DNA from: Oscillibacter sp.
GTDB taxonomy: Bacteria > Bacillota > Clostridia > Oscillospirales > Oscillospiraceae
Direction of reading: 5' to 3'
DNA length: 61,528 nucleotides
Assembly (NCBI GenBank): GCA_017526785.1
Contig: JAFXQV010000017.1
Coordinates: forward strand, 1 to 61,528
In this document: positions 1 through 61,528 of the stretch, in pieces
Layout: the number at the start of each line of letters is the position of its first letter
Position numbering within the stretch: position 1 is the stretch's first letter
Notes under the pieces: model-generated
What the model was told of the DNA's origin: nothing
The model's input: the letters and a program-made list of their open reading frames with translations, nothing else
The model's database searches: none
Made by a program: the position numbers and the translations under genes

Positions 1-684
1 CATGTCGATGAGCTTCTCCATGTTCTTAATGTCGCCCTCCCCGGAAAGCGCGACGTAGTTCTGCGGAACCATTTCCACTTCCGCCGTGACGAACGCGTAA
101 CCCTTTTCCTCCAGCGCCTTCACAACGCCGTTGAAGGAATCGGGGTCTGTGGTGATTTCCAGCGCGGGGCCGTCCGCCTCGAAATCCTCCGCGCCCGCCT
201 CCAGCGCGTCCTCCATCACCTTGTCCTCGTCAAAGTCGCCGTCCTCGTTGTCGATAACGATGACGCCCTTGCGGTCGAACGACCAGCTCACGCAGCCAAT
301 CGCGCCGAGGTTGCCGTTGCACTTGTCGAACGCGTGCCGGACTTCGGGGGCGGTGCGCTGTCGGTTGTCGGTCAGCGCCTCCACGATGACCGCCACCCCG
401 CCGGGGCCGTAGCCCTCGTAGGTCACGGACTCGAAATTCTCCGTGCTTCCCGCGCCGAGCGCCTTGTCAATCGTGCGCTTGATGTTGTCGTTGGGCATGT
501 TGACGGCTTTCGCCTTGGCGATAACCGTGGCGAGGCGGGAGTTGTTGTTGGGGTCTCCGGAGCCGCCGCCCTCCTTCACCGCAACGATAATTTCCTTTGC
601 GATTTTCGTAAACGCCGCCGAGCGCTTCGCGTCCGCCGCGCCCTTTGTTTTCTGAATGTTATGCCATTTGGAATGTCCGGACAT
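1..684 (-). CDS. yebC: YebC/PmpR-family transcriptional/translation regulator (3' end cut by window)
   Basis: The N-terminus MSGHSKWHNIQ followed by a lysine-rich stretch is the hallmark of the YebC/PmpR/TACO1 family, cytoplasmic proteins described as DNA-binding regulators and, more recently, as factors easing ribosome stalling. 228 codons are visible. The family is usually about 240 residues, so only the last few residues are lost at the left edge. The ATG is preceded by GGGAGGAG at good spacing. It lies 17 bases after the Nif3 gene on the same strand, so it is probably the last visible gene of the leftward transcript. The exact role here is inferred from the family only. Confidence 0.93.
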   Translation of the reverse strand, partial: MSGHSKWHNIQKTKGAADAKRSAAFTKIAKEIIVAVKEGGGSGDPNNNSRLATVIAKAKAVNMPNDNIKRTIDKALGAGSTENFESVTYEGYGPGGVAVIVEALTDNRQRTAPEVRHAFDKCNGNLGAIGCVSWSFDRKGVIVIDNEDGDFDEDKVMEDALEAGAEDFEADGPALEITTDPDSFNGVVKALEEKGYAFVTAEVEMVPQNYVALSGEGDIKNMEKLIDM

Positions 685-701
685 AAAGTCTCCTCCCGTT
701 C

Positions 702-1487
702 TTACTCTTCCGCGCCGTAGCGTATGACATCCCGGTGCAACGCCGATTTCCATACGCGCAAATCGGGAAACTCCTCCCGCAACAGCGAAACCAGTTTTTC
801 ACAAACCAAGTCTTCCGTGGGGAAGTGCCCCGCGTCGATGAGGTTCAGCCCCGCCGCCGCGTCAAGGAAGCCGTGGTACTTGACATCCGCCGTCAGGAAG
901 GTGTCGCAACCCGCGCCAAGCGCGGCTTCGGCGTACTCGCCGCAAGCCCCGCCGCCTACCGCCACCCGGAACGCGTCCTTCCCGGCGTCGGCGTAGCGTA
1001 TGCCGCCGCAACCCAAAGCCGCCGACGCCTGCCGCACAAACTGCCGCAACGGCATAGGCGCGGCAAGCTCCCCCATGCGGCAGATTCCGCCGCCGTCCGG
1101 CAACAGTTCCACGTTAGACAGCCCCAGCGCCGCCGCGAGGCAGTCGTTGACGCCTCCCGGCGCCGCGTCAAGGTTTGTGTGCATACAAATACACGATACG
1201 CCGCCGCAGAGCAGTTTCATGAGCAGGCGCCCTTGCGGCGTATCGCGGCGCACGGTCTGCACCGGACGCCAGCGGCAGTTCATGACCGGATGATGGGCGA
1301 CAATTAACTCACAGCCGCCGTCAAGGGCTTCTTTCGCTACCGTCTCCGTGATGTCCAGCGCAACCAGAACGCGCCGCACGTCCTGTTCCGGGTCGCCCAG
1401 CAACTGCCCCACATTGTCCCAGTCCGCCGCCAATTCCTTCGGCGCGAACCCGTACAAAAACGCCTCAATTTCCCGGACGGTTGGCAT
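702..1487 (-). CDS. Nif3-like dinuclear metal-centre protein (YqfO family)
   Basis: A 261-residue protein with the Nif3 signature: WDNVGQLLGD near residues 23-32, AHHPV at 64-68, HTNLD at 103-107 and a C-terminal GHFPTE. The His, Asp and Glu residues that hold the two metal ions in this hexameric family are present. The family is often labelled GTP cyclohydrolase I type 2, but its physiological reaction is unsettled. The start overlaps the end of trmK by 23 bases. The trmK-nif3 pairing is common in Firmicutes and supports co-translation. The short form without the inserted PII-like domain is present here. Confidence 0.92.
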   Translation of the reverse strand: MPTVREIEAFLYGFAPKELAADWDNVGQLLGDPEQDVRRVLVALDITETVAKEALDGGCELIVAHHPVMNCRWRPVQTVRRDTPQGRLLMKLLCGGVSCICMHTNLDAAPGGVNDCLAAALGLSNVELLPDGGGICRMGELAAPMPLRQFVRQASAALGCGGIRYADAGKDAFRVAVGGGACGEYAEAALGAGCDTFLTADVKYHGFLDAAAGLNLIDAGHFPTEDLVCEKLVSLLREEFPDLRVWKSALHRDVIRYGAEE

Positions 1488-2193
1488 GTCGCCACTCCTC
1501 CCTCATCGCGTAAAGTTCCGTCAAAACGTCGCGGAGTTCGTCCGCCCGCTCCGCGTCGGCGGGACTGCCCCGCCCCGTGCGAATGCCCCGGCTGAGTCCC
1601 GCCAGCGCGTTTTGAAGGCGCAGTATCGTTTCTATCAGATAGCGGTCGCCGAGCGGGTCACGCGACAGCTTCGCGCCGCCGTAGGACTGCCCCCGCGTCA
1701 GCGACATTTCCCCGCCGACAGCCTCCATCACAGGATAGAGAATGCCGCGCTCCCGCGCCGACGCTTCCCGGCGGATTGCGTAGCCGTTATCGGCGAGGAA
1801 ACGCCGCAAGACTTCCGCCCGCGTCATGGGCTGTAAGAGCAGGACGCGCTTTCCGTCCTTCGTCCACGGCGCCTTCGCTAAAATCGCGGCGATGTTCTCC
1901 CCGCCCAGTCCGGCGATTGCGATTACGTCCGCCTCTTGCGGGCGAATGCCGGACAGCCCGTCGCAGAGGCGGAACTGTATCCCGCGCACGTCCCATTGAC
2001 GCGCCGTCGCCTTAGCGCGGCGCAAGGGCTCCGGGCGCAAGTCGCTTGCGATACACCCGCGCAGGCGTCCGCGCAGGACTAACCACACGGGCAACAGGGC
2101 GTGGTCGGAGCCGATGTCGGCGAACGCCGCGCCCTGCGGAACCCAGTCCGCCAACAGTTGCAGACGGGGCGTTAATTCCAGTTGTTTTCCCAT
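1465..2193 (-). CDS. trmK: tRNA (adenine(22)-N1)-methyltransferase TrmK
   Basis: A 242-residue class I SAM methyltransferase. The N-terminal part has RLQLLADWVPQGAAFADIGSD with the SAM-binding D-x-G-x-D motif, followed by IAGLGGENI and QPMTRAEVLRRFL, as in TrmK (YqfN), which methylates N1 of A22 in bacterial tRNAs. The open frame extends 40 codons upstream, but that part is arginine-rich and unlike the family, so the ATG at 2193 (MGKQLELTPRL), preceded by GGGGCGAG, was chosen. It overlaps the Nif3 gene downstream and follows the DUF1858 gene by 67 bases. Confidence 0.9.
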   Translation of the reverse strand: MGKQLELTPRLQLLADWVPQGAAFADIGSDHALLPVWLVLRGRLRGCIASDLRPEPLRRAKATARQWDVRGIQFRLCDGLSGIRPQEADVIAIAGLGGENIAAILAKAPWTKDGKRVLLLQPMTRAEVLRRFLADNGYAIRREASARERGILYPVMEAVGGEMSLTRGQSYGGAKLSRDPLGDRYLIETILRLQNALAGLSRGIRTGRGSPADAERADELRDVLTELYAMREEWRHANRPGN

Positions 2194-2260
2194 GCTCGCC
2201 CCGCTTTCGTCCCGGCGTCGCGGAGACGGGACGCCTTTGGCGCGCCGCCCCCGCGAACGC

Positions 2261-2470
2261 TTACGCCTCTTTCCGGTTGGCTTCCTCGTTGACAAGCTCC
2301 ACCAGCTTGTCAACGTCGATTCCGTGCACGTAGCAGGCTTCCTCCACGGTCTCGCCCCGCGACGCCGGACAGCCTAAGCAGTGCATACCAATCGACATGA
2401 AAATGGGCGCGGTCTGCGGCGCGATGTCCAGAATGTCGCCGATGACCGTGTCTTTCGTGATGTTCACCAT
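2261..2470 (-). CDS. DUF1858 small disulfide/redox-domain protein
   Basis: A 69-residue protein matching the DUF1858 family (hybrid-cluster-protein-associated redox disulfide domain): MVNITKDTVIGDILDIAP at the N-terminus and the CLGCPAS motif at the middle, whose two cysteines are the putative redox pair. Members are soluble and small, and their biochemical role is poorly known. The gene has its own promoter just upstream (2512-2540) and probably leads the trmK-nif3-yebC transcript. The ATG is preceded by GGAGG. Confidence 0.88.
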   Translation of the reverse strand: MVNITKDTVIGDILDIAPQTAPIFMSIGMHCLGCPASRGETVEEACYVHGIDVDKLVELVNEEANRKEA

Positions 2471-2505
2471 AAGATTTCCTCCGCTTGTTCAAATTTTCTC
2501 GGAAC

Positions 2506-2540
2506 GGGGCTATTATAGCCCCTTCCCGCCCCTAATTCAA
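2506..2540 (-). promoter_or_regulatory. Sigma-A-type promoter with palindrome over the -10 (DUF1858 gene)
   Basis: On the minus strand TTGAAT (2540-2535) and TATAAT (2517-2512) are 17 bases apart. The -10 sits inside a perfect 17-bp inverted repeat, GGGGCTATAATAGCCCC (2506-2522), which could be an operator or a start-site hairpin. Assignment is by sequence pattern. Confidence 0.6.
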
Positions 2541-2553
2541 TAGGCTTTCTTTC

Positions 2554-2581
2554 AACCCTCCCGCCCCATAAGGGCGGGACA
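2554..2581. other. GC-rich intergenic hairpin
   Basis: An inverted repeat TCCCGCCC...GGGCGGGA lies directly after the stop of the DUF815 ATPase gene. It lacks a clear U-tract in the minus direction, so its role as a terminator is uncertain. Similar hairpins occur between other genes of this window. Confidence 0.4.
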
Positions 2582-3823
2582 TTATTGCAACACGCCCGCC
2601 TTGCAGAGCTCAATATACTGTTTCGCCACTCTCGCGCTCCGCCCCCCGGCGCGGATTGCGAACGCCTCCGCCCTTACGGAAAGCTCCGTTTCGCCCAGCG
2701 CCACGCCGTACTGCTCCGCCAGCTTGCGCACAATGTACAGGTACCGCTCCTTGTCCGGGACGCCGAACGTCACCGTCAGCCCGAACCGCGCCGAAAGGCT
2801 CATCAGCTCCTGCCGCGTGTCCGACGCGTGGATGTCGTCGCCCTCGCGGTCGGAAAGCGTCTCTTTGATAAGGTGCCTGCGGTTGCTCGTCGCGTACACC
2901 GCCGCGTTTCCGGCGCGCCCGCCCACGCTCCCTTCCAGTATCGCTTTGAGCGCGGCAAAGTTGTCGTCGTTGACGGTAAAGCTCAGGTCGTCAATGAAAA
3001 TCAGGAACTTTAGCGGGTTGTCGGAAAGCGTCTCCATCAGTCCGGGCAGTTCGTAAAGCTGGTTCTTTTTCACTTCCACCAGACGCAGGCCGCGCCCCGC
3101 GTACTCGTTGGCAAGGGCTTTCACCGTACTGGATTTTCCCGTCCCCGCGTCGCCGTACAACAGGACGTTATTCGCGGGCTGTCCGTTCAACAACGCCTCC
3201 GTGTTGCTGATAATCTTCTCGCGCTCGCGCTCGTATCCGGGCAACTGTTCCAGCGTCTGCGGGTCGGGGCGCTTCACCGGGACAAGCTCCCCGTTATCCG
3301 ACAGCGTGAACGCCCGATAGCGGGCGAACAAGCCGTAGCCCGCCGTTCCCACGTTGCGCATACGCTCGCGGTACTCGGTGGGAATGTCCAGTTCGGACGT
3401 GAGCCAGCCCGTCATGAACAGCGGGACGCCGGGCAAGTCCGACAGTTTCAGGCGGGACAGGCGTTGCAGGAAATCAAGCTCCTTCTCCAGCGCGCCCGAC
3501 AGCGCCGCGTTCAGCGAACCGTTCCCGCATTGGCGGACACAGGCGTTTTCGCTCTCGGAAATCCTTTGGGACAGGTAGCGGCTCCAATCGCCGCCCGCCT
3601 CGAAAATCCGCGCCTCAAAGGACGCGATACGCCGTAAGAAGCGTTCCTGCCTCCCCTTTACGCATTCGCCCAGCGCGGCGGACAAGTCGCGGATTGCCGG
3701 GTCTTGCAACAAGTCGCGGAATACAACCAGCGTGTCCAAACGGCGGCGCAAGTCCAGCGCCGCCGCCATAGCCGCCGCGTCCCCGGCGGGACGCGGCGCG
3801 TTCGCGGCAACTTCCCCGCCCAT
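2582..3823 (-). CDS. DUF815-family AAA+ ATPase
   Basis: A 413-residue P-loop ATPase. A helical N-terminal half of about 190 residues is followed by a Walker A motif GDAGTGKS (residues 224-231) and a Walker B FLIFIDDL (about 273-280), then sensor motifs, as in DUF815 proteins. These are cytoplasmic AAA+ proteins with no established function in bacteria. The ATG overlaps the ilvD stop by one base (TGATG), so translation is probably coupled to ilvD. The pairing with ilvD looks positional and not functional. Confidence 0.85.
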   Translation of the reverse strand: MGGEVAANAPRPAGDAAAMAAALDLRRRLDTLVVFRDLLQDPAIRDLSAALGECVKGRQERFLRRIASFEARIFEAGGDWSRYLSQRISESENACVRQCGNGSLNAALSGALEKELDFLQRLSRLKLSDLPGVPLFMTGWLTSELDIPTEYRERMRNVGTAGYGLFARYRAFTLSDNGELVPVKRPDPQTLEQLPGYEREREKIISNTEALLNGQPANNVLLYGDAGTGKSSTVKALANEYAGRGLRLVEVKKNQLYELPGLMETLSDNPLKFLIFIDDLSFTVNDDNFAALKAILEGSVGGRAGNAAVYATSNRRHLIKETLSDREGDDIHASDTRQELMSLSARFGLTVTFGVPDKERYLYIVRKLAEQYGVALGETELSVRAEAFAIRAGGRSARVAKQYIELCKAGVLQ

Positions 3824-5481
3824 CAGCGCAACACCGCGCCTTCGTCGGCGCTCGACACCATGCGGGCGTAACGGGCAAGCCAGCCGGAAGTAACCTTCGG
3901 CTCCGGCTGTTTGTACTCCGCCCTGCGCCTCGCCAACTCGTCCTCGCCCACCAAAAGCGTAACGGACGCGTTCGGGATGTCAATGGCGATTTGGTCGCCC
4001 TCTTTCACAAGCCCGATGGGGCCGCCCGACGCCGCTTCCGGGCTGACATGCCCGATAGACGCGCCCCGGCTCGCCCCGGAGAACCGCCCGTCCGTGATAA
4101 GCGCCACCGTCTTGTCCAGCTTCATGCCCGCAAGCGCGGAAGTCGGGTTCAGCATTTCCCGCATTCCGGGGCCGCCCTTGGGCCCTTCGTAACGAATCAC
4201 AACCACGTCGCCGGGGACAATCTTCCCGGCGTAAATGGCGGCGATAGCGTCCTCTTCGCTGTCGAACACCCGCGCCGGGCCCGTGTGCGCCTGCATTTCC
4301 GGTGCCACCGCGCTACGCTTGACTACGCAACCGTTCGGCGCGATGTTGCCCCACAGGATTTGCAAGCCGCCCGTCTCGCTGTACGGCTCCTCGACGGGGC
4401 GGATGGCGTTATGGTTGCGGTTGGCGGCGCCTTTGATATTCTCGCCGACCGTATGCCCCGTGACGGTCATGCAGTCCAAGTCCAGCAGGTTCTTTTTCGC
4501 CAGTTCCGACTGCACCGCCGCGACGCCGCCCGCGTTGTAGAGGTCGGGCATATGCGTCGGGCCCGCCGGGGCGAGGTGGCACAGATTCGGCGTCCGGGCG
4601 GAAATCTCGTTGAACAGCTTCAAATCCAACTCAACGCCCGCCTCGTGCGCGATTGCAAGCAAATGCAGAACCGTGTTTGTCGAACAGCCAAGCGCCATGT
4701 CGCAGGTCAGGGCGTTGCGGATACTCCGCTCGTTGATAATGTCGCGGGCGGTGATATTGCGGCGCACCATTTCCATAATCGCCGCGCCGGACATGCGCCC
4801 CAGTTGCAGGCGACGGCTGTAGACGGCGGGAATCGTGCCGTTGCCGGGGAGCGCGATTCCAATCGCTTCGCACAGGCAGTTCATAGAGTTCGCCGTGTAC
4901 ATCCCCGAACAGCTCCCGCAACTCGGACAGCAGTTTTGCGTGCACTCCTCCAGTTGCGCGCCGTCAATCATGCCCGCCTTGTACGCGCCGACCGCCTCGA
5001 ACATCTTGGACAGGCTGACTTCCTCGCCGCCGTAAGTCCCCGCCATCATGGGGCCGCCGCTACATACCACGGCGGGCACGTCCATGCGAACCGCCGCCAT
5101 CACCATGCCGGGGACGATTTTGTCGCAGTTCGGAATTAAAACCATGCCGTCGAACTGGTGCGCCATGAACATGGTCTCCGTGCTGTCGCAGATTAACTCC
5201 CGGCTTGCGAGGGAATACTTCATCCCGATATGCCCCATGGCGATACCGTCGCAAACGCCGATAGCGGGCACCATGAACGGCGTGCCGCCCGCCGCCTCAA
5301 TGCCCGCCTTGACCGCGTCGGCGAGCTTGTCAAGGTTCATATGCCCCGGCACAATGTCGCTGTGGGCGCTCACAACCGCGATTAACGGTTTTTCCAAATC
5401 CTGTTGCGTATAGCCCAGAGCGTAAAACAGGCTCCGGTTCGGGGCGCGTTCCGCGCCTTTCGTCACGTTGTCGCTACGCAT
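3823..5481 (-). CDS. ilvD: Dihydroxy-acid dehydratase
   Basis: A 552-residue IlvD, the Fe-S enzyme that dehydrates 2,3-dihydroxy-isovalerate and -methylvalerate to the 2-keto acids of valine and isoleucine. Visible family motifs are [23 protein letters not shown] with a cluster cysteine, and [14 protein letters not shown]. The length is normal for the family. The ATG follows AAAGGAGA. The gene lies downstream of ilvC and a small secreted-protein gene on the same strand and is translationally joined to the DUF815 ATPase. As an oxygen-sensitive cluster enzyme it fits an anaerobe. Confidence 0.97.
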
Positions 5482-5509
5482 ATGCTTTTCTCCTTTTTCA
5501 GCCGCGTTT

Positions 5510-6016
5510 TCACGGGCGGCAGTTATTGCACGGCTCGTACCCCATGGAAACGACGGATTCTCTGGTTCCGCGATAATCCCTACGGTTCCTTGCGGAAATA
5601 GTCCCGGCGGAAGGGCAGGAGGCGTAATGAAATTTCATCGTGTTCGCGTTTAACACGAAATCGAGTTCCCCCACAGGGATAATTGCCGTCATTGCCCCGC
5701 ACAAAAGCGAAAAGGAATTTTCTTCCACAAAAACCGCCTTGACAAATTCCGCGCCGGAAATTTCCCGGTCAAAGCGGACGGTGGCGGTCTGAGCTTTTTC
5801 CCCGGCTCCGACGCCTTTCGATTTTACGCTCCGCATTTGAAGTGTTTGCGCGTCATAAACGCCTATCCAAAGAAGCCCGCCCTTCGGCGCGTTTAAACGT
5901 ACCGTAACCGTACCGCCTTCTTGTTTCGCGGAATAGACACAGGGGGCGTCGTCGGCTCCGTAAGCCCCGATTGTCAAAAACAGAATCGTCAAAAGCACGA
6001 CGGATAATTTTTTCAT
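5510..6016 (-). CDS. Small secreted protein with Cys-rich C-terminal motif
   Basis: 168 residues. A signal peptide ([20 protein letters not shown]) is followed by a beta-rich domain and a C-terminal segment reading [13 protein letters not shown]...[10 protein letters not shown]. The HxxxC...CxxC pattern resembles the metal-binding Ada-like tail found on many secreted nucleases and lipoproteins, so it may bind a metal. The N-terminal domain resembles that of the BspA-type protein at 58467-59885. The start chosen (6016) has AAGGA nine bases upstream and begins the signal peptide; the frame opens 8 codons earlier. Function unknown. Confidence 0.75.
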
Positions 6017-6056
6017 CAGAATATCCTTACTTGTTATCATTTGTTATCGGCGATGC

Positions 6057-6088
6057 AAAAGGAATCGCCGCCGGAAGCCCGACGGCGA
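6057..6088 (-). terminator. Intrinsic terminator after ilvC
   Basis: On the minus strand a 10-bp stem (TCGCCGTCGG / CCGGCGGCGA) with a 4-base loop is followed by TTCCTTTT. It lies just downstream of the ilvC stop and ahead of the small secreted-protein gene. Confidence 0.65.
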
Positions 6089-6103
6089 CTGTTCCGGCCT
6101 CGC

Positions 6104-7364
<1,261 letters not shown>

Positions 7365-7393
7365 GTGCGGCGTTGACGCGTTGGGCGGGTTGC

Positions 7394-7468
7394 GCAGGTG
7401 TAGCACAATGGTCAGGGCACCAGCCTTCCAAGCTGGGGATGCGAGTTCGATTCTCGTCACCTGCTCCA
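7394..7468 (+). tRNA. tRNA-Gly (TCC)
   Basis: A full cloverleaf with acceptor GCAGGTG/CACCTGC, anticodon stem CCAGC/GCTGG with loop CTTCCAA (anticodon TCC), a GTTCGATTC T-loop and an encoded CCA. First of five tRNAs. Confidence 0.96.
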
Positions 7469-7473
7469 AATCC

Positions 7474-7550
7474 GCGCCAGTAGCTCATCCGGATAGAGCA
7501 ACTGCCTTCTAAGCAGTAGGTGGGGGGTTCGAGTCCCTTCTGGCGTACCA
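7474..7550 (+). tRNA. tRNA-Arg (TCT)
   Basis: Acceptor GCGCCAG/CTGGCGT, anticodon stem ACTGC/GCAGT with loop CTTCTAA (anticodon TCT), T-loop GTTCGAGTC, discriminator A and an encoded CCA. Confidence 0.96.
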
Positions 7551-7584
7551 TTCCTTTCGGAACGCTTCAAAGCGTCGCGCATAT

Positions 7585-7661
7585 GGTGGGTGTAGTTCAA
7601 CTGGCAGAGCACCGGATTGTGGTTCCGGGCGTTGTGGGTTCAAGTCCCATCACCCACCCCA
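7585..7661 (+). tRNA. tRNA-His (GTG)
   Basis: Acceptor GTGGGTG/CACCCAC with an extra 5' G facing C73, the histidine identity pair. Anticodon stem CCGGA/TCCGG with loop TTGTGGT (anticodon GTG). CCA is encoded. Confidence 0.96.
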
Positions 7662-7748
7662 CAGAAAGCCGGGGAGCAGGGAGCGTCCCTGTAATCCCCG
7701 CTTTCTTCTTTCCGACGCGTCCCCACAATGCCGGGAAGCGTTCCATAT

Positions 7749-7823
7749 TGGGGCGTAGCCAAGTGGTAAGGCAAGGGACTTTGACTCCCTCATCCGCTGG
7801 TTCGAGTCCAGCCGTCCCAGCCA
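7749..7823 (+). tRNA. tRNA-Gln (TTG)
   Basis: Acceptor TGGGGCG/CGTCCCA, anticodon stem AGGGA/TCCCT with loop CTTTGAC (anticodon TTG), discriminator G and an encoded CCA. Confidence 0.95.
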
Positions 7824-7837
7824 TTGTCATATTGTTC

Positions 7838-7913
7838 GATTCGGTAGCTCAGTCGGCAGAGCAACTGCCTTTTAAGCAGTGGGTCCGGGGTTCGAATCCC
7901 CGCCGAGTCACCA
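7838..7913 (+). tRNA. tRNA-Lys (TTT)
   Basis: Acceptor GATTCGG/CCGAGTC, anticodon stem ACTGC/GCAGT with loop CTTTTAA (anticodon TTT), T-loop GTTCGAATC, discriminator A and an encoded CCA. Last gene of the cluster. Confidence 0.96.
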
Positions 7914-8030
7914 GAACGTCACCGGAAACCGTCACAAAGCGCGGTTTCCGGTCATTATTATCGCACAAATCGCCGCAAATGGGGAGGTTTTTCTGTTCTC
8001 TTTTTTCTCTCGTCAGAGCTGTTCGGCCGA

Positions 8031-8660
8031 CTATCTCCGCCGCGTGACGTACAGCGCGGCGGAATACGCTATCGGCACGGCCGCAAGCAGGGTTGTCACG
8101 CCGATAAATACGTACATCTGTCCGAACCGCACAAAGGCGTCCACAATCATCACAAGGCCGCCCGCCACCCACAGCGCCCCCGCCACGCGGTGCGTACGGT
8201 TCCAGTTGTCCTCGTCGGAGAGCGTCCACGGGAGCTTGATACCGACCGTGTAATTTTGCCGGCACTTGGGCAGGTAGTTCCCCACGACCACGAACAGTAC
8301 CCCCGTCAGCAGCATGCCGGACAGCGTGATATCTACCGAGTACCCCAGCGCGTTCGGGTACACCATCGCCGCCGCGAACAGCGACACCGCCGGACATATC
8401 CAGAGTACCAGAGCGCGTATTTTGCCGCTGACGTTCCCGGCCTTCGGGTCGTGGAACACGGCAAAGGCACAAGTCAAATGCACCGCCAGCAGAAACAGCG
8501 GCAGTCCGAACACCGCGAACGCCCTGCCGCTCCAGCCGTCGGGCGTGCCGGAGAAATCAAAATGCGTCGGGACGCGTTCCGGCAGTCGCCCCCAGAGCGT
8601 GATTCCCGCGCACACCGGAAGCAGTACACAGACAGATGTCAGCAGAAGATTACGTTTCAT
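8031..8660 (-). CDS. SdpI-family (DUF1648) integral membrane protein
   Basis: 209 residues with about six hydrophobic segments. The N-terminal DUF1648 pattern is clear (a membrane helix, then RLPERVPTHFDFSGTPDGW), and the C-terminal half has the SdpI motif GNYLPKCRQNYTVGIKLPWTL with NWNRTHR after it. In Bacillus subtilis SdpI gives immunity to the cannibalism toxin SdpC and sequesters the repressor SdpR. The gene overlaps the ArsR-type regulator by 11 bases, as in sdpR-sdpI operons. No SdpC-like toxin gene is visible nearby, so the signal sensed here is unknown. Confidence 0.88.
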   Translation of the reverse strand: MKRNLLLTSVCVLLPVCAGITLWGRLPERVPTHFDFSGTPDGWSGRAFAVFGLPLFLLAVHLTCAFAVFHDPKAGNVSGKIRALVLWICPAVSLFAAAMVYPNALGYSVDITLSGMLLTGVLFVVVGNYLPKCRQNYTVGIKLPWTLSDEDNWNRTHRVAGALWVAGGLVMIVDAFVRFGQMYVFIGVTTLLAAVPIAYSAALYVTRRR

Positions 8661-8928
8661 CGGTCGCCTCCCCTTTCAAGTCCGCAATCCAGCACAGCAC
8701 GTCCTCCAACACGGACGTGTTCAACTGGTAATAGATGTAGTTTTTGTCGCGTGTCTCAAACACGAGTTCAGCCTGTTTCAGGACGCCCAAATGGTGGGAA
8801 ATCGTGGCTCCCGTGAGGTCAAAGCGCGCAGCGATTTCCCCGGCGGAGAGTTGCCCGTCTTTTAAAAGCGTCAGGATTTCCCGCCGAACCGGGTTCGACA
8901 GCGCCTTGAATGTCGCGCCAAAGCCCAT
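8650..8928 (-). CDS. ArsR-family autorepressor, SdpR type
   Basis: A 92-residue winged-helix protein: FKALSNPVRREILTLLKDGQLSAGEIAARFDLTGATISHHLGVLKQAELV is a classic ArsR recognition core. No metal-binding CxC or His pair of the metal sensors is seen, which fits the SdpR subgroup. It precedes and overlaps the SdpI-like gene. The upstream region holds two copies of a 15-bp element around the promoter, consistent with autorepression. Start MGFGATFKAL with ATG at 8928. Confidence 0.9.
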   Translation of the reverse strand: MGFGATFKALSNPVRREILTLLKDGQLSAGEIAARFDLTGATISHHLGVLKQAELVFETRDKNYIYYQLNTSVLEDVLCWIADLKGEATDET

Positions 8929-8945
8929 GCCACCGCCTCTTTCTG

Positions 8946-9020
8946 TTTAGAAGTTTTTCTAAATACAAGGTAACACAACTCCTCCCGTTTGTCAAGAGGC
9001 ATTTTGAAGTTTTTCTAAAT
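8946..9020 (-). promoter_or_regulatory. sdpR-like promoter with duplicated operator
   Basis: On the minus strand TTGACA (8995-8990), 17 bases, TACCTT (8972-8967) with an extended TG. An inverted repeat TTTAGAA-GTTT-TTCTAAA (8946-8963) lies just downstream. A 15-bp part of it, GAAGTTTTTCTAAAT, recurs exactly at 9006-9020 upstream of the -35. The two copies, 56 bp apart, bracket the promoter. Confidence 0.7.
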
Positions 9021-9574
9021 TCTACGGTGTAGCGGTATCTCGCTTTTTGGCAAAATCCAGCCCTGATTTTATATAATCTGACGAAATTTTCCCTCTTGCG
9101 GCAAAATCTGAAAAAACCTCTTGCAATTTCCGTTGCTATCGTTCATAATAACAATGCAACAACGAACGCCGTACGGCGTCCGTTGACAGAAGCAGAATAA
9201 GCGGTAGGCCATGCAGTGTTCCCAGCACCGTACAGCCCTATGATGAGTGACCAAGTTCAAAAGCGCACTCAACACAACAGACGATTGTGCCTGTACCGTA
9301 AGGCATAGTATATCCGTTTTTCCTGAAATTTACAAGGGGAATGGGTGTGGAATCGTTGTGTCATAGTCTGATTGTATTTCAGGCGGTGTTGAGTTCACGC
9401 TCGGCACCGCCTGTTTTGTTTCTGACAGGGATGGTCTGGACGTGTCCGGACACCAACTGCCAGAAAGGTCGGGATGTGTTTTGAGGGTCTGAGGATTACG
9501 AATCCTTATACCGCGCCTTGTTCGAGTGAAGGAGCAACCCCCGCTTTCATTTATGAAAGGTGTGATGTCGTTAT
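9021..9574. other. Gene-poor AT-richer stretch, content unresolved
   Basis: No convincing protein gene is seen in this roughly 550-bp gap. It contains TATAAT at 9072-9077 with a poorly spaced -35 (TTGGCA, 19 bases), a perfect 14-bp palindrome ACGCCGTACGGCGT (9166-9179), a strong terminator-like hairpin (9380-9421) and a perfect 12-bp palindrome GTGTCCGGACAC (9442-9453). The arrangement could be an untranslated RNA of about 300 nt ending at the hairpin. It does not match tmRNA, RNase P, SRP or 6S features that I can recognise. Confidence 0.4.
9380..9421 (+). terminator. Terminator-like hairpin in the gene-poor stretch
   Basis: Stem CAGGCGGTG (9380-9388) pairs with CACCGCCTG (9405-9413). The loop contains a smaller GAG/CTC pairing, and TTTTGTTT follows. 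It implies a plus-strand transcript from the preceding stretch. Confidence 0.65.
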
Positions 9575-9790
9575 ATGGGAGAAAATATCCTCGTTCTCGT
9601 TATAGGTATCGCATACACGATATGGGCTATACATGCGGGCAACAGAGTTCTTACAGGCCATTTTCAATGGCTTGACAGAGACGCTATGCCGAATAAAATC
9701 TGCAAATTTATTCTGGCTCTTATAATTGGCAGTTTTATCGGCAGTTTTTATTTGTGCTGGACGCTGTGGAAATGGATGGCGCACAGTTAA
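9575..9790 (+). CDS. Small two-helix membrane protein, unknown
   Basis: 71 residues. Helix one spans about residues 3-20 (ILVLVIGIAYTIWAIHAG) and helix two about 43-64 (ICKFILALIIGSFIGSFYL), with a short polar link between. The ATG has GAAAGG about 14 bases upstream, so the start is only fairly supported. It is AT-richer than its surroundings and lies ahead of spoIIE with a gap of about 190 bases. No family recognised. It could be a recently acquired or orphan gene. Confidence 0.5.
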   Translation: MGENILVLVIGIAYTIWAIHAGNRVLTGHFQWLDRDAMPNKICKFILALIIGSFIGSFYLCWTLWKWMAHS

Positions 9791-9912
9791 GCATACAACA
9801 CACGAGGCGCGGACACCGGGACAGGCGTCCGCGCCTTGCGCTACCCTCTGCCGTTATCGGGGAGGGCTTGTTTTTTCCGGCAAGCGCGAAATTTGAAACC
9901 GTTTCGCGGGGG

Positions 9913-9946
9913 TTCGACAAAAATTTCAGGACGGCGGGGTTACAAT
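9913..9946 (+). promoter_or_regulatory. Putative Spo0A-activated sigma-A promoter of spoIIE
   Basis: TTCGACA (9913-9919), the complement of the 0A box TGTCGAA, overlaps a poor -35. TACAAT (9941-9946) follows 21 bases after TCGACA. Bacillus subtilis spoIIE and spoIIG promoters have the same unusual 21-22 base spacing with 0A boxes at the -35. The match in layout supports conserved Spo0A control, though binding is inferred. Confidence 0.6.
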
Positions 9947-9978
9947 ATCTTCCAGAAGAAAAACAGGGGGGACAGGCC

Positions 9979-12015
9979 TTGAAACAGAAAAGAAAAACGC
10001 GGCGAAAAGAACAGACCGCCGCGCCGCTGTTGTCGTACGGAATCCGCTTTTTCCTGACGGCGGCGCTGGCCGGGAATCAGATTTTGGGCGGGGTCGCGCC
10101 GTTCGCGCTGGGTTGCGTGGCGGCGTCGGGACAGGGCGTCGGGGCGCTGGCGGCACTGTGCGGCGCGGGGCTGGGCGCGTTCTTCCTGATGGACTTCGCC
10201 GACGCGCTCCCGTTCATGGCGGCCTGTACGCTGATAGTGGCGGCGTCGACGGCGTTTCGCGGGAACCGGATTTTGACGGGTGCGCGGGTGATGAGCGTCG
10301 CGGGGGCGCTGTTGTTCCTGTCGGTGGGCGTGATATACGTTTTCGACGCCGGGCGGCCGTCCGAGGCGCTGACGATGTGCGCGGCGGCGGCCGGACTGGT
10401 CGGCGCGAGTACGTGGTTTTTCTGGCCGCTGTTCCACGCGGAGGAGGGCAGAAACCCGGCGGAGGGCGTGCTGTTCCTGACGGCGACGCTGTTGCTGTCG
10501 GCGCAAGGCCTGAACTTCGCGGGCATTTCGCCGGGTCGCATGCTGTTGAGCGTGCTACTGGCCTGCACGGCGTTCGCCCACGGTTCCGCGACGGGTACGG
10601 CCGTCGGGCTGGGAATCGGCCTCACGGCGGACTTGTGCGCCGGAAACGGGAACTGTGTGCTGACGGCGGCTTTCGGGCTGGGTTCGCTCCTGTGCGGGCG
10701 TCACGCGCGCGGCCAGCGCTGGCGCGGGGCGTTGAGCTTTCTGGGCGGCGTGTGCGCGATTCTGCTGACGACCCGCGACCCGGCGTCGAATCCACTGCTG
10801 GTCGAGTGCGGGACTGGCATGTTACTGTTTTTGCTGTTGCCGGACAAGCTCTTTCAGCCGAGGCGGCGGGCGTTGCCGAAAGCCCCCAAGCCCGAGAGCG
10901 CCAAGCGCCTGAAAGAACGCCTCAACCGCGCCGCGTCGGCACTCCGCGACTTGTACGACAATTGCGCCCTTGACACGATTGTGACCGAGGAAAACCCGGC
11001 GATTATCTTCGACCGCGCCGCCGAACGCGCTTGCAGGAATTGCGCCCGCTGTGAACGCTGTTGGCAGGACGAGTACGGCACGACCTTTCAGGCGCTGAAC
11101 AACGCCACGCCCGCTATCTTAGACCGCGGACGGGCGTTGATGGGGGATTTCCCGCAGGCGTTCGCGGGGCGCTGTGTGCGGTTGCGGGAGTTTCTGGCGG
11201 CGGTCAACGCGGAGGTGTCGGCGTACCTGTTGCGGGAGCGCTACCGGAGGCAGTTGGACGAGACCCGCAAGGCCGCGCGGAGGCAGTACGCGCAACTGTC
11301 GGAACTGCTGTCGGCGACGGCCGCCGCCGCCGAGGAGGCCTTGCCCGCGTCCCAACACGAACAGCCGTTATGCAGGTTCGGAACGGCACTGCGCCCCAAG
11401 CGCGGGGAGAGTGTGTGCGGAGACACGGCGCTGTCGTTCCGCACGGAAAACGGCCTCTGGTGCCTGTTGCTGGCCGACGGCATGGGCAGCGGGCAGGAGG
11501 CAAAAGAGGAATCGTCGCTGACGTGCCGACTGTTGCGGCAGTTTTTAGAGGCGGGCATTCGCCCGGAATCGGCGCTACGTACACTCAATTCCGCTATGGC
11601 GTTGCGCGGAGAGGTCACGGGCAGTTTCACGACCATGGACTTGTGCATGTTCAACGCGCTTTCGGGCGACGCCGCGTTTTACAAGTACGGAGCCGCGCCC
11701 AGTTACCTGAAAAAGGGGAGCGTCGTCCGGCGCATTACGGGAATCAGCCTGCCCGTGGGGCTTCGCGACACCGGAACCGAGCCGGACGTCACCCACGTAC
11801 ACTTGGACCCCGGCAGTTTCGCCGTGATGATTAGCGACGGCGTCGCCGACCCCGCGCAAGACCAGTGGCTGCAAAGCCTGTTGGCGGGCTGGGACAGCGA
11901 CGAGCCGCAGGAACTGGCCAAGGCCATTATGATGGAGAGCATCCGGCGGCAGAGTTCCCTTGACGACCGGGGCGTGCAAATCCTCTACTGGCCGGCCGCG
12001 AAGTTCCCCGTATGA
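9979..12015 (+). CDS. spoIIE: Stage II sporulation protein E (membrane PP2C phosphatase)
   Basis: 678 residues from a TTG start (AGGGGGG eight bases upstream, then KQKRKTRRKEQ). The open frame continues upstream through the promoter, so the earlier ATG is rejected. About residues 20-300 hold many hydrophobic segments of the membrane domain. A cysteine-bearing linker (ACRNCARCERCW) follows, then a PP2C phosphatase domain with LLLADGMGSG (about 494-503), GSFTTMDL and MISDGVAD, which carry the metal-binding aspartates. SpoIIE dephosphorylates SpoIIAA to free sigma-F in the forespore and helps polar septation. At 678 residues it is shorter than the Bacillus protein. Confidence 0.95.
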   Translation: MKQKRKTRRKEQTAAPLLSYGIRFFLTAALAGNQILGGVAPFALGCVAASGQGVGALAALCGAGLGAFFLMDFADALPFMAACTLIVAASTAFRGNRILTGARVMSVAGALLFLSVGVIYVFDAGRPSEALTMCAAAAGLVGASTWFFWPLFHAEEGRNPAEGVLFLTATLLLSAQGLNFAGISPGRMLLSVLLACTAFAHGSATGTAVGLGIGLTADLCAGNGNCVLTAAFGLGSLLCGRHARGQRWRGALSFLGGVCAILLTTRDPASNPLLVECGTGMLLFLLLPDKLFQPRRRALPKAPKPESAKRLKERLNRAASALRDLYDNCALDTIVTEENPAIIFDRAAERACRNCARCERCWQDEYGTTFQALNNATPAILDRGRALMGDFPQAFAGRCVRLREFLAAVNAEVSAYLLRERYRRQLDETRKAARRQYAQLSELLSATAAAAEEALPASQHEQPLCRFGTALRPKRGESVCGDTALSFRTENGLWCLLLADGMGSGQEAKEESSLTCRLLRQFLEAGIRPESALRTLNSAMALRGEVTGSFTTMDLCMFNALSGDAAFYKYGAAPSYLKKGSVVRRITGISLPVGLRDTGTEPDVTHVHLDPGSFAVMISDGVADPAQDQWLQSLLAGWDSDEPQELAKAIMMESIRRQSSLDDRGVQILYWPAAKFPV

Positions 12016-12025
12016 AAAGCATGCA

Positions 12026-12055
12026 CCCCTGTCCGCCGGACAGGGGCGTTTTTTG
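12026..12055 (+). terminator. Intrinsic terminator of spoIIE
   Basis: CCCCTGTCC-GCC-GGACAGGGG followed by CGTTTTTT, 11 bases after the stop codon. Confidence 0.9.
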
Positions 12056-12093
12056 CCAATGATTCCTTTACATATCGCACTTTCATTTCAAAG

Positions 12094-12122
12094 TTGACAA
12101 ATCCGCCATTCTCTGGTAGAAT
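12094..12122 (+). promoter_or_regulatory. Sigma-A promoter of the phosphoribosyltransferase-like gene
   Basis: TTGACA (12094-12099), 17 bases, TAGAAT (12117-12122), 58 bases before the ATG. Confidence 0.8.
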
Positions 12123-12179
12123 AACTTCCTAAACCGCACACGAACACAGGAATTACACAAGGAAAGGGGAGACTTCTTT

Positions 12180-12818
12180 ATGGCAGTCAAAATCATTGAG
12201 TACCCGAACCGCAACAGTATGATTCCGTTCCGGGTGGCGGCGGGGCATTTCGCCACCAACCACAGCCACATCAACTACTATGTAGACCTCACCATGACCA
12301 AGTATTGCCTGTCCGAGGCGCGCGCCGCCGCCCTCGAACTGGCCAGCAAGTTCGAGAGCAACACCATCATTGACACCATTCTGTGTCTGGACGGCACGGA
12401 GGTCATCGGCGCGTGTATGGCCAGCGAACTGACCAGAGGCGGGTTCAACAGCATGAACGCCAACCGTACGATTTACGTCGTGACGCCGGAGCATACCGTG
12501 GGAAGCCAGTTGATTTTCCGCGAGAACATTTCCCCCATGATTACCGACAAGCACGTACTGATTTTAGCGGCGTCCGTCGCCACCGGCTACACCGCGCAGG
12601 AGGCCGTGAACGTACTGCGCTATTACAACGGCATTCCGGTCGGAATCTGCTCCATTTTCGCCCGCGCCACGGAGTGCGCCGGATTCCCGGTCACGACCAT
12701 TTTCGATTCCAGCATACTCCCCGACTACATGAGCGTCGCGGCGCACGAGTGCCCGCTTTGCAAGGCGAAATTGCGTCTGGACGCAATGGTGAACACGTTC
12801 GGAATTTCCAGCTTCTGA
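12180..12818 (+). CDS. Phosphoribosyltransferase-family protein (orotate PRTase-like)
   Basis: 212 residues. DGTEVIGA (71-78) and the block HVLILAASVATGYTAQEAV (125-143) line up with the substrate hood and PRPP loop of type I phosphoribosyltransferases, especially orotate PRTase-like proteins. The usual acidic pair before the loop (VDDVITTG) is replaced by LAASVATG, so catalytic competence is doubtful. A C-terminal CPLCKAKL pair of cysteines is unusual for PRTases. It is a monocistronic gene with its own promoter. Function could be pyrimidine salvage or regulation. Confidence 0.65.
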   Translation: MAVKIIEYPNRNSMIPFRVAAGHFATNHSHINYYVDLTMTKYCLSEARAAALELASKFESNTIIDTILCLDGTEVIGACMASELTRGGFNSMNANRTIYVVTPEHTVGSQLIFRENISPMITDKHVLILAASVATGYTAQEAVNVLRYYNGIPVGICSIFARATECAGFPVTTIFDSSILPDYMSVAAHECPLCKAKLRLDAMVNTFGISSF

Positions 12819-12861
12819 CAGAGACAGTAAATAAGTTTACGGGAAAAGTCTAAAAAACCTC

Positions 12862-12890
12862 TTTAAAAGCGTCCCATATTATGGTATACT
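12862..12890 (+). promoter_or_regulatory. Probable promoter and structured leader of the 12964 gene
   Basis: TTTAAA (12862-12867), 17 bases, TATACT (12885-12890) with an extended TGG. The leader holds the hairpin GCGAACC/GGGTTCGC (12921-12940) just before AAGGAGG. Confidence 0.55.
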
Positions 12891-12963
12891 CTGCCAAAGC
12901 GGGGAAAGGAATCCCCGTACGCGAACCAATCCGGGTTCGCCGCGGATATGAAGGAGGCATATT

Positions 12964-13545
12964 ATGAGCGTCAACATGAACGGGGTTGGCTACCCGCCAG
13001 CCGTACAGGCCGCGCAGGCGCAGACCGTCCGGAAAGAGACCGCCGAAACCGCCGAGGCCAAGACCGAGCAGAAACAGCAGGTCGACACCTATCAGTCGGG
13101 CGATAAGGTGTCCTACAAGCCGGACGAGGAACTTATCAAGCAGATGAAAGACGACCTTGCCCAGACGCAGGCCAGATTCCTGACCTCTGTCAAGGACATG
13201 CTGACCAAGCAGGGCGTCAAGGTCGCCGAGGGCGACGGAATCTGGAAGCAGATTGCCGGGGGCAAGTTCAAGGTAGACCCCGAGACGCAGGCCGCCGCGC
13301 AAAAGGAAACTTCCGAGGGCGGTTACTGGAGCGCCGAAAAGACCTCCGAGCGCTTCATCAAGTACGCCAAGGCGCTGACGGGCGGAGACCCCGCCAAGGC
13401 CGAGAAAATGCGCGAGGCGTTCAAGAAGGGCTACGAGGAGGCCGAAAAGGCGTGGGGCGGCAAGCTGCCCGAACTCTCCCAAAAGACCTACGACGCCACT
13501 ATGAAGCTCTTCGACGAGTGGGCGAACGAGGGCAAAGCAGAGTAA
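12964..13545 (+). CDS. Hypothetical soluble, highly charged protein
   Basis: 193 residues with no signal peptide or membrane segment. A low-complexity Gln/Ala/Glu/Lys N-terminal 45 residues precedes a helical, Lys/Glu-rich body (about 55-190). GAAGGAGG precedes the ATG at normal spacing, and a promoter and a strong terminator flank the gene, so it is clearly expressed alone. Codon use matches its neighbours. No family is recognised. The N-terminal MSVNMNGVGYPPAVQ segment resembles the small unstructured starts of proteins in flagellar or secretion systems, but that is weak. Confidence 0.7.
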   Translation: MSVNMNGVGYPPAVQAAQAQTVRKETAETAEAKTEQKQQVDTYQSGDKVSYKPDEELIKQMKDDLAQTQARFLTSVKDMLTKQGVKVAEGDGIWKQIAGGKFKVDPETQAAAQKETSEGGYWSAEKTSERFIKYAKALTGGDPAKAEKMREAFKKGYEEAEKAWGGKLPELSQKTYDATMKLFDEWANEGKAE

Positions 13546-13558
13546 CCAACAGCGACAG

Positions 13559-13587
13559 AGGGCGTCCCGCAAGGGACGCCCCTTTTC
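13559..13587 (+). terminator. Terminator between convergent genes
   Basis: GGGCGTCCC-GCAA-GGGACGCCC followed by CTTTT. It ends the unknown gene and overlaps the stop of the convergent HTH-desulfoferrodoxin gene. Confidence 0.85.
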
Positions 13588-14176
13588 ATGACTTCACGGG
13601 CAGTTCAAAAAGTCCGTGACGGTTACAGTAGCAGTACAGCCGCCGGACGCCCCCGGCCTTGACGCGGGCTTCCGCGCCGCCCTCCGGGTAGAGCTTCACC
13701 AGCTCACAGCCGCCGTCGCGAACCGCCGCCACGAACGAAAGATAGTGTGCCTTGCTCATCCCGTGCCGGAACGAAAGGTAAAGCTCGTCCTCCGACACCT
13801 CCACGGCGCAGGCGTGTTCGTCGTCGGGGGCTTCGGCCTCCAGCGGCGGCAGTGTCACGCCGCAACAACTGATAACGGCCTCCCCCGTCGCGTACAGGAC
13901 GTTCCCGCACAGCGGACAGACATAAAAACGCGTCCGCTCCATCTTGCAGGCGCGGTTTGTGTTCGTGACATCCTTGCCCGACAGCAGTTCCATGACCGAA
14001 ATGCCCAGCGCGTCGGCCAGCGGCTCTATCAGGGTAATGTCGGGGTAGCCCCGCCCGGTCTCCCACTTCGACACCGCCTTGTCACTTACGCGCAGTTTCT
14101 CCGCCAGCGCGCTTTGCGACAGTTTCCGGCTCTCCCGGAGTTTCTTAATGATTGCCCCCGTAATGTACTGGTTCAT
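13586..14176 (-). CDS. XRE-type HTH fused to a desulfoferrodoxin/superoxide-reductase-like domain
   Basis: 196 residues from the ATG at 14176 (AAGGAGG upstream). Residues 4-64 are an XRE helix-turn-helix (KKLRESRKLSQSALAEKLRV...). Residues 84-106 read FYVCPLCGNVL...CC, a CxxC-x13-CC site (C87, C90, C104, C105) like desulfoferrodoxin centre I. The rest resembles superoxide reductase centre II: H121, H138, H144, and CNRHG with C184 and H187, the four His plus one Cys iron ligands. This suggests a DNA-binding protein that senses or reduces superoxide. It lies downstream of the flavodiiron gene but has its own promoter. Confidence 0.82.
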   Translation of the reverse strand: MNQYITGAIIKKLRESRKLSQSALAEKLRVSDKAVSKWETGRGYPDITLIEPLADALGISVMELLSGKDVTNTNRACKMERTRFYVCPLCGNVLYATGEAVISCCGVTLPPLEAEAPDDEHACAVEVSEDELYLSFRHGMSKAHYLSFVAAVRDGGCELVKLYPEGGAEARVKAGGVRRLYCYCNRHGLFELPVKS

Positions 14177-14199
14177 ACGCAGCGCCTCCTTGTGCCGAC

Positions 14200-14228
14200 A
14201 TTCTACGACGCCTCCGGCCAAATGACAA
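14200..14228 (-). promoter_or_regulatory. Promoter of the HTH-desulfoferrodoxin gene
   Basis: On the minus strand TTGTCA (14228-14223), 17 bases, TAGAAT (14205-14200). The short inverted repeat CTAC-GTATG-GTAG (14230-14242 region) just upstream of the -35 may be an operator for the encoded HTH protein. Confidence 0.65.
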
Positions 14229-14246
14229 CCTACGTATGGTAGAGCG

Positions 14247-14275
14247 CAAAAGGCCGCCCCACAAATGAGGCGGCC
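14247..14275 (-). terminator. Intrinsic terminator of the flavodiiron gene
   Basis: On the minus strand GGCCGCC...GGCGGCC followed by TTTTGC, 12 bases after the stop codon. Confidence 0.85.
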
Positions 14276-14286
14276 AGACAGCGGTA

Positions 14287-16827
14287 TTAGAACGCTACCT
14301 CGTCGTACGTGGCACCGTCCTCGACGGCTTTCGTCATGGCGGCCATTTTCGACGTGTCGCCGATGAGAATTACGCCCGCCAAGCGGCTCTTGCGGAAATA
14401 GTATTTCTCATAATTCCCGCGCTGTTCGTCCCGGATTTCCACGGTACGCAGATTTGCTTCGAGAGTGTTGGGGGCGCTCTTGCCGTTGGTTCCCAGCGCG
14501 AAAATGGCCGTGTCCATGGCCTGAATCGACATGGCGGAGCCAATCGGCCGGAACGTGATACTGTCCCCGGCGGCGTTCGCGCCCGCCACGCGTCCGGTCT
14601 CGGCCGCCTGCGCCCAGAATCCGTGAGGCTGTCCGTCGAACTCCGTGCAGTCGCCGCACGCCCACACGTCCGCCGCGCTGGTCGCGCAGTGCGCGTCAAT
14701 CTTAATCAAGACGTTTGTTTCCAGACCCGCCGCCTTGCCGATTGCGATATTGCCCCGCATGCCCGTGGACATCACCACCAGTTCCGCCGGATAACGCGTG
14801 CCGTCATCGAGTACCACGGCGTCGTCGGCGATTTCCGCGATTTTCGCGCCCGTGACGACGCGGACGCCCGCCTTTTCGCAGGCCGCCTGTAACATCCCGG
14901 AGGCCGCGTCGTCGAGCTGGCGCGGCAGAAGTCCGGGCGCGGTTTCAAGGACAGTCACATCAAGGCCGCCCTTTTTGAGTTCCCAGCCGCTTTCCAGACC
15001 CATGACGCCGCCGCCGATAATGACGGCGCGTGTCGCGTTCTTTGCCAGTGCCTGCACCTTTTCGCAGTCGGCGACGGAGCGCACCGACACGACATGGGGC
15101 TTGTCGGCACCCGGAATCGGCACCACGAAGCAACGCGCCCCCAGCGCGTAAATGAGCTTGTCATAGGCGTACGTGCCGCGATTGGTTCTGACGCGCTTTT
15201 CGGCCGTGTCGACGGACAGCACTTCCGTGTCGAAAACCAGTTCAATATTCCGCTCGTCGTACCAAGCGCGGCTCTCAATGGCGAGGCGGTCGCCCGATAA
15301 ATCCTGCAACAGAACTTTTGTCAGCATGGGGCGATTGTAGGGGAGCTGTTTTTCGGCCGTGATAATCTGGATTCTGGCCGTCGCGTTGCGTTCCCGGATG
15401 GCTCCGGCCGCGAAATGCGCCCCCGCCCCGCCGCCGATGATGACAAAACGCTCCTCTGTGTCCTTGCGGAACGATGTGGACGTGTCCTCCACGGGTACGA
15501 ACTTGTCACTGCCCACGCCGCACACCGGGCAGGTATCTTGCGAGGCGTCGAACACCGCCCCGCACACAAGACACTTGACAAGCCCGGACGCCTGTCCGCC
15601 CGTCTTGGCCTCCGGCTTGGGGCGCATGAGTTTCGCGCCGAAGTTGTAGCCGTACTCGTAGGCGTCGAGAAGTTGCGTTTCGCTGGGCTTCAGGCGGACG
15701 CGGAAACCGTCGTCGGGAACAATCATGCGCAGTTGGCGGAGACGCTCGATAATGTGCGGGACGCCCTCCCCGCTCCAGCCGTAACTCCCGAACGCGCTTG
15801 CGAGTTTCCCGCCGTGGACGGGCGCGAACAGGGACAGCGTGAGATTCCAGATGGGTGCCAACGCCTCCCCGATAATGGTCGGCGTCCCCAGCAGGAACGC
15901 GTCGGAAGCGGCCAGTTCCGCCGCGACGGTCGCGGCGTCGGCCGTTACCATGTCGTGGAAGCGGATTTCGGCCTTGCCGCCGCAGGCCTCCGCGATACCC
16001 GCGCCGATACGCTCGGCCAGTTGCCCGGTGTATCCGTAGGCGCTGACATAGGGAATCACGACGAGTTTCTTTTCCGCTTTCGGCGGAACGGCGCACCAGT
16101 CGCGGTAAAGCGCCATGATTTCGTCAATGTGGCTGTCGTGTACGGGGCCGTGTCCGGTGCAAATCATGTTGATTTTCAGGCCTTGGATACGGTCGAGCGC
16201 GTCGTTCATGAACGGGTGGCGGAACGGACCAATGATGTTGTCAAAGTAGTATTTCGTGGCGCGGAGATAGCCTTCCGTGTCCGTCACGGTACTGCGCAAA
16301 ATGCCCTCGTGGCTGTAGTGACTGCCGAACGAGTCGCAGGTGAACAGTACGCCGTCCTCCTCGACATAGGTGTACATGGTATCCGGCCAGTGAAGCTGGG
16401 GCAGAACCATGAAACGCAACGTCTTTCCGCCAAGAGACAGAGTATCGCCGTCCTTCACGGCGCGGCTGTTGAAGTCGTGGTTGATGATTTCTTTCAGAAA
16501 GCTGATGGCCGTGGACGTGGCCACGACGACGGCGCGGGGATTGAGTTCCAGCACTTTCTCAACCGTTCCGGCGTGGTCGGGTTCCGTGTGGTTCATCACG
16601 ATATAGTCAATGGCGCGGATGTCCGTCACGGCGCTGAGGTTCTCCCTGTACTCGTCCCAGAACTTGAGCTTGTTCGTCTCGAAGAGCGCGGTTTTCTCCG
16701 TCCCTTTGAGTACGTAGGAATTGTAGGTGGTGCCAAATTCCGTGTGCATGACGATGTCGAACACGCGGAGATTGGGGTCAAGGACGCCATTCCACCAGAG
16801 GCCATTGGAAAGCTGTAAATACTTCAT
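14287..16827 (-). CDS. Flavodiiron protein fused to short-spaced rubredoxin and NADH:rubredoxin oxidoreductase
   Basis: 846 residues. Residues 1-250 form a metallo-beta-lactamase-like domain with diiron ligands H80, E82, D84, H146, D165 and H226. Residues 253-400 are flavodoxin-like (FMN). Residues 417-440 hold a rubredoxin-type Cys4 site, C419-x2-C422 and C433-x2-C436, with only ten residues between the pairs instead of about 29. From residue 460 (FVIIGGGAGAHFAAGAIR) an FAD/NAD reductase domain follows. One chain can thus carry electrons from NAD(P)H to O2 or NO at the diiron site. The layout fits the multidomain D/F classes of flavodiiron proteins. AAGGAGGA precedes the ATG. Confidence 0.95.
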   Translation of the reverse strand: MKYLQLSNGLWWNGVLDPNLRVFDIVMHTEFGTTYNSYVLKGTEKTALFETNKLKFWDEYRENLSAVTDIRAIDYIVMNHTEPDHAGTVEKVLELNPRAVVVATSTAISFLKEIINHDFNSRAVKDGDTLSLGGKTLRFMVLPQLHWPDTMYTYVEEDGVLFTCDSFGSHYSHEGILRSTVTDTEGYLRATKYYFDNIIGPFRHPFMNDALDRIQGLKINMICTGHGPVHDSHIDEIMALYRDWCAVPPKAEKKLVVIPYVSAYGYTGQLAERIGAGIAEACGGKAEIRFHDMVTADAATVAAELAASDAFLLGTPTIIGEALAPIWNLTLSLFAPVHGGKLASAFGSYGWSGEGVPHIIERLRQLRMIVPDDGFRVRLKPSETQLLDAYEYGYNFGAKLMRPKPEAKTGGQASGLVKCLVCGAVFDASQDTCPVCGVGSDKFVPVEDTSTSFRKDTEERFVIIGGGAGAHFAAGAIRERNATARIQIITAEKQLPYNRPMLTKVLLQDLSGDRLAIESRAWYDERNIELVFDTEVLSVDTAEKRVRTNRGTYAYDKLIYALGARCFVVPIPGADKPHVVSVRSVADCEKVQALAKNATRAVIIGGGVMGLESGWELKKGGLDVTVLETAPGLLPRQLDDAASGMLQAACEKAGVRVVTGAKIAEIADDAVVLDDGTRYPAELVVMSTGMRGNIAIGKAAGLETNVLIKIDAHCATSAADVWACGDCTEFDGQPHGFWAQAAETGRVAGANAAGDSITFRPIGSAMSIQAMDTAIFALGTNGKSAPNTLEANLRTVEIRDEQRGNYEKYYFRKSRLAGVILIGDTSKMAAMTKAVEDGATYDEVAF

Positions 16828-16875
16828 GCGGGTTCCTCCTTACGGCTGTTTGTCGCGGTACGGGGATTCCCCCTG

Positions 16876-16904
16876 ATTATACCAGAACGCGCCGGAAATG
16901 CAAC
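16876..16904 (-). promoter_or_regulatory. Extended -10 promoter of the flavodiiron gene
   Basis: On the minus strand TGGTATAAT (TATAAT at 16881-16876) with a weak -35 (TTGCAT at 16 or GTTGCA at 17 bases). The leader contains the inverted repeat GGGGGAATCCCC. Confidence 0.55.
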
Positions 16905-17028
16905 CGCCTTTTGTGCATGGCCGATAGCAAGTTTTGATTGCGGTTGGCTTTGTTGCACAAAAATAGATTGCTTTTTTGTGCAAAACGCGAAAATACAAAA
17001 AAGTATCGTCAGAAAACGGAAATTTCGC

Positions 17029-17057
17029 TTGATAATCGCGCCGAACAGGCCTATAAT
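17029..17057 (+). promoter_or_regulatory. Sigma-A promoter of the hbd-bcd-etfBA operon
   Basis: TTGATA (17029-17034), 17 bases, TATAAT (17052-17057), 62 bases before hbd. The preceding 130 bases are AT-rich and carry repeated TTTTGTGCA-like tracts that could bind a regulator. Confidence 0.8.
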
Positions 17058-17119
17058 ACGAAAAGATTGTCAGAATTTTAGCAATCTAAGGCGATATATT
17101 TACTACAGGAGGAACCACC

Positions 17120-17956
17120 ATGAAAGTAGCGATTTTTGGAGCCGGAACAATGGGCAGCGGTATCGCGCAGGTATTCGCGGCGAAGGGTCACACGGCGCTG
17201 ATGTACGCCAGTTCCGTGGCGTCCGCCCAGAAGCACAAGGACAAACTCTCCGGGCGTCTGGACAAACTCGTAGCCCGCGGCAAAATGGCGCAGGACGCGA
17301 AAGACGCTATCATGAACAATATCCTTGTGGAGGAGAAGTCCGCCGCCGCTGACGCCGACCTCGTCATTGAGTGCGTCAAGGAAGACATGGCTACCAAGAA
17401 GGAACTGCTCTGCGAACTGGACGCCATGTGCAAGCCGGAGACCGTTTTCGCGTCCAACACGTCCTCCCTGTCCATTACCGAAATGGCCAACGGCCTGACC
17501 CACCCTGTCATCGGCATGCACTTCTTTAACCCCGTCCCGGCCATGAAGCTGGTGGAAGTCATCCGCGGCGCGAACACCTCCCAAGAGACTTTCGACTTTA
17601 TCTACAAGCTCTCCGAGGAAATCGGCAAGACGCCCGTGGAAGTCGCCGAAGCCCCCGGTTTCGTCGTCAACAAGATTCTCATCCCCATGATTAATGAGGC
17701 TATCGGGCTTCTCGAAACCGGCGTTGCCTCCGCCGAGGACATCGACACCGCCATGAAACTGGGTGCCAATCACCCCATGGGACCCCTCGCGCTGGGCGAC
17801 TTGGTAGGCCTTGACGTGTGCCTCGCTATCATGAACACGCTTTACAGCGAGACCGGAGACCCGAAATACCGTCCCGCCGGACTGCTCAAAAAGTACGTCC
17901 GCGCCGGCTGGCTGGGACGCAAGACCGGAAAGGGCATTTTCGACTATTCCAAATAA
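17120..17956 (+). CDS. hbd: 3-hydroxybutyryl-CoA dehydrogenase
   Basis: 278 residues. The NAD-binding motif is [22 protein letters not shown], and [17 protein letters not shown] carries the catalytic His of the family; the C-terminal domain ([16 protein letters not shown]) is also typical. It interconverts acetoacetyl-CoA and 3-hydroxybutyryl-CoA in butyrate formation. AGGAGG precedes the ATG. It is the first gene of the four-gene operon. Crotonase and thiolase, the usual companions, are not in the window and must be encoded elsewhere if the pathway is complete. Confidence 0.96.
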
Positions 17957-17990
17957 GCGGCCGCTGACGGAATCAGAAGGAGTATAAAGT

Positions 17991-19133
17991 ATGGATTTTC
18001 ATCTGACAAACGAGCAGTTGATGCTCCGCAAGATGTACCGGGCATTCGCTGAAACCGAAGTAAAGCCTCTCGCCGAGGAAATCGACGAAGAGGAACGCTT
18101 CCCCATGGAGACCGTCGAGAAGATGGCCAAGCTGGGCATGATGGGTATCTACTTCCCGAAGGAGTACGGCGGCGCGGGCGGCGACGTTCTCTCTTACGCC
18201 ATGTGCGTGGAGGAACTGGCCAAAGTGTGCGGCACGACGGCGGTTATCGTCTCCGCGCATACGTCCCTCTGCTGCGCCCCGATTTTTGAACACGGCACAG
18301 AGGAACAGAAGAAAAAGTACCTCCCCGACCTGCTCTCCGGCCGCAAAATCGGCGCGTTCGGCCTGACCGAACCCAACGCCGGAACCGACGCCTCCGGCCA
18401 GCAGACCCTCGCCGTACTCGAAGGCGACCACTATGTGTTGAACGGCTCCAAGTGCTTCATCACCAACGGCAACGTGGCCGACACGTTCGTGGTATTCGCC
18501 ATGACCGACAAGACCAAGGGGAACCGCGGCATTTCCGCCTTTATCGTCGAAAAGTCGTTCCCGGGCTTCTCGACCGGAAAGCACGAGAAGAAAATGGGTA
18601 TCCGCGGCTCCTCCACTTGCGACCTGATTTTTGAGGACTGCATCGTACCCAAGGAAAACCTCCTCGGCAGAGAGGGCAAGGGCTTCAAGATTGCCATGCA
18701 GACCCTCGACGGCGGCCGTATCGGAATCGCCGCGCAGGCGCTCGGACTCGGCGAAGGTGCCGTTGAGGAAGCTATCAAGTATACGAAGGAGCGCGTGCAG
18801 TTCGGCCGCCGCCTGAGCCAGTTCCAGAATACCCAGTTCCAGCTCGCCGACATGCACACCCGCATGCAGGCCGCCCAATATCTCGTGTACGCCGCCGCCA
18901 GCAAGAAGCAACTCCATGAGGACTACTCTATAGACGCCTCCATGGCGAAACTGTTCGCGGCCGAAGCGGCGTCCGACGTGACCCGCCGCGCCGTGCAACT
19001 GTTCGGCGGCTACGGCTACACCCGCGAGTATCCCGTAGAGCGCATGATGCGCGACGCCAAGATTACCGAAATCTACGAGGGTACGTCGGAAGTTCAGCGC
19101 ATGGTCATTGCCAGCCGTCTGGGCGTGAAGTAA
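17991..19133 (+). CDS. bcd: Butyryl-CoA (short-chain acyl-CoA) dehydrogenase
   Basis: 380 residues, standard for acyl-CoA dehydrogenases. It shows the FAD-binding FGLTEPNAGTDASG and the C-terminal IYEGTSEVQRMVIASRLG with the catalytic base Glu. With the EtfAB pair downstream it should form the Bcd-Etf complex that reduces crotonyl-CoA, and in clostridia bifurcates electrons from NADH to ferredoxin. The substrate could also be another short acyl-CoA. It is separated by 34 bases from hbd and 18 from etfB, with AGAAGGAG upstream. Confidence 0.95.
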   Translation: MDFHLTNEQLMLRKMYRAFAETEVKPLAEEIDEEERFPMETVEKMAKLGMMGIYFPKEYGGAGGDVLSYAMCVEELAKVCGTTAVIVSAHTSLCCAPIFEHGTEEQKKKYLPDLLSGRKIGAFGLTEPNAGTDASGQQTLAVLEGDHYVLNGSKCFITNGNVADTFVVFAMTDKTKGNRGISAFIVEKSFPGFSTGKHEKKMGIRGSSTCDLIFEDCIVPKENLLGREGKGFKIAMQTLDGGRIGIAAQALGLGEGAVEEAIKYTKERVQFGRRLSQFQNTQFQLADMHTRMQAAQYLVYAAASKKQLHEDYSIDASMAKLFAAEAASDVTRRAVQLFGGYGYTREYPVERMMRDAKITEIYEGTSEVQRMVIASRLGVK

Positions 19134-19151
19134 GAGGAGGCAACACTTTCT

Positions 19152-19952
19152 ATGAAAATCATCGTATCCATTAAACAGGTGCCGGATACCTCCGGAAAGG
19201 TCGCCGTCAACCCCGACGGCACCCTCGACCGCGCCTCCATGCAGACTATCACCAACCCCGACGACATGAACGCCCTCGAAGCCGCCCTCAAAATCAAGGA
19301 CGAAACCGGGTGCAAGGTCGTCGTCGTGACCATGGGTCCCGCCCCCGCCGCCGGAATGCTCCGGGAAGCGCTCGCCATGGGTGCCGACGAGGCCTATATC
19401 GCCTCCGCCCGCGAGTTCGGCGGCTCCGACACCTACGCCACCTCCCAGATTCTGGCCGCCGCCATTAACCGTATCGGCGTCGAAAAGGACGATATCGTGA
19501 TTTGCGGCCGACAGGCCATCGACGGCGACACCGCCCAAGTAGGCCCCCAAATCGCCGAGAAGCTCCACCTCCCCCAAATCACCTACGCCGCCGACATCCA
19601 GAAGGACGGCGACACCATCACCGTACGGCGCATGTTAGAGGACGGCTACATGAACATCAAGACCAAAACGCCGTGCCTCATCACCTGCATTAAGGAACTC
19701 AACACCCCGCGCTATATGAGCGTCTCCGGCGTGTTCGAGGCCTACTCCAAGCCCCTCACCACCTACGACTACGAGGCTCTCAAAGACGACCCCCTCATTG
19801 ACAAGTCCACCATCGGCCTGAGCGGTTCGCCCACCAACATTCTGACCTCCTTCACCCCGCCCCAGAAGGGCGCAGGCGTCATGCTCGAAGGCAACGACCG
19901 CGCCACTTGCGACAAACTGGCCTCGATTCTGCTTGAAAAGCACATCATCTGA
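19152..19952 (+). CDS. etfB: Electron transfer flavoprotein, beta subunit
   Basis: 266 residues starting MKIIVSIKQVPDTSGKVAVNPDGTL, the EtfB signature, with the later AMGADEAYIA and CGRQAIDGDTAQVGPQ blocks. In bifurcating EtfAB this subunit binds the FAD that takes hydride from NADH. It lies directly after bcd and before etfA, so complex formation is strongly suggested by order. AGAGGAGG upstream. Confidence 0.96.
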   Translation: MKIIVSIKQVPDTSGKVAVNPDGTLDRASMQTITNPDDMNALEAALKIKDETGCKVVVVTMGPAPAAGMLREALAMGADEAYIASAREFGGSDTYATSQILAAAINRIGVEKDDIVICGRQAIDGDTAQVGPQIAEKLHLPQITYAADIQKDGDTITVRRMLEDGYMNIKTKTPCLITCIKELNTPRYMSVSGVFEAYSKPLTTYDYEALKDDPLIDKSTIGLSGSPTNILTSFTPPQKGAGVMLEGNDRATCDKLASILLEKHII

Positions 19953-19967
19953 CGAAGGAGAGACACC

Positions 19968-21107
19968 ATGAACAGCAATTTCAACAGTTCTGATATCGGC
20001 GCGTTCAAGGACGTGTGGGTATTCTGCGAACAGCGCGAAGGAAAACTCATGCCCACCGACTTTGAGCTGATTTCCAAGGGACGCGACCTCGCCAACGAGT
20101 TAGGCGTGAACCTCTGCGGCATCCTGCTCGGCGACGACGTGGACGGTATCGCTAAGGAACTCGGCGGCTACGGCGCGGATAAGGTCTATGTCTGCAATCA
20201 TCCCCTGCTGAAAGTCTACAATACCGACGGCTACGCTAAGGTCATCTGCGACGTAATCGCCGACCTGAAGCCCGAAGCGTTCCTTATCGGCGCGACCAAC
20301 ATCGGCCGCGACCTCGGCCCCCGCTGTGCCGCCCGCCTCCACACCGGACTTTGCGCCGACTGCACGCACCTTGACATTGACATGGTCAACTATAAGGAGT
20401 TCCTCAAACAGGCCTCCACCCTCCCCGCCGACCGTATCGAAAAACTCGACACCGCCGTTGTACTGGGTCAGAAACACGACGTGTCCCGCGACCTCAAAAT
20501 GACCCGCCCCGCCTTCGGCGGACACCTCATGGCGTCGATTATCTGCCCGCGCTTCCGCCCCTGCATGGCCACAGTTCGCCCCGGCGTCATGAAAAAGAAC
20601 GCGTTCGACCAAGCTAAGGCCGACGCCTGCGAAATCGTACACCCCGCGTTTGAACTCAACGAGAGCGACTTCCAGACCGAAGTCACCGAAGTCGTCAAGG
20701 CCGCAAAGAAGCTCGTCGACCTCATCGGCGCGGACTACATCGTGTCCGTCGGACGCGGTATCAGCAAGGATGTCGAGGGCGGAATCAAGCTCGCCGAAGA
20801 ACTCGCGGCCGAACTCGGCGGCGTCGTCGGCGGCAGTCGCGCCACTATCGACAGCGGCTGGCTCTCCGCTGACCATCAGGTAGGCCAGACCGGAAAGACC
20901 GTCCATCCGAAAGTGTACATTGCGCTTGGCATTTCCGGCGCTATCCAGCACAAGGCCGGCATGCAGGACAGCGAATGTATCATTGCCGTGAACAAGAACG
21001 ACACCGCCCCCATTTTCGAGATTGCCGATTATGGCATTTGCGGCGACCTGTTCAAGGTAACGCCCATGCTGACAGAGGCTATCCGCGCCGCCAAGGCCTC
21101 GAAATAA
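19968..21107 (+). CDS. etfA: Electron transfer flavoprotein, alpha subunit
   Basis: 379 residues. The N-terminal domain begins VWVFCEQREGKLMP. The C-terminal FAD domain has GADYIVSVGRGI and the block VGGSRATIDSGWLSADHQVGQTGKTV, followed by the YIALGISGAIQHKAGMQ and AVNKNDTAPIFEIADYGICGD signatures of EtfA. No N-terminal ferredoxin domain is present. Last gene of the operon, 15 bases after etfB, with GAAGGAGA upstream and a terminator 20 bases after the stop. Confidence 0.96.
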   Translation: MNSNFNSSDIGAFKDVWVFCEQREGKLMPTDFELISKGRDLANELGVNLCGILLGDDVDGIAKELGGYGADKVYVCNHPLLKVYNTDGYAKVICDVIADLKPEAFLIGATNIGRDLGPRCAARLHTGLCADCTHLDIDMVNYKEFLKQASTLPADRIEKLDTAVVLGQKHDVSRDLKMTRPAFGGHLMASIICPRFRPCMATVRPGVMKKNAFDQAKADACEIVHPAFELNESDFQTEVTEVVKAAKKLVDLIGADYIVSVGRGISKDVEGGIKLAEELAAELGGVVGGSRATIDSGWLSADHQVGQTGKTVHPKVYIALGISGAIQHKAGMQDSECIIAVNKNDTAPIFEIADYGICGDLFKVTPMLTEAIRAAKASK

Positions 21108-21129
21108 GCGTCCGAAACGCGCAAACAGC

Positions 21130-21161
21130 GCCCCTTCCGGTTCCGGGAGGGGCAATCTTTT
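21130..21161 (+). terminator. Intrinsic terminator of the etf operon
   Basis: GCCCCTTCCGG-TT-CCGGGAGGGGC followed by AATCTTTTCTT. It immediately precedes the next promoter. Confidence 0.8.
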
Positions 21162-21162
21162 C

Positions 21163-21190
21163 TTGACAACGAAAAAATAGGTGATATAAT
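21163..21190 (+). promoter_or_regulatory. Promoter of the AAA ATPase/RloB pair
   Basis: TTGACA (21163-21168), 16 bases, TATAAT (21185-21190), 54 bases before the TTG start. A strong consensus, implying constitutive expression. Confidence 0.82.
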
Positions 21191-21244
21191 AACGACACCG
21201 CTTTGAAAAAAGCGGATTGATTCGTCAGTTTGGAGGCGATGTAA

Positions 21245-22570
21245 TTGTTATTGGAATTTAAAGCCCGGAATTACAAATCTTTCAAGGACGAACTCTGCCT
21301 TTCGATGATTCCCGACCCGGACGAGACCGCCCTTGATTACAGCGTCATGACGGAACATGTCGCCGGGGAGACGTTGCAAGCGTTATGCTCCACGGTGGTT
21401 TACGGCTCCAACGCCTCCGGGAAAACCAACGTCATCAGCGCTCTGGACACGTTCCGCCGCGTTGTCCTGCGGGGCAATATTGACAACGCCGAAAACGGTC
21501 CCAGTGGTAATCTCGCCTCTTTTACACTGGAACTGATTCCTAACAATGCAATCGAACTACCGCAACCAGTAGAATTTTCTATTCGCTTTTTTACAAACGG
21601 TGTACTGATTGATTACGCTTTTTCTGCTGATTTAGGAGAGTTTTCCCAGACAGATTATGACCGAAAAGTTTTATCTGAAAGTCTGTCTGTCAATGAGATT
21701 CCTATTTTCATGAGGACAGATGGCGTAACAACGAACGCTGATTCCTTAAAGCAATTCCCTGAATTTTTTAAGGAAAATATCCTCGCTAATCTGGACGCAA
21801 TCCGTATTTTGCCCGGATGGAATGTTGAACGACAGCAACTCTTTTTGTGTAACGGCTTCTCGTCATTGCTTAGTCCTGAGTTGCATAAACTCATTGCGGA
21901 ATGGCTATCAAAACAGTTAAAGGCTTTCTGCCGTTCTGATGCACTCTCTATTGTAATGAGTGTAATGGATATTGGCAACAGTTTATCTAAAGCCGACGAA
22001 ATAATAAATGATGCCATTTCACATATTGGCGCTCATAATCGCATTGGTTATATTTATAACTCGCGGGAAAAACGGATGCGTCTTGCCTCTATAATACAGC
22101 GAAATTCCAAGAATATAGCTATACCGGCAGAGATATTGGAATCATATGGAACCTATAGGTTTGCTAATCTGTTTCCACTCTTGCTAATTGCGTTTTTTAC
22201 CGGCTCCACACTTGTCCTTGACGAGTTCGACGCGTCGTTACACCCGATGGTTCTAATGAACATTATCAGCCTCTTTCATAACCCCGAAATTAACCGCAAC
22301 CACGCGCAGTTGATTTTCAACACGCACAACCCGATTTTCTTAGACCGTTCCCTGTTCCGGCGCGACGAAATCAAGTTTGTGGAACGCGACGAAGAAACGC
22401 AGTCCAGCGAAATTTACGCGCTGTCCGACTTTGAACCCGAACGGGATTGCGAGGACTATTTGGGGAATTACTTCCGTGACCGTTACGGCGCGATTCAGTA
22501 CGTGGACTTGACCCCGGTTTTCCGTAAGATTATGGCACCGGACAGCGACGAAGAATCGGGGGAGGCGTAA
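21245..22570 (+). CDS. AAA ATPase of an AbiL/RloA-like defence pair
   Basis: 441 residues from a TTG start (GGAGG nine bases upstream). N-terminal LLEFKARNYKSFKDE and Walker A GSNASGKT (residues 54-61) mark the SMC/OLD-like ATPase fold. TLVLDEFDASLHP (about 321-333) holds the Walker B acidic residues, and FNTHNP (about 358-363) the switch His. Paired with a downstream RloB-type gene six bases away, this is the architecture of AbiLi/AbiLii or RloA/RloB abortive-infection modules. The central part (about 21530-22190) is clearly AT-richer than both ends, so the variable core may have a different origin. Confidence 0.85.
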   Translation: MLLEFKARNYKSFKDELCLSMIPDPDETALDYSVMTEHVAGETLQALCSTVVYGSNASGKTNVISALDTFRRVVLRGNIDNAENGPSGNLASFTLELIPNNAIELPQPVEFSIRFFTNGVLIDYAFSADLGEFSQTDYDRKVLSESLSVNEIPIFMRTDGVTTNADSLKQFPEFFKENILANLDAIRILPGWNVERQQLFLCNGFSSLLSPELHKLIAEWLSKQLKAFCRSDALSIVMSVMDIGNSLSKADEIINDAISHIGAHNRIGYIYNSREKRMRLASIIQRNSKNIAIPAEILESYGTYRFANLFPLLLIAFFTGSTLVLDEFDASLHPMVLMNIISLFHNPEINRNHAQLIFNTHNPIFLDRSLFRRDEIKFVERDEETQSSEIYALSDFEPERDCEDYLGNYFRDRYGAIQYVDLTPVFRKIMAPDSDEESGEA

Positions 22571-22575
22571 CGGAC

Positions 22576-23289
22576 ATGGCACAGAAGAAAAAAACGAAGA
22601 GACCCGCCAATGAGAACACGTTTTACTTTTCCGTGGAGGGCGAGACGGAGCAATGGTATCTGGAACATCTGCGAACGCTGGTCAATGACGAACTGAAACG
22701 GCAAGGGGCGGGGTTCCGTATTGGCATGTCGATTCAGGTTCAGAAAGACCCGCGCCAAATTCCGTGGCCGTTCATTACCAGAGGAGAACATGTGAACGTT
22801 GTGCATGTGTGCGACTACGAATCCCCGGTGCCGCAACAGGCGGGCATGAACCGTCTGGAACAGTTCAAGGCCATCTTAGACAATCTGTCAGCGGCGGCAG
22901 AAGACAAGAATCTGACATATTTGCTTGGCTACAGCAACCTGTCTTTTGAACTGTGGATGATTCTGCACAAACAGCCCTGCAACGGCGGGAAAATTAACTG
23001 CAAGCAGTATGTGACGGACTTAAACACGGCTTACGCATCGTCGTTTCCCTCGGCAAAGGCCTGCAAGAAAGAAGACGCTTTCAAGGACTTGTTGCGGGGA
23101 ATCACGCTTTCGGATGTCCACGACGCCATAACACGAGCAACCGCCATTCAGGCGGTCAACACCAACCAAAAGGCGCAAGCGCAGAGACACCGTGATTACG
23201 AGTTTTACACGAATAATCCGGCGCTTTCGATTCATGAACGCGTACAGGATATTTTCACATTCTGTGCCAGCAGAGGCTTTTCCGTGTAA
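22576..23289 (+). CDS. RloB-family protein (AbiLii-like)
   Basis: 237 residues. The N-terminal FYFSVEGETEQWYLEHL (E21, E23, E25) is the acidic motif of RloB-like proteins, related to the TOPRIM-style acidic motifs of nucleases. Later LLGYSNLSFELWMILHK matches the conserved SNPCFE-type block of the family. It is thought to be the effector partner of the ATPase. The gene starts six bases after the ATPase stop with a modest Shine-Dalgarno (GGAGG inside the ATPase end) and ends before a strong terminator, so the pair is a closed two-gene operon. Confidence 0.85.
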   Translation: MAQKKKTKRPANENTFYFSVEGETEQWYLEHLRTLVNDELKRQGAGFRIGMSIQVQKDPRQIPWPFITRGEHVNVVHVCDYESPVPQQAGMNRLEQFKAILDNLSAAAEDKNLTYLLGYSNLSFELWMILHKQPCNGGKINCKQYVTDLNTAYASSFPSAKACKKEDAFKDLLRGITLSDVHDAITRATAIQAVNTNQKAQAQRHRDYEFYTNNPALSIHERVQDIFTFCASRGFSV

Positions 23290-23292
23290 ACA

Positions 23293-23324
23293 ACGCCCCT
23301 TCCCGTGCCGGGAGGGGCGTTTTA
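23293..23324 (+). terminator. Terminator of the AbiL-like operon
   Basis: ACGCCCCTTCCCG-TG-CCGGGAGGGGCGT followed by TTTA, a few bases after the stop. Confidence 0.82.
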
Positions 23325-23347
23325 CGACAAATAAACGCTTTCGGGGC

Positions 23348-23376
23348 TTGCCATTCGCGCGGGACTGTGGTACACT
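23348..23376 (+). promoter_or_regulatory. Promoter of the deaminase/pyruvyl transferase operon
   Basis: TTGCCA (23348-23353), 17 bases, TACACT (23371-23376) with an extended TGG. Confidence 0.7.
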
Positions 23377-23413
23377 GTCCCCGGGAACCTTAGACGGAAG
23401 CGAGTGGAACGCT

Positions 23414-23902
23414 GTGGAACGTATCAGTAAAGAGAATTACTATCTGGACATCGCGGAAACCGTACTCGAACGCGCCACTTGCCTGCGGCGGGTCTACGGG
23501 GCGATTATCGTCAAGAATGACGAAATCATCTCCACGGGCTACAACGGCGCGCCACGCGGCCGCGCCAACTGTTCGACGCTGGGCTACTGCCCGCGTGAGG
23601 CCTTGCGCGTACCTCGCGGCGAACGTTACGAACTCTGCCGGAGCGTACACGCGGAGGCGAACGCGATTATATCGGCCAGCCGCCGCGACATGGTCGGCGG
23701 CACGCTGTACCTCGTGGGGCGCGACGCCCGGACGGGTCGGCTTCTGCCCGACGCGACTTCCTGCATGATGTGCCGCCGGATGGTCATCAACGCCGGACTC
23801 CGGACGGTGGTCATACGCACCACGGAGACGGAGTTTGTGACCGTGCCGGTGTCGGAGTGGGTGGAGGAGGACGACCTTCCGCCTCCGCCGGACGGAACCT
23901 GA
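23414..23902 (+). CDS. dCMP deaminase (ComEB-like)
   Basis: 162 residues from a GTG start (the frame runs upstream into the previous terminator, so the longer form is rejected). Zinc motifs are HAEANAI, with the proton-shuttling Glu, and SCMMCRR, with the two cysteines. NYNG-type substrate residues appear as STGYNGAPRG. It deaminates dCMP to dUMP for thymidylate synthesis. A Pro-rich tail (DDLPPPPDGT) ends the chain. The next gene starts 17 bases downstream, an unexpected partner for a nucleotide enzyme. Confidence 0.9.
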   Translation: MERISKENYYLDIAETVLERATCLRRVYGAIIVKNDEIISTGYNGAPRGRANCSTLGYCPREALRVPRGERYELCRSVHAEANAIISASRRDMVGGTLYLVGRDARTGRLLPDATSCMMCRRMVINAGLRTVVIRTTETEFVTVPVSEWVEEDDLPPPPDGT

Positions 23903-23919
23903 ACGGAGGCGGCGTCGAT

Positions 23920-26271
23920 ATGGACAGCGATTTCAAGACAGGACTGCTCACATTTTACCATATCCACCACTACGGCGCGGCGTTGCAGGCCGCCGCCACG
24001 AAATGGTCCGTGGAGGCGCTGGAGGCTTCCTGCGACATCATCCACTACTATGTCAACCAGAACAACGCGCTTTTCCGCCGCCCGACGGGGCTTGCAAGCG
24101 CGTTATCGGACATCCACACCGCCGCGCATTACGCCGACCTGAAACGCCGTTACGACCGTTTCAACGCCTTTGAGCGGGACGTTCTCGGCGTCAGAGGACA
24201 CCGTTTTGAGAGCCTCGACGAACTCCGGAACGCCCGTCTGCCCTATGACGTGGTGATTTCCGGGAGTGACCAGATTTGGAACCCGTTGATTTTCCCTGAC
24301 CGACGCTTCGACCCCGTGTTTTTCGGGGCGTTCTCCGACGCCCGGAAAATCGCCTACGCGCCCTCGTTCGGCCTGCCGCGCCTGCCCGACGGCATGGACG
24401 CCGAATTAAAAGAATATTTGTCGGGGTTCTCGCACCTCTCGACCCGCGAACAATCCGGGCGGGACATCCTCCGCGCCGTGACCGACAGGGAAGCCCCCGT
24501 CGTCCTCGACCCGGTTCTGTTGCGTACGGACGCGCAGTGGTCGGCCGTCGCGGCTCCGCCGGAACCGTTCCCCAACGGCTCCTACCTGCTCTGCTACTTC
24601 ATCCACCCGCCCGTGTTGCTCACGCGCTATATCCAACTGCTGTCGGATAGGCTGAAATTCCCGGTCGTGCAGCTCTGCGGCACCCGCCGGAAAGCGTCCC
24701 CGGACGCGCGCTGTATTCTGGACGCGGGGCCGGCGGAGTTCGTGTGCCTGTTCCGCAACGCCTCCTTTGTGCTGACCAACTCTTTCCACGGCACGGCGTT
24801 TTCCGTGCTGTTCCAGCGCCCGTTCTTTACGGCCGTCGCGCCCTCCGAACAGGCCGAGCCGGAAAAATCCCGGAGTTATCACCTGCTCCACCGGCTGGGG
24901 CTGGCAGACCGTATCGTGGGCATCGGGAAAACGGCCGCCCTCGACGCCCCCATAGACTGGCAGAACGTCCGGGAACGCCTGAACGCCGAACGGGAAACTT
25001 CCCTGTCCTATCTCCGCCAAGCGCTCTACCCGCTGTCCACACAAGACGCGTCCGGCGCCGTGTTTATGCCCTCCTCCGGCGCGGACGCGCTCCAAAGAGA
25101 GAAAAAGCCCCTCCCCCGGCTGGCCTCCCACGAATATTGTACGGGCTGTACCGCCTGCGCGAACACCTGCCCCAAACGCGCCATTACCATGGAACGCGAC
25201 GAAGAGGGCTTCCTGTTCCCCGAAATCCACCCGGAACAGTGCGTACGTTGCGGACGCTGTGCGGCGGTCTGCCCGGTTCTGCACCCGCCGGAAGCGCGTC
25301 CGGCTCCGGCCGTGTTCGCGGCGTGGAACCGTGACCCGGTTATCCGGCGCGATTCCTCGTCGGGGGGCGTGTTCTCGGCGCTGGCGGCGTACACGCTGGA
25401 AAACGGCGGGGTGGTGTTCGGCGCGGCCATGGACGGGCGGCAACGCGTCCGGCACACAATGTGCCTGAAAAAAGAGGAGTTGTGGCGTCTGCGCGGCTCC
25501 AAGTACGTCCAAAGCGACCTCGGGCAGACGTTCCGGGTCGTGCGGGAGGCGCTGAAAAGCCGCCTCGTGCTGTTCTCCGGCACGCCCTGCCAAGTCGACG
25601 GGCTTTACCGCTTCCTCGGCCAGCGCCCCGAAAATCTGATTACCTGCGACATCGTATGCCACGGTGTGCCGTCGCCGGGCGTCTGGGAGGACATGGTAGC
25701 CTCCCTGCGCCGGGAACAGGGGCTTGAACTCCGCGCCGTGCGCTTCCGGAACAAAGTCGCCGGGTGGAAACTCCCGCACTTTACCGCCGTCTACGAAAAC
25801 GGCCTTGTGGATTCGCGCCCGTTCTACGAAACGGAGTACGGCAGAGCCTTCGGACGCGCCTTGTTTCTGCGCCGGAGTTGTCATCATTGCCCCTACGCGA
25901 GCCTCAACCGCCCCGGAGACTTCACCCTCGGCGACTTCTGGGGGCTGGACGACTACCCGGAGGAAGAAAGCCTCGGTATCAGCCTGCTGATGGTCAACAC
26001 CCTGCGCGGGGCGTACGTGTTCGACCACCTGCCCCTCGTCCGGAAGCCCGCCACGCTGGAACAGGCGCTGAAAGGAAACCCGCGCCTGTCCAGCCCGACG
26101 CCCCCGCAGCCGCAACGGAGTGCGTTTTTCACCGCCTACGCGCTGGAACCCTTCGAGAAAGTCCGGAAGCGCTTCCTGACCCTGCCGCCGTTGCCGTTGC
26201 GCCTGCTGAAGAAAGCAGTCCCCCCACTCGTGACGGTCGTCCGGCGTCTGTTGCGCCGCCCGCCCCGGTAG
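23920..26271 (+). CDS. Polysaccharide pyruvyl transferase fused to a ferredoxin/FrhB-type reductase
   Basis: 783 residues (ATG at 23920 with GGAGGC upstream). Residues 1-390 match polysaccharide pyruvyl transferases: GLLTFYHIHHYGAALQA, VVISGSDQIWNP and LTNSFHGTAFSVLFQRPF. From about 404, two [4Fe-4S] motifs follow, CTGCTACANTCP and CVRCGRCAAVCP. The rest is the coenzyme F420 hydrogenase/dehydrogenase beta-subunit fold, with SSGGVFSALA, FSGTPCQVDGLYRFL and CHGVPSPGVW. The two functions are often neighbouring genes in capsule loci; here they are one chain. It probably modifies surface glycans. The basic C-terminus (KKAVPPLVTVVRRLLRR) may contact the membrane. Confidence 0.88.
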   Translation: MDSDFKTGLLTFYHIHHYGAALQAAATKWSVEALEASCDIIHYYVNQNNALFRRPTGLASALSDIHTAAHYADLKRRYDRFNAFERDVLGVRGHRFESLDELRNARLPYDVVISGSDQIWNPLIFPDRRFDPVFFGAFSDARKIAYAPSFGLPRLPDGMDAELKEYLSGFSHLSTREQSGRDILRAVTDREAPVVLDPVLLRTDAQWSAVAAPPEPFPNGSYLLCYFIHPPVLLTRYIQLLSDRLKFPVVQLCGTRRKASPDARCILDAGPAEFVCLFRNASFVLTNSFHGTAFSVLFQRPFFTAVAPSEQAEPEKSRSYHLLHRLGLADRIVGIGKTAALDAPIDWQNVRERLNAERETSLSYLRQALYPLSTQDASGAVFMPSSGADALQREKKPLPRLASHEYCTGCTACANTCPKRAITMERDEEGFLFPEIHPEQCVRCGRCAAVCPVLHPPEARPAPAVFAAWNRDPVIRRDSSSGGVFSALAAYTLENGGVVFGAAMDGRQRVRHTMCLKKEELWRLRGSKYVQSDLGQTFRVVREALKSRLVLFSGTPCQVDGLYRFLGQRPENLITCDIVCHGVPSPGVWEDMVASLRREQGLELRAVRFRNKVAGWKLPHFTAVYENGLVDSRPFYETEYGRAFGRALFLRRSCHHCPYASLNRPGDFTLGDFWGLDDYPEEESLGISLLMVNTLRGAYVFDHLPLVRKPATLEQALKGNPRLSSPTPPQPQRSAFFTAYALEPFEKVRKRFLTLPPLPLRLLKKAVPPLVTVVRRLLRRPPR

Positions 26272-26330
26272 TTCCCGCGTCCTGATGAACCATTACCCGG
26301 TAATTCCCACTTCCTAATGAACCATTAGAG
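26267..26330. repeat. Two imperfect 32-bp tandem copies after the pyruvyl transferase stop
   Basis: Copies begin GGTAGTTCCC (26267) and GGTAATTCCC (26299), each ending in ATGAACCATTA. The first copy contains the stop codon of the preceding gene; the second abuts the Shine-Dalgarno of the SLH gene. Confidence 0.8.
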
Positions 26331-26344
26331 GAGTACCAAAAATT

Positions 26345-27820
26345 ATGAAAAAACGCATTTGCGCCATACTGGCCGTGTGTATCCTGTTCTGCGCGGTGCC
26401 GCGCGCCCGCGCCGCCGCGCGCTTCGCCGACGTACCCGCCGGACACTGGGCGGCCGCCGATATCGAACTGTGCGCAGAGCATGGCATTATGAACGGCGTC
26501 ACGGAAACCAGATTCGGCCTCGGACTGCCGCTGAGCCGTTGCGCCTGTCTGGTCATTCTGAGCCGCTTCTTCCACTGGACGCCCGACGACCCCGCGATTC
26601 TGCCCTATGAGGACGTCAGCCCCGCCGCGTGGTACGCCACCGAACTGGCGGCGGCCTACCGTCACGGCGTGGTCACAGACCAGACGCGGCTTTTCCGGCC
26701 GGAGGAACCCGTCACCCGCGCCGAACTCGCCGCGACGCTGGTTCGCGCGCTGGGCTACTCGGTGCTGTCCGGCCTCGCGGAACCCGCGCCCTTCGCCGAT
26801 GTCACGGCCAACGCCGGGTATATCACGCTCGCCCGCGACATGGGGCTTATCAACGGGAACGGCGGACGCTTCCTCCCCGATAACGCCGCCACCCGGGAAC
26901 AGACCGCCGCCATTTTGGCGCGGCTCTACCGCAAACTCTACGCCGCCCCGCGCAAAACGGGCATAATTTCCGCCTCCGGCGGCCGCTGGGGTTCCGCCGG
27001 ACTGGACGCCGTCGCCATTGCCGCCGGGCGGCTGACCGGGGCGCAGGATTCCCCCATCTCCTACGCAATAGACGCGGACGCGGCGGCGTCCCTCCGCGCC
27101 ACAGTGGCCGCCGTCGGCGCGGACGCTCTGCTCTGTCTCTCCGGCGACGCCCTCCGCTGGAACGCCCTGCACCCCGTCGCCGACGCCGTTCGGGCGGGAA
27201 ACTACGACGGCCTCCTGCTGGAACTGAACGGCTCCTACATCGACGCCTCGGAGGTGGAATCCCTGAAAGGCCTGTTACAGGAAAAGTCCCTGCACCTGAT
27301 TCTCCCCGCGCCTGCGGAGACAGAAGATAACTACCCCTACGCCAGACTCGCCGCGCTCGCGGACAGTATCACGATACGCGTACTGGGACAGTCGCGCATG
27401 GTCAACGGCTTCCCGTCCGCGCCCGTCGAACCGCTGGAAGAGGTCTACAAGGCCTTACGCGCCCTGTTCCACTCCGATACCCCCGGCGTGTCGCCCGTAC
27501 TCGACCCCGCCAAATGCGCCCTGCTCCTCTCCACGACCGGAAGCGCGTGGACGGGTTCGACCAACACCGGGCTTGTCAGCGCCGCCGACGTGGAAGCGTT
27601 ATTGCAGACAGAGGGCGTACTGAGCCACTATTCCGAGCGCTACGCGTGCGCCTATTTACGTCTCCCGGCCGCCGACGAACGGCCGGAAGAAGTCATATGG
27701 TATCTGGATTCGCGCTCCGTGCTGGCGCGGGTGCGCCTCGCCAAACTCTTCGGACTGGGCGGACTGGTCATCACGGACGCCAACGGCCTGACCGAAAGCA
27801 TGTTACAGGCTTTCCAGTAA
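26345..27820 (+). CDS. S-layer homology protein with C-terminal glycosidase-like domain
   Basis: 491 residues. A signal peptide (MKKRICAILAVCILFCAVPRARA) is followed by three SLH repeats (about residues 26-200; FADVPAGHWAAADIEL, YEDVSPAAWYATELAA, FADVTANAGYITLARDMG), which anchor proteins to secondary cell-wall polymer. The rest (about 205-491) looks like a degenerate TIM barrel of the YaaH/GH18 spore-cortex group (YDGLLLELNGSYID, WYLDSRSVLARVRLAKLFGLGGLVI). The expected DxxDxDxE catalytic motif is not evident. RBS AGAGGAG precedes the ATG. Confidence 0.85.
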   Translation: MKKRICAILAVCILFCAVPRARAAARFADVPAGHWAAADIELCAEHGIMNGVTETRFGLGLPLSRCACLVILSRFFHWTPDDPAILPYEDVSPAAWYATELAAAYRHGVVTDQTRLFRPEEPVTRAELAATLVRALGYSVLSGLAEPAPFADVTANAGYITLARDMGLINGNGGRFLPDNAATREQTAAILARLYRKLYAAPRKTGIISASGGRWGSAGLDAVAIAAGRLTGAQDSPISYAIDADAAASLRATVAAVGADALLCLSGDALRWNALHPVADAVRAGNYDGLLLELNGSYIDASEVESLKGLLQEKSLHLILPAPAETEDNYPYARLAALADSITIRVLGQSRMVNGFPSAPVEPLEEVYKALRALFHSDTPGVSPVLDPAKCALLLSTTGSAWTGSTNTGLVSAADVEALLQTEGVLSHYSERYACAYLRLPAADERPEEVIWYLDSRSVLARVRLAKLFGLGGLVITDANGLTESMLQAFQ

Positions 27821-27826
27821 CATCCC

Positions 27827-27853
27827 GAACCGCCTTACGGCGGTTCGTTTTTT
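27827..27853 (+). terminator. Terminator of the SLH gene
   Basis: GAACCGCC-TTAC-GGCGGTTC followed by GTTTTTT. Confidence 0.92.
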
Positions 27854-27877
27854 CTGACATAAAACACGCCGCGCCTC

Positions 27878-27906
27878 TTGCTTTTTGCCCCATAATCCGG
27901 TAAGAT
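27878..27906 (+). promoter_or_regulatory. Promoter of the flavoprotein reductase gene
   Basis: TTGCTT (27878-27883), 17 bases, TAAGAT (27901-27906), 52 bases before the ATG. Confidence 0.65.
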
Positions 27907-27957
27907 AGTAGCAGTCACTTTCCGGCGGAACCCGGAACTCGAAAGGAAGATGAACGC

Positions 27958-30360
27958 ATGAAAGGTAACAAGTACGCGAATACCTTGGGCGTGGCCTGCG
28001 GGGTATTCGTGGCGATTATGCTGCTTGCCAACGCCATAGCGGGCGGCGGCGGCAAACAGGCGGCCGGCGCGAAAACGTCCGATATCCCCGCCGACGCCGT
28101 GACCGTCACCGGAACCGCGCCGGGCATGCTGGGCGACGTGACGGTGGAAGTCACGGCCACGCCGGAGAGACTATACCAAATTAAGGTCGTCGAAGAGAAC
28201 GAGACGCCCGAAATCGGCGGACTTGCCGCGCAGTCCCTGCCGGGCAACATCTACGACGCGCAAAGTCTGGACGTGGACGACGTGTCCGGCGCTACCGTTA
28301 CATCGACCGCTATTAAAAACGCAATCCGCAACGGTTTAACTTCCGCCGGAATTTCGACGGCCGCTTTTGAGAGCGGTTCCGGCGCGGACGCCGCCGCCCT
28401 TGCGGACGCGCTTCCCGGCGATATCGTGACAAGGGGCGTTGACGCCACAGAGGAGGCTACAGCCGCCGACGACGGCGCGACAGAGACTACCGACGCCGCC
28501 GCGACGGAATCCGAACCCGCCGACGCCGCAGTGGAAATCCCCGCCGACGCCGTGACCGCCACCGGAACCGCGAAGGGAATCAACGGCGACGTGACGGTAG
28601 AAGTCACCGCCACGCCGGAAAAACTCTATCAAATCAAGGTCATTGAGCAGAGCGAAACGGAGGGTATCGGGTCTCTGGCCGTTGCGCAACTGCCGGGCGA
28701 CATTCTCGCCGCGCAGAGCCTGCAAGTCGACGGCGTGACGGGCGCTACCGTGACCTCCGAGGCAATCAAGAACGCAATCCGCAACGCCTTAGAGGGCGCG
28801 GGCGTGGCCGCCACGGCGTTTGAGGCCGCCCCCGTCCTGCTCGACGCCGAACCGGAGCCGGATGTCACGTACGACACGGACATTGTCGTTATCGGCGCGG
28901 GCGGCGCTGGCATGACCGCCGCCGTAGTCGCCGCAGACGCCGGGAAAAATGTCGTTGTCGTGGAGAGTATGCCCATGGTCGGCGGTAACTCCATCCGTTC
29001 CACGGGCGGCATGAACGCCGCCAAGACGGCGTATCAGGACGCGAACGCGTTCGCCGAGGAAGCGGGCGTCGAGAAGCAGTTAGAGGCCGCCAAGGGCGCG
29101 GAGTACGCCGACAACGCCGCCATTCAGGCACTCGCCGCGACTGTCGCCGAACAGTGGAAAGCCTATCAGGAAAGCCCCGAAGGCTACTTTGATTCCGTGG
29201 AACTCTTCCAGCTTGACGCGCTCATCGGCGGACACGGTATCAATGACCCGGCACTCATCAAGAAACTTGCCGACGAAAGCGCCGGAGCCATTGAGTGGTT
29301 GCACGGTATCGGCGCGGACTTGACAAGCGTTTCGAGTTTCGGCGGGGCGTCCGTCAAGCGCATTCACCGCCCCGTGGACGAATCCGGCAAAACGGTCTCC
29401 GTGGGCGAGTACCTCATCCCCATTCTGCTGGACAATCTCAACAAGCGCGAAAATATCACGCTCTGCCTGAACACCAAAGCCACCGAAATTCTGACGGACG
29501 ACGCCGGAAAGGCCGTCGGCATTGTCGCCGAGGGCGCGTCCGGGAACAAAGTCACGGTCAACGCGAAAGTGGTCATTGACGCGGCGGGCGGTTTCGGCGC
29601 GAACCATGACAAGGTTGTGGAACTCCGCGAGGACTTGGACGGCTTCACGACCACCAACGCCGCCGGGGCGCAGGGGCAGGGCATTGACATGGCCGTGGCC
29701 GTCGGTGCCGATACCGTCGACATGGAACGTATCCAGATTCACCCGACCGTCGAGTACAACACTTCCAACCTCATCACGGAGGGACTGCGCGGCGACGGCG
29801 CGATTTTGGTCAACGCCGACGGCTACCGCTTCTACGACGAGGTGTCCACCCGCGACAAGGTGTCCGCCGCCGAAATCGCACAGCCCGGCGCGTTTAGCTG
29901 GCTGATTGTCGACGCCAAAATGGCCGCCGATTCCAACATCATTCAGGGCTACATCAAGAAGGGCTACACCGTCGAGGGCAATTCCTACGAGGAACTCGCC
30001 GACGCGATGGGCGTTCCCGCAAAGACGTTCCGCGATACCATGGAGTTCTGGAACAGTTGCGCCGCCAACAAAAACGACCCGCTTTACGGGCGTACCAGTT
30101 TCGCCAAGCCGCTTGACCTTGCCCCGTTCTACGCGATTAAAGTCACGGCGGGCATTCACCACACCATGGGCGGACTGAAAATCAATGACGCCGCCCAAGT
30201 GCTGGACAAGTCCGGCAACGTCATTCCGGGGCTGTACGCCGCCGGGGAGGTCACCGGAGGCGTACACGGCGGGAACCGTCTGGGCGGCAACGCCGTCGCG
30301 GACTTCGTGGTGTTCGGGCGTATCGCCGGAGCCAACGCCGCCGCCGAGTGCGACGCGTAA
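27958..30360 (+). CDS. Extracellular flavinylated fumarate/urocanate reductase-type flavoprotein
   Basis: 800 residues. An N-terminal membrane anchor or signal (residues 6-28) precedes two FMN_bind domains. Each holds a flavinylation motif, SGATVTS near residue 110 and TGATVTS near 260, where ApbE would link FMN to Thr/Ser. From about 301 (DIVVIGAGGAGMTAAVVAADAG) comes a flavocytochrome-c/fumarate-reductase FAD domain with SIRSTGGMNAA, HTMGG and GNRLGGNA. Such proteins take electrons from the membrane by flavins and reduce fumarate, urocanate or related acceptors outside the cell. The acceptor here is unknown. The linker between the FMN domains is Ala/Glu/Asp/Thr-rich. Confidence 0.92.
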   Translation: MKGNKYANTLGVACGVFVAIMLLANAIAGGGGKQAAGAKTSDIPADAVTVTGTAPGMLGDVTVEVTATPERLYQIKVVEENETPEIGGLAAQSLPGNIYDAQSLDVDDVSGATVTSTAIKNAIRNGLTSAGISTAAFESGSGADAAALADALPGDIVTRGVDATEEATAADDGATETTDAAATESEPADAAVEIPADAVTATGTAKGINGDVTVEVTATPEKLYQIKVIEQSETEGIGSLAVAQLPGDILAAQSLQVDGVTGATVTSEAIKNAIRNALEGAGVAATAFEAAPVLLDAEPEPDVTYDTDIVVIGAGGAGMTAAVVAADAGKNVVVVESMPMVGGNSIRSTGGMNAAKTAYQDANAFAEEAGVEKQLEAAKGAEYADNAAIQALAATVAEQWKAYQESPEGYFDSVELFQLDALIGGHGINDPALIKKLADESAGAIEWLHGIGADLTSVSSFGGASVKRIHRPVDESGKTVSVGEYLIPILLDNLNKRENITLCLNTKATEILTDDAGKAVGIVAEGASGNKVTVNAKVVIDAAGGFGANHDKVVELREDLDGFTTTNAAGAQGQGIDMAVAVGADTVDMERIQIHPTVEYNTSNLITEGLRGDGAILVNADGYRFYDEVSTRDKVSAAEIAQPGAFSWLIVDAKMAADSNIIQGYIKKGYTVEGNSYEELADAMGVPAKTFRDTMEFWNSCAANKNDPLYGRTSFAKPLDLAPFYAIKVTAGIHHTMGGLKINDAAQVLDKSGNVIPGLYAAGEVTGGVHGGNRLGGNAVADFVVFGRIAGANAAAECDA

Positions 30361-30420
30361 CCGCACAACGCCGCCGAGTGTGACGCATAATCGTACAGCG
30401 CCGCCGAGTGTGACGCATAA
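30339..30420. repeat. Three 30-bp tandem copies at a stop codon
   Basis: A unit starting CGCCGCCGAGTG recurs with an exact 30-bp period (cores at 30341, 30371 and 30401). Each copy contains the Ala-Ala-Glu-Cys-Asp-Ala-stop end of the flavoprotein, so two non-coding copies of its C-terminus lie after the real stop. Confidence 0.9.
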
Positions 30421-30428
30421 TCAAAGCA

Positions 30429-30458
30429 CCCTCTCCCGCTTTCGGGAGAGGGCTTTTT
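30429..30458 (+). terminator. Terminator between convergent genes
   Basis: CCCTCTCCCG-CTTT-CGGGAGAGGG then CTTTTT. It ends the flavoprotein gene four bases before the stop of the leftward activase-associated gene. Confidence 0.88.
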
Positions 30459-30461
30459 CAA

Positions 30462-31793
30462 TCACGCAAGCGCCACTTTGCGCGGTTCCGTGACATTCGG
30501 CTTGTCCGCGACGCTCTCCACGGGTACGCTTTTCACAGCGCCGAGCGTCTCCTGTAAGCGTTCCCGCCCGACCGCCAGCATGAGTTTAATACGGTTCTCC
30601 TGATTGACCCGCGTCGCGCTGGGGTCGTAGTCAATGGGCGTGATGTTCGCCGCCGGGTAGAGTTCCCGGATTTTGTTAATCATGCCCTTTCCGCAAATGT
30701 GGTTGGGCAGACAGCCGAACGGTTGCGCGCAAATAATGTTTTCATACCCGGAACGGATAAGCTCCACCATTTCCGCCGTCAGAAGCCAGCCCTCCCCCAT
30801 TTTGTCGCCGCGCCCGATGATTCCGTCCGCGAGTTTCAGCAACTCCCGGAACGGTAGCGGCGCGTGATAGCCCGCGCTTTTCAGGGCATTGATAATAATC
30901 TTCTCGAGGTGTCCGAGGTAGGACAGGAACAACTCCGGCGTGAACTTCTCAATGAACGACCCGCCGTAAAGCCGGACTGTCTCTCCCGGGTTGTACGCGC
31001 AATACTGCACGAACCCCAACAGCCCCGGGAGATTCACTTCACAGTCCTGCGACTCCAGAAACTTTTCAAGGTCGTTGTTGCCGAGCGGGGAATACTTGAC
31101 GTAGATTTCCCCGACGACGCCGACTTTGACTTTAGGCGTACGGCGTACCGGAATTTCCGCGAACTCCGCCGCGATTTCCGGCATGACCGATTTCATCTCC
31201 CGCTGTGACATGCCCCGCCCGTGGCGGATGTCGTCACAGAGCTTGTCCAGCCACTTTTCCTGTAAGGCGGCGGCGTCGCCGCGGCGGACTTCATAGGGGG
31301 CGGTCTGGGCTTTCAGGGCGGTCAGCAAGTCGCCGTAGGACACCGCCATGAACAGCATGCGCGAAAACTTGATGTCTAAGGGAATACTGCTTTCCTTTTC
31401 CAGCCCGGAGAAGTTCAGGCTCAGCACGGGGATATTGCCGTACCCGGCGCGCACCAAGGCCTTGCGCAACAGGAAAATGTAGTTGGACGCCCGGCACCCG
31501 CCGCCCGTCTGCGTGATAATCAGCGCGGTGTGGTCGAGGTCGTACTTCCCCGACGAGAGCGCGTCCAAGAACTGCCCGATAACCAGCAAGGCCGGGTAGC
31601 AGGTGTCGTTGTGGACGTACTTCAGGCCGAGTTCCGAGACCTGACTGCCGCAGTTGCCGAGCAACTCGACCTGATAGCCGCTCCGCTCCATGGCCGCCGC
31701 CAGCATGCGGAACTGAACCGGCGCCATATTGGGAATTAGGATTTTGTGGGTTTTCTTCATGTCCTCCGTGAAAACGGGATACGGGGTCTGCAT
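30462..31793 (-). CDS. 2-hydroxyacyl-CoA dehydratase-like (HgdB/CoA-substrate ATPase-associated) subunit
   Basis: 443 residues of the HgdB/FldB-like family that accompanies BadF-type activases. Conserved pieces are YVHNDTCYPALLVIGQFLDAL, ITQTGGGCRASNYIFLLRKAL and NIICAQPFGCLPNHICGKG, with several conserved cysteines that may bind a [4Fe-4S] cluster. In many clostridia this segment is the C-terminal third of one protein of about 1400 residues; here it is a separate gene 21 bases after the activase gene. Substrate unknown. AAGGAGG precedes the ATG. Confidence 0.82.
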   Translation of the reverse strand: MQTPYPVFTEDMKKTHKILIPNMAPVQFRMLAAAMERSGYQVELLGNCGSQVSELGLKYVHNDTCYPALLVIGQFLDALSSGKYDLDHTALIITQTGGGCRASNYIFLLRKALVRAGYGNIPVLSLNFSGLEKESSIPLDIKFSRMLFMAVSYGDLLTALKAQTAPYEVRRGDAAALQEKWLDKLCDDIRHGRGMSQREMKSVMPEIAAEFAEIPVRRTPKVKVGVVGEIYVKYSPLGNNDLEKFLESQDCEVNLPGLLGFVQYCAYNPGETVRLYGGSFIEKFTPELFLSYLGHLEKIIINALKSAGYHAPLPFRELLKLADGIIGRGDKMGEGWLLTAEMVELIRSGYENIICAQPFGCLPNHICGKGMINKIRELYPAANITPIDYDPSATRVNQENRIKLMLAVGRERLQETLGAVKSVPVESVADKPNVTEPRKVALA

Positions 31794-31814
31794 AGTGCCT
31801 CCTTTTGATATGTG

Positions 31815-34736
31815 TCATTGTCTGTCGGCGGCTTCGTCCTGCTCGTCGAGCGCCGCGAACAGACTGCGCAGGCGGATTCTCACCGCGCCCGGGTTCGTGA
31901 TTTCGTCTATCTTCAACTGCGTGTAGAGCTTCCCGCGCTCCTGCAAGATTTCGCGTGTCTCGTCGGTCGTGATGGCGTCCACGCCGCACCCGAACGACAC
32001 CAAGTGTACCAAGTCGCAATTCCGGTGTTCGCAACAGTAGTGCGCCGCCGCGTACAGGCGGGCGTGGTACGTCCACTGGTTCAGCACCGATGTCCGGAAC
32101 GGCTTGACCAAGTGCGACACGGAATCCTCCGTGACGACCGCCGCGCCGAAACGCGTAATCAGCCCGTCAATGCCGTGGCTGATTTCCGGGTCAACGTGGT
32201 ACGGGCGTCCGGCAAGCACGATAATCCGCTGTCCGTCGGCGCTGGCGCGTTCCATGATACGCGCGGCCTCCCGGCGCAACTGCGACATGTGGCGGTCGTA
32301 TTCGGCGTAGGCCGCCGCCGACGCCTTGCGGACTTCCCGCGACGTAATGCCGGAGAAGTGCCGCCGGAGAATCGCCGTGATTTTCTTCGTGAAGTCCGCC
32401 GGACGGTGGAGACCGACATAGTCGTAAATGAAATCGGTCTCCGACAGCTCCGGGCAGTTCCCGGCCAGCACTTCCGGGTAGTAGGCGACCACGGGGCAGT
32501 TGTAGTGATTCTGCCCGAGACCCTCGTCCAAGTTGTAGGTCATGCAGGGGTAGAAAATGGCGTCGGGCTTGCGTTCGGCGAGCCAAGCAATGTGGCCGTG
32601 GGCGAGTTTCGCGGGGAAACAGGCCGTGTCGCTGGGAATCGTCCCCTGCCCCTTCAGGTACAGCGCCCGACTTGAAAACGGACTGTGTATCACCTTAAAT
32701 CCAAGCTCCGTAAAGAACGCGTGCCAGAACGGGAACAGCTCCCACATGTTCAGGCACAGCGGAATCCCAATTGTTCCGCGCTTCCCCGCTATCGGCTTGT
32801 AGGACTGTATCAGTTTACGCTTGTAGGCGTACAGGTTCCGGGAGTCGTCGGCGGGCTTGCCCGTGACCGGACGCTCACAGCGGTTGCCGCTGATGTACTT
32901 CTCGCCGTTGGCGAAGGTGTTGACCGTCAACTGGCAGTGGTTCCCGCAGAGCTGGCATGTCTCGCTCTTTGTCTCCTGATGAAAGGTTTCCAGTTCGTAC
33001 AGGGTCAGAAGTTTGCTTGTCTGTTCGGGGGCGGCGTGACGCCTCCCGTAGAGCGCCGCGCCGAACGCGCCCATCAGTCCGGCGATGTCCGGCCGGATAA
33101 CGTCGACGCCCATTTCCTGCTCAAAGGCGCGAAGCACCGCCTCATTGTAGAACGTGCCGCCCTGTACCACGATGTGGCGTCCGAGTTCCTCCGCCGACGC
33201 GCAGCGTATCACTTTGTAGAGCGCGTTCTTTACGACGGAAATCGACAGTCCGGCCGAAATGTTGTCAATCGTCGCGCCGTCTTTCTGCGCCTGCTTTACG
33301 CTGGAGTTCATGAACACGGTACAGCGGCTCCCCAAGTCCACGGGGCGCTTTGCGAACAGCCCGAGCCGCGCGAACTCCCGCACATCGTAGCCCAGCGCCT
33401 GCGCGAAAGTCTGCAAGAAACTGCCGCAACCCGACGAACAGGCCTCATTTAGGAAAATGTCGCTGATTGCGCCGTCCTCGATTTTGAAGCATTTCATATC
33501 CTGCCCGCCGATGTCAATAATGAAGTCCACGTCCGGGAGAAAGTGCTTGGCGGCCGTGAAGTGCGCGACGGTCTCCACCACGCCGTAGTCCGCGTGGAAG
33601 GCGTGCTGTGCCAGTTCCTCGCCGTATCCGGTCGTGGTCACGGACGCAATGGTAATGTGCGGGTGGTTGCGGTAGATGTCCGTCAGCGTCCGCCGGATAA
33701 GCGGAATCGGGTTGCCCAGATTCGGGCGGTAGTCCGTGAAGAGCAAGCGCCCGCCGTCGTCAATCACGGCGACTTTGACCGTGGTCGAGCCGGAGTCAAT
33801 GCCGATGTGGACGCGCCCGGCGAAGTCCGAGCCGAAGTCGGCGCGGGGTACGGACGCCCTCGCGTGGCGCGCCCGGAACGCTTCCAGCTCCGCGCCGTCG
33901 TTGAACAGCGGCGGCTGGCTCCGGTAGGTCTCCGCCGCGCCGCGCTTCCCCAACTGGTCGGCGACTTCCATCAAGTCAAATTCGCGGTCGGCGTAGAGCG
34001 CCGCGCCCGTCGCCACGAACAGCAGGCTTTGCTCCGGACACGTCCCGTGTACGTTCAGCGTCCTGTCGAAGCTCTCGCGCAGAACCTTGGAGAACGTCAA
34101 GGGGCCTCCCAGATACAGAATGTTGCCCTGAATCGGGCGGCCTTGCGCAAGCCCCGCGATTGTCTGATTGACCACCGCCTGATAGATACTCGCCGCGATA
34201 TCCTCCGCCCGCGCCCCCTGATTGATAAGCGGCTGCACGTCGCTTTTCGCGAACACCCCGCACCGTGACGCGATAGTGTACGTGCGTCCGGCGCGGCTGG
34301 CGGCCTCGTCCATCTCGTCGGCGGAGAGCTTTAAGAGCGTGGCCATCTGGTCAATAAACGCGCCCGTCCCGCCCGCGCAGGAACCGTTCATACGGACTTC
34401 CGTCCCGTTCGTCAAAAACAGGATTTTGGCGTCCTCGCCGCCCAGCTCAATCACGACATCGGTACCCGGCGCGAGACGGTTCGCCGCCACCCGCGTGGCG
34501 AACACCTCCTGAACAAACGGCACGTTTACGCCGTCGGCCATGCCCATTCCCGCCGAACCCGATATGGCCAGCAGTCCGCGCCTCCCGATATTCCGGGCGA
34601 TTCGCCGGAGAAGCTCTTCCGATTTCTCCAGTATGTGGCTGTAATGCCTCTCATAAGTGCTGTACAGAACCCTTTCGCGCTCGTCCAGCACCACACATTT
34701 GATAGTTGTGGAACCCACGTCAAGCCCGATTCTCAC
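31815..34736 (-). CDS. Acyl-CoA dehydratase activase with two BadF/HgdC ATPase domains
   Basis: 973 residues from a GTG start (AAGGGAGG six bases upstream) that begins directly with the ATPase motif RIGLDVGSTTIKC. The 30 upstream codons look non-homologous and are rejected. A second ATPase domain starts HIGIDSGSTTVKV (about 315). Each has the cluster cysteines: NGSCAGGTG and SRCGVF, then NEACSSGCG and SRCTVF. The C-terminal third is the DUF2229 type. Such proteins drive ATP-dependent reduction of 2-hydroxyacyl-CoA dehydratases, but the function of this long form is not established. Confidence 0.85.
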   Translation of the reverse strand: MRIGLDVGSTTIKCVVLDERERVLYSTYERHYSHILEKSEELLRRIARNIGRRGLLAISGSAGMGMADGVNVPFVQEVFATRVAANRLAPGTDVVIELGGEDAKILFLTNGTEVRMNGSCAGGTGAFIDQMATLLKLSADEMDEAASRAGRTYTIASRCGVFAKSDVQPLINQGARAEDIAASIYQAVVNQTIAGLAQGRPIQGNILYLGGPLTFSKVLRESFDRTLNVHGTCPEQSLLFVATGAALYADREFDLMEVADQLGKRGAAETYRSQPPLFNDGAELEAFRARHARASVPRADFGSDFAGRVHIGIDSGSTTVKVAVIDDGGRLLFTDYRPNLGNPIPLIRRTLTDIYRNHPHITIASVTTTGYGEELAQHAFHADYGVVETVAHFTAAKHFLPDVDFIIDIGGQDMKCFKIEDGAISDIFLNEACSSGCGSFLQTFAQALGYDVREFARLGLFAKRPVDLGSRCTVFMNSSVKQAQKDGATIDNISAGLSISVVKNALYKVIRCASAEELGRHIVVQGGTFYNEAVLRAFEQEMGVDVIRPDIAGLMGAFGAALYGRRHAAPEQTSKLLTLYELETFHQETKSETCQLCGNHCQLTVNTFANGEKYISGNRCERPVTGKPADDSRNLYAYKRKLIQSYKPIAGKRGTIGIPLCLNMWELFPFWHAFFTELGFKVIHSPFSSRALYLKGQGTIPSDTACFPAKLAHGHIAWLAERKPDAIFYPCMTYNLDEGLGQNHYNCPVVAYYPEVLAGNCPELSETDFIYDYVGLHRPADFTKKITAILRRHFSGITSREVRKASAAAYAEYDRHMSQLRREAARIMERASADGQRIIVLAGRPYHVDPEISHGIDGLITRFGAAVVTEDSVSHLVKPFRTSVLNQWTYHARLYAAAHYCCEHRNCDLVHLVSFGCGVDAITTDETREILQERGKLYTQLKIDEITNPGAVRIRLRSLFAALDEQDEAADRQ

Positions 34737-34849
34737 GTCCGCGCCTCCCTTGTCATGTCCCCGCAGTTGTACGGGGTTTTTCCTTTTCATCGACGCTATC
34801 ATACACTGTTTTTCCAAAATGCGCAATCAAAATTACAGACCAGATTTGT

Positions 34850-34883
34850 AAAATAAGACCGCAAGGCCGACGGCCTCGCGGTC
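34850..34883 (-). terminator. Terminator of the NhaC gene
   Basis: On the minus strand GACCGCGAGGCCG-TCGGCCTTGCGGTC, then TTATTTT. Confidence 0.82.
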
Positions 34884-34898
34884 ACAACGGAACGAATG

Positions 34899-36197
34899 TC
34901 AGCGCTCCCGCGCAATCGACGCCAGCACGAACACCGCCAGCAGGAACGGGTAGAACAGAAACGGGATAATGGCGATACTCGAAAGCCCGCTCAGGGACGC
35001 GGCAATCAGTAGCTGTGCGCCGTACGGAATCACGCCCTGCATGATACACGAGCAGGTGTCCAGCAGGGACGCCGTCTTTTCGGGTTCGATACGGTATTCC
35101 GCGCTGATTTCCCGCGCAATCGGCGCGGCCATGACAATGGCTACCGTGTTGTTCGCCGTGGAGATGTCCATTAGGGATGTCAACAGCGCGATTCCGAGCA
35201 TGCCGCCGCGCTTGCCCGAAAAGCGCCTCCGGATAAAGGCCAGTATCGCCGCGAAGCCGCCGTTTTCCCGGATTAAAGCCCCTATCGACGCCACGAGAAT
35301 GGTCACTATCATGGTCTCGAACATGCCGGTAGTGCCGTCACCCATGGCCGTGAACGCGGAGATGTACGTCAGAGACCCCGTGACCGCCCCCGCCAGCAGG
35401 AACAGCCCGATTCCGACGCCCAGCACCAACAGCACATTCAGTCCCGCGAGGGCAAGCGCCAGCACGACGAAGTAGGGCAGTGCCTGTATGATGTTGTACT
35501 CGAAATCGCCGACCGAGACGGCGTTCCCGGTAATGGCGACGGCAATCAGTACGGCGAGTGTCAGCCCGGCGGCCGGGAACGCGATACGCGAATTGACGCG
35601 GAATTTGTCTTTCATCTCGACGCCCTGCGTTTTCGTGGCGGCTATCGTGGTATCGGAGATGAACGAGAGGTTGTCGCCGAACATCGAACCGCCCACGACC
35701 GTCGCCACGCACAGCGGCAGTGAGAATCCGCCGTTTCTGGCCACCTCCGCCGCAATCGGAACTAATACCGTAATTGTGCCGACGCTCGTACCCATTGCCA
35801 TGGAGATGAGGCAGGCAATCAGGAACAGCCCCGGCACCGCGAAACTTCCCGGGATGATGTCCAGCAGTAAATTCGCGGTACTGGCCGCGCCCCCGGCCTG
35901 TTTGGCGATTCCGCCGAACGCCCCCGCCATCAGGAAAATGAACAGCATTATAGTAATGTTGTCGTCCCCGATACCGGTTGCGCAGAGGTGGATTTTCTCG
36001 TCAAAGGATAGTTTCGGGTTCTGTACGAGTGCCACGGCAAGCGCAATCGAAAACGCCACCACTACGGACATGATATAAAAGCCCATCTGGCCTTCGACGG
36101 GGCGGATGTACTCGAACCAGACGCCGCTTCCGAGGTACAGCACCAGAAAAACCAGTATTGGAAACAGCGCTTTCCCGTTGGGTTTCTTGTCGTTCAT
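34899..36197 (-). CDS. NhaC-family Na+/H+ antiporter
   Basis: 432 residues with about eleven hydrophobic segments. NhaC-family blocks are GDDNITIMLFIFLMAGAFGGI, AMGTSVGTITVLVPIA, VVGGSMFGDNLSFISDTTIAA and MDISTANNTVAIVMAAP. These transporters exchange sodium for protons or malate/lactate pairs at the cytoplasmic membrane. The ATG (GGAGGA upstream) is only 18 bases after the second TIR gene on the same strand with no terminator between, so it is probably read with the TIR genes. A strong terminator follows. Confidence 0.9.
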   Translation of the reverse strand: MNDKKPNGKALFPILVFLVLYLGSGVWFEYIRPVEGQMGFYIMSVVVAFSIALAVALVQNPKLSFDEKIHLCATGIGDDNITIMLFIFLMAGAFGGIAKQAGGAASTANLLLDIIPGSFAVPGLFLIACLISMAMGTSVGTITVLVPIAAEVARNGGFSLPLCVATVVGGSMFGDNLSFISDTTIAATKTQGVEMKDKFRVNSRIAFPAAGLTLAVLIAVAITGNAVSVGDFEYNIIQALPYFVVLALALAGLNVLLVLGVGIGLFLLAGAVTGSLTYISAFTAMGDGTTGMFETMIVTILVASIGALIRENGGFAAILAFIRRRFSGKRGGMLGIALLTSLMDISTANNTVAIVMAAPIAREISAEYRIEPEKTASLLDTCSCIMQGVIPYGAQLLIAASLSGLSSIAIIPFLFYPFLLAVFVLASIARER

Positions 36198-36215
36198 GCG
36201 GGTTCCTCCATTTTG

Positions 36216-36668
36216 TCAAGATTCAGAAGCCTTACAGAGTTTGAATGATTCCTCATACTGTAAGGCAAGCGCGAAGTGGTCTGAACCGCTGTAATCTGAA
36301 AAACGCATATGTTGGACAACATGCAGTCCCATTTCCAAACCGGGCGGCAGTTCCACGGCGTCCAGATAGACGGGAATGACGACTCTTTTTTTGTGTCGGG
36401 CGTAACTGCTTTCAATGTAGCAGTCATCCAAATTTTCCGAGTTGACAGACGAGCGCGAAAGAAACAGCAGAAACACCGAACAGTGAATAATGTGTTCCGC
36501 GACAATATTCTCACGTCTATGTCCGGCCTGTACCCTGTAGTACCAGACCCGATATCCCGCACGGTTGAGCGCGTCCAGTATGGGAACGACCGTCTCCGCG
36601 TCCTCCGGAGAATACCACGCGAAAATATATGGTTCCGAACCCTCATAGGGATGAAAGGCAGGCTTCAT
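36216..36668 (-). CDS. TIR-domain protein 2 (divergent paralogue)
   Basis: 150 residues, almost all one TIR fold: PYIFAWYSPED (13-23), GYRVWYY (38-44), CSVFLLFLS (63-71) and DDCYIESSYA (81-90), with E86 at the place of the NADase Glu. Compared with the upstream paralogue it has lost the WYD aspartate and the tryptophan after the QAG motif, so its NADase activity is less certain. The ATG (GAGGAGG upstream) overlaps the stop of the first TIR gene by one base. The tail is short and without a recognisable partner domain. Confidence 0.78.
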   Translation of the reverse strand: MKPAFHPYEGSEPYIFAWYSPEDAETVVPILDALNRAGYRVWYYRVQAGHRRENIVAEHIIHCSVFLLFLSRSSVNSENLDDCYIESSYARHKKRVVIPVYLDAVELPPGLEMGLHVVQHMRFSDYSGSDHFALALQYEESFKLCKASES

Positions 36669-37129
36669 CACGACGCCTCCTCTGAGAGCGTTTCCGGCGT
36701 GTCTTTGCACGAGGCGCAACCCGATTCGGCGTCCAGCATAAGCGCGAAAGTATCCGCGTCCTGATATCTGAGCGAACGGAAGCGGTAAAGCGTCATTTCC
36801 AGTCCGGGCGGCAAGACCACGTTTCTTTCCAGATACACGGGAAGAATGACGCGTTTCTTTGTCAGTGCGTATGTGATTTCGTCGTGGCAATGGGTGGAAT
36901 CCGCGAAGGCGGCGGATATCAGCGGCATAAATACGGAACATCCCGCGATATGTTCCGCTAAGGAGTTTGCCCATTGGATTCCCGCTTGCAGTCCTATGTC
37001 GTACCAAATTCGATACCCGGCGCGGCGCAAGGCTTCCACAAGAGAATGTGCCAGTATGTTGTCATTGTGCGAATAGCTGACGAAAATATAGGGCTTTGTC
37101 CCCTCATAAAGCTGAAAACTGGCGTTCAT
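36668..37129 (-). CDS. TIR-domain protein 1
   Basis: 153 residues: PYIFVSYSHND (13-23, box 1), GYRIWYDIGLQAGIQW (38-53), CSVFMPLIS (64-72) and THCHDEITYA (79-88), with E84 in the position of the catalytic Glu of NAD-cleaving TIRs. No sensor or effector domain is attached. The C-terminal 25 residues are acidic with two Cys. The frame extends upstream, but the ATG at 37129 has AGGAGG and directly starts homology to the paralogue. It is the first gene of a TIR-TIR-NhaC unit with a promoter at 37167-37195. Confidence 0.82.
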   Translation of the reverse strand: MNASFQLYEGTKPYIFVSYSHNDNILAHSLVEALRRAGYRIWYDIGLQAGIQWANSLAEHIAGCSVFMPLISAAFADSTHCHDEITYALTKKRVILPVYLERNVVLPPGLEMTLYRFRSLRYQDADTFALMLDAESGCASCKDTPETLSEEAS

Positions 37130-37166
37130 GGTGTGTACTCCTCCTGTCGAATCCGCGTGTATGTGT

Positions 37167-37195
37167 ATCATAGCACGGCGCGGCGGGAATTGCAA
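37167..37195 (-). promoter_or_regulatory. Promoter of the TIR-TIR-NhaC unit
   Basis: On the minus strand TTGCAA (37195-37190), 17 bases, TATGAT (37172-37167), 37 bases before the ATG. It lies just after the icd terminator. Confidence 0.68.
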
Positions 37196-37197
37196 GA

Positions 37198-37238
37198 CAA
37201 AAAAACGAAAGCCCTGCCCGTGTCCGGCGGGGAGGGCT
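37198..37238 (-). terminator. Terminator of icd
   Basis: On the minus strand AGCCCTCCCCGCC...GGGCAGGGCT, then TTCGTTTTTTTG. Confidence 0.85.
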
Positions 37239-37243
37239 GACTG

Positions 37244-38488
37244 TTACGAACTGTGTACCAGCTTTCCGAGGCGCACGGCAATGGCGTCTAAAAACTGTTC
37301 GCTGTCCACGACGCGGACGGGGAAACCGGGGTCGACCAGTCCGGACAAGTCCCCGGTCATGGTGCCACTGCTGAGCGTGTCGAAGCAGGCCGTCTCCAGC
37401 ATGTCGCCGAACGCGGCCAAATCCGGCAGGCCGTCCATTTCGCCGCGCTTTCGGAGCGCCCCCGACCATGCGTAGATAGTCGCTATGGGGTTTGTGGAGG
37501 TCTTTTCGCCCTTAAGGTAGCGGTAGTAGTGCTTTGTGACCGTGCCGTGGGAGGCCTCGTACTCGTACACGCCATCCGGCGAGACCAGTACGGAAGTCAT
37601 CATGGCCAGCGAGCCGAACGCGGTTGCAATCATGTCACTCATCACGTCGCCGTCGTAATTTTTGAGTGCCCAGATAAAGCCGCCTTTCGAGCGGACGACA
37701 CGCGCAATGGCGTCGTCAATGAGGGTGTAGAAGTACGTCAGGCCAAGGCGCTCAAACTCCGCCCTGTAGCGCGTGTCGTAGAGTTCCTGAAAGATTTCCT
37801 TGAAAGCGCCGTCGTACACTTTGGAAATGGTGTCTTTGGTGGAAAACCACAAGTCTTGTTTCGTGTTGACGGCGAACCGGAAACAGCTTTCGGCGAAAGA
37901 GCGGATACTGGCCTCCGTGTTGTGCTGGGAGAGCCACACCGCGCCGCCGTCGACTTTCTGCACTACGCGGTCAATGGTGTTGCCGTCGCGGTCGGTGAAC
38001 GTGAAAGTAGCGGTGCCGGGGTTTTTCGTCCGCAGGTCGACGGCCTTGTACACGTCGCCGTAGGCGTGGCGGGCGACGGTAATCGGCGCTTCCCACGTCT
38101 TTACAACAGGTTTCAGGAACGGAAGCACAATCGGGGCGCGGAACGCGGTACCGTCCAGAAAGGCGCGGATTGTGCCGTTCGGGGACTTCCACATTTCCGT
38201 GAGTTCTGGGTACTCCTCCATTCTCTGCTGATTGGGCGTGATGGTGGCGCACTTGACCGCCACGCCTAAATGTTTCGTGGCGCTGGCGGCGCGGACGGTC
38301 ACTTGGTCTTTGGTGGCGTTGCGGTTGAGCAGGCCGAGGTCGTAGTATTCGGTTTTCAAGTCCACAAAGGGGACAATCAGCTTTTCCTTAATCCACGCCC
38401 ACAGAACGCGGGTCATTTCGTCGCCGTCCATTTCCACAAGCGGCGTTGACATTTCGATTTTCGCTGTCAAAAAGTTCACCTTCTTCAT
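37244..38488 (-). CDS. icd: NADP-dependent isocitrate dehydrogenase
   Basis: 414 residues of the homodimeric (IDH1-like) type: TPLVEMDGDEMTRVLW, ATKHLGVAVKCATITP, SPNGTIRAFLDGTAFRAPI, KNYDGDVMSD and EASHGTVTKHYYRY are all conserved, including substrate and NADP-binding residues. It makes 2-oxoglutarate from isocitrate for glutamate synthesis. The chosen ATG (MKKVNFL) has GGGGG only two bases away, and that sequence is one arm of a strong hairpin (38491-38512). The internal ATG at residue 13 lacks a ribosome site. The start is therefore the least certain part. Confidence 0.94.
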   Translation of the reverse strand: MKKVNFLTAKIEMSTPLVEMDGDEMTRVLWAWIKEKLIVPFVDLKTEYYDLGLLNRNATKDQVTVRAASATKHLGVAVKCATITPNQQRMEEYPELTEMWKSPNGTIRAFLDGTAFRAPIVLPFLKPVVKTWEAPITVARHAYGDVYKAVDLRTKNPGTATFTFTDRDGNTIDRVVQKVDGGAVWLSQHNTEASIRSFAESCFRFAVNTKQDLWFSTKDTISKVYDGAFKEIFQELYDTRYRAEFERLGLTYFYTLIDDAIARVVRSKGGFIWALKNYDGDVMSDMIATAFGSLAMMTSVLVSPDGVYEYEASHGTVTKHYYRYLKGEKTSTNPIATIYAWSGALRKRGEMDGLPDLAAFGDMLETACFDTLSSGTMTGDLSGLVDPGFPVRVVDSEQFLDAIAVRLGKLVHSS

Positions 38489-38490
38489 TT

Positions 38491-38512
38491 CCCCCGCCCG
38501 GACGGGCGGGGG
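38491..38512. other. Perfect GC hairpin abutting the icd start
   Basis: A 22-bp perfect inverted repeat (CCCCCGCCC...GGGCGGGGG) ends two bases before the icd ATG and begins ten bases after the potCD stop. It has no U-tract. On the icd mRNA it would hide the only Shine-Dalgarno-like sequence. Confidence 0.6.
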
Positions 38513-38521
38513 AGTCGTCTT

Positions 38522-40522
38522 TCAAATGCCCAGTTGAATCCAAAGCCGATTGTACAGGGCGCGGGTCTCGGGCGGGGTGTTCTCGTACATCTGGCAGTGT
38601 TCCAGCACTTCCGGCGGCGTCACGATGATGTCGTAGATTTCGGGGTCAAGGGGTTCCCCGTACAGCTCTTCGTAATAGGCCGGGTACTGTTCCAGCGCCT
38701 CCATATTGGGGGAGCCGTAGCGGAGATAGTCCATGTTGGCAAGGTTGGCCTCCGTGGAAGCGATAAAGTTTATCCACGCTTCGGCCTCCGCCATGTGCGG
38801 CGCGTCCTTCAGGATGCACATCGCGTCTACGAACCAGTTCGCGCCCTCCTCCGGGATGACGTAACGTAAATCCTCGTTATTTTCCAGCATGGAGAGATAG
38901 TCCCCGGCGTAATAGGACGCAATCGCGGCGTTTCCGCCCTCCATGGTCTGGAAAACCTCGTCCATGACCTTGCCCTGAAAGACGCCTTGCTTTGACGCCT
39001 TGTCGAGTACCGCGTAGGCGGCGCGGATTTCCGCCTCGTCGGTCGTGTTGATGGAGTAGCCCAGATACATCAGCGCCTCCCCGATGGCGTCGCGGGAGTT
39101 GTTGATAAGCAGGACTTTCCCGGCGTTGCGCTCGTCGTACAGCGCGCCCCAGCTTGTCACGGGTTCGTCAATCATGGCCGCGTTGTAGATAATGCCCAGC
39201 GTACTCCAAGTGTAAGGCACGGTGTACTTGTTCTCCGGGTCGTAGGACAGGTTCTTGAAGCGCGGGTCAATCAACTGGAAATTCGGGATGTTGTCGTAGT
39301 TGAGTTCCGACAGCATGCCCTCCTCGATTAACTGCGCAATCATATAGTCTGACGGCACAATCACGTCGTAGTCCGCGCCGCCGTTTTTAAGCAGGGAGTA
39401 CATGGTCTCGTTGCTCTCGGCGGTCTGGTAGTTGACGCGGATACCGGTTTCGGCCTCGAATCGGTCAATCAAGTCAAGGTCGATATACTCGCCCCAGCTA
39501 CAGACGTTCACGACCGGGATGGACTGTGTTTCCCTTGTCAGAAACAGAACCGTCACAACGAACGCCACAGACCCCGCCGCGACAAGTCCCCAGCGCGCAT
39601 ATTGCCCCGCCCGCGTGGCGAAGAAGCGGCGCAGACGTTCCCCGACTGGCACACTGTGGGCGGACGGGTTCCGCTTCCGGCGTTCCTGCCGGATTTCGCC
39701 CATGTTGACAATGACCAGCAAAACCAGAACCGTCAGAAATAGAATGGTTGAAACCGCGTTAATTTCGGGCGTGACGCGGCGTTTCGTCATGCCGTAAATG
39801 GTCATGGCGAGCGTGGACGTGGAGGAACCCGCGGTAAAGTAGGATATCACAAAGTCGTCAATGGACATCGTGAAGGCAATCAGCGCCCCGGAGACAATGC
39901 CGGGCTTGATTTCCGGGAGCATGACTTTCCAAAACGCCTGCATCCACGTACAGCCGAGGTCTTGCGCGGCGTCCATGAGGTTTCTGTCCATCTGGCGCAG
40001 TTTCGGGGCGACGTTGAGAATCACGTAGGGGATATTGAACGCGACATGCGCGAGCAGGAGCGTGCCGAAACCGAGCGTCAGGCGTTCGGGGAGTACGACG
40101 GCCGTCTGCACGCCGTTGAACCACCGCGCGAACCCGCCCCAGAACTGGAAGAACGCCACGAAGAACAGGCACAGCGAAACGCCCGTGACAATGTCCGCGT
40201 TCATCATGGGGATGTTGTTGACGGTCAGCAGGGCGTCGCGGCGGCGTCGCGGGAGGCTATACAGCCCAATGGCCGCGAACGTCCCCGCGAGCGTCGAAAT
40301 GAGCGTGGCCAGCAGGGACACCAGCAGAGTGATATAGACGCTCTCAATAATCAGGCGGTTGCGGAACATGGACTGATACCAGTGCAGGGAGAACCCGCGC
40401 CACACGGCACTGCTGTCGCCCTCGTTGAACGAGAAGATAATCAATAGCGCGATAGGGGCGTAAAGGAACAGGAACACAAGCCCGATTAAAATACGGCTTC
40501 CGGCGCGGCGGCTCTGTCTCAT
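38522..40522 (-). CDS. Spermidine/putrescine ABC transporter, PotC permease fused to PotD binding protein
   Basis: 666 residues. The N-terminal 270 are a PotC-type permease with six membrane segments and the EAA-like loop NLMDAAQDLGCTWMQAFWKVMLPEIKPG written across residues about 170-195. A basic linker and another membrane helix (about 300-322) lead to a PotD-type extracellular domain (VVNVCSWGEYIDLDLIDRFEAETGIRV onward). The helix thus tethers the receptor outside the membrane. The ATG overlaps the potB stop (ATGA), so the start upstream of it is rejected. It completes the potABCD operon. Confidence 0.93.
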   Translation of the reverse strand: MRQSRRAGSRILIGLVFLFLYAPIALLIIFSFNEGDSSAVWRGFSLHWYQSMFRNRLIIESVYITLLVSLLATLISTLAGTFAAIGLYSLPRRRRDALLTVNNIPMMNADIVTGVSLCLFFVAFFQFWGGFARWFNGVQTAVVLPERLTLGFGTLLLAHVAFNIPYVILNVAPKLRQMDRNLMDAAQDLGCTWMQAFWKVMLPEIKPGIVSGALIAFTMSIDDFVISYFTAGSSTSTLAMTIYGMTKRRVTPEINAVSTILFLTVLVLLVIVNMGEIRQERRKRNPSAHSVPVGERLRRFFATRAGQYARWGLVAAGSVAFVVTVLFLTRETQSIPVVNVCSWGEYIDLDLIDRFEAETGIRVNYQTAESNETMYSLLKNGGADYDVIVPSDYMIAQLIEEGMLSELNYDNIPNFQLIDPRFKNLSYDPENKYTVPYTWSTLGIIYNAAMIDEPVTSWGALYDERNAGKVLLINNSRDAIGEALMYLGYSINTTDEAEIRAAYAVLDKASKQGVFQGKVMDEVFQTMEGGNAAIASYYAGDYLSMLENNEDLRYVIPEEGANWFVDAMCILKDAPHMAEAEAWINFIASTEANLANMDYLRYGSPNMEALEQYPAYYEELYGEPLDPEIYDIIVTPPEVLEHCQMYENTPPETRALYNRLWIQLGI

Positions 40523-41355
40523 AACATCACCGCCTGTTCTTCGCCCTCCCCAAAGTGGTTCATGAGCGCCATGCACAGCACGACGATTACCATCATCACC
40601 ATGGAAATGGCCGCGCCGAGGTGGGGATTGTACGCGCCGCCTAAAAACTGCTGTTCGATGAGGTCGCCCAACATCATCTGCGTTCCGCCGCCGAGCAGGC
40701 GCGAGATTGCGAACGTGGACACCGACGGCACAAAGACCATTGTCACGCCCGACAGCACCCCCGGGAGCGATAACGGCAGAATGACCCGCAGGAACACTTG
40801 GGCGGAGTTCGCGCCGAGGTCGCGGGCGGCCTCCAAGAGTTGTCGGTCGAGTTTGAGAATCACGGAGTAAATCGGCAGTATCATAAACGGCAGATAGTTG
40901 TAGACCATGCCGAGCGTGACCGCGCCCGGCGTACGGAGCATTTGGAAGGCTTCGATTTTGAGCAGGGAGAACAGCCCGATTTTCTGAAACAACTGATTCA
41001 GAAGGCCGTTATTCTCCAAAATGGACATCCAAGAATAGGTTCTCAACAGGAAATTCATCCACATGGGCAGCATAATCAGCGCCAGCGCCACGCGCTGGAA
41101 GCCGGAACCCTCCCCTGCCATGAAGTACGCGGCGGGGTAGCCAATCAGCAGACAAATGAGCGTGGCAATGGCCGCCAGCCGGAACGAGCGCACAAACACA
41201 GAGGCGTAAATGCCCATATCCGTGAAGTTCTCGAGCGTGGCGGCGGAATCCGAGGTCGTGAAGGCGTAGACCGCCATAATGAGAATCGGAATCACGACCA
41301 GCAGGAACAGCCACACGGCGTACGGAAGCGCCAGCAGTGACAATTTACGATTCAT
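40519..41355 (-). CDS. potB: Spermidine/putrescine ABC transporter permease
   Basis: 278 residues with six membrane segments and the EAA loop [27 protein letters not shown] that docks on PotA. Family-typical [16 protein letters not shown] is present. The ATG follows GGAGGG; a GTG one codon earlier is possible. It overlaps potA by 11 bases and potCD by 4, so the operon is translationally coupled. Confidence 0.94.
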
Positions 41356-42514
41356 CACTTTGTCCCTCCGCGCCGTCGTCCGCGCCGTTGAGTTCGTCGT
41401 ACTCGTCGGAGAACGACGAGTAGTCGCCGAACATGCCGGAATACTCGCTCTTTTTCATGACGTGGATGCCGTCCGGGTCGATTTTGATACCGATTTTCGA
41501 GCCGACCGGGGAGTGGTCCGTCGTCTGAATCAGCCACTTGAAGCCCCGGAAGTCTACAATAATGTCGTACTGCATGCCCTTGAAGGTAACATTCGTGACG
41601 GTTCCGGTGAGCTGTCCCTGTTCGACGGGTACAATGTCGATGTCCTCCGGCCGGATTACCACGTCCACGGGTTCGTTTTCGGCGAAGCCCGCGTCAAGGC
41701 ACGGGAAAAGGCGTCCGTACATCTTGACGGCCTTATCCTTGACCATAACGCCGTCGATGATGTTGGATTCCCCGATGAAGTCCGCCACAAAGGCGTTTTT
41801 CGGCTCGTTGTAGATGTCCTCCGGGGTGCCGATTTGCTGAATGTTGCCCTTGTCCATGATAACAATCGTGTCCGACATGGTCAAGGCCTCTTCTTGGTCA
41901 TGCGTGACGTAGATAAACGTAATGCCAACCTGCTGTTGGATGCGCTTCAACTCGATTTGCATGTCCTTGCGGAGTTTGAGGTCTAACGCGCCGAGGGGTT
42001 CGTCCAGAAGCAGGACTTTCGGGCGGTTGACCAGCGCCCGCGCAATCGCCACGCGCTGCTGCTGTCCGCCGGAGAGGGCGTCGACGCGGCGGCGCTCGAA
42101 GCCTTTCAGGCTGACGGATTCCAGCATTTCCATCACGCGGCGGTCGATTTCCTCATTGGACAGCTTGACGCCGCGCTTACTGTTCGGGTCTGGCACTCTC
42201 TGCATGCGCAGTCCGAAGGCGACATTCTCGTAAACGTCCAAATGCGGGAACAGCGCGTACTTCTGGAAAACGGTGTTAATCTGCCGCTTGTGCGGCGGGA
42301 CATCGTTAATCCGCACGCCGTCAAAGAACACGTCGCCGGAAACGGGCGTCGTGAAGCCGCCGATAATCCGGAGCGTGGTCGTCTTGCCGCACCCGCTGGG
42401 GCCAAGAAGCGTCAGAAACTCCTTGTCGTTGATATAAAGATTGATATTGTTCAATATCGTCTCGCCGTCATACGCCATGCACAGGTTTTGCAGGCGAATC
42501 AGCTCTTTTGCCAT
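41345..42514 (-). CDS. potA: Spermidine/putrescine ABC transporter ATP-binding protein
   Basis: 389 residues: Walker [11 protein letters not shown], signature LSGGQQQR, Walker [13 protein letters not shown] and switch VTHDQEEA, then a C-terminal TOBE domain ([12 protein letters not shown]). It energises polyamine import. The acidic tail ([20 protein letters not shown]) is longer than usual. GGGGGAGG precedes the ATG. The gene lies 54 bases after tlpA, with no clear terminator between, so partial read-through from the ccdA promoter is possible. Confidence 0.96.
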
Positions 42515-42568
42515 GTATCCTCCCCCATTTCATTTGATTTGATATGGATAACGCGTCGTGTCGCGGTA

Positions 42569-43135
42569 TCACTCCAGAAGTTTTTCCAACTGGTCATAGA
42601 GCAGTTCCCGGCTCAGCGCGCCGATTTGGTACGAGTGTAACGTTCCGTCGGCGTTGAGAAAGTACGTCGCTGGAATCGCGTTGACGGCGTAGGCGTACGC
42701 GCCCTCCGATTCCGTGTCGTAGCAGACGGGGAAAGTATAGCCCTGTTCCGTGAGAAACGCCTGTACGCCCTCTATGGTTTCCTGCTGTCCGTCTGTCAGG
42801 TCTGTCATGAGGAATGTTACCCGGTCGCCGTATTCGGCGCAGGCCTCGTTGAAGTGCGGCAGTTCCTCCCGGCACGGCGGACACCACGTCGCCCAGAAGT
42901 TTAAGACAATCGGCTTTCCGTGGAAGTCGGAGAGGCGGACTGTCTCGCCGTCGGCGTTGAGCATGGAGAAGTCCGGCGCGGCCACGGGCGCGGGTTCGGA
43001 TGTTTCGGAGATTGTCGGCGCGGGTTCGATTGTCGGAGCGTCGACAGCGGAGAAACGGCGGTAGGCCATCCCCGCCAGCGACAGCAACAGAATAAACAGT
43101 ACGATTGTCAGCGGAATCATTTTCGGGTTACGCAT
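42569..43135 (-). CDS. TlpA/ResA-like membrane-anchored thioredoxin
   Basis: 188 residues: an N-terminal membrane anchor (about 6-24), a Pro/Glu linker, then a thioredoxin fold with WATWCPPCREELP, whose CPPC is the redox site, and the cis-Pro loop AIPATYFL. It sits outside the membrane and receives electrons from the CcdA protein encoded just upstream. It likely keeps extracellular or cytochrome cysteines reduced. The gap to ccdA is 16 bases. Confidence 0.93.
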   Translation of the reverse strand: MRNPKMIPLTIVLFILLLSLAGMAYRRFSAVDAPTIEPAPTISETSEPAPVAAPDFSMLNADGETVRLSDFHGKPIVLNFWATWCPPCREELPHFNEACAEYGDRVTFLMTDLTDGQQETIEGVQAFLTEQGYTFPVCYDTESEGAYAYAVNAIPATYFLNADGTLHSYQIGALSRELLYDQLEKLLE

Positions 43136-43151
43136 AAATCCCCCTTTCCCG

Positions 43152-43796
43152 TCAAGAAAAGAACGTCATCAGGCGCGTGAGCCAGCCCGTGGCCATTGCG
43201 ACGCCGGACGCAATCAGGAACGCGCCGCAGAGCAGTTGGAACGCGTGGTAGTGGCGCTTGACGAACGCGAACGCGTTGCGGAGCTGGTCAATCAGCACGG
43301 CGGACAGCACAAACGGAATGCCCAGCCCGAGGGCGTAGAGCAACAACAGCGACGCGCCGCGAAGCGCGGTACCGGACGCGGACGCCAGCATGAGCGCGGC
43401 ACCGAGGAACGCCCCCGCGCAGGGCGTCAGGCTGACGGAGTAGACCACGCCGAACAGGAACGCCGAAAAGATATTGCGAACCTCTCCCCGGTACTGTGTG
43501 CCGCGAAAAAAGGGAATTGGGAGCAGTTCCAGAAACGACAGCCCCAGCAGGACGACGATTACGCCGCAAACAAGATTGACGGCGGCTTGATAGCGCGCAA
43601 GCAGTGCGCCGACGGAACCCGCGAACACGCCCAGCGCGCAGAATACGGCCGTAAACCCGGCGACGAACGCGAGCGCCCCGGGAAGCGGTTTTTTGGACGC
43701 CCCGGCGAAATAGCCGATGTAGACCGGGAGCAGGGGGAGCGTGCAGGGGGACAGGAAAGAAAGGATTCCTTCCAAAAAAGTGAGCAGATATTCCAT
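43152..43796 (-). CDS. ccdA: CcdA-type transmembrane thiol-disulfide electron carrier
   Basis: 214 residues with six membrane helices and the two conserved cysteine sites, LSPCTLPLLPVY and TPCAGAFLGAAL. It moves electrons from cytoplasmic thioredoxin to the outer-face TlpA-like protein encoded next. The ATG at 43796 (MEYLLTFLEG) follows AAGGA; the frame runs 25 codons further upstream over the promoter and is rejected. Confidence 0.94.
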   Translation of the reverse strand: MEYLLTFLEGILSFLSPCTLPLLPVYIGYFAGASKKPLPGALAFVAGFTAVFCALGVFAGSVGALLARYQAAVNLVCGVIVVLLGLSFLELLPIPFFRGTQYRGEVRNIFSAFLFGVVYSVSLTPCAGAFLGAALMLASASGTALRGASLLLLYALGLGIPFVLSAVLIDQLRNAFAFVKRHYHAFQLLCGAFLIASGVAMATGWLTRLMTFFS

Positions 43797-43842
43797 GATT
43801 TTCCTTACCGCGCAAGATTCATTGTGGTGGTATAATGTGCGT

Positions 43843-43871
43843 ATCATATCGGAATCACGTCCGGTTGTCAA
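43843..43871 (-). promoter_or_regulatory. Promoter of ccdA-tlpA
   Basis: On the minus strand TTGACA (43871-43866), 17 bases, TATGAT (43848-43843). Confidence 0.8.
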
Positions 43872-43899
43872 GGCATATTTCGTGAACAGGATGTATTTT

Positions 43900-43928
43900 C
43901 CCCTCCGTCACTCTGTGGCGGAGGGGCG
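43900..43928. terminator. Hairpin after nadE
   Basis: CCCCTCCG-TCACTCTGTGG-CGGAGGGG lies between the nadE stop and the ccdA promoter. It lacks a clear U-tract in the minus direction, so termination is only probable. Confidence 0.45.
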
Positions 43929-43939
43929 AACACGCTGAT

Positions 43940-45829
43940 TCACAGTGTTTCGAGTTCGGCGCGCCAGAGCGCCAGACTTGCGTCAGAGGGCATTTTCCAG
44001 TCCCCGCGCGGCGAGAGCGACACTTTCCCGACTTTGGAGCCGTCCGGCACGCAGTCGCGCTTGAACTGCTGGCTGAAAAAGCGGCGGTAGAACACGCACA
44101 GCCATTTCAGGATAATGTCGCGGGCGTAGCGGTCGCCGAACGCCTCCACCGCCAGACGCAGAATTTTCGACGGCGCGAAGCCCCACCGAATCACGTAGTA
44201 CAGGAAAAAGTCGTGGAGTTCGTAGGGACCCACGAGGTCTTCCGTTTTCTGCGCGATTTCGCCCTGCACGGCCGGGAGCAGTTCGGGGGAAACGGGCGTG
44301 TCCAGCACGCCCCGGAGTACGCCGGAGAGTTCCGGGGAATCCTCCGCCACGCAAGCCACAATATGCCGAATCAGCGTCTTTGGAATCGAGGCGTTGACCG
44401 CGTACATACTCATATGGTCGCCGTTGTAGGTACACCAGCCTAACGCCAGTTCGCTCAAGTCCCCCGTGCCGACGACAAGCCCGCCGAGGTCGTTGGCAAT
44501 GTCCATGAGAATCTGTGTGCGCTCGCGGGCTTGCGCGTTCTCATAGGTGACGTTGTGCAAGTCGGGGTCGTGTCCGATGTCGTGGAAGTGCGTCAGGACG
44601 CTGGACGAGATACGAACCGTACGGAGCGTGACGCCGAGGCATTCGGCGAGGCGGACGGCGTTATCTTTCGTGCCGTCGGTGGTGCCGAAGCCCGGCATAG
44701 TCACGGCGACAATATCGCTGGCCGGGCGTCCGGAGAGTTCCATAGCCCGCGCCGCAATCAGCACGGCAAGCGTGGAATCCAGCCCGCCGGAGAGGCCGAT
44801 AACGGCGGCTTTGGCGTTGGTGTCCTGCAAGCGCCGTTTGAGGCCTAACGCGGCGGTCAGGAGGATTTCCCGGCAACGCGCGCGGAGGGCGTCGGGGCTT
44901 TCGGGTACGAACGGCATGGAGGGCAGATAGCGCGTCAGACGCGTTTCCGTCAGCGTCAGCCGGAACGGGGCGGCGCGGCGGTCGGTGTCCGTGTACACGT
45001 TGCGCCAGTGGCGGCGGCGCTCGTAGGCCAGACGCGACAGGTCAATTTCCGACACCAGCAGTCCGCCGTCGAAACGGCGTTCCGCCAGCAGAGCGCCGTT
45101 TTCGGAAATCAACTGGTGCGCCCCGTACACGCAATCCGCGACGGATTCCCCCGCCCCGGCACTCGTATAGAGATAGCCGCAGACCAGACGGAGCGACTGT
45201 CCGGTGACGAACTGTCGGTGGCGGTCGTCCATGCCGATTATCGCCGGGGCGGCGTCGAGACAGCCGATGACCGTCGCGCCGTCGCGCGCCATGCGTACGG
45301 AGGGCGGCGTCAGCGCGGCGAGGTCGCCCCCGAACTCGAAGCCGAGCGCCAGTCCGGGCAACGTCTCACAGGGGAACGTCAGCGCCGCGCCGAACGGAAC
45401 GCCGCGCTGTCCGAGTATGTCAACGTTTGTGACAGTCTCCGGCGCGGGCGTGAAGTAGCGGCTTTCGGCGTCGGAGAGTTCGCTTTTCGGCACGAGGCCG
45501 AGAATGTTTCCCTTCTGGACGACGGCGGCGCAGTCATAGAGGCGTCCGCGCACCCGGAGCGGCAGTCCGACGGCGGCGACAACTTCCAAGTGGCGCGTGG
45601 CTTCCAGTACCGTGGCAAGCGCCTCTTCCGCGCCCTTCAGCAAGGTGTCCTGAAAGAACAGGTCGGCGCAGGTGTAGCCCGTCAATCCGAGTTCGGGCAG
45701 AACCAGCACCCGCGCCCCGGCCTTGTCGGCCTTGCGCATGGCGGTGAACGTCTGTTCGGCGTTGTAGTGGCAGTCGGCGGGGCGCAGGTCGGGCGTCCCG
45801 CACGCGGCGGAGAGAAAACCATCTTTCAT
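43940..45829 (-). CDS. nadE: Glutamine-hydrolysing NAD+ synthetase
   Basis: 629 residues. The N-terminal half is a nitrilase-type glutaminase (ELGLTGYTCADLFFQ with the catalytic Glu; the KSELSDAESRYF lysine region; FPCE for the Cys). The C-terminal half is the NAD synthetase with the PP-loop GLSGGLDSTLAVL and GTGDLSELALGW. It amidates nicotinate adenine dinucleotide using glutamine. The ATG at 45829 is 11 bases from AGGAGG; an in-frame GTG at 45835 is better spaced and is a real alternative. It follows the MBL gene on the same strand, 44 bases on. Confidence 0.95.
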   Translation of the reverse strand: MKDGFLSAACGTPDLRPADCHYNAEQTFTAMRKADKAGARVLVLPELGLTGYTCADLFFQDTLLKGAEEALATVLEATRHLEVVAAVGLPLRVRGRLYDCAAVVQKGNILGLVPKSELSDAESRYFTPAPETVTNVDILGQRGVPFGAALTFPCETLPGLALGFEFGGDLAALTPPSVRMARDGATVIGCLDAAPAIIGMDDRHRQFVTGQSLRLVCGYLYTSAGAGESVADCVYGAHQLISENGALLAERRFDGGLLVSEIDLSRLAYERRRHWRNVYTDTDRRAAPFRLTLTETRLTRYLPSMPFVPESPDALRARCREILLTAALGLKRRLQDTNAKAAVIGLSGGLDSTLAVLIAARAMELSGRPASDIVAVTMPGFGTTDGTKDNAVRLAECLGVTLRTVRISSSVLTHFHDIGHDPDLHNVTYENAQARERTQILMDIANDLGGLVVGTGDLSELALGWCTYNGDHMSMYAVNASIPKTLIRHIVACVAEDSPELSGVLRGVLDTPVSPELLPAVQGEIAQKTEDLVGPYELHDFFLYYVIRWGFAPSKILRLAVEAFGDRYARDIILKWLCVFYRRFFSQQFKRDCVPDGSKVGKVSLSPRGDWKMPSDASLALWRAELETL

Positions 45830-45873
45830 AATCACAAATGCCTCCTGAGAAATTTCTACCTGAAACGTGTCAG

Positions 45874-46680
45874 TCACAAAGCAATCTCTTCGCCCTCTTT
45901 CGCAAACGTACAGCCCGGACAAATCTTGTCCAGTTCGCTTTCTGCGTCACGCAGTACGGCGTCGGTGTGGAACGGGTCATGGTGGACGATGCGCGCCTGC
46001 CCCGCGCCGCATTCCCGCGCGAATTTCGCGGCGGCACTCCACGCGTTGTGTCCGAAGCCGGAACGCGTCGGCCACTCGGCGTCGCTGTATTGCCCGTCGC
46101 AGAGCAGCAGCGAACAGCCCCCGGCGAACTCCACGGCCGACGGCCAGAACTGTTCCGTAAGCGTGCAGTCGGTCATCATGACGAGGCTTTTCCCGCCGCG
46201 CTCCAGCCGGAACAGCGAAACCCCGTTGGGGTGTACGCCCTCCATGACCTTGACGCGGATTCCGGACAGGTCGAAGTCGTCCGGCAGGTCGTGGAAGCCG
46301 ATTTCGGCGGGGAGCAGTTCCGGCTCCACAGGCCACAGCGGCGGGGACATGAAGCGCTTTACTTGCGCCTCCACGCCCAAGCCGTTCCGGGTTTTGCCGT
46401 AGATGTCCAGTTTCGCGCCCCGCCGCATGGCGTACGGACACAGCGGAAGCCCCAGCAGGTGGTCGGCGTGGGCATGGGTCAGGAGCAGGGGCAGGGACGG
46501 CGCGTCGCAAAGCTCGCGGGGCAGGTTCATCAGGCCGCTTCCGGCGTCCAGAATGACCGCGTTCCCGCCGAAGCGCGCCACAACACAGGTCGTCGCGCCC
46601 CCGTAGACGGCGTACGCCCCGCCCCCGACGCCCACGGAGCCGCGTGTTCCCAGAATATCTACCGTATCATTTGCTGGCAT
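45874..46680 (-). CDS. MBL-fold metallo-hydrolase
   Basis: 268 residues of the metallo-beta-lactamase fold: VVARFGGNAVILDAGSG, THAHADHLLGLPL (the HxHxDH motif), MMTDCTL (metal-bridging Asp) and a late VHHDPFHTD. The pattern resembles cyclic-phosphodiesterase or RNase Z-like hydrolases used on small phosphodiesters; the substrate cannot be told. Among three clustered starts the ATG at 46680 (MPANDTVD) is best spaced from GGCGGGG. A promoter lies just upstream and nadE follows. Confidence 0.85.
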   Translation of the reverse strand: MPANDTVDILGTRGSVGVGGGAYAVYGGATTCVVARFGGNAVILDAGSGLMNLPRELCDAPSLPLLLTHAHADHLLGLPLCPYAMRRGAKLDIYGKTRNGLGVEAQVKRFMSPPLWPVEPELLPAEIGFHDLPDDFDLSGIRVKVMEGVHPNGVSLFRLERGGKSLVMMTDCTLTEQFWPSAVEFAGGCSLLLCDGQYSDAEWPTRSGFGHNAWSAAAKFARECGAGQARIVHHDPFHTDAVLRDAESELDKICPGCTFAKEGEEIAL

Positions 46681-46697
46681 AAACATCACCCCGCCAA

Positions 46698-46726
46698 ATT
46701 ATAGCGCGTTTCCCGCGCTTCTTCAA
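46698..46726 (-). promoter_or_regulatory. Promoter of the MBL-nadE unit
   Basis: On the minus strand TTGAAG (46726-46721), 17 bases, TATAAT (46703-46698). Confidence 0.65.
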
Positions 46727-46844
46727 GACGCAATTGCCAACAAATACGAAAAGGTATGTCATTGGAAAAGGCCGTTTTTGCCCATCCCTTGCGCGGCGGA
46801 TGTATCGAGTGTCTGGACGACCTCTGGGACAACATGCAGAATGA

Positions 46845-46880
46845 AGCAAAACGCCCTCTCTCGGTACCGGGGGAGGGCGT
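46845..46880 (-). terminator. Terminator of the YcdB/SLH gene
   Basis: On the minus strand CGCCCTCCCCCGGTACCGAGAGAGGGCG, imperfectly paired, then TTTTGC. Confidence 0.75.
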
Positions 46881-46889
46881 CGCGTCGGT

Positions 46890-49124
46890 TCAGATTTCGC
46901 GCTCCATCATGCGGCAGAGCATGACGGCGGCGGTGCCACGGCGTACGGTCTCTTTGGCGTTGTAGGTTCCCTGTACGACGCCCAGACCTTGCGCGAGTGC
47001 CGCGTAGCCGATATCCGGCGCGGCAATGCTGTCTTTGTCGGCATAGTCACAAGTGAAGATTCCGTTGAGGTTCGCCACGGCCTTGTAGCCGCCGCAGTCC
47101 AACAGCAGTTTCACGAGTTCGCCGCGTGTCATAACCGCGTCCTCGTGACGTTCGCCGGGGGTCAGGCCGCCCATGCTGTAGACCATGCCGTAGACGTTGT
47201 TCTTCTCCTCGTCGGTCACGTCGTCGGGGTTGAGCCGCCAGCCGCGCGTGGAGGCAATCAGGCATACGGCGTCCCACTGCGTGAGGCTGACGTTCGGGCG
47301 GAACTCCCCGCCAGTGTAGCCGACACTGTAGGCGGCAAGTTTCCGGATTTCGGGGGCGGCCTCCGCGCCGTCGATGTCGGAATAGACAATTTCATTGTCC
47401 ACGGCCTCGGGGGCGACGGGCTTTCCGGTTTTGGCGTCAATGCCGGGGTAATTCTCCTCGCGTTCCAGCCCGTAACTCAAAAACAGAATCTGGAAGCGTT
47501 CGTAGCCCAGTGTGACAAGTTTCGCCTCGATATCGCCGCCCGTCAGCGGGTCGAGCTTGCGGGACTTGCTCCGGTAGCCTAACGTTACGGTATACGTGTC
47601 CATCCACGCGTCAATGGCGGCGTCCTTGGACACGAGATTTTCCGTGCCGTCGAAGTTCACCTTGTCGTCCCATGTGAACGACAGGCCGCAGACCGCGCCC
47701 GTGTCGGCGTCAACCTGAATGACGCAGTTGTTTTCCGGGAAAAAGTAGCCGTTTTCCTTGCGGGCGAACGTGAAGCCGTAGGACGGCGCGCCGTTGGCGG
47801 TCTCGTCGGACACGTCGTAGAGCGGCAGGGCGTCGGCGTGCTTGCTGTAGCGCGACAAGAACTCCTCGGCGATAGTCTGGGCGCGGGACTGCTTGACTTT
47901 CGGGACGCGGTCTTTGTTCCAGTTGCCGTAACTGTCCAGCGACTTGACCTCTCCGGTCTTGGCGTCGACGCGGAAAGTACGGTCGGCGCGGGTCACAATG
48001 CCTTTTTCGTTGACGGTGTTATCCCCGGTCGTGTAGCGAATCGTACAGAAAATGTCCTCGGTCTCGTCGGCGTTCTTGACAATGCGGTAGTTCGACGTTG
48101 CAATTTTATAGTTGTCCAACTGGTAGGCGCTCTCGGCACGGATACGGGCGTCAAGTGCTTCCGTGGACAGCACGTCTTTGAGTTTCTCGACGCCTGTCAG
48201 TTCCGTTTCGTTGAGTTGCTTCCGCGCCGACATGTTCGCGCCCCCGGCGTCCTCCATATCGGCGGCCGCTTCCGCCGTTGGCGCGGCTCCGCTGTAGTAG
48301 AAGTAGTCCTCGGCTCCGGTGAGTTCGCCTGACTGCGCGTCGACGTAACGCGCCTCGTAGTTGGACGGGACATAGCGTAAGACGGCGTGTTTGGTCTCCT
48401 TGGGGCGGTCGGCGTTGGCGGTGACGTACACCAATTCAAGGTCTAACGTGCCTTTGAGCTTGTCGGCGGCGTCGGACTGCTTCACGGCGGGCGTCGCGGA
48501 CGGAATGCCGCCTAAATAGCGCTGTGACGGCGCGTCGCGGTGGAAGTTCGTAATTTGATTGTCGCCGCCCCGGACGTTTATCGAGTACGACAGCGGGGAG
48601 GGCAGTCCGTTCAACTGAATCCGGCCGGAAAAGTACGCCGTGGTACTGTTCAACTGTCCGGCGGTCTGCGGCTCCTGTAACTCGACCGTTTCCACGGACG
48701 AATCCAGCACGCGGTCAAGAAACGCCCTCGCGGCGGACTTGGCGGCGGCCATGTCGAGTTTCGGGAACGTGGGAAGATAGGGGTTGTAGCGGTAGTTCTC
48801 CTGATTGTCGTTGTACCAGTAGGAGATAATGGTACCGTCGTCGAGCGCCTGAATGTTCATAGAGGCGTCGCTGCCCGACCAGTTCAGGTTCCACGCCACG
48901 CCCAGCTCTTCCTCGGACAGACTGCCGTTGAAGTCCGTGAACTTGTCGGTGTCAAGGTCGAGCGTACCCTTGACCAGTTCGGTGACGTTCTTAAGGCGTT
49001 CGTCCTGCGCGGCGGCGGAGGCCGGAAGCGGCTCCGTAACGGCGATTTCCGGCTCCGCGAACGCCGACATAACCCCGCCGACCGCCAGTGTCAGCCCCAG
49101 TAACAGGGAAATCCATCTTTTCAT
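46890..49124 (-). CDS. Secreted YcdB/YcdC-repeat protein with C-terminal SLH region
   Basis: 744 residues with a signal peptide (MKRWISLLLGLTLAVGGVMSAFA). Two PepSY-like YcdB/YcdC-type regions follow (about 40-280 and 330-560), each with a domain holding DAKTGEV or DAQSGEL near its end, typical of this family. The last 150 residues contain SLH-type segments (YSVGYTGGEFRPNVSLTQWDAVCLIA; YAALAQGLGVVQG) that would bind the cell wall. Function unknown; such proteins are common on clostridial surfaces. AAAAGGAGG precedes the ATG and a terminator follows. Confidence 0.82.
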   Translation of the reverse strand: MKRWISLLLGLTLAVGGVMSAFAEPEIAVTEPLPASAAAQDERLKNVTELVKGTLDLDTDKFTDFNGSLSEEELGVAWNLNWSGSDASMNIQALDDGTIISYWYNDNQENYRYNPYLPTFPKLDMAAAKSAARAFLDRVLDSSVETVELQEPQTAGQLNSTTAYFSGRIQLNGLPSPLSYSINVRGGDNQITNFHRDAPSQRYLGGIPSATPAVKQSDAADKLKGTLDLELVYVTANADRPKETKHAVLRYVPSNYEARYVDAQSGELTGAEDYFYYSGAAPTAEAAADMEDAGGANMSARKQLNETELTGVEKLKDVLSTEALDARIRAESAYQLDNYKIATSNYRIVKNADETEDIFCTIRYTTGDNTVNEKGIVTRADRTFRVDAKTGEVKSLDSYGNWNKDRVPKVKQSRAQTIAEEFLSRYSKHADALPLYDVSDETANGAPSYGFTFARKENGYFFPENNCVIQVDADTGAVCGLSFTWDDKVNFDGTENLVSKDAAIDAWMDTYTVTLGYRSKSRKLDPLTGGDIEAKLVTLGYERFQILFLSYGLEREENYPGIDAKTGKPVAPEAVDNEIVYSDIDGAEAAPEIRKLAAYSVGYTGGEFRPNVSLTQWDAVCLIASTRGWRLNPDDVTDEEKNNVYGMVYSMGGLTPGERHEDAVMTRGELVKLLLDCGGYKAVANLNGIFTCDYADKDSIAAPDIGYAALAQGLGVVQGTYNAKETVRRGTAAVMLCRMMEREI

Positions 49125-49247
49125 GGGGAATCCTCCTTTTTATTGTGTGTGCCTCGGTGTTCTGTAGCTTTAGACGCTCCCGCCGTGAAAAGGTTCCCGC
49201 GTTTTTGAAAAGTTTCCGCCTGTGTGAAGTGGGGGCGATAGAGGGCA

Positions 49248-49274
49248 AAGCCCTCCCCCGCAAACGGGAGAGGG
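49248..49274. repeat. 27-bp hairpin repeat, left copy
   Basis: AAGCCCTCCCCCGCAAACGG (continued by GAGAGGG) forms a CCCTC.CCCG/CGGG.GAGGG hairpin. The same 27 bases occur at 52482-52508 in the same orientation, so the pair brackets the metallophosphoesterase-STAND gene. It can also act as a weak terminator. Confidence 0.9.
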
Positions 49275-49280
49275 TGCGCG

Positions 49281-52200
49281 TTATGTTGTTTCGAGATCCT
49301 GTAAGCGTTTCAGGCCTTGTGACGCTCCGTGGTGTTTGGGGTCTATGCGAAGAATTTGTTGATAGACCTGTTTAGCCTCTTGAAGTCTGCGGGTACCTTC
49401 CAACAACATCCCTAATTCGTGAAGTGGCGGGATATTCTGCGGGTCAATGGCTACCGCTTCCCGGAACAGCTTTTCCGCCTCCGCCTTGTTGCCTCGTATA
49501 ACCAGCAGTCTGCCTAACTCCGTGCGGGCATGGATGTTGTACTCGTCCAAGAAGAGAATTTCCCGGAACAGGTGTTCCGCTTCCAGCAACGCCGCTTTAT
49601 CCGTTACGCGTCTGCTCAGCAGTTTGCCCAATTCCGTACGGGATGGGATATCTTCCCGATTTTTGTTTAGTTCTTTTCGGAATTTATCTTCCGCTTCGTA
49701 CTCTCTGTCGTTGTTAGAGAGCCACTTTCCCCATTCCGTATAGAGGATAGCTGTCGACTTACTGCTGTCCGCATCGGGCGCGGTATCTTTCAGCATATTG
49801 TGAATGTCCTCATCCCACCGGGTGATTCTGTCCCCGCCGTTCGACCACAAAAGGCCAAGACACAGGTCAATCCGTCCCGGTTTCGATAAGTTAAAATTGG
49901 GGTCTTGTTGCATGCGTTTATACACACGCTCCATATAGGCGCGATAGTTGATACGCCCAATGTCGCGTTGCTTTAACTGCCGCATATTCTCCCGGTTGAC
50001 CATGTTATGAAACAGACGTTCAATTTCTGTTTCCGACATGATATCCAGATAGCGTGATATTGAGAAGTCAATGGAACTTTCGTCGTAGAACTCGTCCTCA
50101 TCCTTACGAAAAAGGAAGAACAACTCGGCAATCACGTCATGTTTCGGCTCCAAGGTTCCGTCGGAGTCCGTATAAATGACGGGTTCGATAGAGCCGGATT
50201 TTCTGGAAAGACGCCAGTTCCGAAGCAGGTTGATGAAATCCCACTCCTCCAAACCAAATTGGCGACAGAACAGCGATATAGGCAACGGACAGCCAAACAG
50301 ACTGAACGCCGCAATCCCGCCGTACAAGGCGAAATCATCGGCCGAGATGCTGTGATATTCACGAAGAACGCGTCCCCACTCCTCCCAGTCCAGAATGATA
50401 CTTCCCGATTTTGCCATATACCTCAGTTCGGGCAACAAGGCACGGTAAATCAGCTCCACTAAGCTGACATGAGGTCTGTTATACTGCTCCAATACCTCGT
50501 CGACCTTATTCGTTAAGATTTCTCCCTTTTGACGTGAAAGCACGCCGTTTGCTACATAGGATGCCGTGGTGTTCAAGAGCAGTCGTTTCCGGAAATACTC
50601 ATTTTCCGTGATGACAGCAGTCTGGTAATTGTTCAGCCTGAAAGACACCCGTGTATCGCCGGAACGCCGCAGTTCCACGATGTTGGCACCGTCGAACCAG
50701 TTGACGAGGCAACCTTCACGCGTCAGCGTTCTTAACCGTGCGCTCCGTTCGGCCATGAGAAGCTGTACATATCCGCCCTTTGTAGTTTTGTGACCCGCCC
50801 AGAGTGGTTGATGAAGCCACGCCTCGCGAAGCGTCTGTAACGCGTCCCGCCCCCACGCGGGCGAATCCAGACACAACAATACACGTTGCCCGCTTTCCAC
50901 CCATTGCGACAGCGTTTCCATAAAATTCCGCGCCTTGCCGCTGTCCATCTTTTGTTCCATCTGGGACAATTTCAGCCATACGGCCACGCCGCCCGACTGC
51001 GCCCAATGAATCGCCGTCATCAGCATGAGCGTGGTTTTGCCCATGCCGCCGTTCCCGGCGATGAGGACGGGACTGTGTTCCAAAAGTTCCGTGATATTCG
51101 TCACGTCTTTGTCCCTTGGAATCGCTTTTCCCGCCGCGAGTACCCGCAACATCACGCCGTAACTGTCGTTTACCCGATAGAACGCGCTTGTGTCGAGTTC
51201 CCTGCACTTCTCCCCTTGGTCTATCACTGTCTCCGCGTCCAAGAACTCCGCCGCGTCGTCCAGTCCCCAGCGTTCCGCCTGCTGCCGGAGTGTTTCCACA
51301 ACCGGCTTTTGGGGTTTTCCCAGTTTTCTTGGCTCTGTGCCGCTGGACGTTTCATAATAGGGGTGCTCTTTACCAATCTGGTCGAAGTCATGCGTTAAGC
51401 CGGGTCTCCAAAGATACAAAGCCCACTTGGCGTCGCTCATGTTCGACTTGTTCGGATTCCATGTGTGGAGAATCAAACCAAATTGGGAATCTTTGTCATG
51501 GTCATCACTGGAGCCTCGCGGTGCGCAGATAATGGGTAAGTCTTGGTTGCCCCCCAGTGTCATTCTGAAGTCATCGTAGCTGTTATTGGACTCATGGCGG
51601 TCTCCGCACAGGTACGCGCGGATATTTCCACGAGAAAACGCGCCTACCAGACCCTCACTCCACTGTCGGGTGTTCATATCGCGGATATGGTTGTGTCCCA
51701 GCGCGATACAGGGCAGTCTGCCCTCTAACAACTGGTCTTTGGACGATATGGCGGAAAGCACATCCGCCATCTGGTTTGTTTTTTCCGTGCCGTCGGCGAC
51801 CAATGTCGTGTTGAGGTGGAGCAGATGAAGCTGGTTACGCCATGTACGGACATGCACCTTGACCGGAAGCCGATGATTACACTCATCCTCGGTGTAGACA
51901 CCCATACCCTTCACAAAGTCCAGATACGTTCGGTAGCAGGAAAGCAACGTTTCCATGTATTCGTCGTAGGCATCTCCCGCTTGACTGAGTGCGGTGGGGG
52001 CTGTGGGGGCTGTGGAGGCTTCTCGCAGTGCCTTAATTACCATCTGTCTGCGAGTAGTCAGGGGTTTGCCTTGGTCTTCTTTAGGGTTTTTGTCGACATC
52101 GTGATTACCCGGAACCATGAAAACGTCCTTATACGGGTCACGAATCCCCATTTTCTTCCAGAGCTGAGGGATAAACTCTGCCGCCTTATGAAAGTCGTCA

Positions 52201-52370
52201 TCAGTCTTGAAATTACGGAAATCGCCGGTTAAAACCAGCAGTTTTTTCTTCTCTGGAATTTTTGCAAAGTGTTCCTCGGCAAATTGCAAAATAGTGTCTT
52301 TCAAGTTGGCGGCTCTGACGCTTTCCATCATGTGCAGGTCTGACAGGTGCAGAATGTGAATCTCGTCCAT
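49281..52370 (-). CDS. Metallophosphoesterase-STAND NTPase-TPR protein (candidate defence gene)
   Basis: 1029 residues. Residues 1-290 form a calcineurin-like phosphoesterase: SDLH (D11, H13), TGD (D50), PGNHD (N89, H90), LGHNH (H226, H228) and CGDRH (H259). Residues about 425-600 hold a P-loop NTPase with Walker A AGNGGMGKTTL (438-448) and Walker B RVLLCLDS (496-503), of the STAND/NACHT kind. A helical middle leads to three or four TPR-like repeats in the last 150 residues. This effector-switch-sensor order is that of NLR-like antiphage proteins. Base composition is AT-richer than its neighbours, and direct repeats flank it. The ATG follows GAAGGAGG. Confidence 0.85.
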   Translation of the reverse strand: MDEIHILHLSDLHMMESVRAANLKDTILQFAEEHFAKIPEKKKLLVLTGDFRNFKTDDDFHKAAEFIPQLWKKMGIRDPYKDVFMVPGNHDVDKNPKEDQGKPLTTRRQMVIKALREASTAPTAPTALSQAGDAYDEYMETLLSCYRTYLDFVKGMGVYTEDECNHRLPVKVHVRTWRNQLHLLHLNTTLVADGTEKTNQMADVLSAISSKDQLLEGRLPCIALGHNHIRDMNTRQWSEGLVGAFSRGNIRAYLCGDRHESNNSYDDFRMTLGGNQDLPIICAPRGSSDDHDKDSQFGLILHTWNPNKSNMSDAKWALYLWRPGLTHDFDQIGKEHPYYETSSGTEPRKLGKPQKPVVETLRQQAERWGLDDAAEFLDAETVIDQGEKCRELDTSAFYRVNDSYGVMLRVLAAGKAIPRDKDVTNITELLEHSPVLIAGNGGMGKTTLMLMTAIHWAQSGGVAVWLKLSQMEQKMDSGKARNFMETLSQWVESGQRVLLCLDSPAWGRDALQTLREAWLHQPLWAGHKTTKGGYVQLLMAERSARLRTLTREGCLVNWFDGANIVELRRSGDTRVSFRLNNYQTAVITENEYFRKRLLLNTTASYVANGVLSRQKGEILTNKVDEVLEQYNRPHVSLVELIYRALLPELRYMAKSGSIILDWEEWGRVLREYHSISADDFALYGGIAAFSLFGCPLPISLFCRQFGLEEWDFINLLRNWRLSRKSGSIEPVIYTDSDGTLEPKHDVIAELFFLFRKDEDEFYDESSIDFSISRYLDIMSETEIERLFHNMVNRENMRQLKQRDIGRINYRAYMERVYKRMQQDPNFNLSKPGRIDLCLGLLWSNGGDRITRWDEDIHNMLKDTAPDADSSKSTAILYTEWGKWLSNNDREYEAEDKFRKELNKNREDIPSRTELGKLLSRRVTDKAALLEAEHLFREILFLDEYNIHARTELGRLLVIRGNKAEAEKLFREAVAIDPQNIPPLHELGMLLEGTRRLQEAKQVYQQILRIDPKHHGASQGLKRLQDLETT

Positions 52371-52394
52371 AGAGTTGCCTCCTTCCTTTTAAAA

Positions 52395-52423
52395 ATTATA
52401 GCATGCAAAGCACCGGATTTCAA
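52395..52423 (-). promoter_or_regulatory. Promoter of the metallophosphoesterase-STAND gene
   Basis: On the minus strand TTGAAA (52423-52418), 17 bases, TATAAT (52400-52395), 25 bases before the ATG. Confidence 0.78.
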
Positions 52424-52481
52424 GGGTGTTTGACAAAAATGTGTTCAAATCTTACTTGGAAGCCCCGCCCGGTACGCCACG

Positions 52482-52508
52482 AAGCCCTCCCCCGCAAACG
52501 GGAGAGGG
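52482..52508. repeat. 27-bp hairpin repeat, right copy
   Basis: Identical to 49248-49274 over 27 bases. Here the stem is extended to CGAAGCCCTC/GAGGGCTTCG. It lies just after the lipoprotein stop codon. Confidence 0.9.
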
Positions 52509-52516
52509 CTTCGCGG

Positions 52517-54091
52517 TCAAATCGTGAGAGCGTTTTCCGGTTCGGTCATTTGTTCGCGTGTGATTTGCTGACGCTTTCCGGCTTTGCCGCCGCGTTGGCC
52601 TTGCCCGATTCCGGGCTGTGCCATGCCGCCTTGGCCTTGCCCGATTCCGGGCTGTGCCATGCCGCCTTGGCCTCGCCTGCCTCTGGGCTGTGCCATGCCG
52701 TCTTGGGTCTTATTGCCGCCTGTCTGGCCTTCACTGCCGCCGGATTGCGTCACGCCGTCTTGGCCTTGGTTCGGACGGTTGCCCTTGCCCGTGGCACCCG
52801 TCTGCGCGTCCGCGAAAGCGCGGTTTCTTCCGAAGCCGCCCCGGCCGCCCATGCCCATTTGATTGGGAATCGACGTGACTTTCTGGCCGTTTACAATCAC
52901 GGTTCCGCCCGTAAAGGTCACAGTCCCGTCAATGTCGAAGCCGGAATTCCCCGTAACGCTGACGGTTCCGCCCGTAATTATCAGGTTCCCGTTGGCGTCG
53001 ATACAGTCTGTGTCGCCCTGCCCGACGGCCACGGAGATGTCGCCGCCGTTGATTTCAATGGTGGGCGTGGCCGCGCCGGATTTCCGGGCGGCGTTGATTC
53101 CGTCGTCAGCGGCCTGTACCCGGATTGTGCCGTCATTGACGCGGATATAGTTGGCTTCCAGACCCTCGGCGGCGGTAACGTCCAGCGCGCCGCCGTCGAC
53201 TTGCAGGACGCCGGAGGCGGTCACGCCGTCGTCACTGGCGGAGATGGCCAGCGTCCCCCCGGCCAGATAGATGTTCCCTTTCGCGCTGTCCTCGCCGTTC
53301 TCCGCGTGGAGGCCGTCCTTGCCCGCTTTGAGCGTGAACGTGCCGCCGGCAACGGCGATTTCGTCTTTAGCGGATAAGGCGTGGCTGGCCGCCGTGACTT
53401 CGTACGTCCCGCCCGTAATGGTCAGTTCGTCCTTGCTGACAACGCCGTGTTTCGCGGGGGAGTTCACGACGAGTTTGCCGCCGCCGTTCAGGGTCAGGTC
53501 GTCTTTCGAGAAAACCGCGCCGTCCACGTTGTTTTCGTCGATAGTCTCAAACGCGCCACCGTTGGAGAGCGTATTTACCGTGCCGTCCGCGAGCGTGAGA
53601 AAGACCTTGTCCGCCTGCTTGACGTAAAGCGCGGCGAAGGTGCCGGAGGTAATGCTTGCGTTGTCCAGCACGATTTGGACTTTGTCCTCTTTTCCGGCGT
53701 CCACAATCAGGGAGCCGTTTTCGAGCGTACCCGTCACGCGGTACGTCCCGGCGGCGGTAATCGTGGCCAGAGCGCCGGAGACCGTCACCGCGCCGGAATT
53801 ACAGGCAATGGCGTCGCCGTTCAGCGCAATCAGGACGGCGGAGGCGGCGTCCCAAGTCCCGGACAAGTCCCGGTCGGAGAAGGCGTCGGCCGCCAACGTG
53901 CCGACATCCAGTGTCTGCGCCTGAAGCGTGCCGCCGCTGGCATCCAGTGTCCGCGACTGAAGCGCGCCGCCGCTGGTGCTAACATCCAGTGTCCGCGCGC
54001 CGCCGCTGGCGTCCGCCGACGCGCCGCAGGCGGACAGTGACAGCGCCGCCGTTAATACAAAAGCGGTGATTCCCGCCGCTGTTCGTTTCAT
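52517..54091 (-). CDS. Carbohydrate-binding (Cthe_2159-like) surface lipoprotein with repeats
   Basis: 524 residues. A lipoprotein signal ends in LSLSAC. Two short TLDxSxGG-type repeats follow (about 33-64). The core (about 80-390) is a right-handed beta-helix made of GGxxxIxAxDDG steps as in the Cthe_2159 carbohydrate-binding family. The C-terminal 130 residues are Gly/Gln/Met-rich with near-exact QGGMAQPGIGQG repeats. It probably sits on the membrane outer face and binds pectin-like glycans or metal ions. Both repeat regions are tandem at the DNA level (52600-52700 and 53925-54010) and could vary in copy number. AAAAGGAG precedes the ATG. Confidence 0.85.
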   Translation of the reverse strand: MKRTAAGITAFVLTAALSLSACGASADASGGARTLDVSTSGGALQSRTLDASGGTLQAQTLDVGTLAADAFSDRDLSGTWDAASAVLIALNGDAIACNSGAVTVSGALATITAAGTYRVTGTLENGSLIVDAGKEDKVQIVLDNASITSGTFAALYVKQADKVFLTLADGTVNTLSNGGAFETIDENNVDGAVFSKDDLTLNGGGKLVVNSPAKHGVVSKDELTITGGTYEVTAASHALSAKDEIAVAGGTFTLKAGKDGLHAENGEDSAKGNIYLAGGTLAISASDDGVTASGVLQVDGGALDVTAAEGLEANYIRVNDGTIRVQAADDGINAARKSGAATPTIEINGGDISVAVGQGDTDCIDANGNLIITGGTVSVTGNSGFDIDGTVTFTGGTVIVNGQKVTSIPNQMGMGGRGGFGRNRAFADAQTGATGKGNRPNQGQDGVTQSGGSEGQTGGNKTQDGMAQPRGRRGQGGMAQPGIGQGQGGMAQPGIGQGQRGGKAGKRQQITREQMTEPENALTI

Positions 54092-54227
54092 ATGCGTTCA
54101 CTCCTTTTGTGTGTTCGTGCTTACGGGGTACAGAATAGCAGAAACCGCGCCGGAAGTCTCCGAAAAAATGCCGCAAAATTTACGCAAAACTCACGAAATC
54201 GGCCGACCCGTTTTCCGAAAAAAGGGC

Positions 54228-54256
54228 TTGCGCATTCCGCGAAAATTGCGTATAGT
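54228..54256 (+). promoter_or_regulatory. Promoter of ilvBN
   Basis: TTGCGC (54228-54233), 17 bases, TATAGT (54251-54256). Only about 25 bases separate it from the start codon, leaving no room for a T-box or attenuator. Confidence 0.6.
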
Positions 54257-54287
54257 ATGGGGGACACGCGGAAGGAGGCTTTCTGAC

Positions 54288-55991
54288 TTGAAAATCCGTT
54301 CTACACAGGCCATTCTGGAATGTCTGCTGGAGCAGGGCGTAGACACTGTTTTCGGCTATCCGGGAGGCACTATCCTGAACCTTTACGACGAACTCTACCG
54401 CTACCGCGACAGAATCCGCCACATTTTGACATCCCACGAGCAGGGCGCGTCCCACGCCGCCGACGGCTACGCCCGCGCCACGGGGAAAGTCGGCGTCTGC
54501 TTCGCCACGTCCGGCCCCGGTGCCACGAACCTGACAACCGGAATCGCCACGGCGCACTTGGACTCGTCCCCGGTCGTGTTCATCACCTGCAACGTCACGG
54601 AAAACCTGCTGGGCAAGGACGCCTTTCAGGAGGTGGACATTACCGGAATCGCCATGCCCATTACCAAGGCCACGTTCCTTGTACGCGACCCGGAGGAGAT
54701 TGTCCCGGTCATGCGGCAGGCGTTCGTCATCGCGGCGTCGGGGCGGCCGGGTCCCGTGCTGATTGACTTCTTGAAGAACGTCACCGCGCCCTCGCAAATG
54801 GTCGAGTACGCCCCCGTCCCGGCGATTCTGCAGGGGGACAGGCTCCCGGAAATCCGCGCCTTACGGCGTCGGCTCTCCGCGCCCCAGCCCGACGAGGACG
54901 ACATCTCCCGACTGCTGGAACTGATTCAGCAGTCTGAACGCCCGTTCTTGCTCTGCGGCGGCGGCGTCGTGCGCGGACGCGCAAGCGCCGAGTTTCTGGC
55001 GTTCGCCGAGAAACTGGACGCCCCGGTAGCAATTACCGTCATGGGCGGCGGCGGTATCGCCGGAGACCACCCCCTTTCCACGGGCATGATTGGCATGCAC
55101 GGCTCCCACGCGTCGAATACGGCTTGCGCGGAGTGTGATTTGCTGATTGCCGTTGGCTGTCGCTTCTCCGACCGCATCGCCACCGACGCCGCGACGTTCG
55201 CCCAACAGGCCAAAATCGCGCAGATTGACATTGACCAGTCCGAGATTGACAAGAACATCCTCACGGACTTGCACATCGTCGGCGACGCGAAAGCGGTTCT
55301 CTTCGCGCTCAACGCCCGTATGGAACAGATGAACCATACGGCGTGGAAAGAAAAAATCTTTGCCCTTCGTCCGGCGGAAGAGGCGGCACCGTCCGGCGGC
55401 AACCTCACCCCCGCGCAGATTATGGACACTATCAACCGCCTTGCGCCGGATACCACTATCTTTTCCACCGATGTCGGCCAACACCAGATGTGGGCGATTC
55501 AGTCCATACACTTCCACTACCCCGGACAGCTCCTCACAAGCGGCGGGTTCGGTACCATGGGTTTCGGGCTGGGCGCGGCTATCGGGGCGCAGGCCGGATT
55601 CCCGGAACGGCGCGTGTTACACCTCACCGGGGACGGCTGTTTCCGCATGAACTGCAACGAACTGGCCACCGTGGAACACTATCATTTCCCGGTCGTGACG
55701 GTCGTTTTCAACAACGGCTGTCTGGGCATGGTGCGGCAGTGGCAGAATTTGATTTACGGCAAGCGCTTCTCGGAAACCACGCTGGACAGGGGTCCCGATT
55801 TCGTGAAGCTCGCCGAGGCCTACGGCCTCAGAGGCTACCGCGCCACGACCGCGGGAGAATTTGAAGCGGCTTTCCGCGCCGCGCTCGACGGCAACGGCGG
55901 CGCGGTCGTCGACGCCGTGCTCAATATGGACGAAATGGTAAGACCCATGGTCGCGGGCGGCTCTCCCGTGACGGACTTCCTGCTGGACTGA
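54288..55991 (+). CDS. ilvB: Acetolactate synthase, large subunit
   Basis: 567 residues from a TTG start (GGAAGGAGG eight bases upstream). It has GYPGGTILNLYDEL, HEQGASHAADGYARATGKVGV (with the catalytic Glu for thiamine diphosphate) and GDGCFRMNCNELATVEHY...FNNG, the ThDP/Mg motif. It condenses pyruvate with pyruvate or 2-ketobutyrate as the first step of valine and isoleucine synthesis. The frame continues far upstream into the lipoprotein's opposite strand; that part is not homologous. Paired with ilvN 15 bases downstream. Confidence 0.96.
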   Translation: MKIRSTQAILECLLEQGVDTVFGYPGGTILNLYDELYRYRDRIRHILTSHEQGASHAADGYARATGKVGVCFATSGPGATNLTTGIATAHLDSSPVVFITCNVTENLLGKDAFQEVDITGIAMPITKATFLVRDPEEIVPVMRQAFVIAASGRPGPVLIDFLKNVTAPSQMVEYAPVPAILQGDRLPEIRALRRRLSAPQPDEDDISRLLELIQQSERPFLLCGGGVVRGRASAEFLAFAEKLDAPVAITVMGGGGIAGDHPLSTGMIGMHGSHASNTACAECDLLIAVGCRFSDRIATDAATFAQQAKIAQIDIDQSEIDKNILTDLHIVGDAKAVLFALNARMEQMNHTAWKEKIFALRPAEEAAPSGGNLTPAQIMDTINRLAPDTTIFSTDVGQHQMWAIQSIHFHYPGQLLTSGGFGTMGFGLGAAIGAQAGFPERRVLHLTGDGCFRMNCNELATVEHYHFPVVTVVFNNGCLGMVRQWQNLIYGKRFSETTLDRGPDFVKLAEAYGLRGYRATTAGEFEAAFRAALDGNGGAVVDAVLNMDEMVRPMVAGGSPVTDFLLD

Positions 55992-56006
55992 ACGGAGGCA
56001 ACGCCC

Positions 56007-56546
56007 ATGAAAAAGCAATTCGACGCTTCGCGCAAGCGTTACACGCTCTGCATTCTCGTACAGGATATGCCCGGCGTACTCAGTCAGGTGGCGCGGCTGT
56101 TCTCCCGCAAGGGCTACAATATCGAGTCGATTGTCTCCGGCGCGACAGACCGCCCCCATATTACGCGTATCTCCATTGAAGTCATGGCGGACGAGATGAT
56201 GATTGAACAAATCGCGGCGCAGTGCCGGAAACTCCTCCCGGTTCTGGCCGTCAAGGTGCTGGACAGCGAAGGCTCCATTCACCGCGAAATCGCGCTCATC
56301 AAGGTGCGGACAGAAGACCGCGACGGCCGCGAGGAAATCATCCAGATTGCCAACATCTTCCGGGCGAAAATTATCGACATCTGCCGGGATTCGCTGACAA
56401 TCGCCGTGTTCGGCACGCCCGTCAAAAATGACGCCCTTATCGACACGCTCGCGGACTTCTCTGTTTTGGAGATTGCCAAGAGCGGCACACTGGCCATGGA
56501 GCGCGGCGCGGACACGATTTATCAGGCCTTGCAGGACATGGATTAA
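56007..56546 (+). CDS. ilvN: Acetolactate synthase, small regulatory subunit
   Basis: 179 residues. An N-terminal ACT domain (YTLCILVQDMPGVLSQVARLFSRKGYNIESI) binds valine for feedback control. The C-terminal ALS_ss_C domain follows (about 85-165). Length and order are as in IlvH/IlvN. ACGGAGGC precedes the ATG. It is co-transcribed with ilvB; ilvC and ilvD lie about 50 kb away. Confidence 0.96.
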   Translation: MKKQFDASRKRYTLCILVQDMPGVLSQVARLFSRKGYNIESIVSGATDRPHITRISIEVMADEMMIEQIAAQCRKLLPVLAVKVLDSEGSIHREIALIKVRTEDRDGREEIIQIANIFRAKIIDICRDSLTIAVFGTPVKNDALIDTLADFSVLEIAKSGTLAMERGADTIYQALQDMD

Positions 56547-56554
56547 CACAAAAG

Positions 56555-56597
56555 CCGTTCCCGTATCCGGCACCGGACGCGGGGACGGTTTCGTTTC
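56555..56597 (+). terminator. Terminator of ilvBN
   Basis: GCCGTTCCCGTATCCGG-CA-CCGGACGCGGGGACGGT, an imperfect long stem, then TTCGTTTC. It overlaps the stop of the convergent methyltransferase gene. Confidence 0.75.
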
Positions 56598-57732
56598 ATT
56601 GCGGAGTCTCGCCGTCGTGCTTCTTGCCGCCGTAGAAGAACGCGTTACACGGAATCATGCCGTTGTAGAGCTTGCGGCGCTTGACCGCCGGACGCCCGAA
56701 ACAGCGCTCAAAATCTTCATGTGACGACAGTATCACCACGCGCCAGCGTTCCGGCAAGTCTTTTAACGTCTTGCCGAAAGCCCTGTAGAGTTTCTCGACT
56801 TCCGGCCTGTCCATGAGGCGTTCCCCGTAGGGCGGATTCGTCGCAATCTGTCCGTACTCGCTATCGCGCCGGAGTGCCAGCGCGTCCGCGACTTCAAAGC
56901 GCGTGCAGTCGTCGACGCCCGCCAACTCGGCGTTGTGCCGCGCCAACTCCACGGCGGCGGGGTCAATGTCACTGCCCAGAATGTCGTATTGCCCGTGATA
57001 TTCCTTGTCCATGGCCTCCTCGGCGGCCTCCATCCAGTGGCGGGCGTCCACCGACTTCCACTTCTGCGCGGCGAAAGTCCGGTCAAGGCCGGGGGCGCGG
57101 TTCTTGGCAATCAGCGCGGCCTCAATGGGAATCGTCCCCGAGCCGCAGAACGGGTCACAAAACGGGTCTTTCCCGCGAAAGCGCGACAGCATGACCAGCG
57201 CCGCCGCGAGTGTCTCCCGGAGCGGCGCGCCCATGTTCCGCGCCCGGTAGCCGCGCTTGTATAATCCTTCCCCGGTGGTGTCGAGGTACAGCGACGCCAC
57301 GTCGTGAATAATGGCGAACCGTATTTGATAGCGTTCCCCGGTCTCGGGGAGCGTCTGGCAGCCGTACACGCGGCCTAAACGCGTCGCGGCGGCCTTCTTG
57401 ACAATCGACTGACACGCCGGGACGGAGTGCAGAATCGAGTTCAGAGACCAGCCCTTGACGGGAAACTCCCCGTTTTTCGGTATGATGTGTTCCCACGGCA
57501 GGGACAACACGCCCTGAAACAGCGCCTCAAAATCCGGCGCGGGGAACGCCCCGACTTTCAGCAGGACACGCGCCCCGCAACGAAGATTCAAATTCAGCCG
57601 CGCCACGTCGGCGATTGTCCCCGTACACGACACGCGCCCGTTTTCCGACTGGACATTTTTGCAGTCCAGTTGCCGCAGTTCGTTCGCCACAAGGCTTTCC
57701 AGCCCCAGCAGGCAGGGAACCGTAAATATCAT
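56596..57732 (-). CDS. THUMP-domain class I RNA methyltransferase (RlmL/YpsC-like)
   Basis: 378 residues. The N-terminal THUMP region (about 1-160; LLGLESLVANELRQLDCKNV) binds RNA. The methyltransferase part has DPFCGSGTIPIEAALIA, ILGSDIDPAAVELARHNAELAG and the catalytic TNPPYGERL (NPPY). Members methylate N2 of guanosine in 23S rRNA (RlmL/YcbY) or tRNA; YpsC is the Bacillus homologue. The ATG at 57732 (MIFTVPCLLG) follows AAAGGA; the upstream 78 codons are antisense to the HAD gene's other frame and rejected. Confidence 0.92.
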   Translation of the reverse strand: MIFTVPCLLGLESLVANELRQLDCKNVQSENGRVSCTGTIADVARLNLNLRCGARVLLKVGAFPAPDFEALFQGVLSLPWEHIIPKNGEFPVKGWSLNSILHSVPACQSIVKKAAATRLGRVYGCQTLPETGERYQIRFAIIHDVASLYLDTTGEGLYKRGYRARNMGAPLRETLAAALVMLSRFRGKDPFCDPFCGSGTIPIEAALIAKNRAPGLDRTFAAQKWKSVDARHWMEAAEEAMDKEYHGQYDILGSDIDPAAVELARHNAELAGVDDCTRFEVADALALRRDSEYGQIATNPPYGERLMDRPEVEKLYRAFGKTLKDLPERWRVVILSSHEDFERCFGRPAVKRRKLYNGMIPCNAFFYGGKKHDGETPQ

Positions 57733-57754
57733 AACGCAATCCTTTCGTAAGCCG

Positions 57755-58411
57755 TCAGACGGCGGTTGTCGTGTACATTTCCTCGAAAGAGCGGATGTAG
57801 TAATCAGAAATGGCGCGGATTTCGTCTTGGTCGCCGGGGCAGTCGGCGTCGTACACGCCCGCCACGCGGAATCCCGCCGCCTTGGCCAGTCGAATGGCGG
57901 GCAGGGAATCCTCAAAGATAATCGTGTCCTTCTTGTTGGAGCGCAGACGCACCATCGCCCGTTCAAAGATATCGGCGCTCTTGTCCTTGCCCTGTCCGGA
58001 TTCCGCAGAGGTCACGATACCCCGGAAATAGCCGTCGATTCCGGCGCACTTCAGCCCCGCCTCCGCTAACGGGCGGTCTGTCCCCGTGGCAATGTACATC
58101 CAGACGCCCTCCATTTTCAGCATGGACAGGAATTTGTCGACGCCCGGCTTTGCGCGGACTTCCTTTTCGTAAAACGCCGCTATCCGCTTCTCAATCTCCG
58201 AAACAATCTCCTCCTCCGACTGGCGGAGCTTATAGACCTCCCGGAAATACACGGCGGTGTCCAACAGCGTCAGCGGCCGGATTTCTTCCCAGAGATTCCC
58301 CTTGGCCATGCGCCCCTGCGCGTGCAGGAAATCGTTCAAGAGGTTCCGCCACATCGGCATGCTGTCCAATAATGTGCCGTCCATATCGAATATCGCGCTT
58401 TGCAGTCTCAT
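57755..58411 (-). CDS. HAD-family phosphatase (subfamily IA)
   Basis: 218 residues. DMDGTLLDS near the N-terminus carries the nucleophile and general-acid Asp; IATGTDR, GKDKSADIFERA and FEDSLPAIRLAKAAGF are HAD motifs II-IV. The helical cap between residues 18 and 80 is of the beta-phosphoglucomutase/phosphoglycolate type. Substrate not predictable. The ATG at 58411 follows GGAGG. It lies 22 bases before the methyltransferase gene and is probably read with it. Confidence 0.9.
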   Translation of the reverse strand: MRLQSAIFDMDGTLLDSMPMWRNLLNDFLHAQGRMAKGNLWEEIRPLTLLDTAVYFREVYKLRQSEEEIVSEIEKRIAAFYEKEVRAKPGVDKFLSMLKMEGVWMYIATGTDRPLAEAGLKCAGIDGYFRGIVTSAESGQGKDKSADIFERAMVRLRSNKKDTIIFEDSLPAIRLAKAAGFRVAGVYDADCPGDQDEIRAISDYYIRSFEEMYTTTAV

Positions 58412-58440
58412 GATTAACGCGCCTCCGTTCTTTATGTAGT

Positions 58441-58460
58441 CCCGCCGCGCGGGGCGGGAT
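58441..58460. other. GC hairpin between HAD and BspA-type genes
   Basis: TCCCGCC...GGCGGGA, another short perfect intergenic hairpin without a clear U-tract. Confidence 0.4.
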
Positions 58461-58466
58461 TGTGTT

Positions 58467-59885
58467 TCAGGGCTTCGCGGTAAAGTAGCCGGGATTCGCC
58501 GCGCCGCCGTCAATGTGGGCGTACTTTACACCGGTATGATACCCACTGAACTTTGTACCTTGACCGCCGATGAGAGCGTGACAATTATTGAAAACGCCGC
58601 TGCCTGCCGTGACCTGATTTGTCACAAACTGTTCGGAGGCATATATTCTCACGAGAGCGGAACAATGGGCGAACATGTCCGTTATTTGGGTAACATTGGC
58701 AGTGTTAAAACCGCTTACGTCCAGCGTCTTCAGTCCCTCACAACTTTGGAACATATATCCCATATTATTGACATTCGTGGTCTCGAAGTTACCTATGTCA
58801 AGTTCGGTCAATTTTTCGCACTGGCTAAACATACTCCCCATATCATTGACATTGGCGGTATCAAAATTGCTTACATCCAGTGCGGTCAGTTCCGAACAGG
58901 CTTGGAACATACACATCATATCATTGACCTTAGTGGTATTAAAGTTGCTTACGTTCAGCACTGTCAATTTCTTGCAAAAGCTGAACATAAAACTCATATC
59001 TGTGACATTAGCGGTATCAAAGTTACTTACATCCAGCGCGGTCAGTTCCGAACAAGAGTAGAACATAGAACGCATATCTGTAACATTAGCGGTATTAAAG
59101 CCGCTTACATCCAGCGTTGTCAGTGCCGAACAAGAGTGGAACATAGCACTCATATCTGTGACATTAGCGGTATTAAGGCCGCTTACATCCAGCGTTGTCA
59201 GTGCCGAACAAGAGTGGAACATGGAACTCATATCTGTGACATCAGCGGTATCCAGATAATTAAAATTGCTGATTGATTCTAAACTGGAACAATCTTCAAA
59301 CCAACACGCTGTGGATTTCGGCTGAATCTTCCCGGAAAATTCAACTCTTTTGATATCTTCCCGTTTGTCATGCCAAGGAGTGAAAAGGCGCAAAGGCTCC
59401 TGTCCATCAATCTTGCGCCAGCCATAAGTTCCCGTCATATCTACGGAGTATATGTCTGTAGCTTCCCGTCCGGGGTCCGGCGTGTCACCGTGCTGGAAAA
59501 CCATTGTGCCGTCCGCGTACAGAATCGCGTACACATCATCGGTATAAACGGGGGAATTGTCGCCGGGAACGCACAACGGACGAAATGTGTCTTTGTCCAG
59601 AAGAACCGCCCTCGCGTAAGCGTCCGCCGGGATGTCGCCGAAAGAGAGCGTGACCGTTTGCGTGTCCGCCGCGCCGCTGACATTCGCGGAGTTCGCCGCC
59701 GTCATTTTGCCGCTTTCCTCGTACACCGCGCCCCATAACGCGCAGTCCGATTTCGCCGTGACGCTGACTTGTACGGCGTTTCCGCGAATCGTCACGCTAT
59801 GGATAGCGTAATCAGCGGCGGAGACCGTCAGCGTACAGCAAAGCGCCGTCAGGAACAGAACAAAAAACATGGATATCCGTTTCAT
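58467..59885 (-). CDS. BspA-family leucine-rich-repeat-like surface protein
   Basis: 472 residues. A signal peptide (MKRISMFFVLFLTALCCTLTVSA) is followed by a beta-rich domain (about 24-105) that resembles the small secreted protein at 5510-6016. A link region follows, then about eight 26-residue repeats (LTTLDVSGxNTANVTDMxxMFxxCSA) of the BspA/DUF285 type. Such repeats mediate adhesion or host contact in gut bacteria. At DNA level two neighbouring repeats are almost identical with a 78-bp period (59101-59250), so copy number may change. AAAGGAGA precedes the ATG at 59885. Confidence 0.9.
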   Translation of the reverse strand: MKRISMFFVLFLTALCCTLTVSAADYAIHSVTIRGNAVQVSVTAKSDCALWGAVYEESGKMTAANSANVSGAADTQTVTLSFGDIPADAYARAVLLDKDTFRPLCVPGDNSPVYTDDVYAILYADGTMVFQHGDTPDPGREATDIYSVDMTGTYGWRKIDGQEPLRLFTPWHDKREDIKRVEFSGKIQPKSTACWFEDCSSLESISNFNYLDTADVTDMSSMFHSCSALTTLDVSGLNTANVTDMSAMFHSCSALTTLDVSGFNTANVTDMRSMFYSCSELTALDVSNFDTANVTDMSFMFSFCKKLTVLNVSNFNTTKVNDMMCMFQACSELTALDVSNFDTANVNDMGSMFSQCEKLTELDIGNFETTNVNNMGYMFQSCEGLKTLDVSGFNTANVTQITDMFAHCSALVRIYASEQFVTNQVTAGSGVFNNCHALIGGQGTKFSGYHTGVKYAHIDGGAANPGYFTAKP

Positions 59886-60535
59886 GGTTTTGTCTCCTTT
59901 GTCGCAAAATGGGGAAACCGGGGGTATTTTACCATGAAATTCCCTCCCCCGCAAGGGGAAATTTGGATACGGTTGCCCTCCCCGGCACCGGAGAGGGCGA
60001 ACTCATCTGGAAGGGTTATTTCCGATTCGTCCAGAGCATGTTCGATAAGCCCCAGCACGAAGTCGCGTTGCGCCGATTTTCGGGGGATGACCTCTCGGTT
60101 TTTCCCAAATTTGGGCGTTGTCATTTTGCATGAAATTTGCCTTCTCTTTCTGCGCCGCATTCATCAAAAAGACGGACTTTTTCTTGAAAAGGCATGGGAT
60201 TCAAAATCTATCACAGCGTGTCTCAGGGAGTTTTGGGGATGGCTTTATGAAATTTTTACCGATAACATCTTTTTTGTCACCCAACTTTTTTGCAAAACCA
60301 GTTTGTAACTTTTTCGGGTCAAAAAGGCTACTTTCCCAAAAAAACGTCGCATCATGTCTTGTGTTGACAAAAAAGATGCCATTTCCCATCCGGGGAAAAT
60401 CTGACCGCCGGAGGCCGTCGAAAAGGGCAAATTCGTGACATCGCACGAATTTGTCCGTGAAATTTGTGGAAAGAGGAGAGAAAGCTCTGTTCCGATTTTT
60501 TCGGCGGCTGGGAAGTCAAAAACGCCGATTTTCTT
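59886..60535. other. 650-bp stretch without a recognisable gene
   Basis: Open frames here are short, antisense or of unlikely composition. It contains a perfect hairpin GCCCTCCCCGG-CA-CCGGAGAGGGC (59975-59998) of the dispersed type, a nearby CCCTCCCCCGC fragment, and an AT-rich half (60100-60530) with many T-runs. It may be remains of an eroded insertion between the BspA-type gene and the broken nuclease gene. Confidence 0.5.
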
Positions 60536-61276
60536 TTATACGTTCGGCGTTCCCTGCCGATTGAACAGGTCAATATAGGTCTGGCGCTTATCCGAAGGAA
60601 TTTCCAGCGCGTTGAGAGCCGCTTCCAGCGACAAGCCTAATGTCTTCATCATGCTTTTCATGGAATGAACGACACCCTGCTCAATGCCTTCCGCTCTACC
60701 CTCTTCGATGCCTTCCTCTTTCAGGAGGCGCATATGCTCGACCTGCTCGTATTCCGTCAGCAACATACCGATTACCTCCGCTTTGTGGCCTCTCAGGAAA
60801 TCCGCGAGAACGTCCTCAAGGACGCATTCTTCCACCGCACGGTCTACCGCCTCGCTGACCGACAATCCCGACTTTCGGTAGCGGCGGATTTTCTCCACCA
60901 GAATCGAGTAGTCGCGCAGGGGTCTGCAACGCTCCATCAGTTCCGCATTCCGTCCGTAGTTGATGTTGTACACCTCGGCGGTCATCTCCGCGCAGCCGCC
61001 CGGCTTTTCAAACGCGTCCGAAAGGCGCAGGGTCTTGCGGTCCGGAATATCGTCCTCTCCGTTGTACAGGACGATATAATGAGGCGTGGGAAATTTCAGC
61101 AGTCTGGAGCCGTGGAGGTTGAGCCGCTTCCGCTGTACGTAGGCTTCCAGCAGGTTCGCCAGATAAATGAAGTCCCTGAGCGGCATATTCGGATTCCATG
61201 TGCTTTGATGCTCAAAAAGGTTGATTTCCGCGCTGAACAGGAACGAAAAGTCGTTCTTCATGCCCATATAAATCAC
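60536..61276 (-). pseudogene. Rpn/PD-(D/E)XK nuclease-family protein, 5' end lost
   Basis: About 246 codons match the Rpn/transposase-like PD-(D/E)XK family: IYMGMKNDFSFLF carries the catalytic Asp, EHQSTWNPNMPLR the E-x-Q pair, then KLPTP-type and VLYNG segments, and a C-terminal Glu/Gly-rich EEGRAEGIEQG tract. Family members carry some 60-70 more residues before the IYMGMKND block. Here homology stops abruptly at about 61276, where the IS4-type element begins. The frame stays open to a TTG in the element end, so a shortened product is possible. Confidence 0.72.
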
Positions 61277-61528
61277 TGTCAACAACTTAGGCCACAAATT
61301 TACTGAAACGAAGGTCTAACTTTTAATGTCACAGAGCCGAATATCAGTAGGAAACAAAACTGACAGGAGGCTCTACGATGACATTATTAGAATGTGCGGA
61401 AAGAATCCGGGCAATCTTTTCAAACCCGCATACCATGGAAGAAGCCCGCACAGAGGCGCGACTTTTTACGCGCAACCGGAAATTGCCGTTTGTGCGGCTT
61501 CTTGAATATCTGTTGCACGGAAGCAAAG
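61277..61528 (+). mobile_element. IS4-family-type insertion sequence, left end only
   Basis: The element begins around 61277-61285, the point where homology to the nuclease gene stops, and runs past the window edge. It carries a leader of about 100 bases and the start of a transposase gene. The terminal inverted repeat cannot be confirmed without the other end. Confidence 0.7.
61378..61528 (+). CDS. IS4-family-type transposase, N-terminal fragment
   Basis: The first 50 codons are visible: MTLLECAERIRAIFSNP, then EARTEARLFTRNRKLPFVRL. The FTRNRKLPF block is characteristic of the N-terminal region of IS4-type DDE transposases in clostridia. ACAGGAGG precedes the ATG at good spacing. The catalytic domain lies beyond the window. 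Confidence 0.82.
   Translation, partial: MTLLECAERIRAIFSNPHTMEEARTEARLFTRNRKLPFVRLLEYLLHGSK

Follow-up and report, generated by a model that had tools for sequence, protein, structure and literature searches.

A metallophosphoesterase-STAND-TPR protein from a gut bacterium as a putative NLR-like defence protein with an exchangeable effector

The nearest tested system to the protein described here is DS-8 (NF053861 DS8_antiphage), in which a metallophosphatase and a NACHT module are joined in a single protein. According to the part of the report available to us, mutation of either the metallophosphatase or the NACHT abolished defence, the authors leave the substrate of the metallophosphatase open, and another system, DS-9, consists of two genes encoding a metallophosphatase and a HAD phosphatase (PMC13092281). 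Effectors of the calcineurin superfamily are also placed in conflict systems of the GAP1-N1, vWA/MoxR and TRADD-N kinds in the accessible portions of PMC7159879 and PMC8195603. In the literature searched (titles and abstract openings), metallophosphatase, NACHT and anti-phage were combined only in PMC13092281, and a protein joining a metallophosphoesterase (MPE), an nSTAND module and TPRs had no description.

We analysed a 61,528-nucleotide stretch of DNA, hereafter the window, from the draft genome of a gut bacterium. The first-pass annotation had read one gene of the window as a single chain of MPE, STAND P-loop and TPRs, and the open reading frame at 49281-52370, its Metallophos and TPR matches and the Walker motifs read from it agree with this. 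The frame starts with ATG on the minus strand, directly preceded by a GGAGG ribosome site (by eye). The gene and its parts are as follows.

49281..52370, minus strand: MPE-STAND-TPR gene, 1029 aa (open reading frame; Pfam Metallophos and TPR; orthologue in genome G402)
51336..52370, minus strand: calcineurin-like metallophosphoesterase, residues 1-345 (PF00149, metal motifs)
49731..51302, minus strand: STAND NTPase core and helical region common to the relatives, residues 357-880 (sequence identity)
49284..49730, minus strand: TPR array, probable sensor, residues 881-1029 (Pfam TPR; AF2)
52395..52423, minus strand: predicted promoter-like site TTGAAA-17-TATAAT with TG before the -10 (11/12 matches; 4 sites in the stretch at this stringency, 2.5 expected)

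The tripartite layout of a STAND protein is present in the one chain, with Metallophos at 5-259, the P-loop at 439-446 and TPRs at about 930-1013, where Pfam TPR families match and AF2 pLDDT is 80-95 in the TPR block. Despite this layout, every STAND, NACHT or AAA model listed scored below its cut-off for the window protein, which counts against a defence reading. The Walker A motif is GNGGMGKT (439-446, including K445) and a Walker B-like LLCLD follows at 498-502; the nSTAND_NTPase5 and nSTAND3 matches, both under cut-off, fall within 428-549. For nSTAND_NTPase5 (PF25199, cut-off 34 bits) the window protein scored 21.5 bits, while among its scored relatives only the protein of locus L099 reached the cut-off (35.3 bits), L094 scoring 25.5 and three copies in genome G402 20.9-25.6; the kinship to nSTAND_NTPase5 is therefore indirect.

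The phosphoesterase is a member of PF00149 by profile search (43.2 bits, cut-off 21.5), and all the metal motifs previously reported were found in the sequence: D11/H13, D50, N89/H90, H226 and D257/H259. In an alignment of eight sequences, the window protein included, D11, H13, D50, N89, H90, H226 and H259 are invariant and D257 is kept in 7/8. The last metal motif is GDxH where GHxH is usual, a variant we refer to as LCGDxH. Residues 7-268 match the PADLOC model PDLC00736, named Effector/Endonuclease, with 62 bits; AlphaFold2 confidence is low across the MPE region, a further point against the defence reading. The same MPE subfamily was found on other bodies, as MPE-TPR proteins in genomes G131 and G343, joined to a different C-terminus in G442, with a P-loop at L137 and, by pattern, with none at L142. 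In the class sample its profile matched the window's own genome alone (1/391, E≤1e-25), and the MPE as sole query gave 2 weak matches in plasmid records. We tentatively raise the idea, which we hold to be somewhat doubtful, that the LCGDxH phosphoesterases are a distinct effector class with its own substrate, used as a module by a range of unrelated immune bodies, among them nSTAND5-like-TPR, TPR only and a P-loop/NACHT-like protein. An Asp replacing a metal-binding His would then separate them from DS-8 and PDC-S60, whose enzymes have GHxH, and the window protein, like its orthologue in G402, would represent the form carried on a body that otherwise uses a helical N-terminal domain.

We found 19 proteins with that body, the STAND-TPR chassis: 16 with a helical N-terminus, two with an MPE (the window protein and a G402 copy from the same genus) and one with neither. 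Identity to the relatives over residues 357-880 is 36-41%, the match to the window protein begins at query residue 357-389 in 13/13 chassis loci of one search, and the MPE, sought in 14 chassis loci, gave no match at E≤0.01. N-termini outside alignment A4 were classed by eye. The searches were not exhaustive. In genome and viral contigs, relatives were found by alignment queries, scans with a single protein as query having returned none; because such scans search with two short chassis peptides apiece and did not pick up the copies in G402, the 16:2:1 tally is no census. The whole window protein was unmatched in phage and plasmid records at E≤1e-8, as was the L099 chassis in plasmid records at E≤1e-10. 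In a tree of 17 chassis proteins the MPE pair forms one group (99/96) and joins the effector-less copy on contig C31 of G402 (100/100), a genome which has all three forms: MPE, helical N-terminus and no N-terminus. The G402 orthologue, on contig C51 near a serine recombinase, is 57% identical to the window protein and keeps all MPE motifs and the Walker A; judged from its sequence, an Asn at the position of Asp502 may weaken its ATP hydrolysis.

The neighbours of the chassis differ from locus to locus. At L089 they are type I restriction R, S and M genes (the M cut by the locus end) and an HNH gene, L091 adjoins HEC-01A/B, L093 has another NACHT-like protein beside it and L097 an AAA_21 protein. 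The chassis of L099 is next to an integrase, that of L098 next to a recombinase fragment, and that of L105 lies on a viral contig between phage SSB and terminase/portal genes. An obvious defence neighbour was absent by eye at L090, L092, L094, L095, L100 and L101, and the survey covers the chassis loci other than L096 (not read) and L107, L119 and L120 (not scanned). An AbiL-like pair lies 26 kb from the gene in the window.

Varied N-termini on the chassis, varied bodies for the MPE and some loci in defence or mobile settings lend support to the NLR-like order proposed before, effector-switch-sensor with the phosphoesterase as the likely effector. Also observed here are the domain order, the conserved metal-site and P-loop motifs, the sporadic distribution and the different locus in the same genus. 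We favour, at a probability of roughly 0.7, a stand-alone NLR-like (STAND) putative defence protein whose MPE effector can be swapped, its activity, substrate and trigger being those suggested by its sequence and relatives. At rest, the phosphoesterase at the N-terminus would be kept idle by the STAND module with bound ADP. The TPR array at the other end would recognise a product of phage infection, probably a phage protein, and nucleotide exchange would then lead to oligomerisation that clusters several phosphoesterase domains, by analogy with characterised STAND proteins. The active metal centre could then cut the phosphodiester bonds of nucleic acid or of a nucleotide messenger and so stop the cell or the phage.

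Genes resembling housekeeping genes surround the window gene (by eye), which speaks against defence and would suit a host signalling switch, a protein that breaks down a cyclic nucleotide or removes phosphate from a host target on a normal physiological signal rather than on phage. Bacterial STAND proteins have moreover been studied mainly as transcriptional regulators, as stated in the accessible portion of PMC7159879. We nevertheless consider such a switch improbable: the MPE-STAND form is sporadic, relatives have a swapped N-terminus, the chassis has been found next to restriction and HEC-01 genes and, once, within a viral contig, and TPR number varies among the relatives, with near-identical units in some. 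The viral contig, the integrase and recombinase fragment at L099 and L098 and the serine recombinase near the G402 copy instead agree with a chassis that mainly serves phages and integrative elements in excluding rivals. This is compatible with the favoured defence reading, but we regard it as unlikely, as the viral contig holds 1/19 chassis proteins found and by eye no recombinase was seen close by at the other loci read or at the window copy.

The gene is not core, the MPE-STAND form being present in 2/86 genomes of the genus, and together with the other locus in G402 this means that the gene does move. The first-pass annotation had suggested that it moves by recombination between identical 27-bp hairpin repeats on either side of it. 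The repeats were as described, 27/27 identical and co-oriented at 3234 bp start to start, and a further family member lies nearby (no strand assigned to any).

49248..49274: hairpin repeat copy, 6 bp past the stop of the MPE-STAND-TPR gene
52482..52508: identical hairpin copy, 8 bp past the stop of the upstream neighbour 52517-54091 (Cthe_2159-like)
46854..46877: third hairpin family copy, 12 bp past the stop of the YcdB-repeat gene 46890-49124

The window has 3 matches to the repeat at ≤3 mismatches and 100 shuffles had none. In the draft genome the family counts 25 copies (control, 1), 17/25 of which lie ≤20 bp after a stop codon, against 1.4% of random positions and 12.7% of random intergenic positions. 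A second identical pair, of 24 bp, is split between contigs C8 and C23, and at its different locus the G402 orthologue is likewise followed, past the stop, by a looser hairpin of this kind, which turned up only when the search pattern was relaxed to allow a variable loop (the stricter pattern: none in L118-L121). The repeats, being two of 25 copies of a mostly stop-following family with a third near-copy at 46854, are not specific to the ends of a cassette, and the proposed recombination is not supported; we conclude that they are ordinary gene-end hairpins and not edges of a mobile cassette. This rejection is weakened by 7/25 sites that fall within a further predicted ORF on one strand, by 8/25 copies with no stop within 20 bp and by the relaxed pattern that the G402 hairpin required.

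A gene inserted, and able to leave, through these repeats would fit their identity and orientation and the base composition, the gene being AT-richer than its neighbours as had been claimed (51.8% GC against 60.7% and 63.9% on either side; GC3 0.615 against 0.805 and 0.761). DNA similarity to relatives of the YcdB-repeat neighbour also ends at 49217-49224, just short of the repeat, in 3/5 of the closest (L047, L049 and L050; the other two end at 49149 and 49004). In the relatives read the genes are arranged differently, however, so this end need not mark an insertion, and with the genome-wide copies set against it we find the cassette very improbable. No empty site with a single repeat copy was seen, the flanking genes being adjacent in no relative read; these are a part of the relatives, and as several of their contigs end nearby such a site may still exist. 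We looked for the YcdB-repeat neighbour across 86 genomes of the genus (38 matches at E≤1e-30, counting the window's own genome; 8/37 others read), for the Cthe_2159 neighbour in 61 genomes (15 at E≤1e-20, own genome again counted; 10/14 others read) and for ilvB in 6 selected relatives, 5 of which had it and were read. Flanks were read for genes in G424, G402, G458 and G416 and by BLAST only in G407, G427, G457 and G423. The single match to another neighbour in these loci was 55 residues near the Cthe_2159 gene of L027, with an over-long ilvB frame as query. The case shows that ordinary gene-end hairpins can pose as a repeat pair flanking an odd gene.

If the NLR-like defence reading is right, nature has performed an effector-swap experiment in which one sensor-switch chassis occurs with a phosphoesterase, a helical domain or no N-terminus. 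Two questions could then be put to experiment: which substrate is cut by the metallophosphoesterase in NLR-like defence proteins, and whether trigger specificity remains with the TPR chassis after a change of effector.

Like DS-8, the window protein has an N-terminal MPE and a central P-loop NTPase in a single protein, and the MPEs are related in sequence, NF053861 giving 60.6 bits with its best stretch at 8-316. The cut-off of that model is 790 bits, so the window protein falls outside DS-8; the model reports a second stretch, its place not shown, and a further comparison matched the MPE part only. Against a DS-8 member above the cut-off (L132 of genome G1568), BLAST aligned residues 6-140 at 23% and, at the P-loop, 35 residues only (E 0.02). 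The final metal motif is GHxH in DS-8 (GHEH in L132) and LCGDxH here (GDRH), and the window protein ends in TPRs, for which L132 was not scanned. For the PADLOC candidate PDC-S60 (PDLC05051) only MPE residues 4-100 match, at the first 97/1027 profile positions, which leaves the window protein outside this candidate too, unlike an MPE-NACHT protein of a viral contig (L104) that matches over almost the full length with 314.8 bits. The DS-9 MPE is related as well (37.2 bits, residues 5-103), but the window has one gene with STAND and TPR parts and, by eye, no adjoining HAD phosphatase gene. Defence-model matches outside the MPE are weak: mad8 at 427-461 (E 0.0068) and HyoA at 428-503 (18.5 of 1200 bits). 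No Avs model is among the window protein's 3 PADLOC matches (E≤1), a single library that a distant Avs could escape. The order effector-STAND-TPR is nevertheless that of Avs/AVAST, the difference being an MPE as effector, and the TPR-dominated Foldseek matches include EfAvs5 (9jap, E 1.3e-5) and a STAND-TPR protein (6mfv, E 2.4e-5). The accessible portions of PMC7159879 and PMC8195603 make no mention of an nSTAND5-like TPR chassis, but the conflict systems described computationally there share with the window protein a calcineurin-like phosphoesterase as an interchangeable effector module.

The gene under study lies in a draft genome of 2.34 Mb in 38 contigs.

49281-52370, minus strand: ORF, MPE-STAND-TPR gene, 1029 residues

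In a Pfam search of the protein, residues 5-259 matched the calcineurin-like metallophosphoesterase (MPE) family above cut-off, TPR families matched at about 930-1013, and the P-loop region (within 428-549) was matched by STAND/NACHT models, all below cut-off. The single chain of phosphoesterase, P-loop and TPRs proposed in the first-pass annotation is thus recovered, as is its AT-richness, the GC of the gene being lower than that of the neighbouring genes. The PADLOC model PDLC00736 (named Effector/Endonuclease) matches the MPE with 62 bits at residues 7-268. An AlphaFold2 model was of low confidence over the MPE and speaks neither for nor against the MPE and STAND folds. The gene has a promoter-like site of its own (11/12 positions matched) and, by eye, a ribosome site before it. 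On either side lie genes for YcdB-repeat and Cthe_2159-like proteins, with ilvB/ilvN further out (by eye), and no defence island was seen among the neighbouring genes, judged partly by eye. The Cthe_2159-like gene holds ~36-bp tandem repeats in its 3' part (52584-52768), encoding a Gly/Gln-rich tail. An AT-rich gene pair at 21245-23289 on the plus strand (GC 0.46 and 0.51) matches PADLOC AbiLi (E 8e-72) and AbiLii (E 1.6e-15), and by these matches is likely a second defence locus in the window.

A search of the contig collection with an alignment of the window protein and its relative in genome G381 gave 13 loci, and in all of them the match starts at query residue 357-389, leaving the STAND core and TPRs as a common chassis. 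The N-termini of these loci are a common helical domain of about 180 residues (11/13 by alignment, the remaining L091 and L101 by eye). Conserved in it are G17, G20, S21, T24, D27, Y77, W78 and C81 (L099 numbering; 11 relatives from L089-L100, alignment A4). It gave no Pfam match above cut-off in either of two proteins tested and no clear PDB fold match, and it probably serves the chassis as its usual effector or adaptor. Adding three copies from G402 (same genus), one from G457, the viral-contig copy L105 and the window protein gives 19 chassis proteins, of which 16 carry the helical N-terminus, two the MPE and one none; the scans were not exhaustive, so this tally is no census. Here the G381 and G472 copies (L089 and L101) were counted once each, TPR-only pieces were excluded, and the N-termini of G457 and of the copy on G402 contig C9 were classed by eye. 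In a tree of 17 chassis, made without the interrupted L091 and L101, the two MPE forms group (99/96) and are joined by the effector-less copy (100/100), for whose long branch the tool gave a warning. N-termini are thus exchanged on this chassis.

Of the neighbours of chassis relatives listed here, those at L089-L099 were chosen for looking interesting.

L089: type I restriction R, S and M genes (M cut by the locus end) and an HNH protein
L091: HEC-01A (E 7e-167) and HEC-01B (8e-91)
L093: NACHT-like protein with pentapeptide repeats, 2232-4964, about 2.6 kb from the chassis gene
L097: AAA_21 protein
L098: recombinase fragment
L099: integrase
L105: chassis gene 5551-8157, flanked by SSB and terminase large subunit/portal genes on a viral contig

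The L093 pentapeptide protein had no PADLOC match, and by eye no obvious defence neighbour was seen in L090, L092, L094, L095, L100 or L101. The survey covers L089-L095, L097-L101 and L105; outside it are L096, L107, L119 and L120.

The same MPE subfamily is found on other bodies: joined to TPRs alone in G131 and G343, both proteins being cut by contig ends, with another C-terminus in G442, ahead of a P-loop in L137, and in L142, where a pattern search saw no P-loop. In an alignment of 8 MPEs the residues D11, H13, D50, N89, H90, H226 and H259 are invariant, and the last metal motif is LCGDxH in seven and GHxH in L104.

Whole-protein matches, own genome included, were found in 4/400 family genomes (E<=1e-20), 2/394 order genomes (E<=1e-15) and 7/86 genus genomes (E<=1e-10). 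Among the seven, the MPE-STAND form is present in the own genome and G402, the chassis with another N-terminus in G381, G457 and G472, a TPR stretch lying at the end of a contig in G423, and only an MPE relative in G442. The G402 orthologue (L118, 6150-8627) covers residues 3-821 at 57% identity in alignment before it runs off contig C51; its rest seems to be on C28, where a 47-residue overlap at the contig end was seen by eye (contigs not joined). It has Asn at the position of the Walker B-like Asp502 of the window protein. G402 additionally carries the effector-less chassis (C31) and a helical one (C9).

Eight complete relatives have 4 to 8 TPR units by a strict pattern, mostly of 35 residues, and DNA identity between adjacent units reaches 68-100% for the best match in each; in the window protein the pattern finds three, with a best adjacent match of 57%. 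As unit counts vary and adjacent units are near-identical in DNA, the TPR number changes easily, which is as expected of a sensor and is no proof of one. The same kind of TPRs follows a glycine/alanine-rich hydrophobic stretch in a G402 protein on C56 (L122, 5111-6100) in which no P-loop was seen, hence such arrays are common to more than STAND genes.

The 27-bp repeats flanking the gene are an exact pair, as reported earlier, but they are very probably not the ends of a cassette. They belong to a hairpin family (CCCTCYCCCG-N4-CGGGRGAGGG) dispersed genome-wide, e.g. at window 30429, 46854, 49251 and 52485, with 25 genomic sites at up to 2 mismatches against one for the reversed control. Measured on ORFs of at least 100 codons, 17/25 sites lie <=20 bp after a stop (random positions 1.4%, random intergenic 12.7%) and 21/25 <=70 bp (4.5% and 25.8%), and one of the 25 lies <=20 bp before a start, versus 13.2% of random intergenic positions. 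Seven sites are also contained in a further ORF predicted on one of the strands, and these ORFs may be spurious. One copy is 6 bp past the stop of the window gene, the other 8 bp past that of the upstream gene, and a third 12 bp past that of the YcdB-repeat gene; RNA folding of the three is strong (z -3.0, -7.0 and -2.2). A second exactly identical pair, of 24 bp, is found on two other contigs. The G402 orthologue, at another locus, has a hairpin of the kind 16 bp past its stop, found by a looser pattern; by eye a T run is present there and was not seen at the window copies. The best reading of the repeats is that they are hairpins at gene ends, of a terminator-like or REP-like kind, rather than cassette borders. 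One hairpin may still have been duplicated when the gene arrived, as the gene's flanks are kept together in no relative among those read.

The best-supported reading of the window protein is an NLR-type, trigger-gated phosphoesterase. For the NLR-like defence role suggested at first, what is shown is how the domains are arranged and that N-termini are exchanged; the further steps lean on DS-8, a tested metallophosphatase-NACHT defence system: a trigger would gate the MPE, the protein may oligomerise, and cleavage of a phosphoesterase substrate would give defence. In DS-8, defence is lost when either the MPE or the NACHT is mutated (PMC13092281, section 7). The DS-8 model (E<=1e-12) matched 11/398 sampled phylum genomes, one above cut-off, with the window genome among the 11 through its MPE; of 14 control genomes Bacillus subtilis was the sole match, below cut-off. 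L104, encoded some 4 kb away from a tail-fibre gene on a viral contig, is an MPE-NACHT protein that matches the PADLOC candidate PDC-S60 (314.8 bits) and DS-8 (150 bits), hence the known MPE-NTPase kind is also present on viral contigs. A protein above the DS-8 cut-off (L132) has GHEH. By analogy the window protein would work like DS-8 and Avs-type STAND proteins, yet, being below the DS-8 cut-off and with no Avs model among its PADLOC matches, it is filed under neither.
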